A stretch of DNA of 64,000 bases from Thermoplasmata archaeon (GTDB lineage: Archaea; Thermoplasmatota; Thermoplasmata; Thermoplasmatales; Thermoplasmataceae), in the NCBI GenBank assembly GCA_021846395.1, contig JAJZXB010000003.1:1-64000 (forward strand), written 5' to 3'. Each line of letters opens with the position of its first letter. Position 1 is the first letter of the stretch. The notes under the pieces were generated by a model that did no database searches, was not told where the DNA came from, and saw only the letters and a list, made by a program, of their open reading frames with translations. Made by a program: the position numbers and the translations under genes. Shown in pieces: positions 1-64,000 of the stretch.

Positions 1-111
1 GTTAAAATAAAATATTTTGCCTTAACAGTTTCATACCAGCAATTAATCCAATCATCATTGTGCAAAAAGGACAACAATATGGTTATTAAGGTATTCACTT
101 ATAATTCAAAG

Positions 112-193
112 CGCGGGGAATGGGATTCGAACCCATGCTCTCATTTGAGAAACAGCTTAGCAGGCTGCCGCCGTACCACTGGGCCATCCCCGC
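112..193 (-). tRNA. tRNA-Ser (anticodon GCT)
   Basis: The reverse strand folds into a full cloverleaf. The acceptor stem pairs GCGGGGA with TCCCCGC, the anticodon stem GCAGC/GCTGT encloses loop CTGCTAA with anticodon GCT, and a long variable arm (TCTC...GAGA) is typical of class II serine tRNA. The T loop is TTCGAAT and the discriminator base is G, as expected for serine. There is no encoded CCA and no intron. Its 5' end lies one nucleotide after the stop codon of the small gene upstream, so the two are probably co-transcribed. Confidence 0.96.
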
Positions 194-194
194 A

Positions 195-356
195 TTATGC
201 AGGATATCTATCTTCAAGGTCATTGGCTATTTGCTCAAGTATTTCCTCAAAGCTTTCATTTTCCATGGTGACCATGTCCCCACTAGGTAATGTCATTCTA
301 ACATAATATACTTCCCCGTCTTTGGAAATTTCAATTTCTGCCAATTTTTCTCCCAT
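195..356 (-). CDS. 53-aa conserved-looking small protein directly upstream of tRNA-Ser
   Basis: This ATG-started 53-residue frame begins MGEKLAEIEISKDGEVYYVR and ends in TAA one base before the tRNA-Ser 5' end. The predicted layout is two short beta strands (IEI, VYYVRM) followed by one acidic amphipathic helix (roughly residues 32-50). It resembles the 52-residue product at 57015-57173 in length, in the order IE...G.Y..R...G, and in the acidic C-terminal helix, so the two may be paralogues. I do not recognise a named family. The in-frame polar/hydrophobic pattern and the tight spacing to the tRNA argue that it is a real gene. Confidence 0.6.
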   Translation of the reverse strand: MGEKLAEIEISKDGEVYYVRMTLPSGDMVTMENESFEEILEQIANDLEDRYPA

Positions 357-751
357 GACCCTATAATTATTAGGTATATATTATATTTTTTATTAACTTT
401 TTAAACATACATAACCATTTTTCCATATTATAGTGTATATTTTATTACATAACTGAGGGTTAAAATTAAATGAAGTTCGTCCGATAATGAAACTTGCGTT
501 AACTGTATAATTATCAGTAATTATCCTGTTTTTAATTACGGTAAAGTTTCTTTTTAATCTTCCTGTATATGAGTTCCTATACCAAAGGACAATATAATAA
601 AATATAGAATATAATTTCATATCAGTGTCAGGTATTTTATTTTATCAACAGTATATTTTTTGGCAATATTTCCGGCTCACAGGAATTAAATAAATTGCCA
701 AAAAGAAAAATATAAATATTAGAAGTTACTTTATAGAAAGGGGGTGTTAAT
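357..751. other. Gene-free AT-rich intergenic region
   Basis: About 395 bases without a convincing gene. A 75-codon open frame on the reverse strand (393-620) has no family signature and an implausible composition. The region contains a long inverted repeat (657-704) and, just after it, a TATA-like stretch (about 706-720) that probably serves the micropeptide gene starting at 752. Confidence 0.5.
657..704. promoter_or_regulatory. 11-bp perfect inverted repeat upstream of the micropeptide gene
   Basis: TTTTTGGCAAT (657-667) and ATTGCCAAAAA (694-704) are perfect reverse complements separated by 26 bases. The repeat sits immediately upstream of a TATA-like box and a gene with a strong ribosome binding site. 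It could be a transcription factor operator, an RNA hairpin, or the terminator of an unseen transcript. The sequence alone cannot separate these. Confidence 0.45.
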
Positions 752-820
752 ATGGTCAAATTCGTTAAATATTATGACGATGATGATGACGAGGAAGACG
801 ATGATGATGACGATTTCTAA
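752..820 (+). CDS. 22-aa micropeptide with a poly-aspartate tail
   Basis: An ATG is preceded by GGGGGTG (740-746), five bases upstream, one of the best Shine-Dalgarno matches in the window. It opens a 22-codon frame ending in TAA. The peptide has a short N-terminus (MVKFVKYY), then thirteen consecutive acidic residues (five Asp, two Glu, six Asp), then a terminal Phe. A TATA-like element lies about 35-45 bases upstream. The Asp codons alternate between GAT and GAC, so the run is not a pure trinucleotide repeat. Function is unknown; metal or cation binding is only a guess from the charge. It lies 32 bases before the flavoprotein gene and could be its leader or an independent gene. Confidence 0.55.
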   Translation: MVKFVKYYDDDDDEEDDDDDDF

Positions 821-852
821 AATGTATTTATATTGAGTATAAATGTTAAACA

Positions 853-2169
853 ATGAAAATCATTGTCATTGGCGGGGGTGCTGCAGGAATGTCAGCTGCC
901 TCCAAAATTAAAAGAGAAAATAAGGATTACAATGTAACCGTGATTGAGAAATCAGGATTTGTTTCTTATGCCGAGTGCGGTATGCCTTATTACCTTGCTG
1001 GTTTTTTTGATAAATATGAGGATTTATTGCATTATCCAATAAGCGAGTTTATTGAAAAAAGGGGAATAAATGTTTTAATAAATACTGAGGCAAAAGAAAT
1101 TGATGTTGAAAATAAAACTGTTAAAACAGAAGATAAAAACTTCCATTATGATAAACTGATACTTGCCACAGGTGCAACACCCCGAATTCCAGACAGTTTC
1201 AATAATTTTGTTTATTCCCTTCGCAGCATGAATGATGCTATTCGAATTAAATCAAAACTGGCTCTTTCAAAAAACATAACCATTGTGGGTGCAGGTGTTC
1301 TGGGAACAGAACTTTTTTCATTGCTTAAAGGCAAATACAAGGTGAAATTAATTTCCAAGCATGAAAGAATACTTCCATTTCTTGATGATGATATGGGGAA
1401 TGTTCTTAATGAAATTATTAAAAAATCAGATGTAGATATTGAATATAACTCAATTCCAGAGGATTTTACAGTGGATGGTAATGGAACCCTGATTAAAACG
1501 CATATTGGCAAACATCGCTCTGATCTTGTTATCTTTACAGCAGGCATATCCCCAGAGAATATTATTGCCAAAAATGCAGGAATAAAAATGAATGGACACA
1601 ATATGATTGTAACGGATGATTATTTACATACATCCCGGGATGATGTATTTGCCGCTGGAGATAATGTAACTTCAAAGAATATGGTTACAGGAAATAATGA
1701 CTATTTTCCCCTGGCACAGGTGGCTAATAAAATGGGAAGGACAATTGGCACTAATATTAATAAAGATCTGAGAAAATTTCCCGGTGCTCTTGGAACGACA
1801 ATTATAAATGTCTTTGGATTTCAGGTTGGGTATACTGGTTTAAATGAAAAAAAGGCGAGAACCCTGAATTATAATTTCGATACAGTTTTAATTCATGGCA
1901 AAAGCAAATCGAATTATTTAAATGGCAATGATGTTCATCTCAAAATATTATTTGACAGGAAAGATGGAAAATTGCTTGGTGCACAGATAATAGATAAGGA
2001 TAATGGTGCATGGCGCCTTAACACACTTGCAACCGCAATATCCGCAAAAATGGACCTATATGATATCGTTTATTCAGATCTTGGATATGAGCCTGAATAT
2101 GGCCCAGTATGGGATCCATTAATCATAGCATCGAGTTTGGGTCTAGATAAAATAAGTGAAATATCCTGA
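853..2169 (+). CDS. FAD/NAD(P)H disulfide oxidoreductase of the CoA-disulfide reductase / NADH oxidase family
   Basis: The product has 438 residues, the normal family length. An N-terminal FAD-binding GGGAAG motif (7-12) is followed by the active-site segment SYAECGMPYY with Cys42, the single redox cysteine of the CoA-disulfide reductase / Nox / Npsr group. A second Rossmann motif GAGVLGTE (146-153) binds NAD(P)H, FAAGD near residue 268 contacts FAD, and a dimerisation domain closes the protein. Such enzymes reduce CoA disulfide or persulfide, or oxidise NADH with oxygen or sulfur. The substrate cannot be decided here. It is cytoplasmic. The gene stands in the same direction as pheS but a 48-base gap separates them. 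Confidence 0.88.
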   Translation: MKIIVIGGGAAGMSAASKIKRENKDYNVTVIEKSGFVSYAECGMPYYLAGFFDKYEDLLHYPISEFIEKRGINVLINTEAKEIDVENKTVKTEDKNFHYDKLILATGATPRIPDSFNNFVYSLRSMNDAIRIKSKLALSKNITIVGAGVLGTELFSLLKGKYKVKLISKHERILPFLDDDMGNVLNEIIKKSDVDIEYNSIPEDFTVDGNGTLIKTHIGKHRSDLVIFTAGISPENIIAKNAGIKMNGHNMIVTDDYLHTSRDDVFAAGDNVTSKNMVTGNNDYFPLAQVANKMGRTIGTNINKDLRKFPGALGTTIINVFGFQVGYTGLNEKKARTLNYNFDTVLIHGKSKSNYLNGNDVHLKILFDRKDGKLLGAQIIDKDNGAWRLNTLATAISAKMDLYDIVYSDLGYEPEYGPVWDPLIIASSLGLDKISEIS

Positions 2170-2217
2170 AAGGATTAAAAATATAATATTTTAATATGAT
2201 AATCCAATATTCCTTTA

Positions 2218-3669
2218 ATGGAAATAAGTTACAATGAATACCTTGTTCTGGACTATATCAAAGATAAAAGAGATTTTGAGGAATATAAAATAAAAATAGA
2301 AAATCTGGACAGGAGAAACATTTCAAGTTCAATATCATATTTGAAATCGAAAGGCCTCATTAATGTAAAGGAATATACAAAAAAAACATATTATATTACA
2401 TCGGAAGCAGAAACTTATGTTTCCGGTTATTTTCCTGAAGAGATTCTGTATAATTTACTGAAAGCAAATAAAAGTTTAAGCGTAAAGGATGCGAAAGAGC
2501 ACTTGAAAGAACAGTTTAGCATCGCTATTGCAAACCTGTCAAAGTACGGAATAAAACCAAACAATGGTTACTTGAATTATTCCGAAAATAATATTGAAGA
2601 AATAATAAAAGAGGAGAGGGAGGCATTAAATTCAATTAAAAACCTCGAAAGCGTTGATAAAAGTATCCTTGAAAAACTGAAAAAAAGAGGACTTGTAAAG
2701 GAAAAAACAAATATTATTCGTGTGATAAACATAAATGATGAGGGTCTTAATTCATTAAATAACTTTCAAAATAATAATTATGCAGAGACCCTCACCTCAG
2801 AAATGATCAGCTCGGGAGAGTGGAAAAATAAAAAATTCAGGCCATATGATCTAAATATGAGAGTTGAGGAGATAAACGGTGCAGGATTACATCCCTTGAC
2901 ATACTTAATTGAGAAAATCAGAAATATATTTCTGAACATGGGCTTTACAGAAATGTATGGACATTTTATTGAATATACCGCATGGAATATGGATATGCTG
3001 TTTATTCCTCAGGATCATCCGGCTAGAGATTTGCAGGATACTTTCTATATAAATTCAGAAAATGAGATGGATTTTGAGAATCCAGAGATCTTAAATCTTA
3101 TTAAAAAAGTTCATGAAAAGGGATATAAAAAATATTCCGGGTGGAATTACAAATGGTCATTGAATGAGGGTAAAAAAACAATCATGAGGACACATACAAC
3201 AGTAAATACCGTCAGATATCTATATAATCACAGGGAATCCCCACAGTACATGTTTTCCATTGAAAAAGTATTCAGACATGAAAGCGTTGATTGGAAACAT
3301 CTGTCAGAACTGTATCAGATTGAGGGAGCAGTATATTCAAAAAATGCAAATCTGTCAACATTAAAATGGCTTATGCGTGAATTCTATTCAAGGCTCGGAT
3401 TCAAAGATATTAAGCTTTTGCCTTCATATTATCCCTATACCGAACCCAGCATGGATGTGATAGTAGACATTAACGGCAGAGAAGTTGAACTTGGAGGATC
3501 CGGTATTTTCAGGCCGGAGGTAACAGGGCCAATTGGGTTAAAATATCCTGTATTTGCGTTCGGACTTGGACTTGAAAGGCTTGCAATGATATATTATGGG
3601 CTTGATGATATAAGAGAGATATACAACAGTGATATAGACTGGCTAAAAAATTATAAAATAAAATTTTAA
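2218..3669 (+). CDS. pheS: Phenylalanyl-tRNA synthetase alpha subunit
   Basis: The 483-residue archaeal-type alpha subunit charges tRNA-Phe together with a beta subunit. Winged-helix repeats occupy roughly residues 1-200, followed by the class II catalytic core. Recognisable core segments are GLHPLTYLIEKIR, HPARDLQDTFY, the motif 2 region FRHESVDWKHLSELYQIEG, and motif 3 FAFGLGLERLAM, preceded by GGSGIFRPEVTGP of the Phe pocket. No pheT lies in the window, so the two subunits are not adjacent in this direction. The gene ends convergently with the MFS gene, overlapping it by four bases. Confidence 0.97.
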   Translation: MEISYNEYLVLDYIKDKRDFEEYKIKIENLDRRNISSSISYLKSKGLINVKEYTKKTYYITSEAETYVSGYFPEEILYNLLKANKSLSVKDAKEHLKEQFSIAIANLSKYGIKPNNGYLNYSENNIEEIIKEEREALNSIKNLESVDKSILEKLKKRGLVKEKTNIIRVININDEGLNSLNNFQNNNYAETLTSEMISSGEWKNKKFRPYDLNMRVEEINGAGLHPLTYLIEKIRNIFLNMGFTEMYGHFIEYTAWNMDMLFIPQDHPARDLQDTFYINSENEMDFENPEILNLIKKVHEKGYKKYSGWNYKWSLNEGKKTIMRTHTTVNTVRYLYNHRESPQYMFSIEKVFRHESVDWKHLSELYQIEGAVYSKNANLSTLKWLMREFYSRLGFKDIKLLPSYYPYTEPSMDVIVDINGREVELGGSGIFRPEVTGPIGLKYPVFAFGLGLERLAMIYYGLDDIREIYNSDIDWLKNYKIKF

Positions 3670-4895
3670 ACATTTTTATTTGATTCTGATTTTACCGATG
3701 TCCGCGAGGGCAGCAATGGCAACAATACAGCAGATAACACCGCAAATATGAGCATGTATACCATGGTGTTGTAGAGTGTTACGTGGATATATAATAAAAA
3801 TGTTACAAGGGCTATACCTGCTGAACCTCCAACAATGTTTCCAAAACTCCATATAAGTGCATTTGACTGTGTGGAAAATTCTGAGGGGATAACCTGGGCA
3901 ACAAAGCCCAAAAGTACGGGAAAACCACTGAATGCAGCAAATACATAAATCATGTATAACAGTGTTAACATATCAAATGACCTTACCAGCAGGAACAGCC
4001 CAAAAAATACTGTTGAGATAATTGTTGTTATAGCAATGGTGAATTTACCACCGTGTTTTCTTACCATGGATCCAAAATATGGCTGGCCAATAACAGCGCT
4101 TAAAAAGCTAATGAATGTAACATAGCCCATCAGTATTGTTGAGTGCAGTACATTATCAAGGTAATCTGGCACAAATGTGACTGTACCCATCAGAAACATG
4201 GATCGCACAAATACAATAAGCGTGAGTATATACAGAAATCTTGAATAGTCCCTAAATTCTGGCTTTTTCTCGGCCTTCCTGCCTTCTGTTGAATTCACAT
4301 TTCTGGTGCTGTACTTTTTTCTGCTAAAGAAGCTCAGGCCGCCTAGAATAATAAATGCGGAAGCTAGTGTATAAACCACAATTATGTAAATACCTTTAAC
4401 GTTTCCGAAAAAATCAATTGAATACACAAGCATAATTGGTATCAAGGACCTACCAAGACTGCCAAAAGAGCCATTGTAACCCATGGCAACAGGGGATCTT
4501 TCTTTTCCATATGTGAATGCCAGAATTGAAGCTCCTATTGGATGATAAAATGCTTGACCAACGCCAAGCATCACTGAGGCTATTAAAATTGTGTAATCAA
4601 TATATTTTATGAAAATAAAGGATAAACCAAACAGCATAACTGAGGATGCTTCGATAAATATTCCTGCGAAAATCAACAAACCATCATGATTTATTTTATC
4701 CGCCATTTTGCCTATCGGGGAACCGAGGAAACCGGATATTAGATTGTATATAACCGCCATTGTCCCCAGCAGTGGCAGGCTTACACCGGGAATCAGCCTA
4801 TAATATGCTATCAATGTTGGAAAGAGAAGAAAATTTCCATCATTGGTAAAATGACCAAGTGATGTGAAAATCAATGATCTGGTTGTATCTTTCAC
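3666..4895 (-). CDS. MFS transporter, fosmidomycin-resistance-like
   Basis: This 409-residue integral membrane protein has about twelve hydrophobic segments in two halves split by a basic loop (RKKYSTRNVNSTEGRKAEKK). The N-terminus SLGHFTNDGN and the segment GQAFYHPIGAS match the Fsr (fosmidomycin resistance) branch of the major facilitator superfamily, as does the loop GSPIGKMADK between helices 2 and 3. It is probably a proton-driven exporter; the substrate is unknown. It is convergent with pheS and upstream of polB on the same strand with a 60-base gap, so it may be read from its own promoter. Confidence 0.8.
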   Translation of the reverse strand: MKDTTRSLIFTSLGHFTNDGNFLLFPTLIAYYRLIPGVSLPLLGTMAVIYNLISGFLGSPIGKMADKINHDGLLIFAGIFIEASSVMLFGLSFIFIKYIDYTILIASVMLGVGQAFYHPIGASILAFTYGKERSPVAMGYNGSFGSLGRSLIPIMLVYSIDFFGNVKGIYIIVVYTLASAFIILGGLSFFSRKKYSTRNVNSTEGRKAEKKPEFRDYSRFLYILTLIVFVRSMFLMGTVTFVPDYLDNVLHSTILMGYVTFISFLSAVIGQPYFGSMVRKHGGKFTIAITTIISTVFFGLFLLVRSFDMLTLLYMIYVFAAFSGFPVLLGFVAQVIPSEFSTQSNALIWSFGNIVGGSAGIALVTFLLYIHVTLYNTMVYMLIFAVLSAVLLPLLPSRTSVKSESNKNV

Positions 4896-4955
4896 ACATA
4901 AGTAATTTATCCACAGTATTTAAATTGTCTCATTCATAAAAGGTTTATTTGTAAA

Positions 4956-7292
4956 TTATTTAAAATAATCCTCAATATTTTTGGAGTTCCTGTTTTGTTC
5001 ACTTTTAAACTCGGTTATTTTGCTTTGTGGATTTTTAAATACTTTTATCTCATTATTCAGACTTTCCAGTACCCTGTTCAATGTTTCCTGCAGTCTTTTT
5101 GAATAATATTCAAAATCCGGTGTGTAATTAAAATGTTCACCATCAATAAAGGGTTCCACATCCTGAGGTGTTTTACTGGCATCTGTCACAATCCATGACA
5201 CTTTCATTCCGGGAATAAAGGTTTCACCCCTTGAAATCATTTTCTTTGCTGCATTGACATTCGCCATTGACCGTGCATTTTTATATGTGTCGAAATCCTT
5301 AACGCTTCTGGAGATAACAAGCTTTTCATAGTCCACATCACCGTTTGATACTTTTTTTACAAGCTCTTCAGCATATTTCTTAGCGCCATCCACATTTCTA
5401 TCCAGTATTAAATCAAATACGTTTGAAAGTGCCTCACTTTGAAGGTCAAAAGAATCGGTTCTTCTTGTTTCATATCCTCTTACTAGAATTTCGCCCTTTC
5501 TATCAGAGGGATATTCAATTTTTCCAGCATATCTTTTTTTGGCCCCGTGTGAAAACAATGGATTCATAATCTTTTCAAATTCAAGGATCAGATTATTTTC
5601 ACTTGAAATTTCTGAACTCAATTTATTTCCAAAATTTACCGCTTCATCTATTGTTTTTTTGTTTGACTTAATGAATATGGAATCTGTATCGCCATAGATA
5701 ACTGTGATGCCCTTATCTTCCATGTCCTTAATAATGGATTTTATTGTTTGCCTTGCATACGCAGTTATCGCACTGCTTATTTCCCTATTTGTAAATCTGT
5801 AAAATGAAGTTCCCAAAACACCATAAAATGTATTCATCAAAACTTTTATTGCCTCCTGAAGACCATTTAAATATTCATAGTTTTCACTATCATTTTTCAT
5901 TTGTTTTTTAACTTCATCACGATTTTTCATCAGTTCTTCTAAAATTTCTGGAATGAGTCCCTTTTTAACATCCGCTGTTAAAAATTTTGCCCCATTTGGT
6001 GCTGTAATTTTACCATTCTGACTCAGCGTTGTAAAGCAAATATTATATTTTATAATCATTGATGGGTACATGCTTTTAAAATCAAGCACAACAACCATAT
6101 CATACAGTCCTGGTTCTATTGTGTGAACATAACCTCCCTCATATGTTTCGGATGATGCCCCCCTTGCATTCATTGGTACTGCTATATTCATTCTGTCAGC
6201 GCGCCTTATTAAAATAGAGTCAACATACGTACTGGTTCCACCGTTGGATACATCATCCAGTGGCAAAAGGGAAACTGTGGACATGTATAAATTTCTATCC
6301 ATTATCCTTGTTTTCTGGAATATTGCCAACGCAAGATAAGCATCCTTTATACAGTATTTAATGACCTCTTCCCTTCTATTCCTCCATTCTGCCTCAATGT
6401 TTAGCCTATCTACGTTTTCCTTTCCCTCATTTAAAAGCATCTGGGATACGTAATTTAAGCTTTCATGTTTTGGATGTATTACCTTTTTTACATCCCACCA
6501 TGCATCATCTATAACCCTTCCATGAAGCCTCCAGAACTGGCCCATAATTCTTTTTGGTGGCAGATAATCCCTTCCAATTTTAAATGCTATATGAAATTTT
6601 CTCATGCGTTCTTCAAGCAGGGGAAGATCGTATCCATCAATGTTGTATCCAGTTATAATATCGGGGTCCTTTTCCTGTATGAGAGTGTTAAAATTTTCAA
6701 GAATGCTTTTTTCGTCTCCTGTTATAGACCCATTTTCAGTTTTGTTTTTAAAAAATATTGAATAGCCTATTACCAGTATTTCCTTTGTCTGTATTGAGTT
6801 TTCTATATCAAATGAAAACACCTTTAAATCCGGGTTGAATGATTTTGAATTTTTTATTTTGTTTATTTTAATCACAATGTCAGTGGTATAATTATTATCT
6901 TCCTCCACAAGCTCATCCCCCTCAATTTCAACAGAGGGACCCAAATCAAAATCATATAAAAACCTGTGATGGAATGGTATATCAGCAGATAAGGCTTCAC
7001 AATCACATATTTTTCTTATTTCTGGAACCTTCCATGGTGATTTTATGTAAATTCTCTTAACATTTTTATTTTCTCCATCAAGAAAAAGTAATTTATCTTC
7101 CATTTTTAAAAACTCAGGGGTTTCCATTATTTTCTTCATGCATTTGTCATCTGGCTCAACATAATCAAAATAAGGCCCAAATCCAAAATAAAGTGCGGTT
7201 ACCGACTTTCCATCAGAGCATCTTCCGAAAAGTTCCACTGTAACATCGTTCTGCCTATATGAGGCAGTTATCAGTCTCATTATTATTTTCAT
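4956..7292 (-). CDS. polB: Family-B DNA polymerase with 3'-5' exonuclease
   Basis: The product has 778 residues. The exonuclease motifs are present: FDIE (161-164, Exo I), GYNIDGYD (216-223, Exo II) and YCIKD (313-317, Exo III). The polymerase motifs follow: DFKSMYPS (404-411, motif A), K...NTFYG (483-491, motif B) and YGDTDS (533-538, motif C), then KKRYAGK. The last residues, SKNIEDYF, fit a PCNA-interacting box with Ser in place of the usual Gln. All catalytic aspartates are present, so this is a working replicative or repair polymerase. A second ATG at codon 5 is an alternative start. Confidence 0.97.
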   Translation of the reverse strand: MKIIMRLITASYRQNDVTVELFGRCSDGKSVTALYFGFGPYFDYVEPDDKCMKKIMETPEFLKMEDKLLFLDGENKNVKRIYIKSPWKVPEIRKICDCEALSADIPFHHRFLYDFDLGPSVEIEGDELVEEDNNYTTDIVIKINKIKNSKSFNPDLKVFSFDIENSIQTKEILVIGYSIFFKNKTENGSITGDEKSILENFNTLIQEKDPDIITGYNIDGYDLPLLEERMRKFHIAFKIGRDYLPPKRIMGQFWRLHGRVIDDAWWDVKKVIHPKHESLNYVSQMLLNEGKENVDRLNIEAEWRNRREEVIKYCIKDAYLALAIFQKTRIMDRNLYMSTVSLLPLDDVSNGGTSTYVDSILIRRADRMNIAVPMNARGASSETYEGGYVHTIEPGLYDMVVVLDFKSMYPSMIIKYNICFTTLSQNGKITAPNGAKFLTADVKKGLIPEILEELMKNRDEVKKQMKNDSENYEYLNGLQEAIKVLMNTFYGVLGTSFYRFTNREISSAITAYARQTIKSIIKDMEDKGITVIYGDTDSIFIKSNKKTIDEAVNFGNKLSSEISSENNLILEFEKIMNPLFSHGAKKRYAGKIEYPSDRKGEILVRGYETRRTDSFDLQSEALSNVFDLILDRNVDGAKKYAEELVKKVSNGDVDYEKLVISRSVKDFDTYKNARSMANVNAAKKMISRGETFIPGMKVSWIVTDASKTPQDVEPFIDGEHFNYTPDFEYYSKRLQETLNRVLESLNNEIKVFKNPQSKITEFKSEQNRNSKNIEDYFK

Positions 7293-7684
7293 TTATTCCA
7301 TATATATGGAAATAAAATATATAGTTTAGTGATAATCTCTTGCATTGGATGTTGCACCTGTTTCTACACCCGAAGTTTTTCCTGTGTTATGGCCAGATAT
7401 CCTATGTTGCCCATTCCACTATTTATGTTAATGGAAGCTCTTCGGGCATATATTAATATTAATTTCTTAAAAATAATTTAAAGCACAAAGACCACTGGGC
7501 TTGCCATGTGGAAGAGTTGTGAGGGTCTGTATTTTCCACGTGTATACGCAAGCTTTTTGGTTGATATGGGAAGTTTCGCAGCTTTAACATGAGGTAATTA
7601 ATTGACGCTTTCAAGTTTGTTATATAGTGAGTTGATATGAAAATATTTGATCTGCTTAGATTCAAGGTATTATCTCTACTTATG
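7293..7684. other. Intergenic region with decayed coding sequence
   Basis: About 390 bases between polB and nadM. An 80-codon reverse frame (7459-7701) overlaps the end of nadM and has no family signature, so I do not call it a gene. Closer to polB there is a fragment resembling the C-terminal tail of a TnpB-type transposase (see 7326-7418). The rest is AT-rich. Confidence 0.4.
7326..7418 (-). pseudogene. Possible relic of a TnpB-type transposase C-terminus
   Basis: The reverse strand reads WNGQHRISGHNTGKTSGVET and, after ten more codons, a stop. The order G-H-x(n)-G-V-E-T-x-A-T-S resembles the extreme C-terminal tail found after the zinc-finger and RuvC part of many IS200/IS605 TnpB proteins. 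No start, zinc finger or catalytic residues are in frame upstream. The call rests on this short similarity alone and may be wrong. Confidence 0.3.
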
Positions 7685-8203
7685 CTAAATCGGATCTTCA
7701 TCCGTCTTTGACAAATCCCTTATTCTATTGATACCATCCAGATCCATAATTATCTGGGAGACTGTATCTGGAACGTCATTATACCAGTCAAGTCCGCTGA
7801 CCATTTTGTTTCTTATTTTTGTACCTGTCCACGCTTCACGATTTATCATTGGCAGACTTTTTACATCATAACTCTTTTCATGAAACAGCCTCTTTACAAG
7901 GGGGTTATTACTGTAAACCCTTCTAAATGGAGGCGTCAGTGATTCGACATGTGCAACCCACATTGGATTTGAATTTACATCTTCTATGGGAACTATATAA
8001 AAATTGTTTATGTTATTTGTTTCAAGTGTATTTGAGATCATTAAATATCTTTCCCCTGCAGTAAATGGATCCTTTAATGTGTGAGAAAACTGTGCACTTC
8101 CAATGCCTATTATTACATAGTCATTTTCCGAAAGTATTTTTTTGATGATTTCCATGTGCCCTTTATGGAATGGTTGAAACCTTCCTATTATAAATGCCCT
8201 CAT
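7685..8203 (-). CDS. nadM: Nicotinamide-nucleotide adenylyltransferase, archaeal type
   Basis: The 172-residue protein joins ATP and nicotinamide (or nicotinate) mononucleotide to make NAD(H) precursors. The nucleotidyltransferase signature [10 protein letters not shown] (7-16) carries the HxGH-type motif. The segment [10 protein letters not shown] and the C-terminal TGTKIRNKM (the ISSTKIR-like phosphate-binding motif) fit archaeal NMNAT, as does the length. With the nicotinamidase/nicotinate phosphoribosyltransferase pair at 60.2-61.9 kb it completes a salvage route to NAD in this window. Confidence 0.95.
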
Positions 8204-8360
8204 TTATACTTAATATTGATAATGTAAATAAATTTTTATAAAATTAGAATTTGTCAAGTTTTGGTTGACTTTTATTATTGGAATTATATCCAATTTCCTT
8301 TTCACTGTATTCTGAATTAAAAGCTGGCAATGCCTAAAATTAAATGGAAAATTTTTAAGG

Positions 8361-8795
8361 CTATTTTAAATTCATGCCGGAACTGTTTTGATAATTCCCT
8401 GACCTATTTTCATAGTTTTTTTCCGGTGTGTTTATTTGATAGAATACTATCTGTGCAATTTTTTCGTATTTTTTGAAGGCAATGTCGTCACCTGCATTGT
8501 AAAACGTAAGTGTTAAATTTCCTTTAAAACCTGCGTCAACAAATCCGAATGACGAAAAAATACCCTTTCTCGAATATCTGGATTTAATAAAAAGTGAACC
8601 TGTAATATTGTCAGGCAAATTTAATTTTTCATATGTTGAGACGAAAAATACATGATTTGACATTATTTTATTTCCAGGTTTAATATCTTCGATTCTAAGG
8701 TCATATCCATTTGGAGTTAATGATAACTCATCATAGTTTTCCGATATTATCTGTTTTTTCTCCACATAACTTTTAATTTCAATATCATTTAACAT
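8361..8795 (-). CDS. dCTP deaminase/dUTPase family protein, probably dUTPase
   Basis: This 144-residue trimeric dUTPase-fold protein has the family signatures KSRYSRKG (71-78, the R-S-x-x-R-x-G nucleotide-binding motif) and VDAGFKGNLTL (86-96). In dCTP deaminases the second part of this stretch carries a catalytic Glu (LEFYN in E. coli Dcd, Glu138). Here the aligned residue is Thr97 (LTFYN). Without it, deamination of dCTP is unlikely, and hydrolysis of dUTP to dUMP is the more probable activity. The start overlaps the end of the NCS1 permease gene by eleven bases, implying co-transcription and a shared pyrimidine theme. Confidence 0.8.
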   Translation of the reverse strand: MLNDIEIKSYVEKKQIISENYDELSLTPNGYDLRIEDIKPGNKIMSNHVFFVSTYEKLNLPDNITGSLFIKSRYSRKGIFSSFGFVDAGFKGNLTLTFYNAGDDIAFKKYEKIAQIVFYQINTPEKNYENRSGNYQNSSGMNLK

Positions 8796-10140
8796 TATCC
8801 CCGATCTGTACTTTATTAATTATTTTTTTTATTAATGGATATAGGATAATAGCAATTATGAATGATATATAATAACTTATATCGACACCACCCAGAAACA
8901 ATTTTGATATTGTTCCTTCATATACTACTCCTGGATCCATAAATGGTATTGATATGATCAATGAAAGAAAATATGATACAATACCTGGCTTATTGAACCC
9001 GGGTATATTTTTTAAATCAAATTTTTGATTTTTATTTATTATGAAGAAATCGGCTATCATTATGCCAATCCAGGGAGTGATCCAGTAATCAAGTATGAAC
9101 AAAAAATCCTCATAATAGGAGAAAAAATGAGAGTACATAAATATTGATAGGAAAAAAGCTATCACAATTCCCATTATAATTGCGGTTATTCTTTTCATTT
9201 TTATTCCGATCGACTGCAGTGTAATGGAGTTTGAATAGAGATTTATTGCATCTGCGGCAATTCCTCCAAGGAATATGGCAAATAGGCCTAGAATTCCATT
9301 TTTGCCAAGAACTGTATACAGATCAATTGCAGGATTACCAGAAGGATTTAATGATAAAATGGCCACGAATACCCCTGCAATTTCAGCCCATAGAGATGCA
9401 ATTAAACCTCCAAGGAATGTATATAAAAATACATTTTTTCCGTAATTATACCTTGAATAATCTGCAGCATATGGGCCCCATGACATTATGTATGAAAATG
9501 ATGAGGCAAGTGTAATTCCAAAGGCAATACCAAAACCATAATACAATGGTTTATATGCATATATATCAGATGCTCTTGAGATGGAAAATAAAATGATAAA
9601 AACAAACATAATGCCGAGAACCACAGACATTAACTTTTCAAAAATAGATATAATCTTCCTTCCTGAAAATGAAATGAAAAATATAGCGAGCGATATAATA
9701 AAAATTGACAGTTCATAGAATGGAACATGAAATGCAAGCGTGAATGCAAGTGATGATAAAACAATATTAACTGTAAGCCAGCCAAGTGTATTAACCCATT
9801 GAAGCGATGACATCAACATTCCAAATTTATTCCCGAATGCTCTTCTGCCAATTACCATCTGAGGGAGGCCAGTTTCAGTACCGGTAATGGACATATACCC
9901 AACTAGAATTGATCCAAATACATTCCCAAGAACCAGAGCAATTATGATCATTTGAAAGCTCAGGCCAAGGATTACCGGTATAAATCCAACGGCAAAATCA
10001 CCTATTGTAAGATTTGTTGCAAACCAGAGTGTAAATAATTCTGATGATTTGTGTATCCGTTTCTCATTTGTAACAGGAAAATTACTGTGTTTTACTAATG
10101 AATTATATATATTTTTACCGAACATGTGTTCTCTATCCAT
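8785..10140 (-). CDS. NCS1-family nucleobase permease
   Basis: The 451-residue membrane protein has about twelve transmembrane helices. Typical NCS1 (nucleobase:cation symporter-1) features are the hydrophilic N-terminus, LWFATNLTIGDFAVGF in helix 1, the GTETGLPQMVIGRRAFG segment in the loop after helix 2, and SWGPYAADYSRY in the middle. The last motif is typical of cytosine/purine permeases such as CodB. The substrate is therefore likely cytosine, uracil or a purine. It is the first gene of a two-gene unit with the dUTPase-family gene and diverges from scpB across a 95-base promoter region. Confidence 0.88.
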   Translation of the reverse strand: MDREHMFGKNIYNSLVKHSNFPVTNEKRIHKSSELFTLWFATNLTIGDFAVGFIPVILGLSFQMIIIALVLGNVFGSILVGYMSITGTETGLPQMVIGRRAFGNKFGMLMSSLQWVNTLGWLTVNIVLSSLAFTLAFHVPFYELSIFIISLAIFFISFSGRKIISIFEKLMSVVLGIMFVFIILFSISRASDIYAYKPLYYGFGIAFGITLASSFSYIMSWGPYAADYSRYNYGKNVFLYTFLGGLIASLWAEIAGVFVAILSLNPSGNPAIDLYTVLGKNGILGLFAIFLGGIAADAINLYSNSITLQSIGIKMKRITAIIMGIVIAFFLSIFMYSHFFSYYEDFLFILDYWITPWIGIMIADFFIINKNQKFDLKNIPGFNKPGIVSYFLSLIISIPFMDPGVVYEGTISKLFLGGVDISYYISFIIAIILYPLIKKIINKVQIGDNVK

Positions 10141-10235
10141 ATGTTGTGAATGCGATAGTTATATTAAATTTTTATTATTTTTGTATAATGCACTATTTTA
10201 AAAAAAATTTAAATTGTGTTTTTATATATCCTGAT

Positions 10236-10715
10236 ATGGAAGAATTATCCAGAAAGGTTGAAGCAATACTTTATTCTTCAAAGGGTCCGCTGAAAATTTC
10301 TGAAATTGCAGAATATCTTGAAACGGATAATAATACTGTTTTGAAATGCATGAGAGAAATAATAAAAAATTATGAAAGCATTAACAGTTCCCTAACTCTG
10401 GGGCAATTCGGAAACAGATACAAAATAAAGCTTAACGATGATTTTATCGGTATTGTGTCACCATTTATTGACAGAGAATTCAATGAAAAGGAATTATCAA
10501 TGCTTTCCTACATTTATAAAAACCCATCACAGATTTCAGGGATTTTAAGGGAAAAATTTGGTTACAATTATAAAGATACTATACTGAAACTTCAAAAGGA
10601 GAAAATGGTCAGGGCAAAAAAGTATAGAAACACATTTAAATACGAAGTAACGAAAGATTTTTACAAAAAATTTAATATCAATAAGAGAACTATAAAGAAA
10701 GAGGCAAAACAATGA
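10236..10715 (+). CDS. scpB: Segregation and condensation protein B
   Basis: The 159-residue product starts at the ATG that opens MEELSRKVEAILYSSKGPLK, the classical ScpB N-terminus. An open frame 46 codons longer upstream is AT-rich and lacks family similarity, so the internal ATG is preferred. A TATA-like element lies about 25-30 bases upstream, giving a leaderless mRNA. Two winged-helix domains are seen (about 1-80 and 85-150). ScpB works with the kleisin ScpA and SMC in chromosome compaction; neither partner is in the window. The C-terminus is strongly basic. It overlaps purD by the ATGA arrangement. Confidence 0.85.
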   Translation: MEELSRKVEAILYSSKGPLKISEIAEYLETDNNTVLKCMREIIKNYESINSSLTLGQFGNRYKIKLNDDFIGIVSPFIDREFNEKELSMLSYIYKNPSQISGILREKFGYNYKDTILKLQKEKMVRAKKYRNTFKYEVTKDFYKKFNINKRTIKKEAKQ

Positions 10716-11995
10716 ATATATTACTTGTAGGAAGCGGTGGACGCGAAGATGCTATAGCCAGAAAAATCAATGAAAAGGATACCCTGTATTCAGTATTGCT
10801 GAATGAGAACCCCTCAATCATGAGAATGTCACATAAATACATAATGTACGAAAGAGATAGCGATGAAAAAATTGTTGAATTTGCACAAAAAAATAACATA
10901 GATATAGCCTTTATTGGCCCGGATGATATATTAAACACGGATTTAAACGATACATTATTAAAAAATCATATACCCACAGCATCACCATCACGAAATGCAG
11001 CCAGAATTGAAACATCAAAAGAATATATGAGGTATATCATGAATAAATACAATATTGATGGAAATATTCCAAATTATATTTTTACAGATGCAGATGAGGC
11101 AGGGAACTTCATTAAAAATAGCAGTAAAGAATACGCAATTAAACCTATAGGGCTTACTGGGGGAAAAGGAGTAATGGTTATGGGAATACAGCTCAAAGAT
11201 AAAAACGAGGCAATTGAGTATGCCATATCCATAATAAACAAAGACGGAAAGGTTTTGCTTGAGGAAAAACAAATTGGAGAGGAATTTTCATTGCAGGCTT
11301 TTACCGATGGAAAAACCGTGGTACACGCACCTATAGCGCAGGATTATAAAAGATTGTATGAAAATGACCTTGGACCCAATACTGGGGGTATGGGATCAAT
11401 AACAGATAGGGATTTTTCCCTTCCGTTTATAAGGCCTGATCAAAAGGAAAATGCCATGAGAATATTGAATGATATCGTAAATGCATTAAGAGAAGAAGGC
11501 AACCCCTTCAGCGGTGTTATTTATGGCCAATTTATGGCAGATAAAAATTCACTGAAAGTTATTGAAATCAATTCCAGATTTGCAGATCCAGAAGGAATAA
11601 ATGTACTTACATTATTAAAAACAAATATTGTTGATATATTTCTGGACATATACAGTAAAACATTAAAAAATAATATTAAATTCAACAGTATGGCCACTGC
11701 ATTGAAATATATTGTGCCTTCTGGATACGGGATTGATCCAGTCGAAACAGAGCTTTTAATTGAAAATAATATTGAATCAGACAATTTAAAGCTATATTAT
11801 GCTGCCGTATCTGGAACAATGAATAGGGTTAGAACAAGCCATTCAAGGTCACTGGCATTAATTGGGATTGCAAAAAGTATCTATGAAGCTTCTGATATTG
11901 TTGAGCAGAACATACATAAAATTTCTGGCAACTATTATATAAGGCACGATATAGGTTCAAGAGAAATGGTAGGGAGCAAAATTAAAAATCTATAG
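10712..11995 (+). CDS. purD: Phosphoribosylamine-glycine ligase
   Basis: The 427-residue ATP-grasp enzyme is the second step of purine synthesis (phosphoribosylamine + glycine + ATP to GAR). It has the N-terminal motif LLVGSGGRE, the ATP-grasp loop PIGLTGGKGVMVM, LGPNTGGMGSI and the metal-binding stretch EINSRFADPE. Its start overlaps the stop of scpB by four bases (ATGA), so it is translationally coupled to the chromosome-segregation gene. The end overlaps the convergent SelB-like gene by 14 bases. Confidence 0.95.
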   Translation: MNILLVGSGGREDAIARKINEKDTLYSVLLNENPSIMRMSHKYIMYERDSDEKIVEFAQKNNIDIAFIGPDDILNTDLNDTLLKNHIPTASPSRNAARIETSKEYMRYIMNKYNIDGNIPNYIFTDADEAGNFIKNSSKEYAIKPIGLTGGKGVMVMGIQLKDKNEAIEYAISIINKDGKVLLEEKQIGEEFSLQAFTDGKTVVHAPIAQDYKRLYENDLGPNTGGMGSITDRDFSLPFIRPDQKENAMRILNDIVNALREEGNPFSGVIYGQFMADKNSLKVIEINSRFADPEGINVLTLLKTNIVDIFLDIYSKTLKNNIKFNSMATALKYIVPSGYGIDPVETELLIENNIESDNLKLYYAAVSGTMNRVRTSHSRSLALIGIAKSIYEASDIVEQNIHKISGNYYIRHDIGSREMVGSKIKNL

Positions 11996-12884
11996 TGCCA
12001 AAAACGCGAGGTATAATATTGTTGCTAGCAAGTACCACATTTTTCTTTATTACCGGTATCTTATTTTCAAATATAATCTTGTCATTTTCGAATTTTCCCC
12101 TTTGATATCGCATCATGTCTGAGAGAAAAACCTCATAATTATCGGATAGTTCCGTTCTGACAGTACTGTGCACATTTACTTTGCCATTTATTTCATTTTG
12201 GTATTCAAAAGGCTTATCGGATAGTATCATGCCACGATCAATATCCGAAGGGTCAATGTTTTTTAGGGCCAGTCCGACTCTGGACCCCGCTCCTGCAGTC
12301 TCAACGTCGACATCATTCATCTGAATAGATTTAATCTCTATCTCTCTATCTATATCTGAAATTATCACCTTCTGATGCTTCTCAATTTTGCCGGATAATA
12401 CAAATCCAAGGGCCACCGTGCCAACACCTTTTACCTTGAAAAAGTGGTCAATTACTGTCAAATTTTTATCGGCATTTCTTTTAATCTGTATTTTTTTTAA
12501 TTCATCCATAAGCTCCATTGGTCTGCCGGTAAATAAACGGTAATTTTTTAAATTTGTGTTTGATATTATTTTTTTAATCATATCTCTTTTTTCATCGTTC
12601 ACTATTATTATTCCATTATTTTTTTCCATTAAGTCCAGTGCCACAATAACCTCACCAAAATTTCTATCAATGTTGTTGGCATTTATAATGGAAACATCTG
12701 ATGGAAAGAGGGAATCTGTAAGTGATGATATTTTTTCAGGGTATTTAACAGGTTCAGTGAAGGTCATAACATCATCTCCATCCTTTCTGTGATACAGAAG
12801 AATATCACTGTTTGTTCCAACCTTTGCTACTTCCCTAACATAATCAGTTGAATTATATGTAAAAATATTGATCGAATTCATCAT
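11982..12884 (-). CDS. Archaeal SelB-like (EF-Tu superfamily) protein without GTPase motifs
   Basis: This 300-residue protein has an EF-Tu/SelB-type domain 2 (about 148-220, containing VKGVGTVALGFVLSG and GSRVGLALKNID) and a following beta-barrel-like domain ending in PRVFGTIDF. Residues 1-130 occupy the place of the G domain but show no P-loop (GxxxxGK), no DxxG and no NKxD, so GTP hydrolysis is not expected. This matches the SelB-like family described in archaea (aSelBL), whose role is unknown; it is not evidence for selenocysteine use. The weak point is the divergent N-terminal part. Confidence 0.7.
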   Translation of the reverse strand: MMNSINIFTYNSTDYVREVAKVGTNSDILLYHRKDGDDVMTFTEPVKYPEKISSLTDSLFPSDVSIINANNIDRNFGEVIVALDLMEKNNGIIIVNDEKRDMIKKIISNTNLKNYRLFTGRPMELMDELKKIQIKRNADKNLTVIDHFFKVKGVGTVALGFVLSGKIEKHQKVIISDIDREIEIKSIQMNDVDVETAGAGSRVGLALKNIDPSDIDRGMILSDKPFEYQNEINGKVNVHSTVRTELSDNYEVFLSDMMRYQRGKFENDKIIFENKIPVIKKNVVLASNNIIPRVFGTIDF

Positions 12885-12910
12885 AGTACATCAATTAAAA
12901 ATATTTATTT

Positions 12911-13780
12911 TTATAGATTTTTCATTATAACATTTTTTAGAAGAATTACCAGTTCATCTGAACATGATGGGGTTTCAACTCTCCCATATTTTATTCCTAA
13001 ATTTTCAATGAATTTTCTGTATTTCACATCAAGGTCATATAAAATTTCAAGATGCTCATATAAAAATCCCAACGGTATTACAAGCAAATTATCAATTTTC
13101 TTATCCACCATCTGGTTTGTTAGATCATATATAAATGGTGATAGCCATGTTCCGTATTTATTATTTCCATAAAAACCCTTGAATGTGGTTGAGGGTTTAA
13201 AAAGGCGAGACAGTTCATCCATTTTGGTGAGTGCCGAGTTTTTATAATCCGTTTCGTCATCAATTAAAGGCAGGCTATGGGCTGCAAAAAGAACACTGTC
13301 AAAATCATACATGTATTTTGATATATTGTGTGTCCAGATGTGATTGAACATTTGGTCTTCGAGGCCGTTTATAAATACTGTTTTTGTCTTTATATTATTC
13401 CTTCGAATTGCTTCCTTGAAAGGTATTTCATATGATTTTTTGATATTATTGCTTTTAAATGGAAACAGTGGCAGGGCAATAATGTTTTCATATTCATTTT
13501 TCAGTGATTGTATGCCCGTAAAGATGTCTGGTTTCCAGTGCTTGTAAACGATTGTTACATCAAAATTACCATATTTCTTCAGCAATTTTGACAGCTTATC
13601 TCCAATTTGTTTGATAATTTTATTAGATGGAGACACTCCATTGACCATTCTGTATTTTTCAAGATTTTCTTGAAGTGCCTGTTCCGGCACTGCCCTATTA
13701 TTGAATATCCCTGCTAAATATTCTTCAACATCTTCTGTCCTTTCAGGACTTCCATAACTCATTAAAAGAATATTGTTCAT
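12911..13780 (-). CDS. hemH: Ferrochelatase (proto- or coproporphyrin)
   Basis: The 289-residue enzyme inserts Fe(II) into a porphyrin in heme synthesis. The N-terminus LLMSYGSPE, the catalytic histidine in FAAHSLP (His168) and the glutamate of GFLYEHLEILYDLD (Glu245) correspond to the two metal-channel residues of the family. The length is close to the compact monofunctional bacterial/archaeal form. Whether the substrate is protoporphyrin or coproporphyrin cannot be read from the sequence. No other heme genes are adjacent. Confidence 0.92.
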   Translation of the reverse strand: MNNILLMSYGSPERTEDVEEYLAGIFNNRAVPEQALQENLEKYRMVNGVSPSNKIIKQIGDKLSKLLKKYGNFDVTIVYKHWKPDIFTGIQSLKNEYENIIALPLFPFKSNNIKKSYEIPFKEAIRRNNIKTKTVFINGLEDQMFNHIWTHNISKYMYDFDSVLFAAHSLPLIDDETDYKNSALTKMDELSRLFKPSTTFKGFYGNNKYGTWLSPFIYDLTNQMVDKKIDNLLVIPLGFLYEHLEILYDLDVKYRKFIENLGIKYGRVETPSCSDELVILLKNVIMKNL

Positions 13781-13830
13781 AACCGGTTATCTAATTTTTA
13801 AATTTAATATTTTTTAAAAAACATGACCTC

Positions 13831-15159
13831 TCACTTTAGTATATTCATAAGGGATTTATAGTCTCTAATCAGTGGGTCAACATCGTTCATCAAAAGGTTC
13901 ATTTCATTTAACAGCTTCTTATTTATTTTTGTCATATATATTTCATTTTTTATCAGGAATATATTTACAGTTGAAAGCTCAAGAAGGAAATTTTCCATCA
14001 TTTTCATTCTTCCCTTTACGAGATAATTATGGTGTTTGAACAGTGAAAGATAAAATTTCAATGACAGTGAGTTTAGTAATATATATCCTTCAATTGACAC
14101 ACTGTCCCTTAGGAATTCCCTGTCTGAGTATAAACGGTATTTTGAATACAGTATAGTGATTGCAATAAATCTTCTGATATTTATTGCCTGGTAAATCAGG
14201 TTATGATTAATATTCAAATTTGTTACAGCAAATTTTATATTTTTAAAATTTTTAAGCTCTATACTTTCCCGTGGAACATCATGGTCCATAAAAAGAAAAT
14301 ACCACAGTCCATTTTTATGAAATTCAGTATGAAAGATGTATCTTTTCAAAAAATCGTTGTATCCTTTTTTCAGTACAATTTTACCATGCAATAATTCATT
14401 TTTCAATTCGTTAATTGCGTTGTCGTTACTTAATTCCATAATGAAATTTTTACCCATTTTTTTAAGAAGTTTTAAATTATTTTTACTGTAATAGCTGTCT
14501 TCAAGAATTAATATTCCTGAATTTTCTGGTTCCTCGGATAAATGAATGAATCTTTCTATTGAGTCAAAATTATCTATTATGTGCTTTGTTGTGATTATAT
14601 CCATCGTTTTGGCATCAAGAAAAATGTCCAGAATGGCATATACGTTATTTGAATTAAGGCTTGATGGGATTGACATTCCAACCTCAATATGCAATAAAAT
14701 TACATCTTCGTCTATGTTTACCTCAAATTCATAATTTTCCCTGTTCAATGCAAGAGCCCTTAAAATTGGATTAATATTCTCTACATTCAATTTCAATCTT
14801 GGCCATACATAGCTGATAAACGTTTTTTTGTAATAATATTTTGCATTGTATAGGGGTGATCTATACAGTGTAATGATCAGACACAGGGCAATAATTTCCT
14901 TATTGTATTTACTTTTGGCATCTAATATCCTGATTATTGAGTCACGATTAAGATTTATTATCAATGAAATATCGCCATACTGAAATGTTTTTTCAGGTAT
15001 TGCAAAATCCTTCATTATAATTAGATTATCCTTTGACTTACCCAGATATTTCCTTTTTTTGGTTTCTTTTTTCCTCTTTTCATCCCATATGTTTGTGGAG
15101 ATATATGCATATTCATTACCTTTAATTTTTTTTATCTCTATATATGCTTTTTTATTCAT
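13831..15159 (-). CDS. Transposase-derived protein (IS1634/IS4-like) with degenerate active site
   Basis: An unbroken 442-codon frame with an IS4-superfamily layout: N-terminal YAYISTNIWDEKRKKETKKRKYLGK, a first acidic segment around NIDEDVILLHIE, and the second-Asp segment LILEDSYYSKNNLKLLKK typical of DDE transposases. The third position, which in the related copy at 16.1 kb reads YFRRGGVEKAF, here reads INIRRFIAITI, so the catalytic Glu is Ala. No terminal inverted repeats could be found by eye. An intact frame with a lost catalytic residue suggests either recent decay or a kept non-catalytic role such as DNA binding. Confidence 0.6.
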   Translation of the reverse strand: MNKKAYIEIKKIKGNEYAYISTNIWDEKRKKETKKRKYLGKSKDNLIIMKDFAIPEKTFQYGDISLIINLNRDSIIRILDAKSKYNKEIIALCLIITLYRSPLYNAKYYYKKTFISYVWPRLKLNVENINPILRALALNRENYEFEVNIDEDVILLHIEVGMSIPSSLNSNNVYAILDIFLDAKTMDIITTKHIIDNFDSIERFIHLSEEPENSGILILEDSYYSKNNLKLLKKMGKNFIMELSNDNAINELKNELLHGKIVLKKGYNDFLKRYIFHTEFHKNGLWYFLFMDHDVPRESIELKNFKNIKFAVTNLNINHNLIYQAINIRRFIAITILYSKYRLYSDREFLRDSVSIEGYILLNSLSLKFYLSLFKHHNYLVKGRMKMMENFLLELSTVNIFLIKNEIYMTKINKKLLNEMNLLMNDVDPLIRDYKSLMNILK

Positions 15160-15377
15160 TATAATTTACAAATTTTAAATAATTATTTAACTTTATTATC
15201 TATACAAAATATACAAACATCAAAAAGATTTAGAAGGCATAATTTATAAATTATAATATTTATATATAACTACTGAATATTTATAATCAGGTAATAGCAA
15301 TGATTCAGGATAACTTCGGATGACTGAACTCTTACGAAAATTATAAAACTTTAAATTATTATAGATATATAGAAATT

Positions 15378-15785
15378 ATGGATTTGGATTGCGAAGAATT
15401 TCACAGGTGGTTTGATCAGGCATTATATACCTATAACCTTATAGAGAGTGATATAAATAATAACGGATACAGCTGGGCATGTTTTAAGGCACAGCAGAGT
15501 GCAGAACTTGCTATTAAAAGCATTCTGATATCAGTAGGCAAAAATGCATTTGGGCATGGGTTATTAAAGTTATATAAGGACATATCTGCTATATTTGGAA
15601 ATGATGCTGATGTTGGAAATTCAGTTTCGTATTTGGATAAATTATACATTGCCCCAAGATATCCAGATGCATTTACAGAGGGATCCCCATGGGAGCATTT
15701 TACTTTGAACGATGCACTGCTATCTAAAGAATCGGCATTAAAAATCATGAACTACGTAAAAAAGGTGATGAAACAATGCCTTTAA
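15378..15785 (+). CDS. HEPN-domain protein of a HEPN/MNT pair
   Basis: A 135-residue all-helical protein. The segments WACFKAQQSAELAIKSILIS and GHGLLKLYKDI, together with LDKLYIAPRYPDAF, are the hallmarks of the HEPN family (PF05168-like) that pairs with minimal nucleotidyltransferases. The classical RX4-6H ribonuclease motif is not evident, so it may be a non-nuclease HEPN. The next gene encodes the MNT partner and overlaps by ten bases. TATA-like sequences precede the start. It is probably a toxin-antitoxin or nucleotide-signalling pair. Confidence 0.82.
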   Translation: MDLDCEEFHRWFDQALYTYNLIESDINNNGYSWACFKAQQSAELAIKSILISVGKNAFGHGLLKLYKDISAIFGNDADVGNSVSYLDKLYIAPRYPDAFTEGSPWEHFTLNDALLSKESALKIMNYVKKVMKQCL

Positions 15786-16147
15786 TAAACGAAATAAATA
15801 AAAGAAGAAAAGTGAAAAGTAATTTAATACAAATATTAAATACCTATTCTTTGGACCTAACTAAAAAATTTGGGAAAGTAACATTTGTACTATTTGGATC
15901 ATACGCAAGAGGTGATTTTAACCTCTGGAGTGATGTTGATCTTCTAATAATTTGCAATAAATTTAAAAATATAAGATTTCTTGATAGGCCCTATATCCTG
16001 CCTGCTTTATATGACGAAATAATTTATTCCGATACAATTTGCTGGGATTATGAAGAGGCAAAAAAGATGTTTAATAAAAAGTCCTGGATCGATACATTAA
16101 AAACATCACTGGTAATACAGGATGATTATGGGCTATTTAAAAAATAA
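15776..16147 (+). CDS. Minimal nucleotidyltransferase (MNT) partner of HEPN
   Basis: The 123-residue protein has the polymerase-beta-type signature LFGSYARGDFNLWSDVDLLI (39-58): GS followed by the two metal-binding aspartates Asp53 and Asp55. The family transfers NMP groups and in HEPN/MNT systems acts as the antitoxin, often by modifying the HEPN partner. It overlaps the HEPN gene by ten bases. The stop codon is followed directly by a 5'-truncated transposase fragment, so a mobile element broke off exactly at the end of this gene. Confidence 0.85.
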   Translation: MPLINEINKRRKVKSNLIQILNTYSLDLTKKFGKVTFVLFGSYARGDFNLWSDVDLLIICNKFKNIRFLDRPYILPALYDEIIYSDTICWDYEEAKKMFNKKSWIDTLKTSLVIQDDYGLFKK

Positions 16148-16872
16148 CATCTCTGTCTGATAATGATTACTATAGGAGAATTAACCTATATGAAATGAAT
16201 TATGGTAATGCCATGATTCAAAATAGGGAGAGGGGACAGAAAGAACTTGTGAATTTGGATTCACTTTATGGGCACAGGTGTAGGATTGTTGTTATGCTTG
16301 ACACTGAGAGGGGGAACAGGGAACGCATGGAACGTGATCTGATGATATCGGCACTGGAAATGGAACAATCAAAGGATAAGATTGCAAAGCTGAAATCAGG
16401 ATTAAGGCCCATTGTTAAACCATCCAAGGGTAGGAGGGGCTATACAATTGACAAAGGGGAGGAGGAAAATGCAAGAAAAATGAATGGCAAGTCCTTATTC
16501 TTCTGCACAGATGAAAAGATATCTGGAAGCGATCTCATAAGGGTATATTTCAGGAGGGGTGGTGTTGAAAAGGCATTTAGATACCTTAATGGAGATGCCT
16601 CAATGATGCCTGTAAGATACAAGCTTCCGGGAAGGGTTGAGGCATACCTGTCCGTTGTTTCCTTCATCTCATACCTTATTATTTCTGCGGTTATCTGGAA
16701 GATGGAAACAAACAAGATACCATTAAGTTACAGGGAACTCATAGAAAAGGCCTCCAAAATATATGAGGTTACAATGGCATCGGGAACAAAGAAAATATAC
16801 AGGTGGACAACCATTGGGAATGAGTTTGAGAAGCAGCTCAAACCATTCAACATAACGAAACTTCAAACATAG
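16148..16872 (+). pseudogene. 5'-truncated IS transposase (IS1634/IS4-like), C-terminal half
   Basis: Homology starts right after the preceding stop codon (frame SDNDYYRRINLYEMNYG) and runs to the natural-looking C-terminus; an ATG at 16195 lies inside. Recognisable parts are KPSKGRRGYTIDK, FFCTDEKISGSDL, YFRRGGVEKAFRYL with the catalytic Glu, and LPGRVEAYLSVVSFISYLI. The N-terminal half with the first two catalytic Asp residues is missing, so it cannot be active. A second, more decayed copy lies at 63575-64000. Together they show that this IS family has been mobile in the genome. Confidence 0.85.
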
Positions 16873-16990
16873 TTACTAAATTGACCGATAGACAGGATAA
16901 AGTAAACAATGTCTTCATGCTGAATAATATTAATATGAGAATAGGATAAATATATTATGTTGTATGTGTTATAAATTATAGGTGAATAAT

Positions 16991-18673
16991 ATGGATCTTG
17001 AGGAAATATGGAGAAGCCATTATCCATCATGGGCACATAGGAACATAGATATTCCTGATGTTAGCATTTATCATGCCCTTGAGGATTCAGTTAAAAAATT
17101 TGGAGAACTAACGGCAATTGATTTTATGGGAACAAAAATAACATATGCAGAACTGAAGGACATGGTTGATTCAACGGCATATACGTTGTTCGAACGTGGA
17201 ATAAAAAAAGGAGACAAAATTGGAATAATGCTTCCCAATACACCTCAATACATTATATATTTCTTTGCAATTTTAAAACTTGGAGGTGTAATTGTACAGG
17301 TTAACCCCCTGTATACAACACGAGAGCTTGAATTTGAAATAAAGGATTCTGGTGCAACATCCCTTGTAATAATGGATGAGTTTATTAATAAGGCACTACC
17401 CCTTTACCCCACAATATTAGAGAAAATTTTTGTGGTGAGGGTACAGGATTATTTACCACCTGTTATATCTACAATTTATTCTCTATATACAATTAGACAT
17501 AGAACGAAAATACCGTCTGCAGAAAATATTTATATTGATAAACGCCCGGAAAAACTGAAAAATATTTCAAAGGAAGTAGATATAAATGTGGAAAATGACC
17601 CGGCAATTTTCCAGTATACAGGAGGCACGACAGGAATGCCAAAAGCGGCTGTATTAACCCACAAAAATCTCATTTCCAACGTCTATCAAATTATAGACTG
17701 GCTTCCGCCAGAGTTCAAGAAAAATATATCATACCTATCCTCAATTCCATTCTTTCATGTTTATGGAATGATGACTGCAATGCTCACACCCCTGATACAG
17801 GGGTCAAAAATAATACTCATTCCAGACCCTCGAAATACTAAGATGATAATTTCCATCCTCGAAAAGAAGAAGCCCGTTGCTTTCCCGGGTATACCGTCAA
17901 TGTATCATTCCATAATAAATTATAAAAATGTACAGAAACATGATTTAAAAAATGTGAAAATTTGTATTTCTGGTGCATCTTCATTGCCTGCTGAACTTCA
18001 GAAGCAGTTTGAAAGAATAACCGGGTCAATTCTTGTTGAAGGTTATGGACTCAGTGAATGCTCACCGGTTGCAAATGTAACACCACTGGTTTCCAAAGAT
18101 AGAGATAAATGGCGCAAAATCGGATCCATAGGCCTTCCTGTTCCAAACACTAATGAAAAAATCGTTTCCATAGAAGATGGCACCACTGAAATGCCAATTG
18201 GCGAGCCAGGTGAACTGCTGATAAAGGGCTCACAGGTCATGAAGGGATACTGGAATAGGGAAGATGAAAATAAAAAAGCACTTGATGATGGCTGGCTTCA
18301 TACAGGTGATATTGCCAGAATTGACCAGGATGGATACGTGTTTATTGTTGACAGAAAAAAGGATCTGATCATAGCTGGTGGATACAATATATACCCAAGA
18401 GAAGTTGAAGAGGTTATATATGAAAATCCAATGGTATCTGAATGTGCCGTCGTAGGAGTCAGTGACGAACACCGTGGTGAAACTGTTAAAGCATTTATAG
18501 TGAAAAAGGACAGTTCACTTACAGAGGAAGAAATTATCAAATTCTGCAAGGAAAGATTGGCAGTGTACAAGGTGCCAAAGATTGTAGAATTCAGGAATGA
18601 ACTGCCATTAACGCTTGTAGGAAAGGTGGATAAAAAACTCCTTCGGAAAAGCGATTCCAAGGGCAAAACATAG
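16991..18673 (+). CDS. Long-chain fatty acid-CoA ligase (AMP-forming)
   Basis: The 560-residue adenylate-forming enzyme activates a carboxylic acid with ATP and CoA. It has the phosphate loop YTGGTTGMPKA, the A5 motif GYGLSECSP, GWLHTGDIARID (A7), DRKKDLIIAGGYNIYPREVE (A8) and the A10 lysine in LVGKVDKKLL. The ATG at 16991 is chosen because AGGTGA (16980-16985) lies five bases upstream as a Shine-Dalgarno; a GTG nine bases earlier overlaps that site. Acyl chain length is not predictable. It lies between a dead IS copy and the GC-rich island, and its own base use looks like the low-GC host. Confidence 0.9.
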   Translation: MDLEEIWRSHYPSWAHRNIDIPDVSIYHALEDSVKKFGELTAIDFMGTKITYAELKDMVDSTAYTLFERGIKKGDKIGIMLPNTPQYIIYFFAILKLGGVIVQVNPLYTTRELEFEIKDSGATSLVIMDEFINKALPLYPTILEKIFVVRVQDYLPPVISTIYSLYTIRHRTKIPSAENIYIDKRPEKLKNISKEVDINVENDPAIFQYTGGTTGMPKAAVLTHKNLISNVYQIIDWLPPEFKKNISYLSSIPFFHVYGMMTAMLTPLIQGSKIILIPDPRNTKMIISILEKKKPVAFPGIPSMYHSIINYKNVQKHDLKNVKICISGASSLPAELQKQFERITGSILVEGYGLSECSPVANVTPLVSKDRDKWRKIGSIGLPVPNTNEKIVSIEDGTTEMPIGEPGELLIKGSQVMKGYWNREDENKKALDDGWLHTGDIARIDQDGYVFIVDRKKDLIIAGGYNIYPREVEEVIYENPMVSECAVVGVSDEHRGETVKAFIVKKDSSLTEEEIIKFCKERLAVYKVPKIVEFRNELPLTLVGKVDKKLLRKSDSKGKT

Positions 18674-18720
18674 GTTAACTGCAATTTTTCTGTTATAATT
18701 TCATTCCTATTATCACTTCA

Positions 18721-18800
18721 ATAATAGGATTGCTCATATTTTAATGTGTATATTCCCAAAAGGAATGCCTTACAGAATGCATGCAAAGGGATGCCAAAGA
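18721..18800. repeat. Left copy of an ~80-bp imperfect direct repeat
   Basis: The core TCATATTTTAATG, followed by GTATATTCCCAAA, TACAGAAT and TGCAAAG, recurs in the same order and orientation at 26145-26224 with only scattered differences. This copy begins shortly after the acyl-CoA ligase gene. The two copies bracket the GC-rich segment that holds the group II introns and metal-transport genes, so they are candidate attachment-site or insertion-boundary repeats. Confidence 0.75.
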
Positions 18801-18851
18801 TATGGTGGACATTCTATGTTGGAAATTTTAGGCAATTTCTATTCTGATATT

Positions 18852-18970
18852 CTGAGTGTTGAATAAATTGCAATGTATATACTAATTATTAAATACAATT
18901 ACAATAGTTCATCAACGCAGAATTTCACAGTATCAGTGAGAAAAACTTAAATTACAATTCCAACACTCAG
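18852..18970. repeat. 10-bp inverted repeat abutting the group II intron 3' end
   Basis: CTGAGTGTTG (18852-18861) and CAACACTCAG (18961-18970) are perfect reverse complements 99 bases apart. The right arm forms the junction with the intron 3' end (…CTCTAC on the minus strand). It may be the terminal repeats of a miniature transposable element or a large hairpin used as intron target; no target duplication is obvious. Confidence 0.4.
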
Positions 18971-20996
18971 TAGAGTAGAGCCCTGGCATTGCCCAGTGCC
19001 CCCTCGTCGAACCGGACTGGCGGTTTTCCCGCATCCGGCTCACCGATTGCCTTCACGAAATGGCATTATGGCGTTCCCTGTTTGGAAAAATGTATTTGCC
19101 TGTGGATGGTTTTGTATCCATAATGGAGAGATGGAGTTGTGTAATCTTTGGATTCTTCCATTTGCTGGGTATGTTGTGCTGGTGGCAGTACATGTACATG
19201 AGCCTGTCCTGTGCGTAGTTCCATACGCTGTTGAATACCTCTGATGCAAGACTGTGTGAAAAATAGTTCCCCCATCCCCTTAAAATGGGTATGACTTTAT
19301 CCTTTGCTTCTTCTGGTGTTGCTGTTGAACGTGCTTTGTTTCCTGTGAGTTCCCGTATCTTTTCCCTTATTTTCTTCTGGGATTTCTGTGATGGAAACCA
19401 CCTTGTAGTATTCTTGTGCTTCTTTTTGGAGTATTTCCTTGTAAAATTGAAGCCCAGAAAATCGAAACCGTCATATGCTTCCACAACTCTGGTCTTCTCC
19501 TCGCTTAATTGCAACCCAATATCCGATATGATTTGTTTTAACTTCTCATATGGGTATGCAGGGTTGCGACCCACGAGTATAACCAGGTCATCAGCGTAAC
19601 GGATAAGGTGTGCGTTTTCCCCCTTCCACAGTCCTGAGGCTTTCCATGCCTTGTCTATCTGGTCAAGGAAGATGTTTGCAAGCAATGGCGATAGGGGTGA
19701 ACCCTGTGGCGTGCCCTTCTCTGTATCAATGATTTCATTGTCTTCCATGATGCCCGTGTTGATTATCATATTTATCAATTGCAGGAGTGAACTGTCTGTT
19801 ACCCTCTCTGCAATCCTGTCCATGAGTTTATGCCTGTCAATGTTGTCAAAGCATCCCCTGATATCTGCGTCTATGATGTGCGTGCATCCATAATTCAGGT
19901 ATTTGACAATCTCATCCACTGCATTGTGAGGGGATTTATCCGGTCTGAAGCCGAATGAATGCGGCTCGAACTGTGGTTCAAATACTGGCTCTATAACCAT
20001 CTTTATGGCTGCCTGCACTATCCTGTCCCTGACTGTTGGTATTGCCAATCCCCGTTTCTTTCCATTCGCTTTTGGTATGTAAACCCTTCTCAGTGGTTCT
20101 GGTTTGTACCTATGTTCTCTGAGTTCGTCCTGTAACTGTTTTAGCGAATTGTCTATGTCCTTCTCCATTTCCTTTATTGTTATTCCATCCACGCCTGGAG
20201 CACCGTGATTTATCTTCACGGCATTCCATGCTTCATACAGGATATCTATCCTGTACACCTTATCGTATAGAGAATGGAATTTTCTCGTATTATCTGCTTT
20301 AGCCATTTCGTATAGCATCGATTGCAGTTTGCTGACTTTATCGTTATTCTTCTTATTCTTCATGTTCTATACCTTCCCTTGTACAGTCAGGTAACTCTGA
20401 GAGCCCCAAACTGTTTTCAATGCATTGGCAAAAGTCAGGTTCCTTCGTGTCTGCCCCCATTGCAGGGGCTTCATTCCTACTATGGGCCTGTCCGACTGGC
20501 TGTACACCATCGGGTTGAATTTCACTTTTGCTTATATCAACCCTTTCCTCCGGGCTGTTGCATATATGGTAAATACCCATTATAGGGTTCTTTATGATTT
20601 CCATACATGCAATCCCTCTCATTGGAATGCACAGCCTCTCCCGTCTTCCTGTGGATAACCTTCGCCGCATGCAAGCCCTGTTACACCGAAACGTCCATGC
20701 ATCCATACCGGATGGGATACACGGTACTGCCTTTGCCCTGGACATACAGGCTCGGCACGTTCAATCACCGCATTGCTGCGGGCTATGCTCACGATGCTAC
20801 ATATAGGTTCACTTTCGTTCAAGCCTGCGGCTTCGCGTAGAGATTTCCCAGCCCCATCTCTGGGGTTGTATATTTCCCCTTGTCGGTCTGCTTCTAACGG
20901 AACTGTTGCCAGTCCATCTTTGACCCTCGCTTCGTATCTTCCGATTCTTAATACGTTGAGACTTTCACTCATGGCTACTCACCATTGACGGCGCAC
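18970..20996 (-). mobile_element. Group II intron, complete, with reverse transcriptase
   Basis: On the minus strand the element begins with the consensus GTGCG at 20996 and ends near CTCTAC at 18970. Domain V is clear at 19009-19041: AGCCGGATGC...GCATCC-type stem with a GAAA-like tetraloop region (GGGAAAACC) and a closing GTCCGGTTC. It lies twelve bases beyond the RT stop codon, and domain VI follows. The last six bases of the upstream exon (GGACAT) are complementary to ATGTCC in domain I (20740-20745), giving a plausible IBS1/EBS1 pair that fixes the 5' boundary. About 2.0 kb in all. Short open frames between 20353 and 20972 are ribozyme RNA, not proteins. Confidence 0.88.
19053..20363 (-). 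CDS. ltrA: Group II intron reverse transcriptase/maturase
   Basis: A 436-residue intron-encoded protein. RT blocks are intact: DADIRGCFDNI (165-175), GTPQGSPLSPLLANI (217-231) and the catalytic YADD (256-259), with FGFRPDKSPHNA before them. A maturase (X/GIIM) domain with LRGWGNYFSHSLASEVFN follows near residue 370. No HNH endonuclease domain follows, so mobility would rely on target-primed synthesis at nicked or single-stranded DNA, as in other endonuclease-lacking lineages. The gene sits in domain IV of the surrounding ribozyme. GC content is above the host average, consistent with recent import. Confidence 0.95.
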   Translation of the reverse strand: MKNKKNNDKVSKLQSMLYEMAKADNTRKFHSLYDKVYRIDILYEAWNAVKINHGAPGVDGITIKEMEKDIDNSLKQLQDELREHRYKPEPLRRVYIPKANGKKRGLAIPTVRDRIVQAAIKMVIEPVFEPQFEPHSFGFRPDKSPHNAVDEIVKYLNYGCTHIIDADIRGCFDNIDRHKLMDRIAERVTDSSLLQLINMIINTGIMEDNEIIDTEKGTPQGSPLSPLLANIFLDQIDKAWKASGLWKGENAHLIRYADDLVILVGRNPAYPYEKLKQIISDIGLQLSEEKTRVVEAYDGFDFLGFNFTRKYSKKKHKNTTRWFPSQKSQKKIREKIRELTGNKARSTATPEEAKDKVIPILRGWGNYFSHSLASEVFNSVWNYAQDRLMYMYCHQHNIPSKWKNPKITQLHLSIMDTKPSTGKYIFPNRERHNAIS

Positions 20997-21221
20997 ATGT
21001 CCGGCATATCATTCTTTTTTGCTGCCTTTTTCGGCCCCAATGTCCTGTGTACTACTTCTACATTCCACTTATAAGTTTTTTCGTAAGTACGAATGTTACT
21101 ATGTTCGAAATATATAAAGTTTCAAAAATTCAGACCTTACATGGCCACCACAGCGTATTAGAATAGTTATTTATGTAATGGAAGTATAGGGAAAATATAG
21201 TGGAGTTGGAGTGTGAGGAGG

Positions 21222-21302
21222 ATGAGTGATAAGCCACCTAGTAGTGATAAGATTATTGCGATTCTTGCAGTTGTTTTTGTCTATTCTCACATTAAAGTCT
21301 AG
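21222..21302 (+). CDS. Possible 26-aa single-helix membrane peptide
   Basis: ATG after a purine-rich GAGGAGG opens a 26-codon frame with a polar head (MSDKPPSSDK) and one hydrophobic helix (IIAILAVVFVY). The Shine-Dalgarno-like stretch touches the start codon, which is unusually close. It lies 108 bases ahead of the NRAMP-family gene in the same direction, whose downstream neighbour is also a small one-helix protein. Real translation is uncertain. Confidence 0.35.
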   Translation: MSDKPPSSDKIIAILAVVFVYSHIKV

Positions 21303-21410
21303 TGGTTCTGCTGTAGCTTATAAGAATTACATAATAAGGAGCGTATTATACCTTCTGGTCATACTGCCTGTGAGACGCATTTCCTACTATTCAAACAGGA
21401 GGTGTTGCCA

Positions 21411-22817
21411 ATGAGTTCATGGAATAAACACAAATCTGAAATCTCGAATTCAGAAATACTTCACAGAGTAGAGGAGTTGCCATTGGATGAAAGGCTGAGG
21501 GCAGAAGACCGGTTACACATGGAGTTACATCGTGAGAAGCATACCCATATATCTAGGCTTGAACTATTCTTCATGCTTTTGGGTCCTGGCATCCTTGTAA
21601 TGGTGGCCGACAACGATGCTGGTGGTGTGATAACATATGCACAGACTGGCTCTATTTTTGGTCTTGGGTTCTTCATTCCCTTCATGGTCTTGATGCTCCC
21701 CGTAGCCTACTTTGTACAGGAAATGACTGTGAGGCTTGGAGCAGTGACGCATAGGGGTCATGCAGAGATGATCTGGAAACGATATGGCAAGTTCTGGGGA
21801 GCGTTTTCGCTGTCTGATCTTGTGGTTGCAAATTTTCTCACATTCATCACAGAATTCATAGGCATAACGGTTGGTTTATCTGTTTTTGGAGTTGCACCGA
21901 TCATTTCGGTGATTGTATTTGTAACCCTCGGGATCTCTATTCAGCTATTTCTCAGGTATTACACATGGGAAAGTGTGTCACTCTTCATCGCGGCATTCAA
22001 TCTGGTATTCATTCCACTTTTGTTTTTTATTCCCAATCCGAATTGGTCACTGGTCGCTGAGAGTTTTGGCACATGGAAGATAAGTGGTGGAGCGAGCTCG
22101 TTGTTCATATACGTACTCCTGGCAAACCTTGGAACCACGATCGCACCGTGGATGCTTTTCTTTCAACAGCCCTCAGTGGTGGATAAGGGTCTTACAAAAA
22201 ACGATATAAAAAGGGGGCAACTTGACACCTTCATAGGATCCACGATAATGGTTGTAGTCGCAATATGCATAATAATTCTGACTGGTATGACAGTATATGG
22301 CACAGATAGCTATGGAACCATCGGAGTTGCTAAAATACTACAAACATTCGCAACAAAAGTAGGTGTGTTACCAATGAAACTCTTTGCTCTTGGCCTTGTA
22401 GAGGCGGGTTTCATTGCCGCAATAGCTATATCTGCCAGTACATCGTGGGCAGTAAGCGAGGCTTTTGGATGGAAAGGTTCAATAAATCTTCCGACACGTG
22501 ACAGAAAATCTCTGCGTTTCTACTTACCAAGCTTTGCGGCGCTATCTCTTGCTGCAGGAATAACACTAATACCTGGTGCTCCTCTGGGATACCTAAACCT
22601 CACCGTTCAGGTGATAGCTACCATATTTATGCCGGCTGCAATGTTGTTCCTCCTCCTGCTTCTGAATGACCGCGAAATAATGGGTGGTTATGTTAACAAG
22701 AAATGGCAGAATGTTGTGGGATTCAGCATAATAGGTTTCCTCATAATAATGAATGCACTCTACGGTATTTCTGTTGCCATGCCGGTTGTTTTTGCGCATC
22801 TGGTATCATTACTTTGA
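21411..22817 (+). CDS. NRAMP-family divalent metal transporter with atypical metal-site motifs
   Basis: A 468-residue membrane protein with about eleven helices. The start at 21411 is supported by AGGAGGTG six bases upstream; a GTG at 21402 lies inside that site. Helix 1 reads GPGILVMVADNDAGGVITY: the Asp of the NRAMP DPGN motif is kept (Asp69) but Pro is Ala and Asn is Gly. In helix 6 the usual MPHN is replaced (TTIAPWMLFF), losing the methionine that favours transition metals over hard ions. Such replacements recall NRAMP-related magnesium transporters (NRMTs), so Mg2+ or another hard ion is possible. GC content and codon use differ from the flanks, indicating transfer. A small membrane protein gene follows 11 bases later. 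Confidence 0.82.
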   Translation: MSSWNKHKSEISNSEILHRVEELPLDERLRAEDRLHMELHREKHTHISRLELFFMLLGPGILVMVADNDAGGVITYAQTGSIFGLGFFIPFMVLMLPVAYFVQEMTVRLGAVTHRGHAEMIWKRYGKFWGAFSLSDLVVANFLTFITEFIGITVGLSVFGVAPIISVIVFVTLGISIQLFLRYYTWESVSLFIAAFNLVFIPLLFFIPNPNWSLVAESFGTWKISGGASSLFIYVLLANLGTTIAPWMLFFQQPSVVDKGLTKNDIKRGQLDTFIGSTIMVVVAICIIILTGMTVYGTDSYGTIGVAKILQTFATKVGVLPMKLFALGLVEAGFIAAIAISASTSWAVSEAFGWKGSINLPTRDRKSLRFYLPSFAALSLAAGITLIPGAPLGYLNLTVQVIATIFMPAAMLFLLLLLNDREIMGGYVNKKWQNVVGFSIIGFLIIMNALYGISVAMPVVFAHLVSLL

Positions 22818-22828
22818 GAGGGGAGAAA

Positions 22829-23038
22829 ATGTCACAAAATCACAAAGGAAAGAAAGAGAATAACAAAGGAATGTCATCGTTTGATCAGTTCATGTTATCG
22901 CAGGAAATTAAGGTTCATGATAGGGTAGCAGTAAAGCAAATTACCCTCAACCGAAAAATAAGGATAGCATTCTGGTTCCTGAGGGGTTACATCGCAGTGA
23001 TGATTATCCTGGTGATCATAGGATTTACACACGTTTGA
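22829..23038 (+). CDS. 69-aa single-helix membrane protein downstream of the NRAMP gene
   Basis: ATG is preceded by GAGAGGGGAG, a good ribosome binding site. The product has a lysine-rich cytoplasmic head, a middle segment (SSFDQFMLSQEIKVHDRVAV) and one hydrophobic C-terminal helix (YIAVMIILVIIGF). Only 11 bases separate it from the NRAMP-family stop, so it is almost surely co-transcribed. No family is recognised. By position it may be an accessory or regulatory subunit of the transporter. Confidence 0.65.
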   Translation: MSQNHKGKKENNKGMSSFDQFMLSQEIKVHDRVAVKQITLNRKIRIAFWFLRGYIAVMIILVIIGFTHV

Positions 23039-24017
23039 ATAGGAATGCTTTGAAATATAATGTCTTACTACAGGAATTTTCTCGCAAGCGATCTGCACCT
23101 AATTATCCTTTGAAAAATGTGGGATGTGTACTGGTTAAGATACAAGGACGAGTTAAGGCAAAAAGAAATGGGAGGGGTGAATTTTTGTCGTAACAAAAGT
23201 CCATTCCCCGTAAGGTACCTGTGCGACACAAGGAGGGGGGAGTTACTCTTGACTAAACCTTTTCACAAGAAGGCATATTGTGGGAATACATTTTGAAATT
23301 GCGTTGGAAGAAAGGAAGTAATACAACGTGGAATACTGCTAATAAATAAGAAGAATCAAATAACATAAGTCGTACTTCTTTGATATTGTAGTTTGGAAAA
23401 CTACATGAATTCCAGATTATATGACAAGTTTGAGTCAACTCACAGTATCTATACACATACCTAAATCTGATCGTATAGAGGATATCATTCTGGATAGTCA
23501 TAATAGAATAATTTTGTAGTTTTATATACTATATTTTCACATAGCCCTTTAAGTTTTCTTTGCGAAACAACACTTGAACATTGTAATTTAATAACATAAT
23601 TATTTAATTTGTAATTGCATTCTCCAAGAATATAGTACCTTTTCCGGTTAACCTTTGAGAGTTTATCATCAGCAATAATTCTTTCCTTTTCATATTTATC
23701 TTTTTATTTCTGATCTAACGGTTATGCCATTGGTTGTTGTGGTATTTGCCATAATATTCACCGCCATATTTATTGATCGTGTTTCCATATGCTATATATG
23801 AGCATTCAAAATTGTCCACTGAATGGTTCTATTTTACATTCCAGAATTATGAAAGGAGTGGGGCTTGTTCCCAATAGATCTAATAATATTTGCATAGATT
23901 CCAGGTGGTTTATATAAAGGCAATGAGAACCTAATCTATCTATATAGGACACAATAACAGGACCATGTTATTTATCAAAGAATCTTTACAACCAGTGCAG
24001 CTTGGGGTTGTACAGGG
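23039..24017. other. Nearly 1 kb without a recognisable gene, inside the island
   Basis: No frame with family similarity or a credible start was found on either strand. One RNA-like hairpin stands out: GGGG (23174-23177) with CCCC (23206-23209) enclosing TTTTGT/ACAAAA around a CGTA loop (23189-23192). It lies about 140 bases after the NRAMP operon and may be a terminator or structured RNA. The GC content falls back toward host level after about 23.5 kb. The stretch from about 23.9 kb is the upstream exon of the intron-like element at 24018. Confidence 0.45.
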
Positions 24018-24660
24018 GTGCGAGCAAGCAATCGGACCGTAGCATTAAGTGAATTCGGAGCGTCGTAAGAAGTTCCACAAGAATACGGTTCAAGTGAAGA
24101 ATAGGTGAGTGTGATGAGCCTGTTGGTTGGAGGCGAAATCAGAATTCCCTGACAAGTTTGAGTATATGCATAAGGGAAACAGGGAGGAACCATGAACATA
24201 GAAGACCTATAAGGAGTTTACGGTTTTGCAATATTTATTATACATGGGGGGAATGCGGAATGCCAACCTCATGCATCGTTCATGGCTCGGCGGATGAGGC
24301 CATAGTAGTTATAATACCAGCGATAACAAACTGGAGGAATAAAGGACCTCTGGGTGTCCCTATAAGTGAGAATGCGGCATTACTGACATGTGGGGCATTA
24401 CGGATTACCAGAAATGGTTATTAACCGTAGCTGTTCAGGGTTACGTGGAATCTTGCAGCGTTATGCAGCCATATGAAAGGAAGGCGAAGTGTGTGTATAA
24501 CCGAAAGGAAGGCGAAGTGTGTGTATAACCGAAAGGGAGGGTAGCACATGAAATGCAACACTTGAAGCGGGATGCTCGAAATGAGCCGATCCGGAATTTT
24601 AGAGGGAAAGCTGGAAACAGAATTGGGAGAATCTGCCATGACAGGATGTCGTGGTTATGT
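24018..24660 (+). mobile_element. Probable group II intron fragment without reverse transcriptase
   Basis: The sequence starts with the group II consensus GTGCGAG. It continues with domain I-like blocks (GAATTCGG.GC.TCGTAAGAA, GGTGAGTG.GATGAGCCTG, GGCGAAATC) in the order seen in bacterial-type introns. A short frame near the end (MQHLKRDARNEPIRNFRGKA) looks like the beginning of an intron-encoded protein but stops after 37 codons. A hairpin at about 24576-24600 (GGATGCTC-GAAA-GAGC-CG-ATCC) partly fits domain V, though its base does not pair well. I read it as a truncated or ORF-deleted intron. Confidence 0.45.
24475..24530 (+). repeat. Perfect tandem duplication of a 28-bp unit
   Basis: The unit begins GAAAGGAAGGCGAAGTG and ends GTATAACC. 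Positions 24475-24502 and 24503-24530 are identical, and a third partial unit (GAAAGGGAGG) follows. It lies inside the putative group II intron fragment, in the part corresponding to domains III-IV. Confidence 0.85.
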
Positions 24661-24768
24661 TAGGATACTTCACAATAACTGCGCTTGCTCTCTACTCGAC
24701 CAGTTAGTTAACTTATAAAGTAACAGGTGCTTGGAGTATGGCCAAAACCCAAGATAGCAATAGATTTC

Positions 24769-25659
24769 TCATCTATCAACTGCTTCCTCGGATTCGGATT
24801 GAATTGTAAGATGAGTGACTCCATATTTGGACAGAATGTTTTCTATCTCTTTTTTCGCCTCATCTATCTCTCCAATGGACTGCCCGGGAGGAACTTTCAA
24901 ATGAAGGGTGGCCAAGCGCTGATGCTGGCAGATATCCCATATATGAAGATGGTGAACGTTCGGAAACTCATTCTTGATGGAGTCTTCAGCAGCCTTTATG
25001 TCTATTACAGTTCCTTCCATTAACATTGTGATGTTTCTGCTGAAAATTTTCCTGTTTCCATAGATGATGATAAAAAGCACAATATAGTTTCCAAGGTAGT
25101 CCACATAATACAGGGAAGAATAAAGAGCAACTATGGAAAATGCAAGTGCCATCAGTACAATTGCAACATCTTGTAGTGAGTGGAGGAATATTGCTCTGAA
25201 ATTGGATGATTCGTGTTTTTCCATGAATAAAGTGGCTATGATCAGGAGTGGGACAGATACTGCGGACGCATAAAGCGTTCCTGCTGCGGGAGTTTTTGTA
25301 TGGGTTATGAATAGCATTGTTGTATTTATAGCCGAATACGCGGCTAAAGCAAGAAACGCCATAATAACCGACACATTCATCAGGGTCTCAACCCGGTGGA
25401 AACCATAAGAATAGTGCTCATTTAATGGTTTCTTAGTTATCCAATTAACAAGAAAAACCAGAGATATCGAGAGGGCATCCAACACTCTGTCTGCTACCAC
25501 TGAGAGAGATAAGGGATTGCTCGTTGTTAAGTAAGAATGCAAGAATATTATCAAGACAATCCAGTAAATGATCGTGGCAAGTACATTGCCCTTTAGTCTA
25601 GATATTCTCCCTCTCATGTTATCACTCCTCGGAACTTCAACCTCATAAATAAAATTCAT
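24769..25659 (-). CDS. Cation diffusion facilitator (CDF) metal efflux protein
   Basis: A 296-residue exporter with six predicted helices and a C-terminal cytoplasmic domain. Family features: a helix 2 acidic pair in VVADRVLDALS, the loop HYSYGFHRVETL, the helix 5 metal site HSLQD (H-x3-D), and the C-terminal VHHLHIWDI segment of the ferredoxin-like domain. CDF proteins exchange Zn2+, Fe2+, Mn2+, Co2+ or Cd2+ for protons. In helix 2 the usual H/DxxxD pair is read as D-R-V-L-D. It lies in the same island as the NRAMP-type importer, so the island appears to deal in metals. Base composition is richer in GC than the host. Confidence 0.85.
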   Translation of the reverse strand: MNFIYEVEVPRSDNMRGRISRLKGNVLATIIYWIVLIIFLHSYLTTSNPLSLSVVADRVLDALSISLVFLVNWITKKPLNEHYSYGFHRVETLMNVSVIMAFLALAAYSAINTTMLFITHTKTPAAGTLYASAVSVPLLIIATLFMEKHESSNFRAIFLHSLQDVAIVLMALAFSIVALYSSLYYVDYLGNYIVLFIIIYGNRKIFSRNITMLMEGTVIDIKAAEDSIKNEFPNVHHLHIWDICQHQRLATLHLKVPPGQSIGEIDEAKKEIENILSKYGVTHLTIQSESEEAVDR

Positions 25660-25680
25660 AGTTCTGTGTGAGAGATCGTT

Positions 25681-26061
25681 TTATATCACCTTTATGGTCC
25701 ATAATGAACTGCCTCCCTGGTGCGATATTAGATCCTTGCTCTCCCCAATGTTTAAGATTGTACTGAAAAATGCCCTAAGAACGTAAGGATGCATACTTAT
25801 CACTGCCAATATTCTATCCTTTCTTATTTCCCCTGGTATGAGGAGAATTCTCCTGACAAAGTCGCTGAATTGTTTCTTCAATTCCCACGATTTGGTATTA
25901 TCTAACATTTCTTTAGGGGATGTTTCGTTTATTTCACAATAGTGCCCAATGTTCCTAAGTGATACGCCGATACTTAAATGGTATCTTGTTCCTTTGTTAT
26001 CCCACCACCTCAGAATTTTCTCATTTTTCAATAATTTCCCGTGCTTCGGCCGGAAGATCAT
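25681..26061 (-). pseudogene. Tyrosine integrase N-terminal fragment
   Basis: A 126-codon frame whose residues 12-70 (NEKILRWWDN, VSLRNIGHYCEINETSPKEM, QFSDFVRR) match the SAM-like core-binding domain common in archaeal phage/XerA-type integrases. After about residue 72 the similarity is lost and the catalytic domain (R...HxxR...Y) is absent. It therefore cannot recombine DNA. Its place just inside the right-hand direct repeat is where an island integrase would be expected. It could instead be a small DNA-binding protein that reuses the domain. Confidence 0.6.
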
Positions 26062-26144
26062 ATTTTACCATGTCTTTGTGGTTAATAACATGTTCGATTA
26101 ATAGTTAAAATGTGTGGGAAAAGAACTGCACGGAAAAACTATCG

Positions 26145-26224
26145 ATAATAGAATTGTTCATATTTTAATGGGTATATTCCCAAATATAACACCCTACAGA
26201 ATACTGCAAAGGAATGCCATAGAG
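26145..26224. repeat. Right copy of the ~80-bp imperfect direct repeat
   Basis: Direct counterpart of 18721-18800: ATAATAG.ATTG.TCATAT followed by TTTAATG.GTATATTCCC, then CTACAGAAT and TGCAAAGGAATGCCA. Most differences are single substitutions plus one short gap. It follows the integrase fragment and precedes the MntA/HepT genes, marking the right limit of the GC-rich segment. Confidence 0.75.
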
Positions 26225-26376
26225 AAAGTTTTTAAAATATGAATGATAAGGAAAAATTTTTATTTTATTTATTGTTCAATATTTATTAATATTAATAATG
26301 AAATGATAAACGAAGATGATAAAAAAAAACAATTTCAAATATTATTAAACTTAAAGGTAAAAAGATAAAGTGAATA

Positions 26377-26679
26377 ATGTTATTTGGTTCCTACTCAAGA
26401 AATGAACAAAGAATCGATTCGGATGTGGACATCTGCATTTATTTCGATTTGAAAGAAAATAAAAGATTCAATACCAGATTACTATTGCTGGGCTTTCTAA
26501 ATGAGAAATATGATATACAACCATTTCAGGGTCTGCCAATTTATGTTAAAATGGAAGTATTGAAAGGCAATCTTTTATATTGCAAAGACTATTCATTTTT
26601 TTATGATATCGCCTACAATACCATTGAGGAATACAATTTGTTTGAGCAAAGTTATAAATTATATTTATATGGTGATTAA
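26377..26679 (+). CDS. MntA-type nucleotidyltransferase antitoxin, N-terminus damaged
   Basis: The ATG at 26377 opens 100 residues beginning MLFGSYSRNEQRIDSDVDI, the GSx(n)DxD signature of MntA. Normal MntA has some 20-25 residues before this. Here those residues can be traced upstream but are broken. An ATG at 26303 starts MINEDDKKK into a run of nine A (26321-26329); the natural continuation (ISNIIKLKGKKIK) is in another frame and then meets a TGA at 26371. Translation may restart at 26377, or the A-run may slip. The partner HepT gene follows three bases after the stop. MntA neutralises HepT by AMPylation in the characterised system. Confidence 0.7.
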   Translation: MLFGSYSRNEQRIDSDVDICIYFDLKENKRFNTRLLLLGFLNEKYDIQPFQGLPIYVKMEVLKGNLLYCKDYSFFYDIAYNTIEEYNLFEQSYKLYLYGD

Positions 26680-26682
26680 ATA

Positions 26683-27111
26683 ATGCCCATAATAAGAAAG
26701 ATTATCATACTGGACAGGTTAAAAGAAATCGAAAATTCCCTTGATTTAATCACAAATAATATTCCAGAAAATTATGGGGATTTCAAAAACATGGGTCTAA
26801 TAAAGGATGATATAATGAAACGTGAAGAATTCATAATTCAAAATATAATAGATATATGTGCTATTATTTCTTCAGATATGAAGCTGGAAAAACCTTATTC
26901 CGAGTATGATATAATTGACAATTTAAAAAAGTCTGGAATTTTGAGTGAGGATTTATCCTCAAAAATTAAGGAAATGAAGAGTTTAAGGAACATACTTTTG
27001 CACAGGTACGGTAAAATCAATGATGAACTGGTTTACAAATCTCTAATAAATAATTTGGAAGATGTGGAACAATTTGTTAAGAATATCAAGATTTTATTAA
27101 ACAAGAATTAA
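26683..27111 (+). CDS. hepT: HepT-type HEPN ribonuclease toxin (DUF86)
   Basis: A 142-residue helical protein. Near residue 108 it has SLRNILLHRY, the R-x4-H-x-Y motif of HepT, in which Arg and His form the RNase site and the Tyr is the residue AMPylated by MntA. The N-terminal helices (RLKEIENSLDLI) and the FIIQNIIDICAII segment fit DUF86. The toxin frame is intact while the antitoxin start upstream looks damaged. The genes are separated by only three bases. This is a different HEPN class from the one at 15378-15785. Confidence 0.85.
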   Translation: MPIIRKIIILDRLKEIENSLDLITNNIPENYGDFKNMGLIKDDIMKREEFIIQNIIDICAIISSDMKLEKPYSEYDIIDNLKKSGILSEDLSSKIKEMKSLRNILLHRYGKINDELVYKSLINNLEDVEQFVKNIKILLNKN

Positions 27112-27199
27112 TAATTTCATAATTGCTCTATCAAAAATAATTCCTATGAAGGCAAATATTAAAATAAAACCTTATATAATGTTATTCAATAACGACAAT

Positions 27200-27580
27200 A
27201 TGACGATATATCAGGGTAAAGGTACAAAAAAATTTACTGGTGGAAAATTAAGAAGCAACCATTCCAAAAGAAGATATGAACTTGGCAGGGAACCATCTCT
27301 TACCAGAATTGGTGAAACAGAGAGGAGAACGTTAAGGACAATGGGAGGTAACCTCAAGAATATACTTTTAAGGGAACAGTATGTAAACGTTTACAATCCA
27401 GAGGATAAAAAATCAAAAAGGGTTAAGATTGTTACAGTCAAGGAAAATCAGGCTGATCCACATTATGTACAGAGAAATATAATGAATAAGGGTACAATCA
27501 TTTCAACAGAAATTGGGAATGCAAAAATAACCTCAAGGCCAGGCCATGATGGTATAATCAACGCAATACTCATAAAATGA
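27200..27580 (+). CDS. rps8e: Ribosomal protein S8e
   Basis: The 126-residue small-subunit protein starts at the ATG giving MTIYQGKGTKKFTGGK; the open frame extends 18 codons upstream but that part is AT-rich and not in the family. The segments RRYELGREP, RTLRTMGGNLK and TSRPGHDG are diagnostic for the archaeal/eukaryotic S8e family. The ATGA overlap with srp19 makes a translation-machinery operon. Confidence 0.96.
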   Translation: MTIYQGKGTKKFTGGKLRSNHSKRRYELGREPSLTRIGETERRTLRTMGGNLKNILLREQYVNVYNPEDKKSKRVKIVTVKENQADPHYVQRNIMNKGTIISTEIGNAKITSRPGHDGIINAILIK

Positions 27581-27825
27581 TAACCATATATTCACAATAT
27601 TTCAATCCTGCTATTAGTCGCAGAATGGGCAGGAGAATAAGAAAGGATAAAGCTGTAAATTACAGGGATGAGAGGCTTGAGTCCATACTCAGGGCAATGA
27701 ATTTAAAATATGAAATAAGAAAATGCTATTATCCAAGAGTTCCATATGAGGAAACAAATATGTTTTTGATTGAGGGGAATATTAAAAAAAGTACCCTATT
27801 GAAAGTAATAGAAAACAGATTATGA
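27577..27825 (+). CDS. srp19: Signal recognition particle subunit SRP19
   Basis: The 82-residue RNA-binding protein has the typical start (ITIYSQYFNPAISRRMGRRI) and the internal RKCYYPRVPYEETN. SRP19 binds the tips of 7S RNA helices 6 and 8 and prepares SRP54 binding for membrane protein targeting. It overlaps rps8e by four bases and ends six bases inside the convergent priL gene. Confidence 0.93.
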   Translation: MITIYSQYFNPAISRRMGRRIRKDKAVNYRDERLESILRAMNLKYEIRKCYYPRVPYEETNMFLIEGNIKKSTLLKVIENRL

Positions 27826-28815
27826 TTTTTTGTCTTTTTTCTTGACTTCATAATACTGAAGTGGATGTTTTATATGCGGGCATAATTTATCATCCCCCAT
27901 ATAGCATAGGTGATTTGATCTCAATGTTGCGCATTTTGGAGGGTTGTATTCAGTACCGGATATTTTTCCTGTTAGATGGTCGATCTGATATATTGCACTG
28001 TTTTCATCAAAATCGGCGGTTCCCTTAAATGTTCTGACTATATCTTCATTCTGCATTCCAATGTGATGGAGGAATGTTGCAAGTGTGAGCCTTGCCATAT
28101 GGGAAGGGTTTCCACCATCCCGAATTTCCGTAATGTACTCCTTTATGCATGGCGGAAATATAGAAAAATCCACATCCCCTAGATTTATTTGATTTTTTGC
28201 ATTGATTTTTTTAAAGGTTTCACGGTAATTTTCAATTTTGCCACTGTATTGCCTGAATACCGTTCTGGCATTTGTTTTATTGATATTGTTGTAAATATCC
28301 ATAATTTTTTTGACAAAATATTCTCTCAAAATGTGTATGAGCTGATCCATTTCAAGATATACATATCCAGATTCGAGTTTCTGGTAAATCAATCTATATT
28401 TATACCCGGAAATCTTTTTGTTGTTTGAAATAAAAAAGTTGAACGGTGTTTTGAAAAGATTATCAACAATAGAAACTTCAATACCAAGCATGTTGCAATA
28501 TGTTGATATGATTTCCCTCTCTTTTTTACCCTCACGAGTTAAAATATATTTCAAAACGTCCCTCTGGTCGATAATAAACCTTGATGTGAGGGCATTCTGG
28601 TTTATGTCTTTCAATGCCCATAATGTTATTGCGAAAGCTTCCTGGCTCATTGAAATATTGTATTTTTCATTGCTGGCATATTTTTTAATGAGCCCCTTCA
28701 GGTAATCATCTGATTCAATTATAAATTTCCTTTCACCAATGGAATTTACCAGATTTTCAACTTTTTCTTTCGATTGAAGCATTTCAAAGTCAATAAATAA
28801 TTTTGAATGTATCAT
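27820..28815 (-). CDS. priL: DNA primase large subunit
   Basis: The 331-residue protein has an N-terminal helical part and a C-terminal iron-sulfur domain. Candidate [4Fe-4S] cysteines are in FPPCIKEY, PPKCATLRSNHLC and DDKLCPHIKHPLQYY, and THHIG-like segments (LATFLHHIGM) lie between. PriL supports PriS in initiation and length counting of RNA-DNA primers. It is directly followed upstream by pepQ with no intergenic base (28815/28816), so the two share a transcript. Confidence 0.92.
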   Translation of the reverse strand: MIHSKLFIDFEMLQSKEKVENLVNSIGERKFIIESDDYLKGLIKKYASNEKYNISMSQEAFAITLWALKDINQNALTSRFIIDQRDVLKYILTREGKKEREIISTYCNMLGIEVSIVDNLFKTPFNFFISNNKKISGYKYRLIYQKLESGYVYLEMDQLIHILREYFVKKIMDIYNNINKTNARTVFRQYSGKIENYRETFKKINAKNQINLGDVDFSIFPPCIKEYITEIRDGGNPSHMARLTLATFLHHIGMQNEDIVRTFKGTADFDENSAIYQIDHLTGKISGTEYNPPKCATLRSNHLCYMGDDKLCPHIKHPLQYYEVKKKDKKS

Positions 28816-29895
28816 TTATAATTCAATTAAATCCTTTGGTGCTGTTGTAATCTGTTCGTATCCGCCCTTTTTAACAAGCACATCATCCTCTATTCGCACC
28901 CCGCCAAAATCAGGAATGTATATTCCAGGTTCCTCTGTCACCACCATATTGCTCTTGAGTATAAAATCATATGATGGGGATAATGCAGGATGGTCATGTA
29001 CATCCATACCCAAACCGTGCCCAAGACTGTGTATAAACCTATCTTTATATTTCGTACTGTCAATAATGTCTCTGGCTATCTTATCTATGCTTCTGCCATT
29101 TTCATTTTCTTTTATGCTTTTCATACTTTCGCTTTGAGCCTTTTTTACAGTTTCATACATCAATTTTTGCTCTTCACTGGCTTTTCCAAAAATGAATGTT
29201 CTTGTAATATCAGAACAGTACCTCTGGTAAAGTGCCCCATAATCGATCAGTACAAAATCGTTTTTCCTTAATTTGCACTTTCCTGGTGAATAATGTGGTA
29301 TTGCAGAATTTTTACCAAATCCAACTATTGTGTTGAATGATTCTCCGGAAGCTCCATTCTTCATCATGGCATAGATCATCTCGGAAGCTACTTCGGTTTC
29401 CGTTATCCCCTCCCTTATTTTTTTCAATACATCATCAAAGGAATCGCTGGCTATTCTTGCTGCTTCCCTTATTTTTTTGATTTCATCCTCTTCCTTAATC
29501 TTTCTGGCTTCAATAATTGATTGAGAAATATCTATAAATTCCTTATCCGGAATAATATTGAGTATATCCTTATATGATTCAAGAGTTAGTGATGAGTAAT
29601 TTATTCCTATAGTTATGTCCTTTTCGAATAATTTTTTCAATATTTCACTAGCTTCATTTCTGTTTTTAAATGTAAGCACATCAAAACCAGTTTCCCTTGC
29701 TGCGGTTTCTTCTAATTCGGACGTTATAATTTTTATTTCATTGGGCTTAACATATAATGCTGATCCCTCAAATAATCCACTTTTTGCTCCTGTAAGATAG
29801 AAAAAAGTTTTGTCTATCTGGTTTTCTCCGCCGTTAAATATCAGCGCAACGTTGACATCTCTGACATAGTCGAAGATTCTTTTACTTTTCATCAT
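28816..29895 (-). CDS. pepQ: Xaa-Pro dipeptidase / aminopeptidase P (M24 family)
   Basis: The 359-residue metallopeptidase cleaves N-terminal X-Pro bonds. The five metal ligands of the pita-bread fold are visible in order: the two Asp of LIDYGALYQRYCSDITRTF, His in SLGHGLGMDVHDHP, Glu in TEEPGIYIP and Glu in GVRIEDDVLV. A creatinase-like N-terminal domain covers about residues 1-125. It is cytoplasmic peptide turnover. It is the first gene before priL, with no gap. Confidence 0.93.
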   Translation of the reverse strand: MMKSKRIFDYVRDVNVALIFNGGENQIDKTFFYLTGAKSGLFEGSALYVKPNEIKIITSELEETAARETGFDVLTFKNRNEASEILKKLFEKDITIGINYSSLTLESYKDILNIIPDKEFIDISQSIIEARKIKEEDEIKKIREAARIASDSFDDVLKKIREGITETEVASEMIYAMMKNGASGESFNTIVGFGKNSAIPHYSPGKCKLRKNDFVLIDYGALYQRYCSDITRTFIFGKASEEQKLMYETVKKAQSESMKSIKENENGRSIDKIARDIIDSTKYKDRFIHSLGHGLGMDVHDHPALSPSYDFILKSNMVVTEEPGIYIPDFGGVRIEDDVLVKKGGYEQITTAPKDLIEL

Positions 29896-29972
29896 TATTT
29901 ATTTTAATTTTGAATATAACAGTTTCGCTTGAGCATGTGCATGTATTAAATATGCATTTTTAATTTCATATC

Positions 29973-31202
29973 ATGTATGATATTGTATTCTCCGGTAAAT
30001 TCTATTATGATGGAAGTTTTCAGGATCTCGATATAGGCGTGTCTGATGGGATTATTGTGGAAATTAAAAAACACATAAACTTTAGCCATAGAATTCTGAA
30101 AAATGCAGTTATCCCAGCAGGTACAGATACACATGTTCATTTCAGGGATCCCGGTGAAACTGAAATGGAGGATTTCAATACAGGTACGGTATCAGCGGCT
30201 TTTGGCGGTACCACTACAATATTTGATATGCCAAATAACAGAATAAAAATAGACAATTATGCAGCGTATAAAGATAAATTGGAAATAGTCAGAAGAAAGG
30301 CATATTGTGATTTTGGATTATATTCAATGTTCAATGGAGGCAATTCAAATATCATCAGCAAAGAATCATCTGGGATAAAAATATTTATGGGAAACACAAC
30401 AAATGTGGATTCAAATATTGATACAAACAGCAATGAGATTGATATGATAAATAATATGAATATTCCGGTTGTGTTTCACGCTGAGGATAAATATTGCCTG
30501 GATAAAAATTTTATCAATGCAAAAAATCCCAAAGAATATAGCAGGTCAAGGCCTCAATTATGTGAAGATATAGCAATAAAAAAAGCTGAAAACATGAATT
30601 TCAAAAATGGAATAATAGCACACATAACACATGCAATGAATACAAAATATTTCAGGGAAGCAGCACCTCACCATCTTTTACTTAATGATGAGATGCCACT
30701 GAAATCCTATGGAAAGGTTAATCCTCCATTGAGAAGTCCAGAAATACAGAAAGATTTGCTTGATTATTTTACAGGTGGGAATGTTGACCTTATATCTTCT
30801 GACCATGCTCCACATACTCAAAAAGAGAAGGAGGATTTTCAATATGCCTCTGCAGGCATAATTGGAGTTGAAACAAGAATGCCATTAATGCTTGCACTGG
30901 TTGAAAAGAAAATAACCACATTCGAAAATTTTTACAGAACATGCATTTACAATCCTGCTAAATTGTTCAATTTAAAGAAAGGAATAATCAAAAAGGGATA
31001 TTTTGCGGATTTCATGACTGTTGATTTTACAAAAATGAAAAGGCTCAATGAGAATAGACTTCATTCTAAGAACCCAGTATCTCCATTCAATGATTTTGAT
31101 GTCCTGTTCCCTGATGATGTGATTATCAGGGGCAATCGCATAATTGAAGGAGGAGAGCTAATAAATGATCAGCTGGGAAAATATGTAAATGATTTAAGAT
31201 AA
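29973..31202 (+). CDS. pyrC: Dihydroorotase
   Basis: The 409-residue amidohydrolase converts carbamoyl aspartate to dihydroorotate in pyrimidine synthesis. Metal ligands: His54 and His56 in GTDTHVHFRDPG, a Lys candidate in SGIKIFMGNTT, His in PVVFHAED and AHITHAM, and Asp in SSDHAPHT. Archaeal class I length. The start is close to a TATA-like element upstream, suggesting a leaderless mRNA. It diverges from pepQ and ends next to the convergent phosphatase gene. Confidence 0.94.
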   Translation: MYDIVFSGKFYYDGSFQDLDIGVSDGIIVEIKKHINFSHRILKNAVIPAGTDTHVHFRDPGETEMEDFNTGTVSAAFGGTTTIFDMPNNRIKIDNYAAYKDKLEIVRRKAYCDFGLYSMFNGGNSNIISKESSGIKIFMGNTTNVDSNIDTNSNEIDMINNMNIPVVFHAEDKYCLDKNFINAKNPKEYSRSRPQLCEDIAIKKAENMNFKNGIIAHITHAMNTKYFREAAPHHLLLNDEMPLKSYGKVNPPLRSPEIQKDLLDYFTGGNVDLISSDHAPHTQKEKEDFQYASAGIIGVETRMPLMLALVEKKITTFENFYRTCIYNPAKLFNLKKGIIKKGYFADFMTVDFTKMKRLNENRLHSKNPVSPFNDFDVLFPDDVIIRGNRIIEGGELINDQLGKYVNDLR

Positions 31203-31203
31203 G

Positions 31204-31875
31204 TTATAGTAAGTGATAATGTTCAAAAATATCACCTATTTCATTTCCGTAGGGATATTCCGAAACATACTCACTCAGATTTCTTATACTGCTGGAGGCA
31301 TTTGAGGGTGAAGCCCTGTGGACATTCAATTCAAACATGCTTAAATCATTGTCAGAATCCCCAATAACAAGTATATTGGAGTTGTCAATGTCATATAATT
31401 TTTTTAAATATTCAACTGCAAATGCTTTATTCTGGCCCCTGTTCATAATATGCCAAGCAAATTTGCTGTCAACTATGTAAAGGCCTTTTTCAACTGCCTT
31501 TTTAGACACTGCTTCCCGATCTTCTTCATCCATTGTAAATGCTACAGAAGTTTCACGCCATTGATTTGTAAACATTTCCCTGGCACTTGTTGTCCTTGAA
31601 ATTTCATTTAAAAATTGCTTAGGCAAATTTTTGGAAAAGAAATGTGTTATTTCAGAATTATTCAGCATTATGCCTCCATTTTCACCAAAAACAGGGCCGT
31701 TTATACCAATATAAGTTTTTAAACCAAACATTACCGGAATGACATTTCCACTAACTAGTGATACCAAAATATCGTTGGAGATGACTTTTCTTATATTTTC
31801 AATTGCATTCAGCGATATTTTTCTGGCTTTATCTGTCAATGTACCGTCAACATCAAGAACTATGAGTTTAATCAT
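31204..31875 (-). CDS. Phosphoglycolate phosphatase, archaeal HAD type
   Basis: A 223-residue HAD-superfamily enzyme with DVDGTLTD (8-15) carrying both catalytic Asp residues, LVSGNVIPV (motif II), a Lys in the cap-adjacent segment RGQNKAFAVEYL, and VIGDSDNDLSMF (motif IV). It resembles the structurally known Thermoplasma phosphoglycolate phosphatase (TA0175-like, type C2B cap). It removes phosphoglycolate or related small sugar phosphates. One base separates it from the convergent pyrC stop. Confidence 0.88.
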   Translation of the reverse strand: MIKLIVLDVDGTLTDKARKISLNAIENIRKVISNDILVSLVSGNVIPVMFGLKTYIGINGPVFGENGGIMLNNSEITHFFSKNLPKQFLNEISRTTSAREMFTNQWRETSVAFTMDEEDREAVSKKAVEKGLYIVDSKFAWHIMNRGQNKAFAVEYLKKLYDIDNSNILVIGDSDNDLSMFELNVHRASPSNASSSIRNLSEYVSEYPYGNEIGDIFEHYHLL

Positions 31876-31915
31876 TTTTAGTAATATTTATAAAATTTAT
31901 AAACATTTATAGTCG

Positions 31916-32221
31916 ATGAAGGATCAGAACCTCATAAATATTGCAAATGAAAGAATAACCCGCCTTTTCAAAGAGGCACAAAATGCGATGAATGAAGAAT
32001 TTTCCAGAAGATATATTGCTGTCATGGAAAACTTATCGAAAAGAATGAATGTGACTCTGCCTCAGAATATTAAAAAATCATACTGTAAAAAATGCAAGAA
32101 TCTGTATAAACGTCCAGATTTTAGAATTAAAAATAGGCTGATAATAATTAAATGTGAGAATTGCGGGAATGTAAGAAGGATTCCCATCAATCAACAGTTT
32201 CAAGCTCAAAATAAATTTTAA
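31916..32221 (+). CDS. rnp4: Ribonuclease P protein component 4 (Rpp21)
   Basis: The 101-residue protein has two N-terminal helices (NIANERITRLFKEAQ) and a zinc ribbon formed by YCKKCKNLY and IIKCENCGNVRR. Rpp21 with Rpp29 supports the specificity domain of RNase P RNA during tRNA 5' maturation. The last 35 bases overlap the convergent small gene. Confidence 0.9.
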   Translation: MKDQNLINIANERITRLFKEAQNAMNEEFSRRYIAVMENLSKRMNVTLPQNIKKSYCKKCKNLYKRPDFRIKNRLIIIKCENCGNVRRIPINQQFQAQNKF

Positions 32222-32411
32222 ATCCTTGTAACGTTGCCTGTATTTTGTCAGCAAACCATATAGCATCCTCTGCTGTTGCTGAATCTGGCCAGTTGTATAC
32301 CATATCCTGTTCCCCCTTTATCAGAGAAAAACCGAGGGACCTTAATCTATCAACTATTTCACTGGGCTTGGTTCCCTCGCTATTGAATATCACTTTAAGG
32401 AAAGTCTTCAT
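32187..32411 (-). CDS. Small conserved-looking protein, 74 aa, function unknown
   Basis: The preferred start is MKTFLKVIFNSEGTKPSEIV; the frame continues six codons upstream. The predicted fold is alpha/beta: strand (FLKVIFN), helix (KPSEIVDRLRSLG), strand (FSLIKG), helix (TAEDAIWFADKIQATLQG), strand (FKIYFELET), resembling an ACT/ferredoxin-like unit. I do not recognise a named family. It is convergent with rnp4 and its start faces away from the exporter gene; the strand is the same as the RND gene downstream of it in transcription terms upstream at 32438, with a 26-base gap, so it may be the tail gene of that transcript. Confidence 0.6.
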   Translation of the reverse strand: MKTFLKVIFNSEGTKPSEIVDRLRSLGFSLIKGEQDMVYNWPDSATAEDAIWFADKIQATLQGFKIYFELETVD

Positions 32412-32437
32412 AGTACGTAAATATGGCATCGTATATA

Positions 32438-35167
32438 TTATTTTTCCGTCTTTTTAATTTTTGAAGGCCACCAGTTATATTTGTCTAGCAGTAACATGAT
32501 TATTGGAACAAAGAACATCCAGCTTACAAAAGTATCTATCAGTGCTCCAAGAGCCAAGCCAACGCCTATTTCCTGCAATATCGGGATACCGCTGAAGTAC
32601 AGTGCACCAAATGTTGCAAACAGTAAAGTACCCAAAGTTATTATGACACCGCCATTTTCCACTATGGCATTGCCTATTGCATCATCGTTTGATTGCCCAT
32701 TCATTACATTTTCCTTTACCCGCGAAACCATGAAGATATCATAGTCCAGCCCTACGGCAAGCATGGTAATAAATACAAACAGTGGAAGGAATATAATCAA
32801 TGGTAAATGCAGTATATAATAGAATATTATGTATGTCAGTGAAAGAGCCATGATAACCGCCGCCATAACCATAAGTATCAGCCTCACAGGAGTAAATGCA
32901 GATGATAATTGTATCAGAAGTATTGCAAATACGGCGAACCCAAGTATTGGAACCATTTTTTCAAATGAGGATAATGTGAAGGAATATGCGTTATTCAGAT
33001 ACGAAGTTAAACCACCAACATATGCTTTATAATCTCCACCACTGGATGAAACAATGGAACTTAGATTATTTACGTAATGTGCCGATTTTGAGCTCCATGC
33101 GATATTGGATAGATATATAACAATCTCGGCATAATGGGAATTATTTCCTATATATGAGTTTGTTTTATGGCCATAGTCACTCATATATAATGATCTGACA
33201 TTCAATTGACCGGTGGAATTCAATGATACCGGCTTGCCAAATGGGTATCCGATGCCATAAACCTGTGCAACATAGCTGGAATTTTTAATTCTATTTTCCA
33301 TTGCCAATAGATGATTGTACTCAGTTTTATTATATGTAATATTTTTACCACTGTGGGTTATCAATGGCGATGTGAAATTTACCATAACATATGCGGGATC
33401 AAACAGATCATAATGGAAGGATGAATTTACTACAGTTAATGACTGCATTCCGCTGCTAGCGGGAAGCAATGAAAAAACATCCATGTTTGTTGGTGTTTCT
33501 GCATATAGATACATTGTGCTTACGGTAACAACAGCGAATATCACAAATATTTTCTTTCTATTTTTTAATGTGAATTTGGAAACTTTCTCCATGCTCCTTT
33601 CAAACGGTAATTTTTGATTTTCCCTTATTTTTGATGGATAAAATATTTTATCATTCAGAATGCTTATTAGTGATATCAAGAGTGTATTTGCAATTATAAT
33701 TGTTATAACCGCAGCAATTGCGTTTGAAAAGCCTGCATCACTGAATAACGGTATATTTGATAGCCATAAAACTATGTATGATATAGCAACAGCAAGGCCT
33801 GATGTGAATACAGCATGACCTGCCCACTTGGCTGCATTTGAAACTGGTTCCTTGCTTCTATTTCGCCTCTCTGTTCTGTATCTTGATAATATATACACAG
33901 AATAATCTGATGCTATGCCTAGAATAAGTATAAACAATAGTGTGGGTGTGATATATGAAATTTTCGTGCCAAGTACATATTTATACAATATGCCTATTAT
34001 TCCACCAGATATTACAGAAGAGAACACAAACATCAAGAATGGTACAAATGCAGTTACAGGCGATCTGAAGTATATTCCAACAATAGCTATAGAAATAATT
34101 ATTCCTATGGCAAGTGCCATGATCATACCGTGGGAAATTTCACCTGATAGCTGACTGCTGGAAACGGTAGAACCCGCAAGATAATAATTACTGTTTGGTA
34201 TCTTCTTTGAATATGAACTTTCTATGCTTTCTATGTGTGTCTGTTCTGCCGAGGTCAATTTACCTGAGTATTTAAATATCAATATTGTTGTATCATTTTT
34301 GGTGTTTATCAATGATGAGGAAGCATATTCTGATGGCAAAACAGGATATCTATTATATGAATTATTTTTAATTGTAGAGGGTACAAGGGATGAAACTGTT
34401 GTGTTGTTCAGTTTATATAAATAACTCCTGTACGTTGAATTATTTATTTTTAAATATGGATTTCCCTGTGTCATATGCTGACTCCCATTGTATGTTTCAT
34501 TCACCGTTAATCCTAATAAATGAGTATTAAGAGTTGCGGGAGATTTTGCAATATTCATTGCTGATTGTATAAAATCCGTTGTATTTACTGGAGATGAAGT
34601 ATTTGAAATGCCATAGGTTCCCAAAATTTTTTCAAATAACGGACCAAGAGTTGTATTTGATTGAATTTTTTGTTCTATTTTGGATGCGTTATATTTCCCA
34701 TGTGAGCCCAAATATAAACCAACAATATATTTGTTTAAACCATAGGTACCGCTTTCAAGACCCTTAATATTCCCGGAAAACCCTGTTAGGGTTGAATTTT
34801 CGACAGTATATATACTTGTAACACTTTTATATCCAATATTTGTACTGTTGAGATAATTTATTATAGATCCCTGAAAGTCCATTAATTTATCATTCACGGT
34901 CTTATTGTCTATATTTGTATTATTTGCGACAATTATAATTTGGTTACCTGAGGTTGAAGTTCCAAATTCATTTGTAAGAATTTTATTTGCTTCATAGGAT
35001 GATGAATGCTTTGTGACAAGTGAATTTGTAACATTATAGGATGTATCTGTAAACAATAATGTTGCAAATGGAATCATTATTAAAAACAAAATTATCCAGA
35101 AAGCGAGTATTATTTTTCTGTTTTTTTGGGAGAATTGCCCTATTTTCTTAAATGAGGATTCAAACAT
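32438..35167 (-). CDS. RND-superfamily exporter (MMPL/HpnN type)
   Basis: A 909-residue membrane protein with the duplicated RND plan: a single N-terminal helix (about 20-40), a large extracytoplasmic domain rich in N-x-S/T sequons, five helices (about 345-500), a second loop domain (about 545-720) and five final helices. Conserved charged residues sit in SDYSVYILSRYRTERR and GLDYDIFMVSRVKE, the family's proton-relay segments in helix 4 and its repeat. Such exporters move lipids, hopanoid/isoprenoid-like molecules or drugs. No periplasmic partners are expected in a single-membrane archaeon. Confidence 0.85.
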   Translation of the reverse strand: MFESSFKKIGQFSQKNRKIILAFWIILFLIMIPFATLLFTDTSYNVTNSLVTKHSSSYEANKILTNEFGTSTSGNQIIIVANNTNIDNKTVNDKLMDFQGSIINYLNSTNIGYKSVTSIYTVENSTLTGFSGNIKGLESGTYGLNKYIVGLYLGSHGKYNASKIEQKIQSNTTLGPLFEKILGTYGISNTSSPVNTTDFIQSAMNIAKSPATLNTHLLGLTVNETYNGSQHMTQGNPYLKINNSTYRSYLYKLNNTTVSSLVPSTIKNNSYNRYPVLPSEYASSSLINTKNDTTILIFKYSGKLTSAEQTHIESIESSYSKKIPNSNYYLAGSTVSSSQLSGEISHGMIMALAIGIIISIAIVGIYFRSPVTAFVPFLMFVFSSVISGGIIGILYKYVLGTKISYITPTLLFILILGIASDYSVYILSRYRTERRNRSKEPVSNAAKWAGHAVFTSGLAVAISYIVLWLSNIPLFSDAGFSNAIAAVITIIIANTLLISLISILNDKIFYPSKIRENQKLPFERSMEKVSKFTLKNRKKIFVIFAVVTVSTMYLYAETPTNMDVFSLLPASSGMQSLTVVNSSFHYDLFDPAYVMVNFTSPLITHSGKNITYNKTEYNHLLAMENRIKNSSYVAQVYGIGYPFGKPVSLNSTGQLNVRSLYMSDYGHKTNSYIGNNSHYAEIVIYLSNIAWSSKSAHYVNNLSSIVSSSGGDYKAYVGGLTSYLNNAYSFTLSSFEKMVPILGFAVFAILLIQLSSAFTPVRLILMVMAAVIMALSLTYIIFYYILHLPLIIFLPLFVFITMLAVGLDYDIFMVSRVKENVMNGQSNDDAIGNAIVENGGVIITLGTLLFATFGALYFSGIPILQEIGVGLALGALIDTFVSWMFFVPIIMLLLDKYNWWPSKIKKTEK

Positions 35168-35281
35168 TAAAGATACAATTGCACATATCTATATATACTT
35201 TAATAATAAATATTTCTTTTCAGGAATCTTTTTACGTGCACCATTTAATAATATTTATATTTAAAATTAGAATTGATACAT

Positions 35282-36196
35282 ATGCAATATACGAAAATTG
35301 ATATCAATTCATATTTATATAAATTATTACAGCAGATACCGGAAGGTTATGTAACAACCTATGGAATACTGGCAGAAGCTCTCGGAGATAAAAGGGTAGC
35401 AAGATCTGTTGGCTACATGCTTTCCATAAATGATAAACCAGATGTATTTCCCTGCTATAAGGTAGTGTATTCAGATGGAAGATCTGGCAAGTATGCTCTG
35501 GGCAGTGAGGAGAAAATAAGAAGACTTACAGGTGACGGAATAGGGATAAATAACGGCAAAATAGAGAATTTCGAAAATAAGGTGTTTAAGGATTTTAAAA
35601 CTGATTATCCATTAAGAGAATTGCAGAAAGAACAGATTAAAATAGCTTCAATGGCAGATTTTAATGAACATCCAGTACCTGAAAAAATTGCAGCTATAGA
35701 TGTTTCATATTGTAATGATTATGGTTATGCATCAATGGTATTTTCAGGCTCTGATGATGTACGAGGTTATGTTGCAAAGGTCAAATTTCCCTATATGAGC
35801 TCCTATCTTGCGTATCGTGAGTTACCATTTATTGAAAAAATTGCACAAGATTTTGATGGTCTGATATTAATTGATGCAAATGGATTGCTTCATCCAAGAG
35901 AAGCGGGATTAGCAACGTTTGCTGGCGTAATAATGAATAAGCATACAATAGGTGTTGCAAAATCTCTTTTGTTTGGAAATATCAGAAATAGTTATATTTA
36001 TTATAACAATAAACCATTGGGATATGAAATAAACAAGAGAACCATTGTGAGTCCTGGAAACTTTATGAGCCTCCAACAATCAATAAATATCATTAAAAAT
36101 ATTGGGAACAATAAATATCCAAAATTATTGAAGAGGGCTCATGATGAAACCGTTAAATTGAGGAATGCGGAGATTGCCGAGATAGGTCAAAGGTGA
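35282..36196 (+). CDS. Fused O6-alkylguanine alkyltransferase / endonuclease V
   Basis: A 304-residue fusion. Residues 1-90 are an alkyltransferase C-terminal domain (IPEGYVTTYG, the Arg finger region ARSVGYML, active-site PCYKVV with Cys58, and SDGRSGKYALG). Residues 105-290 are endonuclease V (AAIDVSY with catalytic Asp, AYRELPF with Glu, LILIDANGLLHPREAG with Asp), which nicks DNA near deaminated bases. A bifunctional protein of this type is known from Ferroplasma acidarmanus. The ATG at 35282 is chosen over a TTG nine bases upstream because a TATA-like box lies about 25-30 bases before it. The last ten codons lie inside tRNA-Leu(CAG). Confidence 0.93.
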   Translation: MQYTKIDINSYLYKLLQQIPEGYVTTYGILAEALGDKRVARSVGYMLSINDKPDVFPCYKVVYSDGRSGKYALGSEEKIRRLTGDGIGINNGKIENFENKVFKDFKTDYPLRELQKEQIKIASMADFNEHPVPEKIAAIDVSYCNDYGYASMVFSGSDDVRGYVAKVKFPYMSSYLAYRELPFIEKIAQDFDGLILIDANGLLHPREAGLATFAGVIMNKHTIGVAKSLLFGNIRNSYIYYNNKPLGYEINKRTIVSPGNFMSLQQSINIIKNIGNNKYPKLLKRAHDETVKLRNAEIAEIGQR

Positions 36197-36251
36197 TGGA
36201 TTCAGGGTCCATTTTCGCAGGAATTCGGGGGTTCAAATCCCCCTCTCCGCA
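36167..36251 (+). tRNA. tRNA-Leu (anticodon CAG), overlapping the endonuclease V gene
   Basis: The acceptor stem is GCGGAGA/TCTCCGC with discriminator A. Anticodon stem ATGGA/TCCAT encloses TTCAGGG with anticodon CAG. A long variable arm and T arm GGGGG-TTCAAAT-CCCCC complete the class II tRNA. The first 30 nucleotides (36167-36196) are also the last ten codons, including the stop, of the upstream alkyltransferase-endoV gene on the same strand. There is no encoded CCA. Confidence 0.96.
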
Positions 36252-36265
36252 CTTTGAAAGTGTAT

Positions 36266-36430
36266 TTATTTCATACAGTAAAATATACCTTTATATTTGC
36301 TTTTAAAGTGCCAAAAATCCATGAGGAATATATTTATTGCTGCATTTAGATCCCGATCAATAGAGATATTGCATGATCCACAGTTGAATACCCTTTCTTT
36401 CATAGGCATCTTCTGCCTGTGATTGCATTT
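36266..36430 (-). pseudogene. Relic of an IS200/IS605 TnpB C-terminus
   Basis: The reverse strand encodes KCNHRQKMPMKERVFNCGSC and then DRDLNAAINI: the second half of the TnpB zinc finger (C-x2-C) and the RuvC-III Asp in the canonical D-R-D-x-N-A-A-x-N-I string. The rest of the protein and the IS ends are missing. It lies 15 bases beyond the tRNA-Leu gene, a typical place for mobile-element scars. The 342-base gap between the tRNA and the next gene otherwise holds nothing recognisable. Confidence 0.8.
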
Positions 36431-36593
36431 ATATAACTATAATAATGCAAAGAATTATTTTTATTTTCCCAAAAAATCAACTATTTTAAAATAAATTAAC
36501 TGAAGTGGTTTTTATTCAAGAAATAGAAAATGTCAACGTTAATGCAACCGATAATGTTATATATTGTCTTTGGTTTATTGTATTTGGGATAAA

Positions 36594-37196
36594 ATGAGTG
36601 GTGAAAGATATTATTACTATATAAAACTCATAAATTCACCTACCGAAAACGATATTGGTTACTACATGGACATATCCCAGCAACTTGAAAATGACAATAT
36701 GCTGAATGAAGATGAGAGATACGATCTGGAGATGCTAATAGACAACTATATAACTACAAGAAAAAAGATGCATGTAAAGGTGATAAATGCAGTTACGGGA
36801 ATAGAAGAGGAACCACCAAAGACCATTTATGATGACTTTGGGGGAAATGCCGTTTTTCTGGGGATGGAGAGCAGATTTGGTGTTGAATGGAAGGTATATG
36901 AGCCAAAAAATGATTTTAATCTTCTATTTAAAAAATGGTATTATAATGAATATATTTCCAGAAAGTTGAACATTACACTTAAACAGGCAGTTCCCGGAAA
37001 AATAAGCAATTATTTTGACATACCACCATGGATATTTGGCACGGACTCATACAAGGGAGTACAGTATGTGCCCCTGAAGTCCATACTGGAAACTGCTGTT
37101 GCAATGGAACTCATACCCAATAAATACTATTTAACCACAAAAGGGATCCCAAAAGCATTCATAGATCATCTAAAAGAAGATGATATGTGGATATAA
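36594..37196 (+). CDS. Uncharacterised 200-aa protein
   Basis: Starts at the ATG giving MSGERYYYYIKLINS; a TTG ten codons upstream is less likely. A TATA-like stretch is about 38 bases upstream. The N-terminal part is acidic with predicted helices (EDERYDLEMLIDNYITTRKK). The C-terminal part has FDIPPWIFGTDSYKGVQYVP and a lysine-rich end, and no membrane helix or signal peptide is visible. I recognise no family. Codon use fits the host, so it appears native. Confidence 0.7.
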   Translation: MSGERYYYYIKLINSPTENDIGYYMDISQQLENDNMLNEDERYDLEMLIDNYITTRKKMHVKVINAVTGIEEEPPKTIYDDFGGNAVFLGMESRFGVEWKVYEPKNDFNLLFKKWYYNEYISRKLNITLKQAVPGKISNYFDIPPWIFGTDSYKGVQYVPLKSILETAVAMELIPNKYYLTTKGIPKAFIDHLKEDDMWI

Positions 37197-37354
37197 TTTC
37201 AATTTATTAACGTAATACCTTTATATATAACTCTGAGCTTTTAAGGGATGCTAATTAAATTTTTAAATCAATTATAACCTTTTACACTAAAATTTCCATT
37301 ATTTCACGATTAAAAAATATCAATAAAAATTGCTGATTTGAATATTTACATTGA

Positions 37355-37439
37355 TGCTGAGGGTCGGATTTGAACCGGCGAACCCCTTTGGGAACAGATT
37401 TTGAGTCTGTCACCTTTAACCTGACTCGGTAACCTCAGC
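37355..37439 (-). tRNA. tRNA-Leu (anticodon CAA)
   Basis: On the reverse strand the acceptor stem is GCTGAGG/CCTCAGC with discriminator A. Anticodon stem ACAGA/TCTGT encloses CTCAAAA with anticodon CAA. The variable arm is long. The T arm reads GCCGG-TTCAAAT-CCGAC, which leaves one C-A mismatch at the second base pair. No intron and no encoded CCA. It diverges from pcc1 with 60 bases between them. Confidence 0.95.
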
Positions 37440-37499
37440 TCATTAGGATAATCACATCATATATTATAAATTTTATAAATATGAGAAATATATACATAT

Positions 37500-37706
37500 A
37501 TGGAAATGTCCATTGAAATAGATGAGGAACGATGCGTGGACCTGTATAATTCGCTTTTACCGGATAATGATGAAAATATATTCATGAAGTGTTCGGATAG
37601 TAAGATTGAAATAAAAATTAAAAATTTAAAACTAACGTCCATATATAACATTACTGAAGATATATTAAGAAACTATGATGTGTTTTCAAAAATAAAAAAT
37701 TTATAA
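37500..37706 (+). CDS. pcc1: KEOPS complex subunit Pcc1
   Basis: The 68-residue protein is of the Pcc1/CTAG family: YNSLLPDND, the middle beta strands IEIKIKNLKLTSIYN and the C-terminal helix ITEDILRNYDVF. Pcc1 is the dimerising, tRNA-contacting subunit of KEOPS, which makes the t6A37 modification with Kae1, Bud32 and Cgi121; Cgi121 is encoded at 53.5 kb. A TATA-like box about 25 bases upstream suggests a leaderless mRNA. It is convergent with tfb, two bases apart. Confidence 0.88.
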   Translation: MEMSIEIDEERCVDLYNSLLPDNDENIFMKCSDSKIEIKIKNLKLTSIYNITEDILRNYDVFSKIKNL

Positions 37707-37708
37707 AT

Positions 37709-38650
37709 TTATTCTTCTATTGTAAGATTCAATTTCTCTGTTAATTCCTTATATCTGTTTCTGATTGTAACCTCTGTTACACCAGCAACCTCAGCTATTG
37801 CTCTCTGCGTTCTCCTTTCACCTGTTATCAATGATGCAATATATATTGCAGCTGCCGCGACTCCTGTAGGCCCTTTTCCAGATGTTAGATCGTTATCAAC
37901 AGCCATTTTAAGGATCTCTTCAGCTCTCTTTCTGGCCTCCATCGATAATCTCAATTTGGAACAGAATCTATTTACATAATCATCAGGTTTTGATGGTAAT
38001 ATATTCAATTTAAGATATCTTGCCATTATACGATATGTTCTTCCTATTTCCTTCTTTTTTACCCTTGTTACAGATGCAATTTCATCCAGAGTTCTTGGAA
38101 CATTTGTTATTCTGCATGCTGCATAAATTGAACCGGCAACAACACCCTCAATTGACCTTCCTCTTATCATATTCTGTTTAACTGCCTTTCTGTAAATAAC
38201 CGCTGCTGTTTCACGAACATCGTTTGGAATGCTCAAATTTGATGCCATTCTTTCAAGTTCCTGCAATGCTTGTGAAAGATTTCTCTCAGCAGCATTGGAA
38301 ACTTTTATTCTCTTCTGCCATTTCCTCAAACGATAAAGCTGTGCCCTATTCCTTGTGGGAATGGATTTTCCATATGAATCTTTATTTTTCCAGGATATAT
38401 CTGTTGATAAACCCTTGTCGTGAATTGTGTATGTCATTGGAGAACCAGTTCTTGCCCTGCTCTCGCTCTGTTCCGAATCGAATGCTCTCCATTCTGGACC
38501 CTCGTCAATATAACTATCGTCTATAACCAGACCACAGTTAGAACACACAAGTTCACCCCGCTCATAATCTCTAACAAGCTGTGAAGAACCACATTCCGGG
38601 CATTTATCTATTTCATAAATATTTTTTTTCTTTTCTTTTTCATCAACCAT
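37709..38650 (-). CDS. tfb: Transcription initiation factor TFB
   Basis: 313 residues from the ATG at 38650, preferred over a GTG nine bases earlier because GGTGA lies just upstream as a ribosome binding site. An N-terminal zinc ribbon (CPECGSSQL...CSNCG), the B-reader/linker region ([20 protein letters not shown]), and two cyclin repeats, the second ending with the helix-turn-helix [14 protein letters not shown] that reads the BRE, are all present. It recruits RNA polymerase with TBP. The gar1-tfb order with nearly no gap is a common archaeal pair. A paralogue is encoded head-to-head at 39096. Confidence 0.97.
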
Positions 38651-38660
38651 TTTTCTCACC

Positions 38661-38879
38661 TTAACATCTCACATATATTTTATCTGTATTTTCATTCTTA
38701 CTCCCCATATATGCAAGGGCATAAGGATGTGATACGGGACCAAGCACTCGAGTTATCTTGCCTATCGGTTTATCGTATTCATCAAATATTTTTTGATTGA
38801 TTGCTGCGCACTCATTTATCCGTATCAGTATTTCATTGTTCTTTATATGAACTATATTACATTTATATTTCATATACAT
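38661..38879 (-). CDS. gar1: H/ACA ribonucleoprotein subunit Gar1
   Basis: About 72 residues from [10 protein letters not shown]; the second Met two codons later is equally possible. Either fits a leaderless mRNA because a TATATA box lies about 22-28 bases upstream. The core [20 protein letters not shown] is diagnostic for Gar1, the subunit that regulates substrate release by Cbf5 in rRNA pseudouridylation. An open frame extends 21 codons further upstream but lacks similarity. It is cotranscribed with tfb ten bases on. Confidence 0.85.
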
Positions 38880-39095
38880 CCTACTATATGCAAAATCTAT
38901 ATATAAAACTTTCGTAATATTATTAAAAATAAAAATTTTCATATTAAAATATTCGTGTATAAAACTGTGTAATTGAACGCTATACTTAATTTGTAATTTA
39001 TTTAGTGAAAAATTAATATGAATAATTTACATCGATAAATATAAAAAACTTTTAATATTTAAAAAGTAATGTCTATATAAATTTTGGGTGGTTTA

Positions 39096-40010
39096 ATGGA
39101 GACTGATGATGTTAAAAATTGTCCCGAATGTGGTTCTAATCATTTGGTTAAAGATTATGAAAGAGGTGAGTTAATTTGCAATGAATGCGGCATGGTTTTG
39201 GAAGATTCGCTTATTGATCTAGGACCAGAATGGCGTTCTTTTGATAGTGATCAGAACGAAAAAAGATCGCGCACTGGATCACCAATGAGTTACTTAAGCC
39301 ATGATAAGGGCCTGGCAACTGAAATTTCATGGTCAAATAAAGATTATTATGGAAAGAAGATACCGCATAGAAATAGGGCCCAGATATACCGAGTAAGAAA
39401 ATGGCATCAGAGAATAAGGGTTAGCAATGCCGCAGAAAGAAACCTATCAATGGCATTGCAGCTATTGAATGAGGATGGAACCAAACTTGGCATCCCAAAG
39501 GATATAAAGGAAACCGCTGCATTAATATATAGGAAGGCAGTTGATAAAAATCTCATTAGAGGGAGGAGCATTGAAAGCATTGTGTGTGCCTCAATTTATG
39601 CATCGTGCAGAATGATTGATCTTCCACGGACACTTGATGAAATTTCAAAGGTCTCATTTGTAAATAAAAAGAAAATAGGTAAGGCCTATAGACACCTTGC
39701 AAAGGAACTGGCACTGAATATTAAACCCACAACACCCTATTCATATGTATCTCAATTCTGCAATAAGCTGGATCTGGATAAGCAAGTGATAATTGACAGT
39801 GAAAATATCATAAGGATGGCTGCTGAGATGGGAATATCAACTGGAAAAGGGCCAACAGGAATTGCTGCAGCTTCTATTTATATTTCTGCAATTAAAAATG
39901 GAAAACCAAGAACACAAAAAGATGTGGCTCGAATATCTGGCGTTACCGAGGTAACTATAAGAAATCGCTATAAGGAAATAGGCAAAGCAATGGGTTTTGA
40001 GGAAGAATAA
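39096..40010 (+). CDS. Second TFB paralogue
   Basis: 304 residues from the ATG at 39096; GGTGG seven bases upstream supports this start over a TTG four codons earlier. It is collinear with the neighbouring TFB over its entire length: zinc ribbon CPECGSNHL...CNECG, RTGSPMSYLSHDKGLATEIS, RGRSIESIVCASIYASC and [18 protein letters not shown]. It differs in the B-linker and in the second cyclin repeat. Two TFBs allow alternative promoter sets. The genes are head to head around gar1, with about 217 bases between the gar1 and second tfb starts. Confidence 0.96.
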   Translation: METDDVKNCPECGSNHLVKDYERGELICNECGMVLEDSLIDLGPEWRSFDSDQNEKRSRTGSPMSYLSHDKGLATEISWSNKDYYGKKIPHRNRAQIYRVRKWHQRIRVSNAAERNLSMALQLLNEDGTKLGIPKDIKETAALIYRKAVDKNLIRGRSIESIVCASIYASCRMIDLPRTLDEISKVSFVNKKKIGKAYRHLAKELALNIKPTTPYSYVSQFCNKLDLDKQVIIDSENIIRMAAEMGISTGKGPTGIAAASIYISAIKNGKPRTQKDVARISGVTEVTIRNRYKEIGKAMGFEEE

Positions 40011-40116
40011 TCTACCCATGATGGAATTTTTAAACGCGGAGTGATTTGAAATATACAATGCTATATTTTTACTATAATTTGCTGGTATTTTCTGGAGTTG
40101 TTGAATTATTTGGTTA

Positions 40117-40857
40117 TTATATAGAACTTCCCTTAATGGAAATTGTAATAAATGCAGTATGGGCTATAATATTATTATCTGGTCTAGTGGCATTTTCTCT
40201 TACAATTATATTCCTTTTTATAATCTCAACAGTTTCTATTATGTAAAAATTGTTATTTTTCAATTCAATTACATTTTTCTCAGCCTGATTAAAATTTGGA
40301 GAATATGTAATTAAAAACCCGCCATTTTTAATATTTTTTTTAATATTGCCTATTGCATTCCATGGGTCTGGCATATCGAGGATTGCTGTGTCAAATGCTC
40401 CACTCAATTTGCATGTTTTTATATCAGAGTTAATTATTTCCCACTTTTCAATATCCATGAATTTTGACACATTTTTTCTTGCGTTTTCAATGAATTCACC
40501 GTTGATATCAACGGTAGTCAAATGGCCAGAAGAACCAATGAAATTCAATATGGAATAGCTAAGGTTACCTATTCCGATGCCGGATTCCAGTATATTTTTA
40601 CCGGGCAATATTGCTCCAGAATATATTATATATGCAATGTCGGAAGGAATTATGGTCTGTGTCATCCGCCCAGAGACCTCATTAAAAAAAAATGGATCGG
40701 GCCTAAGAATTATGAATGTTTTTCCATCAAGTTTTATAGTATCTCCTGGTTCAAAAATATTATTTACAGGTAATTTAAATGACTTGTTTTTAACTTGAGC
40801 TGTATTTGTTTTTTCATCAAATAATCCCGAGTAATTTTCCGATTTTATTATATACAC
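40117..40857 (-). CDS. trmI: tRNA (adenine-N1)-methyltransferase
   Basis: A 246-residue SAM-dependent enzyme. After a small N-terminal beta domain comes ESGIGIGNLSYSIL (motif I), TVDINGEFIENARKNV (acidic SAM-ribose residue), DTAILDMPDPWNAI (the D-x-P-x-P/W catalytic motif of TrmI) and GGFLITYSPNFNQAEK. It methylates A57/A58 in the tRNA T loop in archaea. It is 25 bases downstream, on the same strand, of the GMP synthase subunit gene. Confidence 0.9.
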   Translation of the reverse strand: MYIIKSENYSGLFDEKTNTAQVKNKSFKLPVNNIFEPGDTIKLDGKTFIILRPDPFFFNEVSGRMTQTIIPSDIAYIIYSGAILPGKNILESGIGIGNLSYSILNFIGSSGHLTTVDINGEFIENARKNVSKFMDIEKWEIINSDIKTCKLSGAFDTAILDMPDPWNAIGNIKKNIKNGGFLITYSPNFNQAEKNVIELKNNNFYIIETVEIIKRNIIVRENATRPDNNIIAHTAFITISIKGSSI

Positions 40858-40882
40858 TGTAGCTGATTCATATAGGACATAT

Positions 40883-41449
40883 TTATTTTTTGCATCTATC
40901 TATAAAATTCTTAAATATCTCTGTACCAAACTGTGTATTATTAACTTCTGGATGAAATTGTACTCCAAAAATATCCCTATCTTTATGATAAAAAGCCTGA
41001 ATATGGCACGTATTAGATGAAGCACATACAACATAATCATCTGATATGTTCTTTATCTCATCATTATGATTTTCCCATGCATATATTCTATCGGGAAGAT
41101 TGTAGAATATTGATTTATTTTCGCTGAACAGTACCTCCTTCTTACCATATTCGGGATGTATGGCCCTTCCAACTGATCCTCCTGAGTTCAGTGCAATAAA
41201 CTGGGCACCAACACATATTCCAAAAACTGGATAGTCGTGCATTTCAATATAATCTCTTATATTGCCAAGTTTATCCAGTTCAGTATCAATACTAGCTGGC
41301 CCCCCCGACAGAACTATGCCATCAAGATTGTCAAGCTTTGAACTATCCACAGTATTGGGTAAAATTTCAGAATCTATATCAAATGATTTTAGGACACGCC
41401 ATTCTCTGTGCGTCCACTGTCCACCATTATCTATAACATCTATTTTCAC
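40883..41449 (-). CDS. guaAA: GMP synthase glutamine amidotransferase subunit
   Basis: A 188-residue class I glutaminase that supplies ammonia for XMP to GMP. Catalytic Cys79 in GICVGAQ, His166 and Glu168 in QFHPEVNNTQFG, and the oxyanion segment VLSGGPAS are all present. In archaea the amidotransferase and the ATP pyrophosphatase are separate proteins; the partner GuaAB is not in the window. The N-terminal IDNGGQWTH is typical. It is an apparent first gene before trmI. Confidence 0.92.
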   Translation of the reverse strand: MKIDVIDNGGQWTHREWRVLKSFDIDSEILPNTVDSSKLDNLDGIVLSGGPASIDTELDKLGNIRDYIEMHDYPVFGICVGAQFIALNSGGSVGRAIHPEYGKKEVLFSENKSIFYNLPDRIYAWENHNDEIKNISDDYVVCASSNTCHIQAFYHKDRDIFGVQFHPEVNNTQFGTEIFKNFIDRCKK

Positions 41450-41628
41450 AATTCAAAATTATAAAGGAGTATTTAAACAAATCATTCCTTTAATTGCCAA
41501 ATGTGTGTGGATAAATTTTAAACATAAATGTAGTTGTTATTAAACTATGGCTTTTCAGGGCTTTTTTGAACGTTTACATCAATGTATTTTATCGCTCTCC
41601 ATGGAAAACTTTTTTTTATTGCTGAAAT

Positions 41629-41853
41629 TTAAAATTCGTATATGCCTGTAAAAAATAAATTGCCATTTTCATTAACTTTTATAACTATAACCTTGATATT
41701 ATGGTATTTTCCATCCCCCATATAAACATTTACGGCATAATTATTCAAAAGAGCATATGCCAGGGTTCTTTTGATATCTGAAACTGAAATATCACTTAAA
41801 GGGTTTGATTCAATTAGGTGCCCATCCTTAAATGATGTTAATGCGAGTATCAT
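41629..41853 (-). CDS. Small protein of unknown function, 74 aa
   Basis: ATG-started frame MILALTSFKDGHLIESNPLS with alternating hydrophobic strands (VNVYMGDG, IKVIVIKVNENGNLFFTG) and one central helix (SVSDIKRTLAYALLNN). This is a compact alpha/beta pattern without membrane helix or cysteine. No named family recognised. It is downstream of the membrane protein at 41874 with 20 bases between, suggesting one transcript. Confidence 0.5.
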   Translation of the reverse strand: MILALTSFKDGHLIESNPLSDISVSDIKRTLAYALLNNYAVNVYMGDGKYHNIKVIVIKVNENGNLFFTGIYEF

Positions 41854-41873
41854 TATAATCTCTCTGCATATTT

Positions 41874-42119
41874 TTACTTTTTCCCATTATTTTTATCCAT
41901 ACTGATGATAGATTTTTGATAATTATACAGCATAAGAATTTCAATAATTAAAAGAAAAAAAATCACGGATAAAATGGTAAGAATATATGTAATAATTAAA
42001 TTAGTAATAAATAAGGAAGACAACAACCTTAGACCAAGGACAATAATGCTGAAAATCAAGATTATTTTTCTATTTTTCCATGTGAACCTATTGTAATCCT
42101 TGGCATTTAATACAGTCAT
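41874..42119 (-). CDS. Small two-helix membrane protein, 81 aa
   Basis: A basic N-terminus (NAKDYNRFTWKNRK) is followed by two hydrophobic helices (about 19-37 and 42-66) and a polar, lysine-rich tail. No family recognised. The alternating charge (positive-inside) places both termini in the cytoplasm. It is divergent from the MFS gene at 42286. Confidence 0.5.
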   Translation of the reverse strand: MTVLNAKDYNRFTWKNRKIILIFSIIVLGLRLLSSLFITNLIITYILTILSVIFFLLIIEILMLYNYQKSIISMDKNNGKK

Positions 42120-42285
42120 TTTTCAATTATCATATATTGATATTTTAACTTATTTTAAATGTAAAAATTCACTCTTACGGCATCATAAAAATATTTTGTT
42201 TAACTCTATACTGTAATTCAGTAATTTATTAAAAAAACTTAAATTTGTAAATAATATTCCAAAGAACATTAAGGGATGATATTTT

Positions 42286-43470
42286 ATGAATAACCAGTTA
42301 ACTAAAAAACTTGAGTTTCCAAAAATTATGCTGCCTTCATTTTTATCGTTTTATTTAAATTCATCCATCAGATATTTCATTCCAGCAATTCTTCCAATTA
42401 TCATTGTAAATCTGAACATTAGTGTTTTCTATGGATCGCTACTGATTACATCGTACTGGCTTGGCTATACCTTTTTTCAAATACCTGCTGGTATAATATC
42501 CGATAAAATAGGACTTGCAATAACAGCAAAAATATCTTTTTTAGGCATTTTTCTGCTATTCATTTTTTTATTTCTAATGATAAATTCATATACAGCATTA
42601 ATTTTCATTCAATTTTTACTTGGTATGTCATCGGCTGCAGTGTATGTTTCAGATGCCTCTCTTGTACAGGCATGGGTGCCTAGAAAAAAAAGGTCAATGT
42701 CAATAGGAACATACCAGACGGCGTATTTTATAGGTGCGTCTATAGGGGAATTTATCACATTAAAGCTTATCAATATTAGTTTTGATTTGCCATTTTACTT
42801 TATTATAATTTTATTGTTTGGCATTGCATTAATTAATTTTATATTTTTAAAGGAACCTCTGCATAGAAAGAAGCAGGTTAAAAATAAAATTTCTAGAGAT
42901 ATAGCCTATGTGGCATTGATCCGTTTTTCCGCAGGGTTTTCATATCTTGGGTTCCTGTCTTTATATTCAACATTCATTGTGTTTTCCCACCTTGTTTTGA
43001 CTCGCGATCTGTTTTTATATATGTGGATACCTGCCGCTGGAGGAATAATAACATCACCACTGGGCGGAATAATATCAAAAAAATATATAAGAGCCAAAGC
43101 CAAATTTGCTGTTTCTACTACTTTGATTCTGGCAATATTTATTATGTTTATTGGGTTCATACATGGGTACATACTTCTATTTTTAACATTCTTTACGGGA
43201 TTTTTTTACGGCCTGTATGCTGGGCCGTCAATGGGGATGGCATCAGATGTTAGTGGTGGTGACAAGAATATTGGTTCTTCCAGTGGGATAATAAACTTCA
43301 GTTCACAGGTTGGTGGAAGTATATCTCCCGTATTGATTGGATATATTTTTACAGTTTACCACGTGTTCTTTATACCATTCATAATTCTTGGCCTTGTTTC
43401 AATTATAGCCCTGATTCCCGTAATTATAAAAATAAAAAAATCAGCAATAGGCGACCCGCCTGAAGCTTAA
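42286..43470 (+). CDS. MFS transporter
   Basis: A 394-residue, twelve-helix major facilitator. The loop 2-3 motif is GIISDKIGLAITAK, and helix 4-5 has VSDASLVQAWVPRKKRSMSIGTYQTAYF, resembling the nitrate/sialate/phthalate-type MFS (ACS/OPA-like) group. The central loop is basic (KEPLHRKKQVKNKISRD). The substrate is not predictable. TATA-like sequences occur in the 166-base gap upstream. Confidence 0.78.
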   Translation: MNNQLTKKLEFPKIMLPSFLSFYLNSSIRYFIPAILPIIIVNLNISVFYGSLLITSYWLGYTFFQIPAGIISDKIGLAITAKISFLGIFLLFIFLFLMINSYTALIFIQFLLGMSSAAVYVSDASLVQAWVPRKKRSMSIGTYQTAYFIGASIGEFITLKLINISFDLPFYFIIILLFGIALINFIFLKEPLHRKKQVKNKISRDIAYVALIRFSAGFSYLGFLSLYSTFIVFSHLVLTRDLFLYMWIPAAGGIITSPLGGIISKKYIRAKAKFAVSTTLILAIFIMFIGFIHGYILLFLTFFTGFFYGLYAGPSMGMASDVSGGDKNIGSSSGIINFSSQVGGSISPVLIGYIFTVYHVFFIPFIILGLVSIIALIPVIIKIKKSAIGDPPEA

Positions 43471-43582
43471 AGTATTATTTTTATTTGAATTTTACTGGAA
43501 ATATCCTACTTTCTGGTATTTACTTATAAAATTTAATATATTCTTGAATAATTTATAAATAAAAGAACTTTAAATTAACTGC

Positions 43583-44317
43583 TTAGCGATTTGACTGCCA
43601 TTTCACAAAAAATCTTGCAAGAAGACCGTACACGACTACTTCAGCAATAAATATATAAACCATATTCATTTGAAATGGAGCCAGATTGAATATGCCCTGG
43701 GCCAGTACTGCAGCTGGTGTTGTTGGAGATAAGGATATTATATACAGAAATGCGTTTGGAACGTAATAATATGGATAAAATGTTGGTGGCAAAATGCTTG
43801 TGATTATTGTAAGTATGGCTGTTATTCCCCATATATTTCTCAAATGATTTATTGAACCTGAAATTATAAACGATATTGATGTTGTGGTAATAATCAAAAA
43901 TACCATAATAAGAATCATGCCAAGAACATTATAAAGCGTAAATAGGTGGTATATAGTTCCCATATAGGTATATAAAACTATTCCAGGAATGGCAAAAACA
44001 AGATAGCTCAGTGTGAGTGCAATCATATAATCCGATGCCCGGATATCAGTGGCAACATACAGTTCCTGCATTCTCAATTGCAATCGAAAAAATGCTGCAT
44101 CACCGGCACCTGACAGACCTATGGAACCAATAAATGCAATCAGCCCTCCCACAATGGCAAATTTTACCAGAAGTCCGTGGCTTAAAACATAAACAAGGAA
44201 TAGCAACGTCAGTGGCGTGGCCAGAGATGCGATTAAATATGATGGCCCCCTGATAATTGTTTTTAACCCGTAATACCATGCCATAGCACCTATAAACCTA
44301 ATATTCAATATCCACAC
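43583..44317 (-). CDS. ABC transporter permease (ABC-2 type)
   Basis: A 244-residue membrane protein with six helices and an amphipathic segment in the first loop, as in ABC-2 (DrrB-like) permeases. Its start overlaps the ATPase gene by 20 bases, and the two clearly form one exporter. No substrate-binding protein is encoded nearby, consistent with export of a drug, lipid or polymer. Confidence 0.8.
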   Translation of the reverse strand: MWILNIRFIGAMAWYYGLKTIIRGPSYLIASLATPLTLLFLVYVLSHGLLVKFAIVGGLIAFIGSIGLSGAGDAAFFRLQLRMQELYVATDIRASDYMIALTLSYLVFAIPGIVLYTYMGTIYHLFTLYNVLGMILIMVFLIITTTSISFIISGSINHLRNIWGITAILTIITSILPPTFYPYYYVPNAFLYIISLSPTTPAAVLAQGIFNLAPFQMNMVYIFIAEVVVYGLLARFFVKWQSNR

Positions 44318-45137
44318 CTCTCATGATAAAAAGATCCTCTATTGTGATTCTTTTAATAACATTATATTCACTATTATATTTGCCAATTTCATCTGAATTT
44401 ATATATTTTATGTATATATTTCCAATATTGTATGAATTATCCAGCTTTGAATATGATTCCACTCTTATTTTATTTCTGTATGGATATAACAGTTTATCAT
44501 ACGTTCCAGAGTTTATGATTGACCCATCGTTTATCATATATATTTTCTGTGACAGCTCCCTTGCCTCTTCCATATAATGTGTGGTCAGAATTACATTTCC
44601 ATTGAGCATTTTTATTGCACTCCATGTTTCCATTCTTGATATGGGATCAAGTCCTGTTGTGGGCTCATCAAGAAAAATATTTTCTGCATTTGATGCGAGA
44701 GCCATTGCCACGAACATCTTTCTTTTCATTCCACCGGATAATTCATCAGTAGGTTTGTTACGATCATCATACAGATTAACAATTTTCAGAGCGTTTAATG
44801 CTTCATCCTTTGCAGATTTAAACGAAAAACCCCTTGCCGTCAGATACATAAATACCTGTTCATATGATGTTAATATTCCTATTGGCGATGATTCCTGTGG
44901 TATGCTTACTATTTTTTTTCTAACCTTCTCCACATCTCGAATTATGCTTAAATTATCAATAAAGGCATCTCCACTGCTTGGTTTTAGCTGTGTTGACAGT
45001 ATCCTCAAAAGAGTTGTTTTTCCAGCGCCATTTTTTCCAATAATTGTGGATATACCTGAATCTATTCTGCAATTGATGTTGTTAACAGCGACCTTATTTT
45101 TACCATAAATTTTTGAAATTCCCCTGATGTCAATCAT
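44298..45137 (-). CDS. ABC transporter ATP-binding protein
   Basis: A 279-residue ATPase with Walker A GKNGAGKTT (about 34-42), Q-loop IPQES, signature LSGGMKRK, Walker B IFLDEPTTGLD and the H-loop in LTTHYMEEAREL. The domain is DrrA/CcmA-like, and a short C-terminal extension (after about residue 215) is present. It precedes its permease by an overlap of 20 bases. Upstream lies a 290-base AT-rich region with no gene. Confidence 0.92.
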   Translation of the reverse strand: MIDIRGISKIYGKNKVAVNNINCRIDSGISTIIGKNGAGKTTLLRILSTQLKPSSGDAFIDNLSIIRDVEKVRKKIVSIPQESSPIGILTSYEQVFMYLTARGFSFKSAKDEALNALKIVNLYDDRNKPTDELSGGMKRKMFVAMALASNAENIFLDEPTTGLDPISRMETWSAIKMLNGNVILTTHYMEEARELSQKIYMINDGSIINSGTYDKLLYPYRNKIRVESYSKLDNSYNIGNIYIKYINSDEIGKYNSEYNVIKRITIEDLFIMRGVDIEY

Positions 45138-45427
45138 AAATTCACCATCCGATGGATTGCACTTTATTTTTTATTATAATATATGTGTTTATACACGAAT
45201 ACGTATAAAGAATAAAAAGTGCGATGGTAAATATTACGATAGAATATTTAAAAATATATATTTGTGTATGAATACTGGTTATGATCTGGACATAGTTATA
45301 CCTCCTATTAAATAACACAATTAATATATTGCTCCTTTTAACTATATGCAAATTATTAATGGGTATAATCAAAATTTCTACACACTTAATAAAAATTATT
45401 AACCAATAAAGAATATATCTAATTAAC

Positions 45428-46000
45428 ATGCATTATGCTATACTTATAAGACATGGGGAAAGTTATACAAATAGATCGGGTATTCTATCACGTGAATTGA
45501 ATAAATATGGCTTGACTGACACGGGAAAGGAAATGGTAAGATTTGCTGGAGAACAATTGAAGGGTTTAAAATTTGAAGGCATAATAACCAGCCCTATTTT
45601 AAGAACTATTCAAACTTCAGACATTTTATCTGAATATACTAAAACTAAAGTTACCATAGATAATCGTGCAATAGAATCGGATTTTGGTGAGTATAACGGC
45701 AAGAAAATAATTGAAATACCGGATAAAAACAGAGAAGAGCTTGGAATGGAATCGTTTGAATCTCAGATGGACAGAATGATAGATCTAATCAATTCCTATA
45801 ATGGAAATTACATAATTGTGAGCCATGCATTTCCAATTAGATGTGCACTTTCCTATTATCTTGGGTTGAATGAGGAGGAAAGTTTCGGAATAAACATAAG
45901 ATATACTTCAATGAGCGTTATAGATGTAAAACAAAAAACTCTCATGTCAATTGGTTCGCTTTTGCTTGGCAACAGAATAAAAAAATTATTTTCGCATTAA
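45428..46000 (+). CDS. Histidine phosphatase (phosphoglycerate mutase-like)
   Basis: A 190-residue branch-1 histidine phosphatase. Phospho-His is in LIRHGESYTN (RHG at 8-10), the substrate arginines in TSPILRTIQTSDIL, the Glu in ESDFGEYNGK and the second His in IIVSHAFPIR. Such enzymes dephosphorylate small sugar phosphates or act as cofactor-dependent phosphoglycerate mutases; the exact substrate is open. It overlaps the convergent DtxR gene by four bases. Confidence 0.85.
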   Translation: MHYAILIRHGESYTNRSGILSRELNKYGLTDTGKEMVRFAGEQLKGLKFEGIITSPILRTIQTSDILSEYTKTKVTIDNRAIESDFGEYNGKKIIEIPDKNREELGMESFESQMDRMIDLINSYNGNYIIVSHAFPIRCALSYYLGLNEEESFGINIRYTSMSVIDVKQKTLMSIGSLLLGNRIKKLFSH

Positions 46001-46392
46001 ACAGGTTTCACAGGCTTGCCGTGTGGGCATTTATCGGGGTTGCCTATCTGTTTTAAAATTTTTTCAACGGATAATTCATCCATTAAATAATCTATCTTCT
46101 CCATCTGAGAGCATGCAATATCTCTGTTTACCCCACTTTTGGTAAGAAGTATTTCCATAGTTCTATGTGCCGTTATGATTTCACTGTATACTCGATTGCC
46201 ATATTGTGTCGGCATTATCATCCCCTTTTCCTTTGTAATGATTTTTTTTGAAAGAAGCCTGTTTAAGAGTTCATATGCTGTAGAAGGCTTAACCTTCATT
46301 AAACTGGCTATATCTGATAACCTCAAAGGAAATCCACTGGAATTTTCGTGTATGACTACAATACAATCTCTTTCCTTTTTTGTTACATCCAT
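45997..46392 (-). CDS. DtxR/MntR-family metal-dependent repressor
   Basis: A 131-residue protein with an N-terminal winged helix (LRLSDIASLMKVKPSTAYELLNRLLSKKII) and a metal-binding dimer domain including AHRTMEILLTKSGVNRDIAC and NPDKCPHGKPV, as in DtxR/IdeR/MntR. It lacks the SH3-like third domain, as in MntR. It probably senses Fe2+ or Mn2+ and represses metal uptake genes. Whether it acts on the imported metal transporters at 21-25 kb is unknown. Confidence 0.85.
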   Translation of the reverse strand: MDVTKKERDCIVVIHENSSGFPLRLSDIASLMKVKPSTAYELLNRLLSKKIITKEKGMIMPTQYGNRVYSEIITAHRTMEILLTKSGVNRDIACSQMEKIDYLMDELSVEKILKQIGNPDKCPHGKPVKPV

Positions 46393-46587
46393 AATATTAG
46401 TATTATACTAAAATATTTAAAGTATTTGATTTTCAATATTGAGTTTGTGTGATATAATATCATTAATAAGCATATATAAATTTAAATTTATTACTGTGAG
46501 TAATCAAAATATAACAGGATAATAAAAATAAAATGTAGTAGAATGTTTAATTCAAAGTTTAAATATTTTTTTTCAATAGAGGTATAT

Positions 46588-46908
46588 ATGGTAGTTAATA
46601 TAATACCAGAAGATCTTGAAGAAATGATTGAACGGGAGAATAAACCCGTCATTATAGATGTTCGGGAAACTTTTGAATACGAAAATGGTCATATTAAGGG
46701 TTCTATTCCAATTCCCATGTACGAAATATTTAACAATACGGAAAAATTAAAGGAATTTAAAAATAAAGATATAGTACTTGTATGTGCCTCTGGTCACAGA
46801 AGCTATTATACGGCAAAATTTCTGGAGGAAAAGGGATTTAAAAATCTATACAATCTATACAATGGTATGAACGGATGGGAACTGGCAAACAACAAAATTG
46901 AATCTTAA
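46588..46908 (+). CDS. Rhodanese-domain sulfurtransferase
   Basis: 106 residues from the ATG at 46588, preferred because AGAGGT lies five bases upstream; the frame continues 15 AT-rich codons further. A single rhodanese domain with VIIDVRETFEYENGHIKGSIPIP and the active-site loop VCASGHRS (Cys66). It moves sulfane sulfur, perhaps to tRNA thiolation or cyanide detoxification; the loop length (six residues) fits sulfur rather than arsenate/phosphate substrates. Confidence 0.88.
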   Translation: MVVNIIPEDLEEMIERENKPVIIDVRETFEYENGHIKGSIPIPMYEIFNNTEKLKEFKNKDIVLVCASGHRSYYTAKFLEEKGFKNLYNLYNGMNGWELANNKIES

Positions 46909-46920
46909 TCACCGGTAACT

Positions 46921-47754
46921 TTACTGTAAATTTTCATCTTTACTGTGCTTTTTTGAGACCCTATTTGAATGAGCTATAATAATAAATACGGAAATAACAA
47001 TAATGGACAGTGAAAGAAATTGGAGTTTATATACTGCAGTAAACCTGATCAGAACAAAAAAAAGATATCCGGAAACAATCCCAATCAATAATGAATAGGA
47101 ACCTGTTATTGAGTCCTTATTGCTATATGAAGCCAGGTATAACCATATGATCATTGAAATAAGAGATATCATAAATCCAATAAGTAAATAATAACTCATG
47201 GCAAGTTTAATTGTTTGCAGTGGAAGAAAAGTTTCATATCCCTTTGTAAAGAGTGATAATAGGGATAGAAATTCATGAGCAGAGATAAGGGCAACAGCCT
47301 TAAAATATGTTATATTATAAAGTGATTCAGCTGAAACGAAAGCAAGCTGGTATAAAAATGTCCCTGTTGATACAGTATAATATGAAATCAGTGCCTTAAA
47401 TGATTTTGAAGTAATGCCTTCTATCAATGAAATTATGCCAAATGTCATGGTCAGTGTCAACATCATTTTAATATTGAATGGAAAATCCGGAATAAAATAA
47501 AGGTATTTTATTACAAATTTATTCAAATAAAAGGCGGATTTCAATATTATAATAAGAACAATAAAAAGTAATGATAGTACAACAAAATATTTGTAATAAT
47601 TGCTTATTTTATACAGGATGTAAAAAAACATAATAAAGGATATTAAATACACGTACATATCATTTTTAAAAACCCCGGAAATGCTGAACAGTATCATGAA
47701 ATCTGGAATGAATATAAAAATTCCGGTAAAATATAGTATATACTTGTTCATCAT
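46921..47754 (-). CDS. Eight-helix membrane protein, last gene of the MoxR/DUF58 operon
   Basis: 277 residues, about eight hydrophobic helices, with a short polar C-terminal tail (NRVSKKHSKDENLQ). Conserved charged residues within membrane segments are few (SLIEGITSK, ISAHEFLSL). No family recognised. It overlaps the DUF58 stop by one base (TAATG), so it is translated in the same mRNA. It could be the membrane anchor or channel of the system. Confidence 0.65.
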   Translation of the reverse strand: MMNKYILYFTGIFIFIPDFMILFSISGVFKNDMYVYLISFIMFFYILYKISNYYKYFVVLSLLFIVLIIILKSAFYLNKFVIKYLYFIPDFPFNIKMMLTLTMTFGIISLIEGITSKSFKALISYYTVSTGTFLYQLAFVSAESLYNITYFKAVALISAHEFLSLLSLFTKGYETFLPLQTIKLAMSYYLLIGFMISLISMIIWLYLASYSNKDSITGSYSLLIGIVSGYLFFVLIRFTAVYKLQFLSLSIIVISVFIIIAHSNRVSKKHSKDENLQ

Positions 47755-49043
47755 TACGCCCCCATATTTATGCTCCTATCGTAATTATACTCAATAATTA
47801 TTTTGCGTGCTATTTCATCCTTATTTATATATTTACATTTTAAACCATAACTTCTCAAAAACTTAATTTGAGTATTAAGTCTTCTTAACTCATTGAGCTT
47901 AAAACTTTTGAATAGCAGATCATCAAATGAATTGTCTGGGCTGTACTCATAAAATGTTTCTTTATTGATCAAAAATACAGTTGTATTATATGTTTTAACT
48001 GGTTCCTTTACACTCACATCATCAGCCGTGATTATAAAAATAATATATTTTTTTCTCACTTTTTTATTGAGCTCGGATATGGCTTGCTTAATGTCAAAAA
48101 ATCCTGCAGGAAGTATTCCCGCTATAATTTGTTCAAGTTTTTTTATGCTATTCCCATTTTTATCTGGCTTTATAAAATAGTTGATTTCACTAGAAAAAAT
48201 AAAAAATCCCACGTTATCTCTATTCTTTAATATATAGTATGATGAGTTAATTATTTCAGTTATGGTCTTATCAAATATTCTATCTCTGGAACCATTATTC
48301 ATTGAAGCACTATAATCGATCAGAAAAATCATAGTTATTTCTCTTTCTTCCTCCATTTCCTTTACCATAATATTATTATTTTCTTCATCATATCTATTCC
48401 ATATAATGTATCTTGGATCATCATCTTCATTATATGGCCTGATATCATATAGATTGTATCCCTGACCCACATTTCTAGAATAATGAGTTCCAAACGTGTA
48501 TAAAAAATTGCTTATCATTTCCGTTCTATTTCCCTTTATATTATCATGTGATGGGCCTATTTTAATGTCCATTCCTATCCTGAAATTTTTTTCAATGTAT
48601 GCTAGTTTAAAGGTATCGTATAGATTCACCTTTACATCGCCTAGTGAGTGCTTTCCAATATATTTTGGAGTAACGGTATAATTAATTTCCTTCTTTCCAT
48701 GGGCAGGAATGTGTATCAATCCACTGTGTTCTTTTGAAATATCTAGTGTATCCAGAACTTCATCAAAAAAATAAACAGATATCGAATATTTGTTTCTGTT
48801 ATTAAATCTCAGCTTTATTTGAAAAGGCCTGTTTTTTCTGAACGTTTTGGTATCTATTTCCCTGTCTATATTTAAATTATCCAGTAGAAGCGATCCGCTA
48901 TAATTAAACACAATAATATCAGCTGAAATTATAAAAAATAACAGTATCATCAATGCTATGTAATAGTCATACCCAAGCAGAATCGACTCAAGTATTCCAT
49001 ATGAAATAATAGAAAGGACCACATAACCAGTTTTTTTAATCAT
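47754..49043 (-). CDS. DUF58 protein with VWA-like metal-site motif
   Basis: A 429-residue protein with two N-terminal membrane helices (about 6-50), a beta-rich region, and the DUF58 core VGQGYNLYDIRPYNEDDDPRYIIWNRYDEENN (about 192-223; given here as separate blocks YDIRPYNEDDDPRYIIW and NRYDEENN). A MIDAS motif DYSAS (243-247) and a following Thr/Asp pattern form a von Willebrand A-like domain. DUF58 genes are regularly coupled to MoxR ATPases, which load or remodel them. Function: probable metal-dependent adaptor at the membrane. Confidence 0.88.
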   Translation of the reverse strand: MIKKTGYVVLSIISYGILESILLGYDYYIALMILLFFIISADIIVFNYSGSLLLDNLNIDREIDTKTFRKNRPFQIKLRFNNRNKYSISVYFFDEVLDTLDISKEHSGLIHIPAHGKKEINYTVTPKYIGKHSLGDVKVNLYDTFKLAYIEKNFRIGMDIKIGPSHDNIKGNRTEMISNFLYTFGTHYSRNVGQGYNLYDIRPYNEDDDPRYIIWNRYDEENNNIMVKEMEEEREITMIFLIDYSASMNNGSRDRIFDKTITEIINSSYYILKNRDNVGFFIFSSEINYFIKPDKNGNSIKKLEQIIAGILPAGFFDIKQAISELNKKVRKKYIIFIITADDVSVKEPVKTYNTTVFLINKETFYEYSPDNSFDDLLFKSFKLNELRRLNTQIKFLRSYGLKCKYINKDEIARKIIIEYNYDRSINMGA

Positions 49044-49993
49044 TTTGGGACATCCACCGATGAAACTATATTATCAATTACACGGTAAAGAATTTTCTGA
49101 TAGTCATTTTCGTTGTCAATAAATGCTTCGGGTTTTAATATAAGGCGATGGTTGAGCATTTCCCTCGAAAGATATATTACGTCCTCCGGTATAACATAGT
49201 TCCTCCCACTGATCATTGCATTGGCCCTTGTAGCCTGCATATATTTTACGGACGTCCTTGGGCTTGCACCAAGATACACTAGATTATTTTCCCTGCTCTT
49301 CCTGATAATATTTACAACATATTCAATTATGTCCTTTGAAATGTATATTTTTTTAGCGGATTTCCTCAATTCAGAAATTTCATCTGGTTTCATTATATGG
49401 TGATCAAGATATTTATTTTCATATATCGATGAAAGAATTCTTATTTCATCCACATATGAGGGATATGTAAGAAAATATCTAAATAGAAATCTATCCATAA
49501 GCGCCTCTGCTAAAGGAAAAGTTCCCTCCTGTTCTATTGGGTTTTGTGTAGCGATAACGAAAAAAGGATCTGGAAGATTACGGCTAACTCCATACACAGA
49601 TACTTGCTTTTCTTCCATGGATTCAAGCAGAGCGGATTGAACTTTTGGAGGAGTTCTATTTATTTCATCTGCGAGAATTAAATTTGAAAAAATTGGTCCT
49701 TCCCTGAATTGCATTTTTTTCTCTTCCAGATTATAAACCATATTTCCAGTTATATCAGATGGCAGCATATCAGGTGTGAATTGTATTCTTTTGAAATTAA
49801 GTCCAAGATATTTTGAAAATTCGGAAGCAAGCATTGTTTTGGCAAGGCCTGGAACACCTTCCATAAGTATATGATTGCCCGTGAATAATGAAATAAACAT
49901 AAATCTAACTATTCTTCTTGACCCAATCACTTTTTTATCTATAGAATCTGCCACGAAATTTAACTGATCTGTTAATGTAAGTTCTGTTTCCAT
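49040..49993 (-). CDS. MoxR-family AAA+ ATPase
   Basis: A 317-residue AAA+ ATPase of the MoxR/RavA group with Walker A GVPGLAKT (46-53), Walker B ILADEINRTPPKVQSALLE, sensor 1 IATQNPIEQEGTFPLAEAL and arginine finger DRFLFR. These are chaperone-like ATPases that insert cofactors or mature partner proteins containing VWA domains. The stop overlaps the DUF58 start (ATGA) and its own start overlaps the upstream 160-residue gene by 22 bases. It is the energy-consuming centre of the operon. Confidence 0.95.
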   Translation of the reverse strand: METELTLTDQLNFVADSIDKKVIGSRRIVRFMFISLFTGNHILMEGVPGLAKTMLASEFSKYLGLNFKRIQFTPDMLPSDITGNMVYNLEEKKMQFREGPIFSNLILADEINRTPPKVQSALLESMEEKQVSVYGVSRNLPDPFFVIATQNPIEQEGTFPLAEALMDRFLFRYFLTYPSYVDEIRILSSIYENKYLDHHIMKPDEISELRKSAKKIYISKDIIEYVVNIIRKSRENNLVYLGASPRTSVKYMQATRANAMISGRNYVIPEDVIYLSREMLNHRLILKPEAFIDNENDYQKILYRVIDNIVSSVDVPK

Positions 49994-50454
49994 TCTTTAA
50001 ACACCTCATCATCTATTATATTCATCTTCATGTCCCTTAACTGATCATATATCTCAAGTATTTTTTTAAGATGTATCTCATTTAATTCACTGTAATGTTT
50101 TCTGAATATTTTTGGCCCATTGTTATACTTTATTTCATATTTTCTGTACAGATTTAGAAGCCTGACAAATTCCTTAACTGTTGCATTGATGTTGCTTGCC
50201 TCACGTTTCATTTTAAAAAGATATTCCGAATATTTTTTTGATGTTAGCATACTATATTCCCTTGTGAATTCAGTTTCAGGTATATAAATCTGTTCCTTTT
50301 TTATAGCATTTTTTGTGTCTGTATATTTAAATCTTCTTGAATGCAGAGATATTATAATGGTAAGAACAAGCAATATTACAATAGGATAAAAGAAATTTAT
50401 TGATATTTTATAATCAAAAAGCATGGACGTTATCGAAATATAATACAGGAACAT
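49972..50454 (-). CDS. Membrane-anchored helical protein of the MoxR operon, 160 aa
   Basis: One or two N-terminal membrane helices (about 3-40) are followed by a charged helical cytoplasmic part with TVKEFVRLLNLYRKYEIKYNNGP. It is followed 22 bases before its end by moxR and preceded by another helical protein with a gap of two bases. No named family is recognised; by position and layout it may be one half of a DUF4129-like protein. Confidence 0.6.
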   Translation of the reverse strand: MFLYYISITSMLFDYKISINFFYPIVILLVLTIIISLHSRRFKYTDTKNAIKKEQIYIPETEFTREYSMLTSKKYSEYLFKMKREASNINATVKEFVRLLNLYRKYEIKYNNGPKIFRKHYSELNEIHLKKILEIYDQLRDMKMNIIDDEVFKEWKQNLH

Positions 50455-50456
50455 GC

Positions 50457-51014
50457 TTACTCTCCATTATTATAATAGAGCGCCATTATATCCATATAAT
50501 TATAAATATCCTTTATTTTGTTCAGGATTATTTCACCCTTCATATTGATAGCGGTTTCCCCATATCTGGAAGGCTCATAATAATCCACAAAAAACTGGGA
50601 TAATTTGATAATTGCCATGCACCGATTAATCTGATTATTGTTTTCAGTATCAGAAACTCCATCTTCTTTTTTGTCCTGATCACTATTTGGTTTAAGTGTG
50701 CTATTTTTAATTGAATTTGTTATGAGATTATTATTAACATAAGCTTCCTCCTCGTTCAGCTTTATGCTGCATGAATTAAGTTCCTTTATTATAAAATCTC
50801 TGTTAGAACTGTATGATCTGCCTATATTGAAACTCCTAATAAAGTCCTTCTGAAGGTTGTCGTAACCATACATAATGGCTTCCTTTATTTGTTCATTTCC
50901 AATATATTTTCTAATCTCCTTAACAACGGGAATATCGTCAACGGTTTTGATTTTAAATACTGTTTTTTCAGTGTTTTTTATTTTATTGTCTCCCTGATTC
51001 TTTTTGAAAATCAT
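50457..51014 (-). CDS. Cytoplasmic helical protein, DUF4129-like, in MoxR operon
   Basis: 185 residues. The pattern AIMYGYDNLQKDFIRSF, then SNRDFIIKELNS, an asparagine-rich linker, then LSQFFVDYYEPSRYGE resembles the C-terminal cytoplasmic DUF4129 domain that accompanies MoxR/DUF58/transglutaminase clusters (Y-L..., TxREF, L..L...ARY). No membrane helix is present in this product. The asparagine/lysine-rich linker lies around residues 105-130. The start overlaps the surface protein stop by one base (TAATG). Confidence 0.6.
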   Translation of the reverse strand: MIFKKNQGDNKIKNTEKTVFKIKTVDDIPVVKEIRKYIGNEQIKEAIMYGYDNLQKDFIRSFNIGRSYSSNRDFIIKELNSCSIKLNEEEAYVNNNLITNSIKNSTLKPNSDQDKKEDGVSDTENNNQINRCMAIIKLSQFFVDYYEPSRYGETAINMKGEIILNKIKDIYNYMDIMALYYNNGE

Positions 51015-52579
51015 TAAAATTCCTCCATTTGAGTATACTGAGTATTTACTGAAATAAAATATACAGCTCCGCCCTTGTTTGTTGTATATATGCCACTCTG
51101 TGATGTTTTCAGCGTAATGCCTGAACCGGTTACATACAAACTTCCAGGTGTTTGATTCTGACCTGTTACATTATATCCAGTAAATATTGTTTGTCCATTC
51201 ACATTTACTACCATTATATATCGATTTGCATATACGCTGGAATAAAGATCGATTCTGTAAATATAAATGGAACCATTTGAATTTGAAAACTTAAAGGTGT
51301 TTACTGTTGTATTATTGCTTTTTGTGTAAGATGAGGATACTAAATTTAGCGAAGCATTCCCATCTTTAAGGGTAATATTGATATTATATGCAGGGGTTGC
51401 ATTAGTTAATGAGACATAATCGTATTTTATGAATGTTCCATGGTAATAAATTCCTATTAAGTAGGAACCTGGAGTTTCCTTAAAAATATGGCTACTGTTG
51501 TACATCATACCATTATTCACTGTATAATTATATGAAGAATTATGATCAGTAATATTCAGTAAGTATGCACTTATATTTTTATTAAAAGTGGATGCATGCG
51601 CAGTTATATTTTCCATGAAATTTTTCTTAACATAATATTTATGGTTGTATGTAAAGGTATAGACTCCTTCTGGCACTGAAAAATTGTAATAGGTACCATT
51701 ATTATCCTTATAACTACTGGTATTTATCGAAAAAATGCCCCCATTAATTGATAAGCCTGTGCTATTTACCGATGAATTGCCATTATATTTATATGTTTTC
51801 AGTGTAAGTGTATGCTTATAGGATGGAATATAGTTTAGGCTCATATTTATTGTTTGATTTTTGTTTATATTATATGTTTTTTCGTTTGCCCTGTAATTCA
51901 GGAAATAGGCAGACATAATATAGGAGCCAGAATAGCCAAGAGGCACGTATGATTCTCCTTTTGAATTGGTTTTGTTTGTAAATTTGTAAATGTTTCCATT
52001 TACCTTCAGAAACAGTACAAATGTTTTATCCTGTATGGTGGTATTGGTAGTGCCGTTAAAGAATTTCATTAATATTTTATTATTCTGTAATTTTAGCGAA
52101 GTGTCATTGCCCAGATAACTCTTTAAAAAGCTGTTGTTTAAATACGGAACGGTTTTTGTAACATTACTACCGGTATATATGCCAATTTGTGAACCAAGTG
52201 ATGATACGCCTGACATGTGTGCAGTATATCTTGTTGAACTATTCAGGCTTATGTAATTATTTTTAAAGCCCGTGGATGAAAATTTTACACTATAATCACC
52301 ATGCGGCAACTTTATGCTATAATTGCCATTTACAGTGTATTGATATGTTTTGCCTGATGTAGTATTTTCGATACATACAGTCCCATTCAAATATTTGCCA
52401 TTATTCTTATTGATCAACGTTCCATTTAAATATATACTTTTATTTGTGTTAACGTGGTTATGTACCACGTGTTTATGTATAACCTGAGTATCAGTGGGAT
52501 ACATCATTGAAAGGGTTGGAAAAATTATAACAATAGCTACTGCCGCTGCAGCAATAATAATCAAAACTTTACGTTCCAT
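51014..52579 (-). CDS. Sequon-rich extracellular surface protein, first gene of the MoxR operon
   Basis: A 521-residue protein with an N-terminal membrane helix (about 5-24) followed by His-rich HKHVVHNH (35-42), then a long Asn/Thr/Ser/Tyr-rich exterior with dozens of N-x-S/T sequons. Residues 50-105 resemble a carboxypeptidase-regulatory-like beta sandwich (LNGTLINKNNGKYL, YSIKLPHGDYSVKFSSTG), and similar units seem to recur. This is a type II-like or uncleaved anchor. In the acid habitat inferred for such archaea, heavy glycosylation is expected. By place it is the probable client or receptor of the MoxR/DUF58 machine. Confidence 0.7.
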   Translation of the reverse strand: MERKVLIIIAAAAVAIVIIFPTLSMMYPTDTQVIHKHVVHNHVNTNKSIYLNGTLINKNNGKYLNGTVCIENTTSGKTYQYTVNGNYSIKLPHGDYSVKFSSTGFKNNYISLNSSTRYTAHMSGVSSLGSQIGIYTGSNVTKTVPYLNNSFLKSYLGNDTSLKLQNNKILMKFFNGTTNTTIQDKTFVLFLKVNGNIYKFTNKTNSKGESYVPLGYSGSYIMSAYFLNYRANEKTYNINKNQTINMSLNYIPSYKHTLTLKTYKYNGNSSVNSTGLSINGGIFSINTSSYKDNNGTYYNFSVPEGVYTFTYNHKYYVKKNFMENITAHASTFNKNISAYLLNITDHNSSYNYTVNNGMMYNSSHIFKETPGSYLIGIYYHGTFIKYDYVSLTNATPAYNINITLKDGNASLNLVSSSYTKSNNTTVNTFKFSNSNGSIYIYRIDLYSSVYANRYIMVVNVNGQTIFTGYNVTGQNQTPGSLYVTGSGITLKTSQSGIYTTNKGGAVYFISVNTQYTQMEEF

Positions 52580-52656
52580 TTGCTTTATATAATGATGGTT
52601 GACTTATAAATTTTTTGTTATATAAATGTTAAATATCATAATAGCATATAAAAACA

Positions 52657-53550
52657 ATGAAATTCCTTTCATTCTTTGGACATTTAAATATAGATGTAAA
52701 ATTATCAGTTTCAAGATTGCCATTGCCCGGTGAAGCTGCAGAGGTAAAATCAATATCAGAGAATTTTGCTGGAACTGCAGGTAATTTTGCCATGGTTCTA
52801 AATAGGCTCGGTGTTGATTTTGATCTATATTCCAGTGCTTCAATTGAAACACATAAAGAATTTCTTGAATTTTTACGGCGGAGAAATATATCCACAAATT
52901 ACGTAAAAACATTTAATGAGGAAAAGGGGCCAATATGCTATCTGACATCCGATGGAAATGAGCAGATTGCCTATATGTATCAGGGTCCAGTTTATTCAAA
53001 ATGGAAACCTTCAGAATATTTTGAGCATGATTGCTATGAATACATACATTTTGGGACCGGCCCGGCTGAAGAGTATATAAAAATAGGAGAGAAGAATAAA
53101 AGTTCAAAGGTTATTTTTGACCCTGGCCAGGAAACATGGTATATGTATAATAAAGAAAAGGCCATGAAATTAATTAAAATATCCAATATGATAATAATAA
53201 ATGTTAATGAGTTTCAATATTTATTAAATATGATAAATCTCAGTGAGCTTGATTTATTGAATTATGTGCAGTACATTATAGTTACAAGAGGGAGCAATGG
53301 CTCAATTGTATATTCTAAAAATGGTAAAGAAGAATTTCCTGCATACAATGCATCTCACATAAACGATACAATAGGTGCAGGTGATTCTTTCCGTGCAGGA
53401 TTTTATTTTGGACTTTACAATAATTATTCAATTCAGGATTCTGTAAGACTTGGAAATCTTGTTGCATCATATGCCATAAGAAAACCCATAATGGATTTTT
53501 CAATTGATAGAGATTTTTTAATTGGCTCACTAGAAAAAATAAAACTATAA
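52657..53550 (+). CDS. PfkB-family sugar or nucleoside kinase
   Basis: A 297-residue ribokinase-fold enzyme with FGHLNIDV near the start, GTAGNFAMVLNRLG (substrate binding), an IIINVNEFQYL middle segment and the C-terminal DTIGAGDSFRAGFYFG with the catalytic Asp and anion hole. It phosphorylates a sugar or nucleoside with ATP (or ADP). Substrate not resolved from sequence. Divergent from the MoxR operon and convergent with cgi121 (six-base overlap). Confidence 0.88.
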   Translation: MKFLSFFGHLNIDVKLSVSRLPLPGEAAEVKSISENFAGTAGNFAMVLNRLGVDFDLYSSASIETHKEFLEFLRRRNISTNYVKTFNEEKGPICYLTSDGNEQIAYMYQGPVYSKWKPSEYFEHDCYEYIHFGTGPAEEYIKIGEKNKSSKVIFDPGQETWYMYNKEKAMKLIKISNMIIINVNEFQYLLNMINLSELDLLNYVQYIIVTRGSNGSIVYSKNGKEEFPAYNASHINDTIGAGDSFRAGFYFGLYNNYSIQDSVRLGNLVASYAIRKPIMDFSIDRDFLIGSLEKIKL

Positions 53551-53970
53551 AATTAAATCTAGATAACTCATATCAGAAAATACTCTTTTATCCAGTTCAG
53601 GATTGTCAATGGGTACATTTCTTTCTATTTTTTCTATTCCCTGAATATTAAGAAGGGCATTGAAATCCTCCTCGTTTTTGTAAATAACGATACCGTATAC
53701 CGAACTGTATTTAATACCTGATATCTTTATCGCATCTTCTATTTGCTTTGTATAGCTGATATAGATTAAAAATAAATTTTCCTTTAATTTAACCTTTTTA
53801 TTTTGTTCATAAAATCTATTCATTTTTTTTAAAGCGTTAACTATTTGAACCTCTGAAATTATTTTTTCCGAATCAATAATCTGGAAAAAATCATTTTTCT
53901 TTTTTATAAAATCCACTACTTCATTAAAATTAAAATTATTTAATTTAATGTAATTTATTTTATATTGCAT
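53545..53970 (-). CDS. cgi121: KEOPS complex subunit Cgi121
   Basis: A 141-residue alpha/beta protein. The diagnostic part is ENLFLIYISYTKQIEDAIKISGI, with VQIVNALKKMNRFYE before it and SSVYGIVIYKN after. Cgi121 binds Bud32 and the tRNA CCA end within KEOPS. It overlaps the LonB gene by eleven bases, so the tRNA-modification subunit and the membrane protease share a transcript. The sequence is divergent, so the assignment rests on this core and the predicted fold. Confidence 0.75.
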   Translation of the reverse strand: MQYKINYIKLNNFNFNEVVDFIKKKNDFFQIIDSEKIISEVQIVNALKKMNRFYEQNKKVKLKENLFLIYISYTKQIEDAIKISGIKYSSVYGIVIYKNEEDFNALLNIQGIEKIERNVPIDNPELDKRVFSDMSYLDLIL

Positions 53971-55918
53971 TTGGTCTCTTTGGTGTGCTTATTTCCTTTG
54001 GATTAAGGATCTTTTTTACCTTTTGCAGAAACTGTTCCTCATCTGGACCTTTTATCAGAGCATTTGTGAGAACATCATCTATTGTGGTAGCAGGTATAAT
54101 TTCTATCCTGTTTTTATGAGCTTCATCAAGTATAATATCATTAAAGTTAGATGCAGGCACAATTACCTTTGAAAGCCCAGTATCGATAGCAGCTTCCACC
54201 TTGGCAGTCACGCCTCCGACAGGAAGTACATCTCCCCTGATACTTAATGATCCAGTCATTGCAACACTTTGGTCAATTGGAATGTCCTCTATTGCGGATA
54301 TAATGGCTGTTGCTATTGAAACACTGGCGGAATCTCCTTCAACGCCCTCATATGTTCCAATAAACTGTACATGTATATCCATATCTGAAATATTTTTGCC
54401 ACTTATCTTTTTAACTACAGCGGAAACATTCTGTACAGCCTCCTTTGCAATATCACCAAGTTTGCCTGTTGCAAATACCATACCATTTCCGGGATGCTGT
54501 GCCTGAGTGATTTCTGCAACAATTGGCATTACAACACCAGTAAAATCAGACATATCAGTAGAACCCATGACGGCTAGGCCATTGACCTTACCAACTGCCT
54601 GCCCACTGCCCGTAAACATCTTGTAAAGTTTTTTAACCTCTATTGCACGGTCTGCAATCTGCTGTTCAACAGGCTTGCTTAGGTCCCTAGCGGCATTCAC
54701 ATCCTGAGATGTAACTATTATTTCCTTATTGCTTACTGCGATATCACCCGCTATTCTTACAAGGCCCCCAAGTTCTCTTAACCTCAGTGTTAATCTGCCC
54801 TTACGGCCTGCCCTTTTCTGAGCTTCTTTTATTATCTCTGTTATTGCATCAGCATCAAATGGAGGAATTTTCTTATCCTTTGATATCTCCTGTGCTATGA
54901 ACTGTACAATTTTCTTGCGGTTATCATCATTGTCATCCATTGTATCATTCATGTACACCTCGTAACCATATCCTCTTATTCTTGATCTTAAGGCGGGATG
55001 CATATTCCTTATTGCATCAAGGTTTCCTGCCGCAACTAGAACAAAGTCGCATGGAACTGGTTCTGTCTGAACCATGGCACCAGCACTTCTCTCGCTCTGT
55101 CCTGATATTGAAAATTTCTTTTCCTGCATTGCTGTTAATAAAGCCTGCTGATCCTCTGGTCTTAACAGGTTTATTTCATCTATGAATAGCACTCCTTTAT
55201 CGGCTTTCTGCATGTTGCCTGCTTCAACTCTTTCATGGGAGGGTGTTTCAAGTCCACCTGACTGAAAAGGGTCATGCCTTACATCCCCCAGCAGAGCTCC
55301 AGAACGAGCACCTGTTGAATCAATAAATGGGGGTTTATCATTTGGATTATGTGAAACCAATATTTTAGGAACCATTACCCTTTCAACCCTGGCTGCAGGA
55401 TTCATTGCAATGAGTATATAAAGGAATACAGCTCCTATTATTGAAAAGAACAGAATAGTTATGGCGGTTCCAGGACTGGTTTTATACAATACAATAGCAA
55501 GTATGATGCCGAGAAGTATGATTGAAAAAACAATAAATAAAAGGCTTTTTGATCTATCTTTTTTCTCTCTTTCGGCTTTTATCTGATACTGTTTTAATAT
55601 TTCCCTTCCTTTACCGGCAGGGAATGTTTTTATTCTTGGTTTGTTTGAATCTTCTGGATTTGGGAAGCATAATATATCTTCCAAATCCTCTTTTGGTAGA
55701 AAATCAACCATAGATTGTGCAATCATTGATTTACCGGTTCCTGGTTCACCTATAAGGAGAACGTGCCTTTTTTGAATAGCTGCTTTTTTAATAACCTCTC
55801 CGGCTTTTTCTTGACCAACCACCTGGTTGAATAACAGTTTAGGTACTTCAATATCCTTGGTTGATTTTACACCAAGTTTAGATACCCATTCTTCAACATC
55901 ATCATTATTTGTATCCAC
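53960..55918 (-). CDS. lonB: Membrane-bound ATP-dependent protease LonB
   Basis: A 652-residue archaeal Lon. Walker A GEPGTGKS (57-64), two membrane helices inserted in the AAA+ module (about 124-170), Walker B LFIDEINLL, sensor segment and arginine finger region, and a C-terminal protease with catalytic Ser530 in GDSAS and Lys573 in TAKVEAA. It degrades damaged or regulatory proteins at the cytoplasmic face of the membrane and is normally essential. Cgi121 follows with an overlap of eleven bases. Confidence 0.97.
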   Translation of the reverse strand: MDTNNDDVEEWVSKLGVKSTKDIEVPKLLFNQVVGQEKAGEVIKKAAIQKRHVLLIGEPGTGKSMIAQSMVDFLPKEDLEDILCFPNPEDSNKPRIKTFPAGKGREILKQYQIKAEREKKDRSKSLLFIVFSIILLGIILAIVLYKTSPGTAITILFFSIIGAVFLYILIAMNPAARVERVMVPKILVSHNPNDKPPFIDSTGARSGALLGDVRHDPFQSGGLETPSHERVEAGNMQKADKGVLFIDEINLLRPEDQQALLTAMQEKKFSISGQSERSAGAMVQTEPVPCDFVLVAAGNLDAIRNMHPALRSRIRGYGYEVYMNDTMDDNDDNRKKIVQFIAQEISKDKKIPPFDADAITEIIKEAQKRAGRKGRLTLRLRELGGLVRIAGDIAVSNKEIIVTSQDVNAARDLSKPVEQQIADRAIEVKKLYKMFTGSGQAVGKVNGLAVMGSTDMSDFTGVVMPIVAEITQAQHPGNGMVFATGKLGDIAKEAVQNVSAVVKKISGKNISDMDIHVQFIGTYEGVEGDSASVSIATAIISAIEDIPIDQSVAMTGSLSIRGDVLPVGGVTAKVEAAIDTGLSKVIVPASNFNDIILDEAHKNRIEIIPATTIDDVLTNALIKGPDEEQFLQKVKKILNPKEISTPKRPNAI

Positions 55919-56220
55919 ATTATGATAATCTAATCCTAATAATTAAGTTTTTCCTATTAAAATATATAAAAAAATTTGCCAGTTAATGATATCCTTTAGT
56001 AAGCGTAAAAGGATAGCTCAGGATGTTTTATCGATTAACGATTTCAGTATTATTTGCAATATATTTTGTTAGTTTTATGTCTCATATAAACATTTTATTA
56101 ATAAATATTAAAATTCGATAAAATATCAGTTATGTTTGATCTATTCATATCAATGATAAAAAGTACACCATCACATGCAAGAAAAATTATTTGAAAAGTT
56201 TACTGGATATTTTTATCACA
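55919..56220. other. Gene-free stretch upstream of lonB
   Basis: About 300 AT-rich bases with no supported frame. It must hold the lonB promoter. One simple hairpin is visible: ATCCTTT (55991-55997) pairs with AAAGGAT (56008-56014) around a ten-base loop. No box C/D or tRNA-like pattern was found. Confidence 0.45.
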
Positions 56221-56928
56221 TTATTTTTTATATGAATATCCATTATATGACATTGATAAATTATACAGAAATCTATGGTCTTCGCCACCCTGGATTATAC
56301 CATAACATTCCTTATTATTAAATTGTATACTTTTTATTTTCAATTCGTTATAAACCATATCTGTGTCGATCAATTCATTCCCAAAGGAAATTTTTTCATG
56401 AAATGTTTTCAGCTTATTTTCAATAATAACATCCATTATAAAATTCACATCATATGGCATGATCCCCTGCAAGAATGAGTTGTTATCGTCATAGTTCAGT
56501 AAAAGCTTTAATTTATCATCAAGATGCAGGGAACCGGCTATTATATATTTTAATAAGGAAGTATTATAAATTGTTGCCTTCAGATTATTTTTTTGCCTCT
56601 CTTTCAATAAGGTTTTTAATTTCTGATCAGCTATGTATATGTAAAATTTACTATTTCTTTCCTCTATTCTATGCATGCTTATATTATTTGAACCTTCCAC
56701 ATAAACAAATCCAAGCGATAAATAGTTGACATTATTTATACTGTCATGCAAAAATGGAAGATTCTTATCGCTTCTATAAAAATATTTAAATGACTTGTGT
56801 TTAAAAACCTGATCCCTTTTTTCATCATTTCTTTCAATGTTTTTTAATTTGTCGATAAAATATTCAATGCTGTAAACGCTTAAAGAATCATAATTTATCT
56901 TCCAGCCATTATTATATACTGTCTTCAT
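56221..56928 (-). CDS. Uncharacterised 235-aa protein
   Basis: A basic and aromatic, Asn/Lys/Tyr-rich product with mixed alpha/beta character and no membrane helix or signal. Segments such as NYLSLGFVYVEGSNNIS and NNKECYGIIQGGEDHRFLYN suggest a soluble globular fold. I recognise no motif or family. The ATG start and the lack of overlap with neighbours support a real gene; composition fits the host. Confidence 0.65.
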   Translation of the reverse strand: MKTVYNNGWKINYDSLSVYSIEYFIDKLKNIERNDEKRDQVFKHKSFKYFYRSDKNLPFLHDSINNVNYLSLGFVYVEGSNNISMHRIEERNSKFYIYIADQKLKTLLKERQKNNLKATIYNTSLLKYIIAGSLHLDDKLKLLLNYDDNNSFLQGIMPYDVNFIMDVIIENKLKTFHEKISFGNELIDTDMVYNELKIKSIQFNNKECYGIIQGGEDHRFLYNLSMSYNGYSYKK

Positions 56929-57014
56929 TAACGTACATATTATCCAGTAATAAATAAATATTGATACCCGGAATATTCAGTCCTAACTAATGGAGGATGG
57001 GAAATATTCAAAAT

Positions 57015-57173
57015 TTAAGAGAATTCTTCCTGTAATTCAAGTATAACTTCGTTTATCACGTCTTCCATAGTTAACCCTGTATACTCTCTCAAACCGCCCA
57101 TATCGGACCTGAGTCTGGCTAGGTATCCATCCTCATTTTTCTCAAACTCAATGTTGCACAAAAGTTCTTCCAT
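57015..57173 (-). CDS. 52-aa small protein resembling the one at 195-356
   Basis: The ATG-started frame MEELLCNIEFEKNEDGYLAR continues to a C-terminal acidic helix (TMEDVINEVILELQEEF) and TAA. Strand pair plus helix and the spacing IE....G.Y..R match the 53-residue protein next to tRNA-Ser, though identity is modest. No named family recognised. The surrounding 375-base gap between 56929 and 57303 has no other frame. Confidence 0.5.
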   Translation of the reverse strand: MEELLCNIEFEKNEDGYLARLRSDMGGLREYTGLTMEDVINEVILELQEEFS

Positions 57174-57303
57174 ACTAATCAACTATGAAATTATAAGCAC
57201 TATTTAAAAATTGTCATATAGTATGGACTCTCCTCCTATACTGTCCTAAAAAAAATATATTGAAAAATTCCTTCAGGCGTGGGAATAGTTTGATAATTGT
57301 TGA

Positions 57304-58560
57304 TTATCCTGAATAATATCCGAGTATTATATCAGAAACGTTATTCCCCGTTCTTCCTGTAATTATGATACCGTTTTCAATCAGAGCGTGGTAACTATCA
57401 TTGTTTTGAAGATATTCATCGAGACTGCCAATTTTAGTATCATTGTCAACAATGCCACCAGCAGCTGGGCTTAAGCCGTCAATTCCGTCTGTGCCAAAAC
57501 TCAAATAAAGAAAATGTTCATTCTTTTGAGATTTTTTAAACAGTTTGAGTACCAGTTCTTCATTTCTTCCGCCGATGCCTTTTCCTTTTACCATAACTGT
57601 TGTTTCCCCCCCACAGACAAACCAGAATGGGGAATTTTTAATCTCGTATGTTTTTCTTAAAATTTCCATTATATTGCTTGAAACATTTTCAATATCTCCA
57701 TTGATATTACTGCCCAAACAAATGCTGTTTTCATCCATATTTTTATATATATAATCCACAAAGTCTCTATTATTTAAAACAATATTATTCTGTATACTCG
57801 AATAATATTTTTCATCAAGGTCATTCGACCTGTAATTGTTCAAAACAAATTTTTTTAAATTTTCATTTTTAATGAACTTTTGAATTATTGTTTTTGTATC
57901 TATTTCATTTTTATGTTTAACAAGAGGTCCGGAAGCGATAATTGACATATCATCAAAAAAAACATCGGATATGATATACGAAATTACCCTTGCTGGATAT
58001 AAATATCGTGCCATTTTCCCACCCTTTACCCCTGATAGGCCGGAGCGTATTATATTTAAATCATAAATATTTCCGCCATTATTCATTATTTCTTTTGAAA
58101 CTTCCATTATTCTGTCCACTGAAATATTATTTTCAGGAATTTCAAAAAGTGCTGAACCTCCTCCGGATATAAGGACTATGGCCAGGTCATTTTCATTAAT
58201 ATCCTTGATGTGGGACATCAATTTTACTGATGAATCAACTGATATCTGACTGATAAATGGATGGCTTCCCTTCAAAATTTCAAGTTCGGAAAAATTATTG
58301 CTATCGACTTCATCTTCAGGGACAATTATTCCCGCATATTTGATTTTTTTATATATCTTGTCCCTTATCCCTGCATACATTTTAAAAGCAGCTTTGCCAA
58401 AACCAAGAACGTATATTTTGTCATACTTATCGATGTCCAGATCAAATTTTTTAGACAATACGTTTTCCGGTGAAAATTTTTTTATAGCCTCTTCAATTAA
58501 ATCAAGAGCGTACTTTCTTTTAGCATTTGTTGAAATCTGGCCTTTATTTAATATATCCAT
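57304..58560 (-). CDS. gck: Glycerate 2-kinase (MOFRL/GckA type)
   Basis: The 418-residue enzyme phosphorylates D-glycerate to 2-phosphoglycerate, the last kinase of the non-phosphorylative Entner-Doudoroff pathway used by Thermoplasma and Picrophilus relatives. DUF4147 (about 10-240) with VLGFGKAAFKM and LISGGGSALFEIP is followed by the MOFRL domain (about 300-410) with VCGGETTVMVKGKGIGGRNEE and SFGTDGIDGLSPAAGG. The motifs are complete. The neighbouring genes are not pathway partners. Confidence 0.93.
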   Translation of the reverse strand: MDILNKGQISTNAKRKYALDLIEEAIKKFSPENVLSKKFDLDIDKYDKIYVLGFGKAAFKMYAGIRDKIYKKIKYAGIIVPEDEVDSNNFSELEILKGSHPFISQISVDSSVKLMSHIKDINENDLAIVLISGGGSALFEIPENNISVDRIMEVSKEIMNNGGNIYDLNIIRSGLSGVKGGKMARYLYPARVISYIISDVFFDDMSIIASGPLVKHKNEIDTKTIIQKFIKNENLKKFVLNNYRSNDLDEKYYSSIQNNIVLNNRDFVDYIYKNMDENSICLGSNINGDIENVSSNIMEILRKTYEIKNSPFWFVCGGETTVMVKGKGIGGRNEELVLKLFKKSQKNEHFLYLSFGTDGIDGLSPAAGGIVDNDTKIGSLDEYLQNNDSYHALIENGIIITGRTGNNVSDIILGYYSG

Positions 58561-58699
58561 AATTATAATGATTAATGAAACGTTTTTAATTTTATCTATT
58601 GGTAAATAAAAAATGTTAAAAACTCATGGATTTTTTGATTTTCAGCCATAAAATTTATAAATGGGAAAATTAAAATACGGATGCAGTATTATCTAATAC

Positions 58700-60214
58700 G
58701 TGACAGAAGATAAAACTGTTTTACGTTCAAAGGAGGAGTATAGGCATTTGAAGTATAACCAGTTGACCTTGAAACATGCTGTTTCCCAGGCAATTGGATT
58801 GAATGCACCAGGGGGTACAATAGTTCTTTATATTGCTGGAACCGCTGCTCTATTGACATTTACCTTTTCAAAATATCCTGATGGTGCCTTTTCCATACCT
58901 CTTATTTTATTGATGGCTCTTGTTGTATACTCCATGATGAGTTACTCATCTTATGAATTCTCAAAATACCTCTCCAGTTCAGGAGGTTACTATACCTTTG
59001 TTGCAAATGGCCTAGGCAGGTCTCTGGGACTGACCACAGCACTGTCTTATATCAGCTATCAGATATTAAGTTTTACAGGTTTTGGAATTTTAGGTTTTGT
59101 TGGGTTTGCATATGCGATTTTGCCAAGCTTAGGCATAACATTGCCCTATGTAAACATTTTATGGATACCAGTGACAGTTGTTTTTATTTTATTTGTGAGT
59201 TTTCTCATATATAAAGGGATTAAACCATCTTTAAAATATGTATCATATGCCATATTAATTGAGGTCGTATTTTTTATTGGTTCGTCAATATATTTAATTG
59301 GAATAAATCATTCAGCACTTACTCTCAAACCATTCACTGCAATCCCAGTTGGAGGCAATTTCATTATTCTGGCAGCGATGATGGTATATGCAATTGGCAC
59401 ATTTGTAGGTGTGGGCGGGTCAATCCCCATAGCGGAGGAAACAAAGAATCCAAAGAGAAATGTTCCACTTTCTATAATCCTGAGTATTTTTATTCTTGGA
59501 ATAACAATTATATTATCAGCATATGCTGAGGTTGTTTCATGGGGGTATTCAAACATGGCCAACTTTGGAATCGGATCTGGAATAGGTGCATATCCTGTGC
59601 TTTCAATATATAAAAATAGCTTTGGATCCATGGGCGCAATACCATTTGTAATCCTCTTAATAATTGTTATAAATTCATTCTTTACTGCAACTATATCACT
59701 GGGCACAAATGCCACAAGGGTTTTGTTTTCACTTTCAAGAGAACATGTAATCCCGGAAAAATTATCAAGAACTAACACGAGAGGGGTCCCAGTATACGCA
59801 GTTATTTTTATTACTGTAATCTCATTAATAATTGTTATTTCTACTGGCTTGACCTTTGAATATCTTTATCCTGGGCAGATTATAAGTGCCCTATTATATG
59901 CATCATTGTTTTTACTAATTCTTGAATCACCAATAACATATATTGTTCATATTCTAACAAACACATCACTTTACAGTTTTCTTAAAAAGAATAACCAGAA
60001 AACACATTTTGTGAAGCATATTGTTATACCAACTATATCAAGCATTACACTTGTTGGTGCAATAGTTGCAGCAGTATACTTTGATTTAAGCGCTCCGTAT
60101 ATCTATGGCGTATATGGTTCACTCATATGGGTATCTGCAATATTCATAACTGTGATAGTAATGTATACAAAATACAGGAAGAAACTAAATAATCTTGGGG
60201 ATTTTTCCCTATAA
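58700..60214 (+). CDS. APC-family amino acid permease
   Basis: A 504-residue, twelve-helix transporter. Helix 1 carries HAVSQAIGLNAPGGTI and the later EETKNPKRNVPLSII, typical of the amino acid-polyamine-organocation superfamily. The start is GTG (VTEDKTVL...), as no in-frame ATG is close; an out-of-frame ATG 20 bases upstream is followed by stop. A TATAAAT-like box lies about 45 bases upstream. Substrate probably amino acid or peptide-derived amine. It converges with pncB with six bases overlap. Confidence 0.87.
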   Translation: MTEDKTVLRSKEEYRHLKYNQLTLKHAVSQAIGLNAPGGTIVLYIAGTAALLTFTFSKYPDGAFSIPLILLMALVVYSMMSYSSYEFSKYLSSSGGYYTFVANGLGRSLGLTTALSYISYQILSFTGFGILGFVGFAYAILPSLGITLPYVNILWIPVTVVFILFVSFLIYKGIKPSLKYVSYAILIEVVFFIGSSIYLIGINHSALTLKPFTAIPVGGNFIILAAMMVYAIGTFVGVGGSIPIAEETKNPKRNVPLSIILSIFILGITIILSAYAEVVSWGYSNMANFGIGSGIGAYPVLSIYKNSFGSMGAIPFVILLIIVINSFFTATISLGTNATRVLFSLSREHVIPEKLSRTNTRGVPVYAVIFITVISLIIVISTGLTFEYLYPGQIISALLYASLFLLILESPITYIVHILTNTSLYSFLKKNNQKTHFVKHIVIPTISSITLVGAIVAAVYFDLSAPYIYGVYGSLIWVSAIFITVIVMYTKYRKKLNNLGDFSL

Positions 60215-61378
60215 ATTTAATATATTGCCAATTTGACTTATGGATCTGTTCCTTATTTCAGATATATCCTCCTTTATTATGACATTTCCATTTTTAATAT
60301 ATTGAGTTAAAATATTTTCCATAGAACCACCGCATTCACACACTTTATGGCTAACTGTATGTGGAACTACATTCAATTTATAGCACTGGTTACACCTTAA
60401 AACATTTTTTATTCCAGAAAATTTCCCCCTTTTTGTTATATCATTGCCATCAACATTTACAATATCCATGCCGAAATCAACTGTTTTTGCAGAGGCTATA
60501 GAGGTTCCTATACCAAATGAGGAAACGCCGGCTTCAACAAGTTCTGGCAAATCCTCAATTTTGATTCCTCCTGAAACCATGATCCTTACATTCTGATGAT
60601 TTCTTAAATTCAGTTCCCACCGAATTTCCCGGATAATATTTGCAAAATTGCCTCTTCTTGAGGATGGGGTATCTAGCCGGATATAGTCCACATCTGGAAA
60701 TTCATCAGCGGCTTTTATCGCTGCAAATTTTTCATCCATATAAGTATCTATTAAAAATACCCTGAATTTTGAATTTTCATACTGTATTTTCCATGCCTGA
60801 TCATCTCCCAAAATCAAAGAGAGTGCATGGGGCATGGTTCCCGATGGTTCAATTCCAAGAATTTCACCGCTTAAGACCCCTGAAACACCTGAAGCTCCAC
60901 CGATATAGGAAGACCTATCAATCATTGGTGAAATTGCTGGATGCATTCTTCTAATTCCAAATGATATGAAGGGTATTTCTCCAAGTACTTTCTTTATCAT
61001 TGAAGAATATGATGATATTCCAGAAGCCTGGCATATGAATCCCAGAATTGGTGTTTCAAACTCAGCAAAATCAAGATAATTGCCCTCTATCCGGATAAAT
61101 GGGACGGGTACGCCATTCATATCTCTATTTTTCAATAGGGTTCCCTCAGGTATTGAATATAAATTAACATTTTTTCCCTTCAACAGCGAAATGACATCAT
61201 TCAGTCCAGTAAAATTTATGAATTTGTAATCCGTTGAGGGGGCAGTAATCTCCATTGTTACCTTAGGATTTACTGATAATTTCCTGAGAAATTTTTCAGT
61301 TTTTTCAAAATAAACATCCGTAACCTTGCAATTGCTTATGTCCTGATCGTTGGCCATTACAAATTTATTCATTTTCAT
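60209..61378 (-). CDS. pncB: Nicotinate phosphoribosyltransferase
   Basis: The 389-residue enzyme makes nicotinate mononucleotide from nicotinate and PRPP. FRIMVSGGIKIEDLPELVEAG-like barrel segments (here NVRIMVSGGIKIED), FISFGIRRMHPAI and PSGTMPHAL fit the Thermoplasma-type enzyme. The C-terminal zinc knuckle (CNQCYKLNVVPHTVSHKVCEC) is also characteristic of the type I archaeal form. Its start lies in the 3' end of the nicotinamidase gene (14-base overlap): Preiss-Handler salvage operon. Confidence 0.93.
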   Translation of the reverse strand: MKMNKFVMANDQDISNCKVTDVYFEKTEKFLRKLSVNPKVTMEITAPSTDYKFINFTGLNDVISLLKGKNVNLYSIPEGTLLKNRDMNGVPVPFIRIEGNYLDFAEFETPILGFICQASGISSYSSMIKKVLGEIPFISFGIRRMHPAISPMIDRSSYIGGASGVSGVLSGEILGIEPSGTMPHALSLILGDDQAWKIQYENSKFRVFLIDTYMDEKFAAIKAADEFPDVDYIRLDTPSSRRGNFANIIREIRWELNLRNHQNVRIMVSGGIKIEDLPELVEAGVSSFGIGTSIASAKTVDFGMDIVNVDGNDITKRGKFSGIKNVLRCNQCYKLNVVPHTVSHKVCECGGSMENILTQYIKNGNVIIKEDISEIRNRSISQIGNILNL

Positions 61379-61913
61379 TTACCTCTTTTATTAATTGCTC
61401 TGAATTTATTATGTGATAACCATAGTTTATTTTAATATTATTAAGTGCTGATTTATGGTTTCTTTCATCAATGGATGAGCATAAATCAGAAATTACAGAT
61501 ACATTGTAATATCTATAAAAAGCACCGGCACATGTATGCTCCACGCATATATCTGTGCTGATCCCAAATAAATAAATATTCTTTATATTGAGGGCACGCA
61601 GTAGAGAGTCAAGGTCTGTGTCATGGAATGCATCATAATGGCGTTTTTTAATCACATAATTGGGATATTCAGACAGTATGCTGACAATATCTGATGATTT
61701 TGTTCCATCAAGAGCGTGCACACCCCATACCTTGAATTCTGGATCGTTCTGTATATGGGAATCTTTAACAAAAATTACAGGAATATTGCTTATTTTTTGT
61801 AAAACTTTACTGGCTTTCTCAACCGTTTCTATTGACTTCTGGCTGCCGAACTTTCCTGTGACAAAATCATTTATCATATCTACAATGAGAATGCATGAAT
61901 TTTCACTGTGCAT
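61365..61913 (-). CDS. pncA: Nicotinamidase (isochorismatase fold)
   Basis: A 182-residue cysteine hydrolase. The triad is Asp12 (VDMINDF), a Lys at 89/90 (VIKKRHYDAF) and Cys123 (STDICVEHT). It deamidates nicotinamide to nicotinate and thereby feeds the next gene, pncB, which overlaps by 14 bases. Metal-site residues (Asp and His of GVHALDG) are visible. The pair plus nadM gives a salvage route to NAD. Confidence 0.88.
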   Translation of the reverse strand: MHSENSCILIVDMINDFVTGKFGSQKSIETVEKASKVLQKISNIPVIFVKDSHIQNDPEFKVWGVHALDGTKSSDIVSILSEYPNYVIKKRHYDAFHDTDLDSLLRALNIKNIYLFGISTDICVEHTCAGAFYRYYNVSVISDLCSSIDERNHKSALNNIKINYGYHIINSEQLIKEVNENE

Positions 61914-61943
61914 GATGTATATATTATTTTTAAATATTAAACA

Positions 61944-63323
61944 TTAATGTTTGGTCCACCATATGGTCGTATCGCCATTGTCCTCTATATATATGCCATT
62001 GTCAAGAAGTGATTTTCGGATATAATCAGATATATCATACATCTTGTTTTTTCTCATTGCATTTCTGATTTCAATTAAACTCTTTATAATATTGTCATTT
62101 ATGCCTTTCTGATCGTAAAGGATGTACAGGAAGCTGTTCAGGTAATCCATAATTCGTATAATTTTGCCTGCAGTTTCCATTGATATGAAATTGTAATTCT
62201 TATTAACATCGCTTATAAACTCGAGCATTTCCCGTATCAATGATCTTGTATCAAAATTATTTTCCATGATTTTATCGAATTTATCAATAATGCCCAAATA
62301 ATCTACAGAGTATGAACCTTCCTTTTTATCAATGCTTTTAAGCTTATTGTAAAATATGTTAATTTTTTCTATTGTTTCACTGGAATCTTTCATAAGATCA
62401 TCCGAGTATTCAATGGAGGTATTGTAATTTGAATTTATCAATGCAAATCTCAAGGCTTCGGGGGAATAATTTTTTAAAATATCCTTGATTTTAATATAGT
62501 TCTTCAACGATTTTGACATTTTTTCCATATTCACATTAACCATGCCGGTATGTATCCAGTATCTTGCTAAATATTTTCTATTGTTTATTGACATCATCTG
62601 TGCTATTTCTGCCTCATGATGTGGGAAAATTAAATCCGAACCGCCTCCGTGTATATCATATTCATAGCCAAAAAACGTTTCCGTAATTGCAGTATCCTCA
62701 ATATGCCATCCAGGTCTACCCTTGCCCCATGGGGAATCCCAGTATGGCTCACCGGGCTTCATTTTCTTCCACAAAACAAAATCCTCCGGATTTTTTTTAT
62801 CCTCATTTAAAATGCCACGGGCATTTTCCTTAATTTGTTCCAAATTCTGATTCGATAACTTACCATAATCCTTGAATTTGTGAATGTCAAAGTACACACC
62901 ATCGGATGTTTCATATGCATAGCCCTTCCTGACCATTCTTCTGATCTGGCTTATAATTTCCCTTATGTATAGTGTTGCCTTTGCATAGTATGTTACACTG
63001 TTTACCTTCAATAAATTCATCAATCTTAAATATTCATCGTAATAATAATTGGCTATTTCCTCTGGCTTTTTATTTTCTTCATTTGCTTTTTTTATAATTT
63101 TATCATCAACATCTGTAATATTCTGTAAATAAAATACAGAGTAACCTCTGGCTCTTAAAAACTTTACCATGACGTCAAAGAATATATTTGTTCTTGCATG
63201 CCCGATATGAAAATCATCCTGAACAGTTGGACCGCATACAAAAATATTTATTCTCTTCTTATTGAACTCAATGAATTTTTCATCCTTTCTACCAAGAGTA
63301 TTGTGAAGCATCATTAAAAGCAT
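61944..63323 (-). CDS. cysS: Cysteinyl-tRNA synthetase
   Basis: A 459-residue class I synthetase. Zinc ligand Cys30 precedes GPTVQD, HIGH is at 39-42 and KMSKS at 268-272, with HGGGSDLIFPHHEAEIAQ in between (His235 and Glu239 are the other ligand positions). The second zinc Cys (WHIECSAM in E. coli, Cys209) is Asp210 here (WHIEDTAI). The enzyme is otherwise complete, so an altered Zn site is likely. The start could also be Met4 or Met5 (MLHNTLGRKD). It diverges from tRNA-Pro. Confidence 0.96.
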   Translation of the reverse strand: MLLMMLHNTLGRKDEKFIEFNKKRINIFVCGPTVQDDFHIGHARTNIFFDVMVKFLRARGYSVFYLQNITDVDDKIIKKANEENKKPEEIANYYYDEYLRLMNLLKVNSVTYYAKATLYIREIISQIRRMVRKGYAYETSDGVYFDIHKFKDYGKLSNQNLEQIKENARGILNEDKKNPEDFVLWKKMKPGEPYWDSPWGKGRPGWHIEDTAITETFFGYEYDIHGGGSDLIFPHHEAEIAQMMSINNRKYLARYWIHTGMVNVNMEKMSKSLKNYIKIKDILKNYSPEALRFALINSNYNTSIEYSDDLMKDSSETIEKINIFYNKLKSIDKKEGSYSVDYLGIIDKFDKIMENNFDTRSLIREMLEFISDVNKNYNFISMETAGKIIRIMDYLNSFLYILYDQKGINDNIIKSLIEIRNAMRKNKMYDISDYIRKSLLDNGIYIEDNGDTTIWWTKH

Positions 63324-63389
63324 ATAATAAATTAAAAGATAAATTTTTAGATGTCAAAAATTTTTATACAGCTAAGCAATATGCATTCA

Positions 63390-63462
63390 GGGTTTGTGGG
63401 GTAGCATGGTATCCTTCCAGCTTCGGGAGTTGGAAACTCCGGTCCAAATCCGGACAGACCCA
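63390..63462 (+). tRNA. tRNA-Pro (anticodon CGG)
   Basis: Acceptor GGGTTTG/CAGACCC with one G-U pair and discriminator A. Anticodon stem CCAGC/GTTGG encloses TTCGGGA with anticodon CGG. T arm TCCGG/CCGGA with loop TCCAAAT. No intron and no encoded CCA. A TATA-like stretch lies about 25 bases upstream. The next 100 bases lead into an IS relic. Confidence 0.93.
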
Positions 63463-63574
63463 TCTCTTTAACTTTTAAAATGAATTAGTTCATTACAATG
63501 TTTGAATATATCTTTTTGCCGATTCAATTGCTTCTTTCTGGTCCGGATGACGGTGCTACTGTACTGAATTCAAG

Positions 63575-64000
63575 TCCCATTGTTAAACCATCTAAGGGTA
63601 GGATGGGTTATACAATTGACAAAGAGGATGGAGAAAAGGCAGGAAGAATTGATGGCAGTCCCTTATTCTTCTGCACAGATGAAAAGATATCTATAGGTGA
63701 TTTCATAAGTGATGGTGTTGAAAAGGCATTTAGATACCTTAAGGGAGCTGCCTCACTGATACATGTAGGATACCAGCTTCCGGGAAGGGTCAAGGCATAC
63801 CTGTCGTTGTTTCCTTCGTTTCATATCTTATCATTTCTGTGGTTATCTGGAAGATGGAAACAAACAAAATACGATTAAGTTACAGGGAACTCATAGAAAA
63901 GGCCTCCAAAATACATGGGGTTACAATGGCATTAGGCACAAAGAAAATATACAAATAGACAACCATTGGGAATGAGCTTGAGAAGCAGCTCAAACCATTC
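63575..64000 (+). pseudogene. Decayed copy of the IS1634/IS4-like transposase, running off the window
   Basis: Begins with CCCATTGTTAAACCATC, which is identical to 16407-16423 in the other copy, and follows it through GYTIDK, FFCTDEKIS, GVEKAFRYL and LPGRVKAYLS. Relative to 16148-16872 it lacks about five codons between the DEKIS and GVEKAF blocks. It shifts frame after about 63820 (PSFHILSFL), and has an in-frame stop where the other copy has Trp (near 63957). The 5' half is absent. The copy is cut by the window end. Confidence 0.88.

Follow-up and report, generated by a model that had tools for sequence, protein, structure and literature searches.

Between a fatty-acyl/AMP-ligase (acyl-CoA-ligase-type) gene and rpS8e, the intergenic site of a Thermoplasmatales archaeon harbours approximately 8 kb of genuinely imported DNA that has brought genes of Mg/Mn-type uptake and of metal efflux into an acidophilic archaeon. 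The stretch probably represents a mosaic genomic island of foreign genes and mobile-element debris at an insertion-prone site. Its interpretation as a single integrative unit is not established, and the link between the bounding repeats and the integrase remnant fails its test. According to the mosaic interpretation, donors of higher G+C content would have supplied an NRMT-type importer with a small membrane partner, a CDF exporter and a tRNA-targeting tyrosine integrase; these foreign genes would have arrived after the split from the sister species, and the integrase would have decayed later. MITE-like elements and other dispersed sequences with copies elsewhere in the genome would also have inserted into the stretch, a group II intron having presumably homed into the terminal repeat of one MITE.

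Organization, base composition and codon usage

All positions refer to the window, i.e. the complete stretch of 64,000 nucleotides that was analyzed. The following features were delimited (own genome, G000; same-genus sister genome, G001; contigs, C):

18701..27158: stretch absent from G001, where the ligase-type gene and rpS8e are 520 bp apart
18718..18800 (+): left direct repeat, 83% identity to the right copy
18801..18969 (+): left part of MITE-like element X, terminal inverted repeat TATGGTGGACATTC..TGTTGGAAAT, no ORF
18970..20996 (-): group II intron, 2027 nt, interrupting element X within its right terminal inverted repeat (TATGCCGGACAT^TGAGTGTTGGAATTG)
19053..20363 (-): group II intron reverse transcriptase (RT)/maturase, 436 aa, intact (PF00078, PF08388, TIGR04416)
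20997..21008 (+): right tip of element X past the intron (minus-strand reading TATGCCGGACAT)
21010..21128 (+): element W, non-coding and dispersed, with a copy of 76% identity at G000 C8:12311-12427
21402..22817 (+): NRMT-type SLC11 transporter of 471 aa, predicted to take up Mg2+/Mn2+ (PF01566)
22829..23038 (+): 69-aa one-TM protein, 11 bp after the NRMT stop
23584..23907 (+): dispersed non-coding element Y, copies at G000 C21, C16:64048 and C2:153 with 76-84% identity
24010..24700 (+): group II intron-like fragment Z, ORF-less and 5' truncated, copies at G000 C22:144110 and C1:15573
24769..25659 (-): CDF cation exporter, 296 aa, intact (PF01545, PF16916 and TIGR01297 above cut-off)
25681..26061 (-): integrase pseudogene, 126 aa, fusing residues 1-72 to residues ~243-290 of a ~430-aa tyrosine recombinase
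26089..26103 (-): leader motif TATTAATCGAACATG, which follows the tRNA 3' end in relatives (att side); conserved motif retained
26142..26223 (+): right direct repeat, 83% identity to the left copy
26377..27111 (+): MntA/HepT toxin-antitoxin pair beyond the right repeat (NF047752, below cut-off; NF047751)

The gene content of the original prediction (RT-bearing intron, NRAMP-type transporter with small gene, intron-like fragment, CDF exporter, integrase remnant) was confirmed by these assignments, the NRAMP-type and CDF genes by their Pfam domains. The G+C content amounted to 36-51% over most of the region from 19.0 to 26.0 kb versus approximately 33% in the flanks, which agrees with the predicted enrichment; it was unevenly distributed between the repeats (intron, ~41-51%; NRAMP gene, 40-48%; CDF gene, 36-43%), with an AT-rich gap of 27-33% G+C at 23.25-24.0 kb. 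Based on a CAI-like index built from 24 host genes of the 64-kb window, the genes of the RT, the NRAMP transporter, the small protein, the CDF exporter and the integrase remnant reached values of 0.57-0.60, compared with 0.695 +/- 0.021 for the host genes (n=24), and their GC3 of 0.42-0.49 likewise differed from that of the 24 host genes (0.298 +/- 0.028). The codon usage of the MNT and HEPN genes beyond the right repeat was host-like. The proposed check of composition and codon usage accordingly separated five foreign genes between the repeats from native-like genes outside, and in this respect the island presents the features of an integrative genomic island.

Such islands, with an integrase, flanking direct repeats and metal-related genes, are documented from archaea of acid mine drainage (Thermoplasmatales and relatives; PMC12302457). 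Odd composition and codon usage, patchy distribution, metal genes, integrase and direct repeats are common to both; in contrast, the island described here has no tRNA at its ends, is strongly mosaic and has no clean empty site in relatives.

Several other features of the neighborhood were recorded. A further HEPN/nucleotidyltransferase toxin-antitoxin-type pair is located at 15378-16147, ~10 kb from that at 26377-27111 and in opposite gene order; the two pairs flank the ligase gene and the island on either side. A transposase fragment at 16404-16848 (named from its sequence; no Pfam match) is repeated with 86% identity at 63572-64000, near the right end of the window, and an inverted pair of ~870 bp at 37742-38605 and 39980-39117 (66% identity) likely corresponds to paralogous genes in opposite orientation.

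The direct repeats and the dispersed elements

The imperfect direct repeats of ~80 bp that had been predicted to bracket the segment were aligned in the same orientation with 83% identity over 83 columns, a kind of pair for which zero matches are expected in shuffled window sequence. Their membership in a dispersed family, a possibility raised by the original prediction itself, was rejected: No third copy was present in the own genome and none in the 116 other genomes of the order, i.e. the window's genome was the only positive one of 117 searched. The viral contigs did not match the one exact 26-base core pattern of the repeat that was searched. An identity as tRNA ends or known RNA was also rejected, since neither ARAGORN nor Rfam gave a match. 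Scanning of the window and of 12 other genome stretches (~115 kb) revealed no second non-coding pair of direct repeats of this type.

The intron near the left repeat displayed all typical features of the RT-bearing group II intron that had been predicted: an ORF with RVT_1 and maturase domains, a domain V/VI match above the gathering score (RF00029 at 18970-19043), a D1-D4 match below it (RF02005 at 20674-20965), the 5' end GTGCG (GUGYG type) and defined exon junctions that were read directly from the sequence. Its flanks rejoin as TATGCCGGACAT/TGAGTGTTGGAATTG to one terminal inverted repeat of the ~180-bp non-coding element X, of which whole or partial matches (74-86% identity) are present in the own genome (C2, C21, C22, C1, C18) and in the sister genome (C61, C50). 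As the intron lies inside an element that recurs elsewhere in both genomes, it is read as a separate insertion. On sister contig C17 (L233), an intron remnant is preceded by the same 12 bases as the intron of the window. RT and maturase domains, the RF00029/RF02005 matches and the GTGCG end are shared with other archaeal group II introns, whereas the place of insertion sets the present one apart: Insertion into a MITE-like element, at its terminal inverted repeat, was seen in two species of the genus; a limited literature search revealed no paper on a group II intron at such a position. The second intron-like structure of the original prediction corresponds to fragment Z, which itself has no Rfam match; homologues of its 5' part, however, overlap group-II D1-D4 matches (L234, RF02003 with 52.7 bits; L200, sub-threshold with 32.4 bits).

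According to an alternative explanation, the repeats would belong to a short dispersed element comparable to X, W and Y, of which two copies have survived; their position at the ends would be due to chance and the island would have been built piecewise. The other debris families indeed have few copies at 74-86% identity, close to the 83% of the repeats, and the unrelated DNA at the corresponding site of the sister genome indicates that the site accepts insertions. Nevertheless, this explanation is considered doubtful because a third copy is missing from the own genome and the 116 others, close pairs of this sort are uncommon in the analyzed stretches, and the repeats coincide with the ends of the foreign-looking part. 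It has to be conceded that a two-copy pair exactly at these ends is hard to explain by chance under the mosaic interpretation as well, and that the nearly identical odd codon usage of all five genes would also fit a single donor. In the preferred mosaic reading, the repeats delimit the foreign-looking part and were probably made or trapped on its arrival, though not by the integrase of which the remnant is left.

The integrase remnant

The relatives of the remnant matched by tblastn were proteins of 428-441 aa that are common in the order; compared with these, ~170 internal residues and the C-terminus are missing. The 126-aa ORF is therefore neither intact nor merely an N-terminal domain but a two-piece pseudogene: The remnant predicted just inside the right repeat is real, whereas its description as the N-terminal domain had to be replaced by that of an internally deleted gene. 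With internal deletion and loss of the C-terminus, the functional integrase of an integrative island is lacking. For a full-length relative, the matches to the XerA-type model and to Phage_integrase stayed under the curated cut-offs in both cases.

Upstream of the integrase, 18 of the 21 loci of the family carry an intact tRNA gene that has the same orientation and ends at a distance of ~50 bp; in most loci, a TATTAATCGAA-type motif follows it. Three loci (L210, L211, L219) possess end repeats that comprise 16-24 bp of the tRNA 3' end. Tyrosine integrases of ~430 aa occur throughout the order in several copies per genome, ~50 bp behind genes of tRNA-Ala, -Leu, -Val, -Pro, -Arg and -Cys. The remnant of the window shares with the tRNA-3'-end elements of Thermoplasmatales (e.g. 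L210, L211, L219, L220) the homology to the integrase family and the conserved upstream leader motif; it differs by its pseudogenization, by the missing tRNA (neither a tRNA nor a tRNA 3' end was detected at the remnant by ARAGORN, Rfam or eye) and by repeats of 83 bp that are not tRNA ends and are far longer than the tRNA-derived repeats of the related integrases. In addition, the right repeat starts ~40 bp farther out than the leader motif (26103-26089). Given the tRNA siting of the family, its end repeats of 16-24 bp and this offset, the 83-bp repeats are poor att-site candidates for the integrase of the remnant.

These data bear on the original prediction of one integrative unit that subsequently lost its integrase, i.e. 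of one element integrated site-specifically with the 83-bp repeats as attL and attR. Foreign origin, absence from the nearest genome, presence of an integrase remnant and the non-dispersed nature of the repeats were substantiated; moreover, the codon usage is uniformly foreign between the repeats and host-like outside, and the repeats are unique to the locus, with the remnant near one of them. Still, site-specific integration of one element appears unlikely: The integrase family resides behind tRNA genes and no tRNA or tRNA end is present here; the repeats are longer than the known end repeats, 17% diverged and located outside the att-side motif; the sister site revealed no single repeat copy (the alignment score was borderline), and the stretch missing there extends to 27158; the NRMT and CDF genes have different nearest relatives and are never found together elsewhere in the genomes examined; and the intron probably represents a separate insertion.

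Comparison with related genomes

Both flanking genes are kept in the sister genome G001, with homology on the ligase side up to window position 18700 and on the rpS8e side from 27159 (by reading, the promoter region of rpS8e). The difference between the two species (18701-27158) therefore extends a kilobase beyond the repeat-bounded part and takes in the MNT/HEPN pair, homologues of which are located on C46 of G001. The empty-site comparison that had been proposed with the original prediction thus confirmed the absence of the island from a close relative at the same site, yet the missing stretch passes the right repeat and the expected single repeat copy was not seen. The 520 bp of G001 scored against the repeats at the 95% level of shuffles, and G001 was consequently not accepted as an empty site with a single copy, although its intergenic DNA is so far diverged that a copy may have escaped recognition; its 520 bp are without recognized homology and resemble unrelated DNA rather than a clean junction. 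In a second genome, G002, a different gene adjoins rpS8e. The site is prone to insertion, and no clean empty site exists among the genomes compared.

The divergence of the repeats (16%; JC 0.18) is small compared with that at 4-fold sites between the sister species (43.5%; JC 0.65), which fits an arrival after the species split: If the copies were identical on arrival, this event would be about one quarter as old as the split, though with a wide error owing to only 82 repeat sites.

That the stretch is instead ancestral to the genus, with a loss from both G001 and G002, would agree with the 520 bp of DNA in place of a clean junction and with the different neighborhood of rpS8e in G002. This is regarded as improbable because the foreign codon usage is still unadjusted to the host and the repeats, provided that they date from the arrival, have diverged only about a quarter as much as the species. 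An assembly or binning error that joined foreign DNA to the contig, as the differing base composition could suggest, is highly improbable in view of the single 146-kb contig, the DNA syntenic with G001 on both sides of the island and the recurrence of its dispersed elements elsewhere in the own and the sister genome.

Provenance and predicted function of the cation transporters

The CDF exporter is of full length with Cation_efflux and ZT_dimer domains. Its nearest relatives were found in G011, G027, G031 and G008 (54%), those of the NRMT gene in G018, G228 and YP4.bin8 (81-82%); apart from the window's genome, no genome examined contained close relatives of both (search depth 60-293 genomes). 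Judged from this present-day distribution only, the two genes may have arrived independently. In the maximum-likelihood tree, the NRAMP gene of the window was placed inside the Thermoplasmatota together with G018, G228 and YP4.bin8, a position that points to another Thermoplasmatales lineage as the probable donor. In the same tree, the NRMT of a Thermoplasmata genome (L275, G039) nests within the Micrarchaeota clade, which suggests transfer between these archaea. Megablast of the island region against plasmids gave no match, and only short RT matches were obtained with phages.

The "NRAMP" protein carries the binding-site motifs ADNDAGG on TM1 and TTIAPWM on TM6, both conserved in virtually all of the 81 sequences; among proteins of solved structure, EleNRMT (7qia; 1.7e-51) is its best relative. 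In EleNRMT, the changes of Asn to Gly and of Met to Ala open the site for hydrated Mg2+, and its transport of Mg2+ and Mn2+ is not coupled to protons (PMC8806188). As the TM1 glycine in place of Asn and the TM6 alanine in place of Met are both shared with EleNRMT and with NrmT of C. acetobutylicum (PMC4072509), the protein is of NRMT type and thus a predicted importer of Mg2+/Mn2+.

A small membrane protein associated with the NRMT gene

The partner gene distinguishes the NRMT of the window from the branch described in PMC4072509: There, the gene of an MgtE-N-like protein is present, here that of the 69-aa one-TM protein. The latter possesses one strongly hydrophobic, C-terminal stretch and invariant F, R, Y, M and G positions (17-row alignment), and is covered by no Pfam or NCBIfam model. 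Of 80 related loci, which belong to Thermoplasmatota, Micrarchaeota, Bacillota, Acidithiobacillus and other bacteria of acid sites, 78 have its gene behind that of the NRMT. Among 293 genomes of the phylum it was present in six, each time beside an NRMT gene or its remnant (in G035, both genes are decayed); no match to the small protein was obtained in genomes whose NRMTs are more distant (43-49%). A small literature search found no prior description, and the protein is apparently an undescribed membrane-protein partner of a magnesium transporter. For this SLC11 branch in acid-living archaea and bacteria, it is tentatively proposed, as a possibility falling somewhat short of the probable, that the two genes may form an undescribed two-part Mg2+/Mn2+ uptake system with the small protein as dedicated subunit or regulator, and that the pair may be mobile as a cassette.

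Implications

The island itself represents an ordinary kind of acquisition. It is, however, a clear worked case in which the combination of direct repeats and integrase remnant would wrongly suggest a single integrated element. Two of its parts are worth following: The group II intron that targets a MITE terminal repeat constitutes a small novelty for the ecology of archaeal introns, and the 69-aa protein, if a true partner of NRMT, would be an unrecognized accessory part of a transporter family with solved structure.
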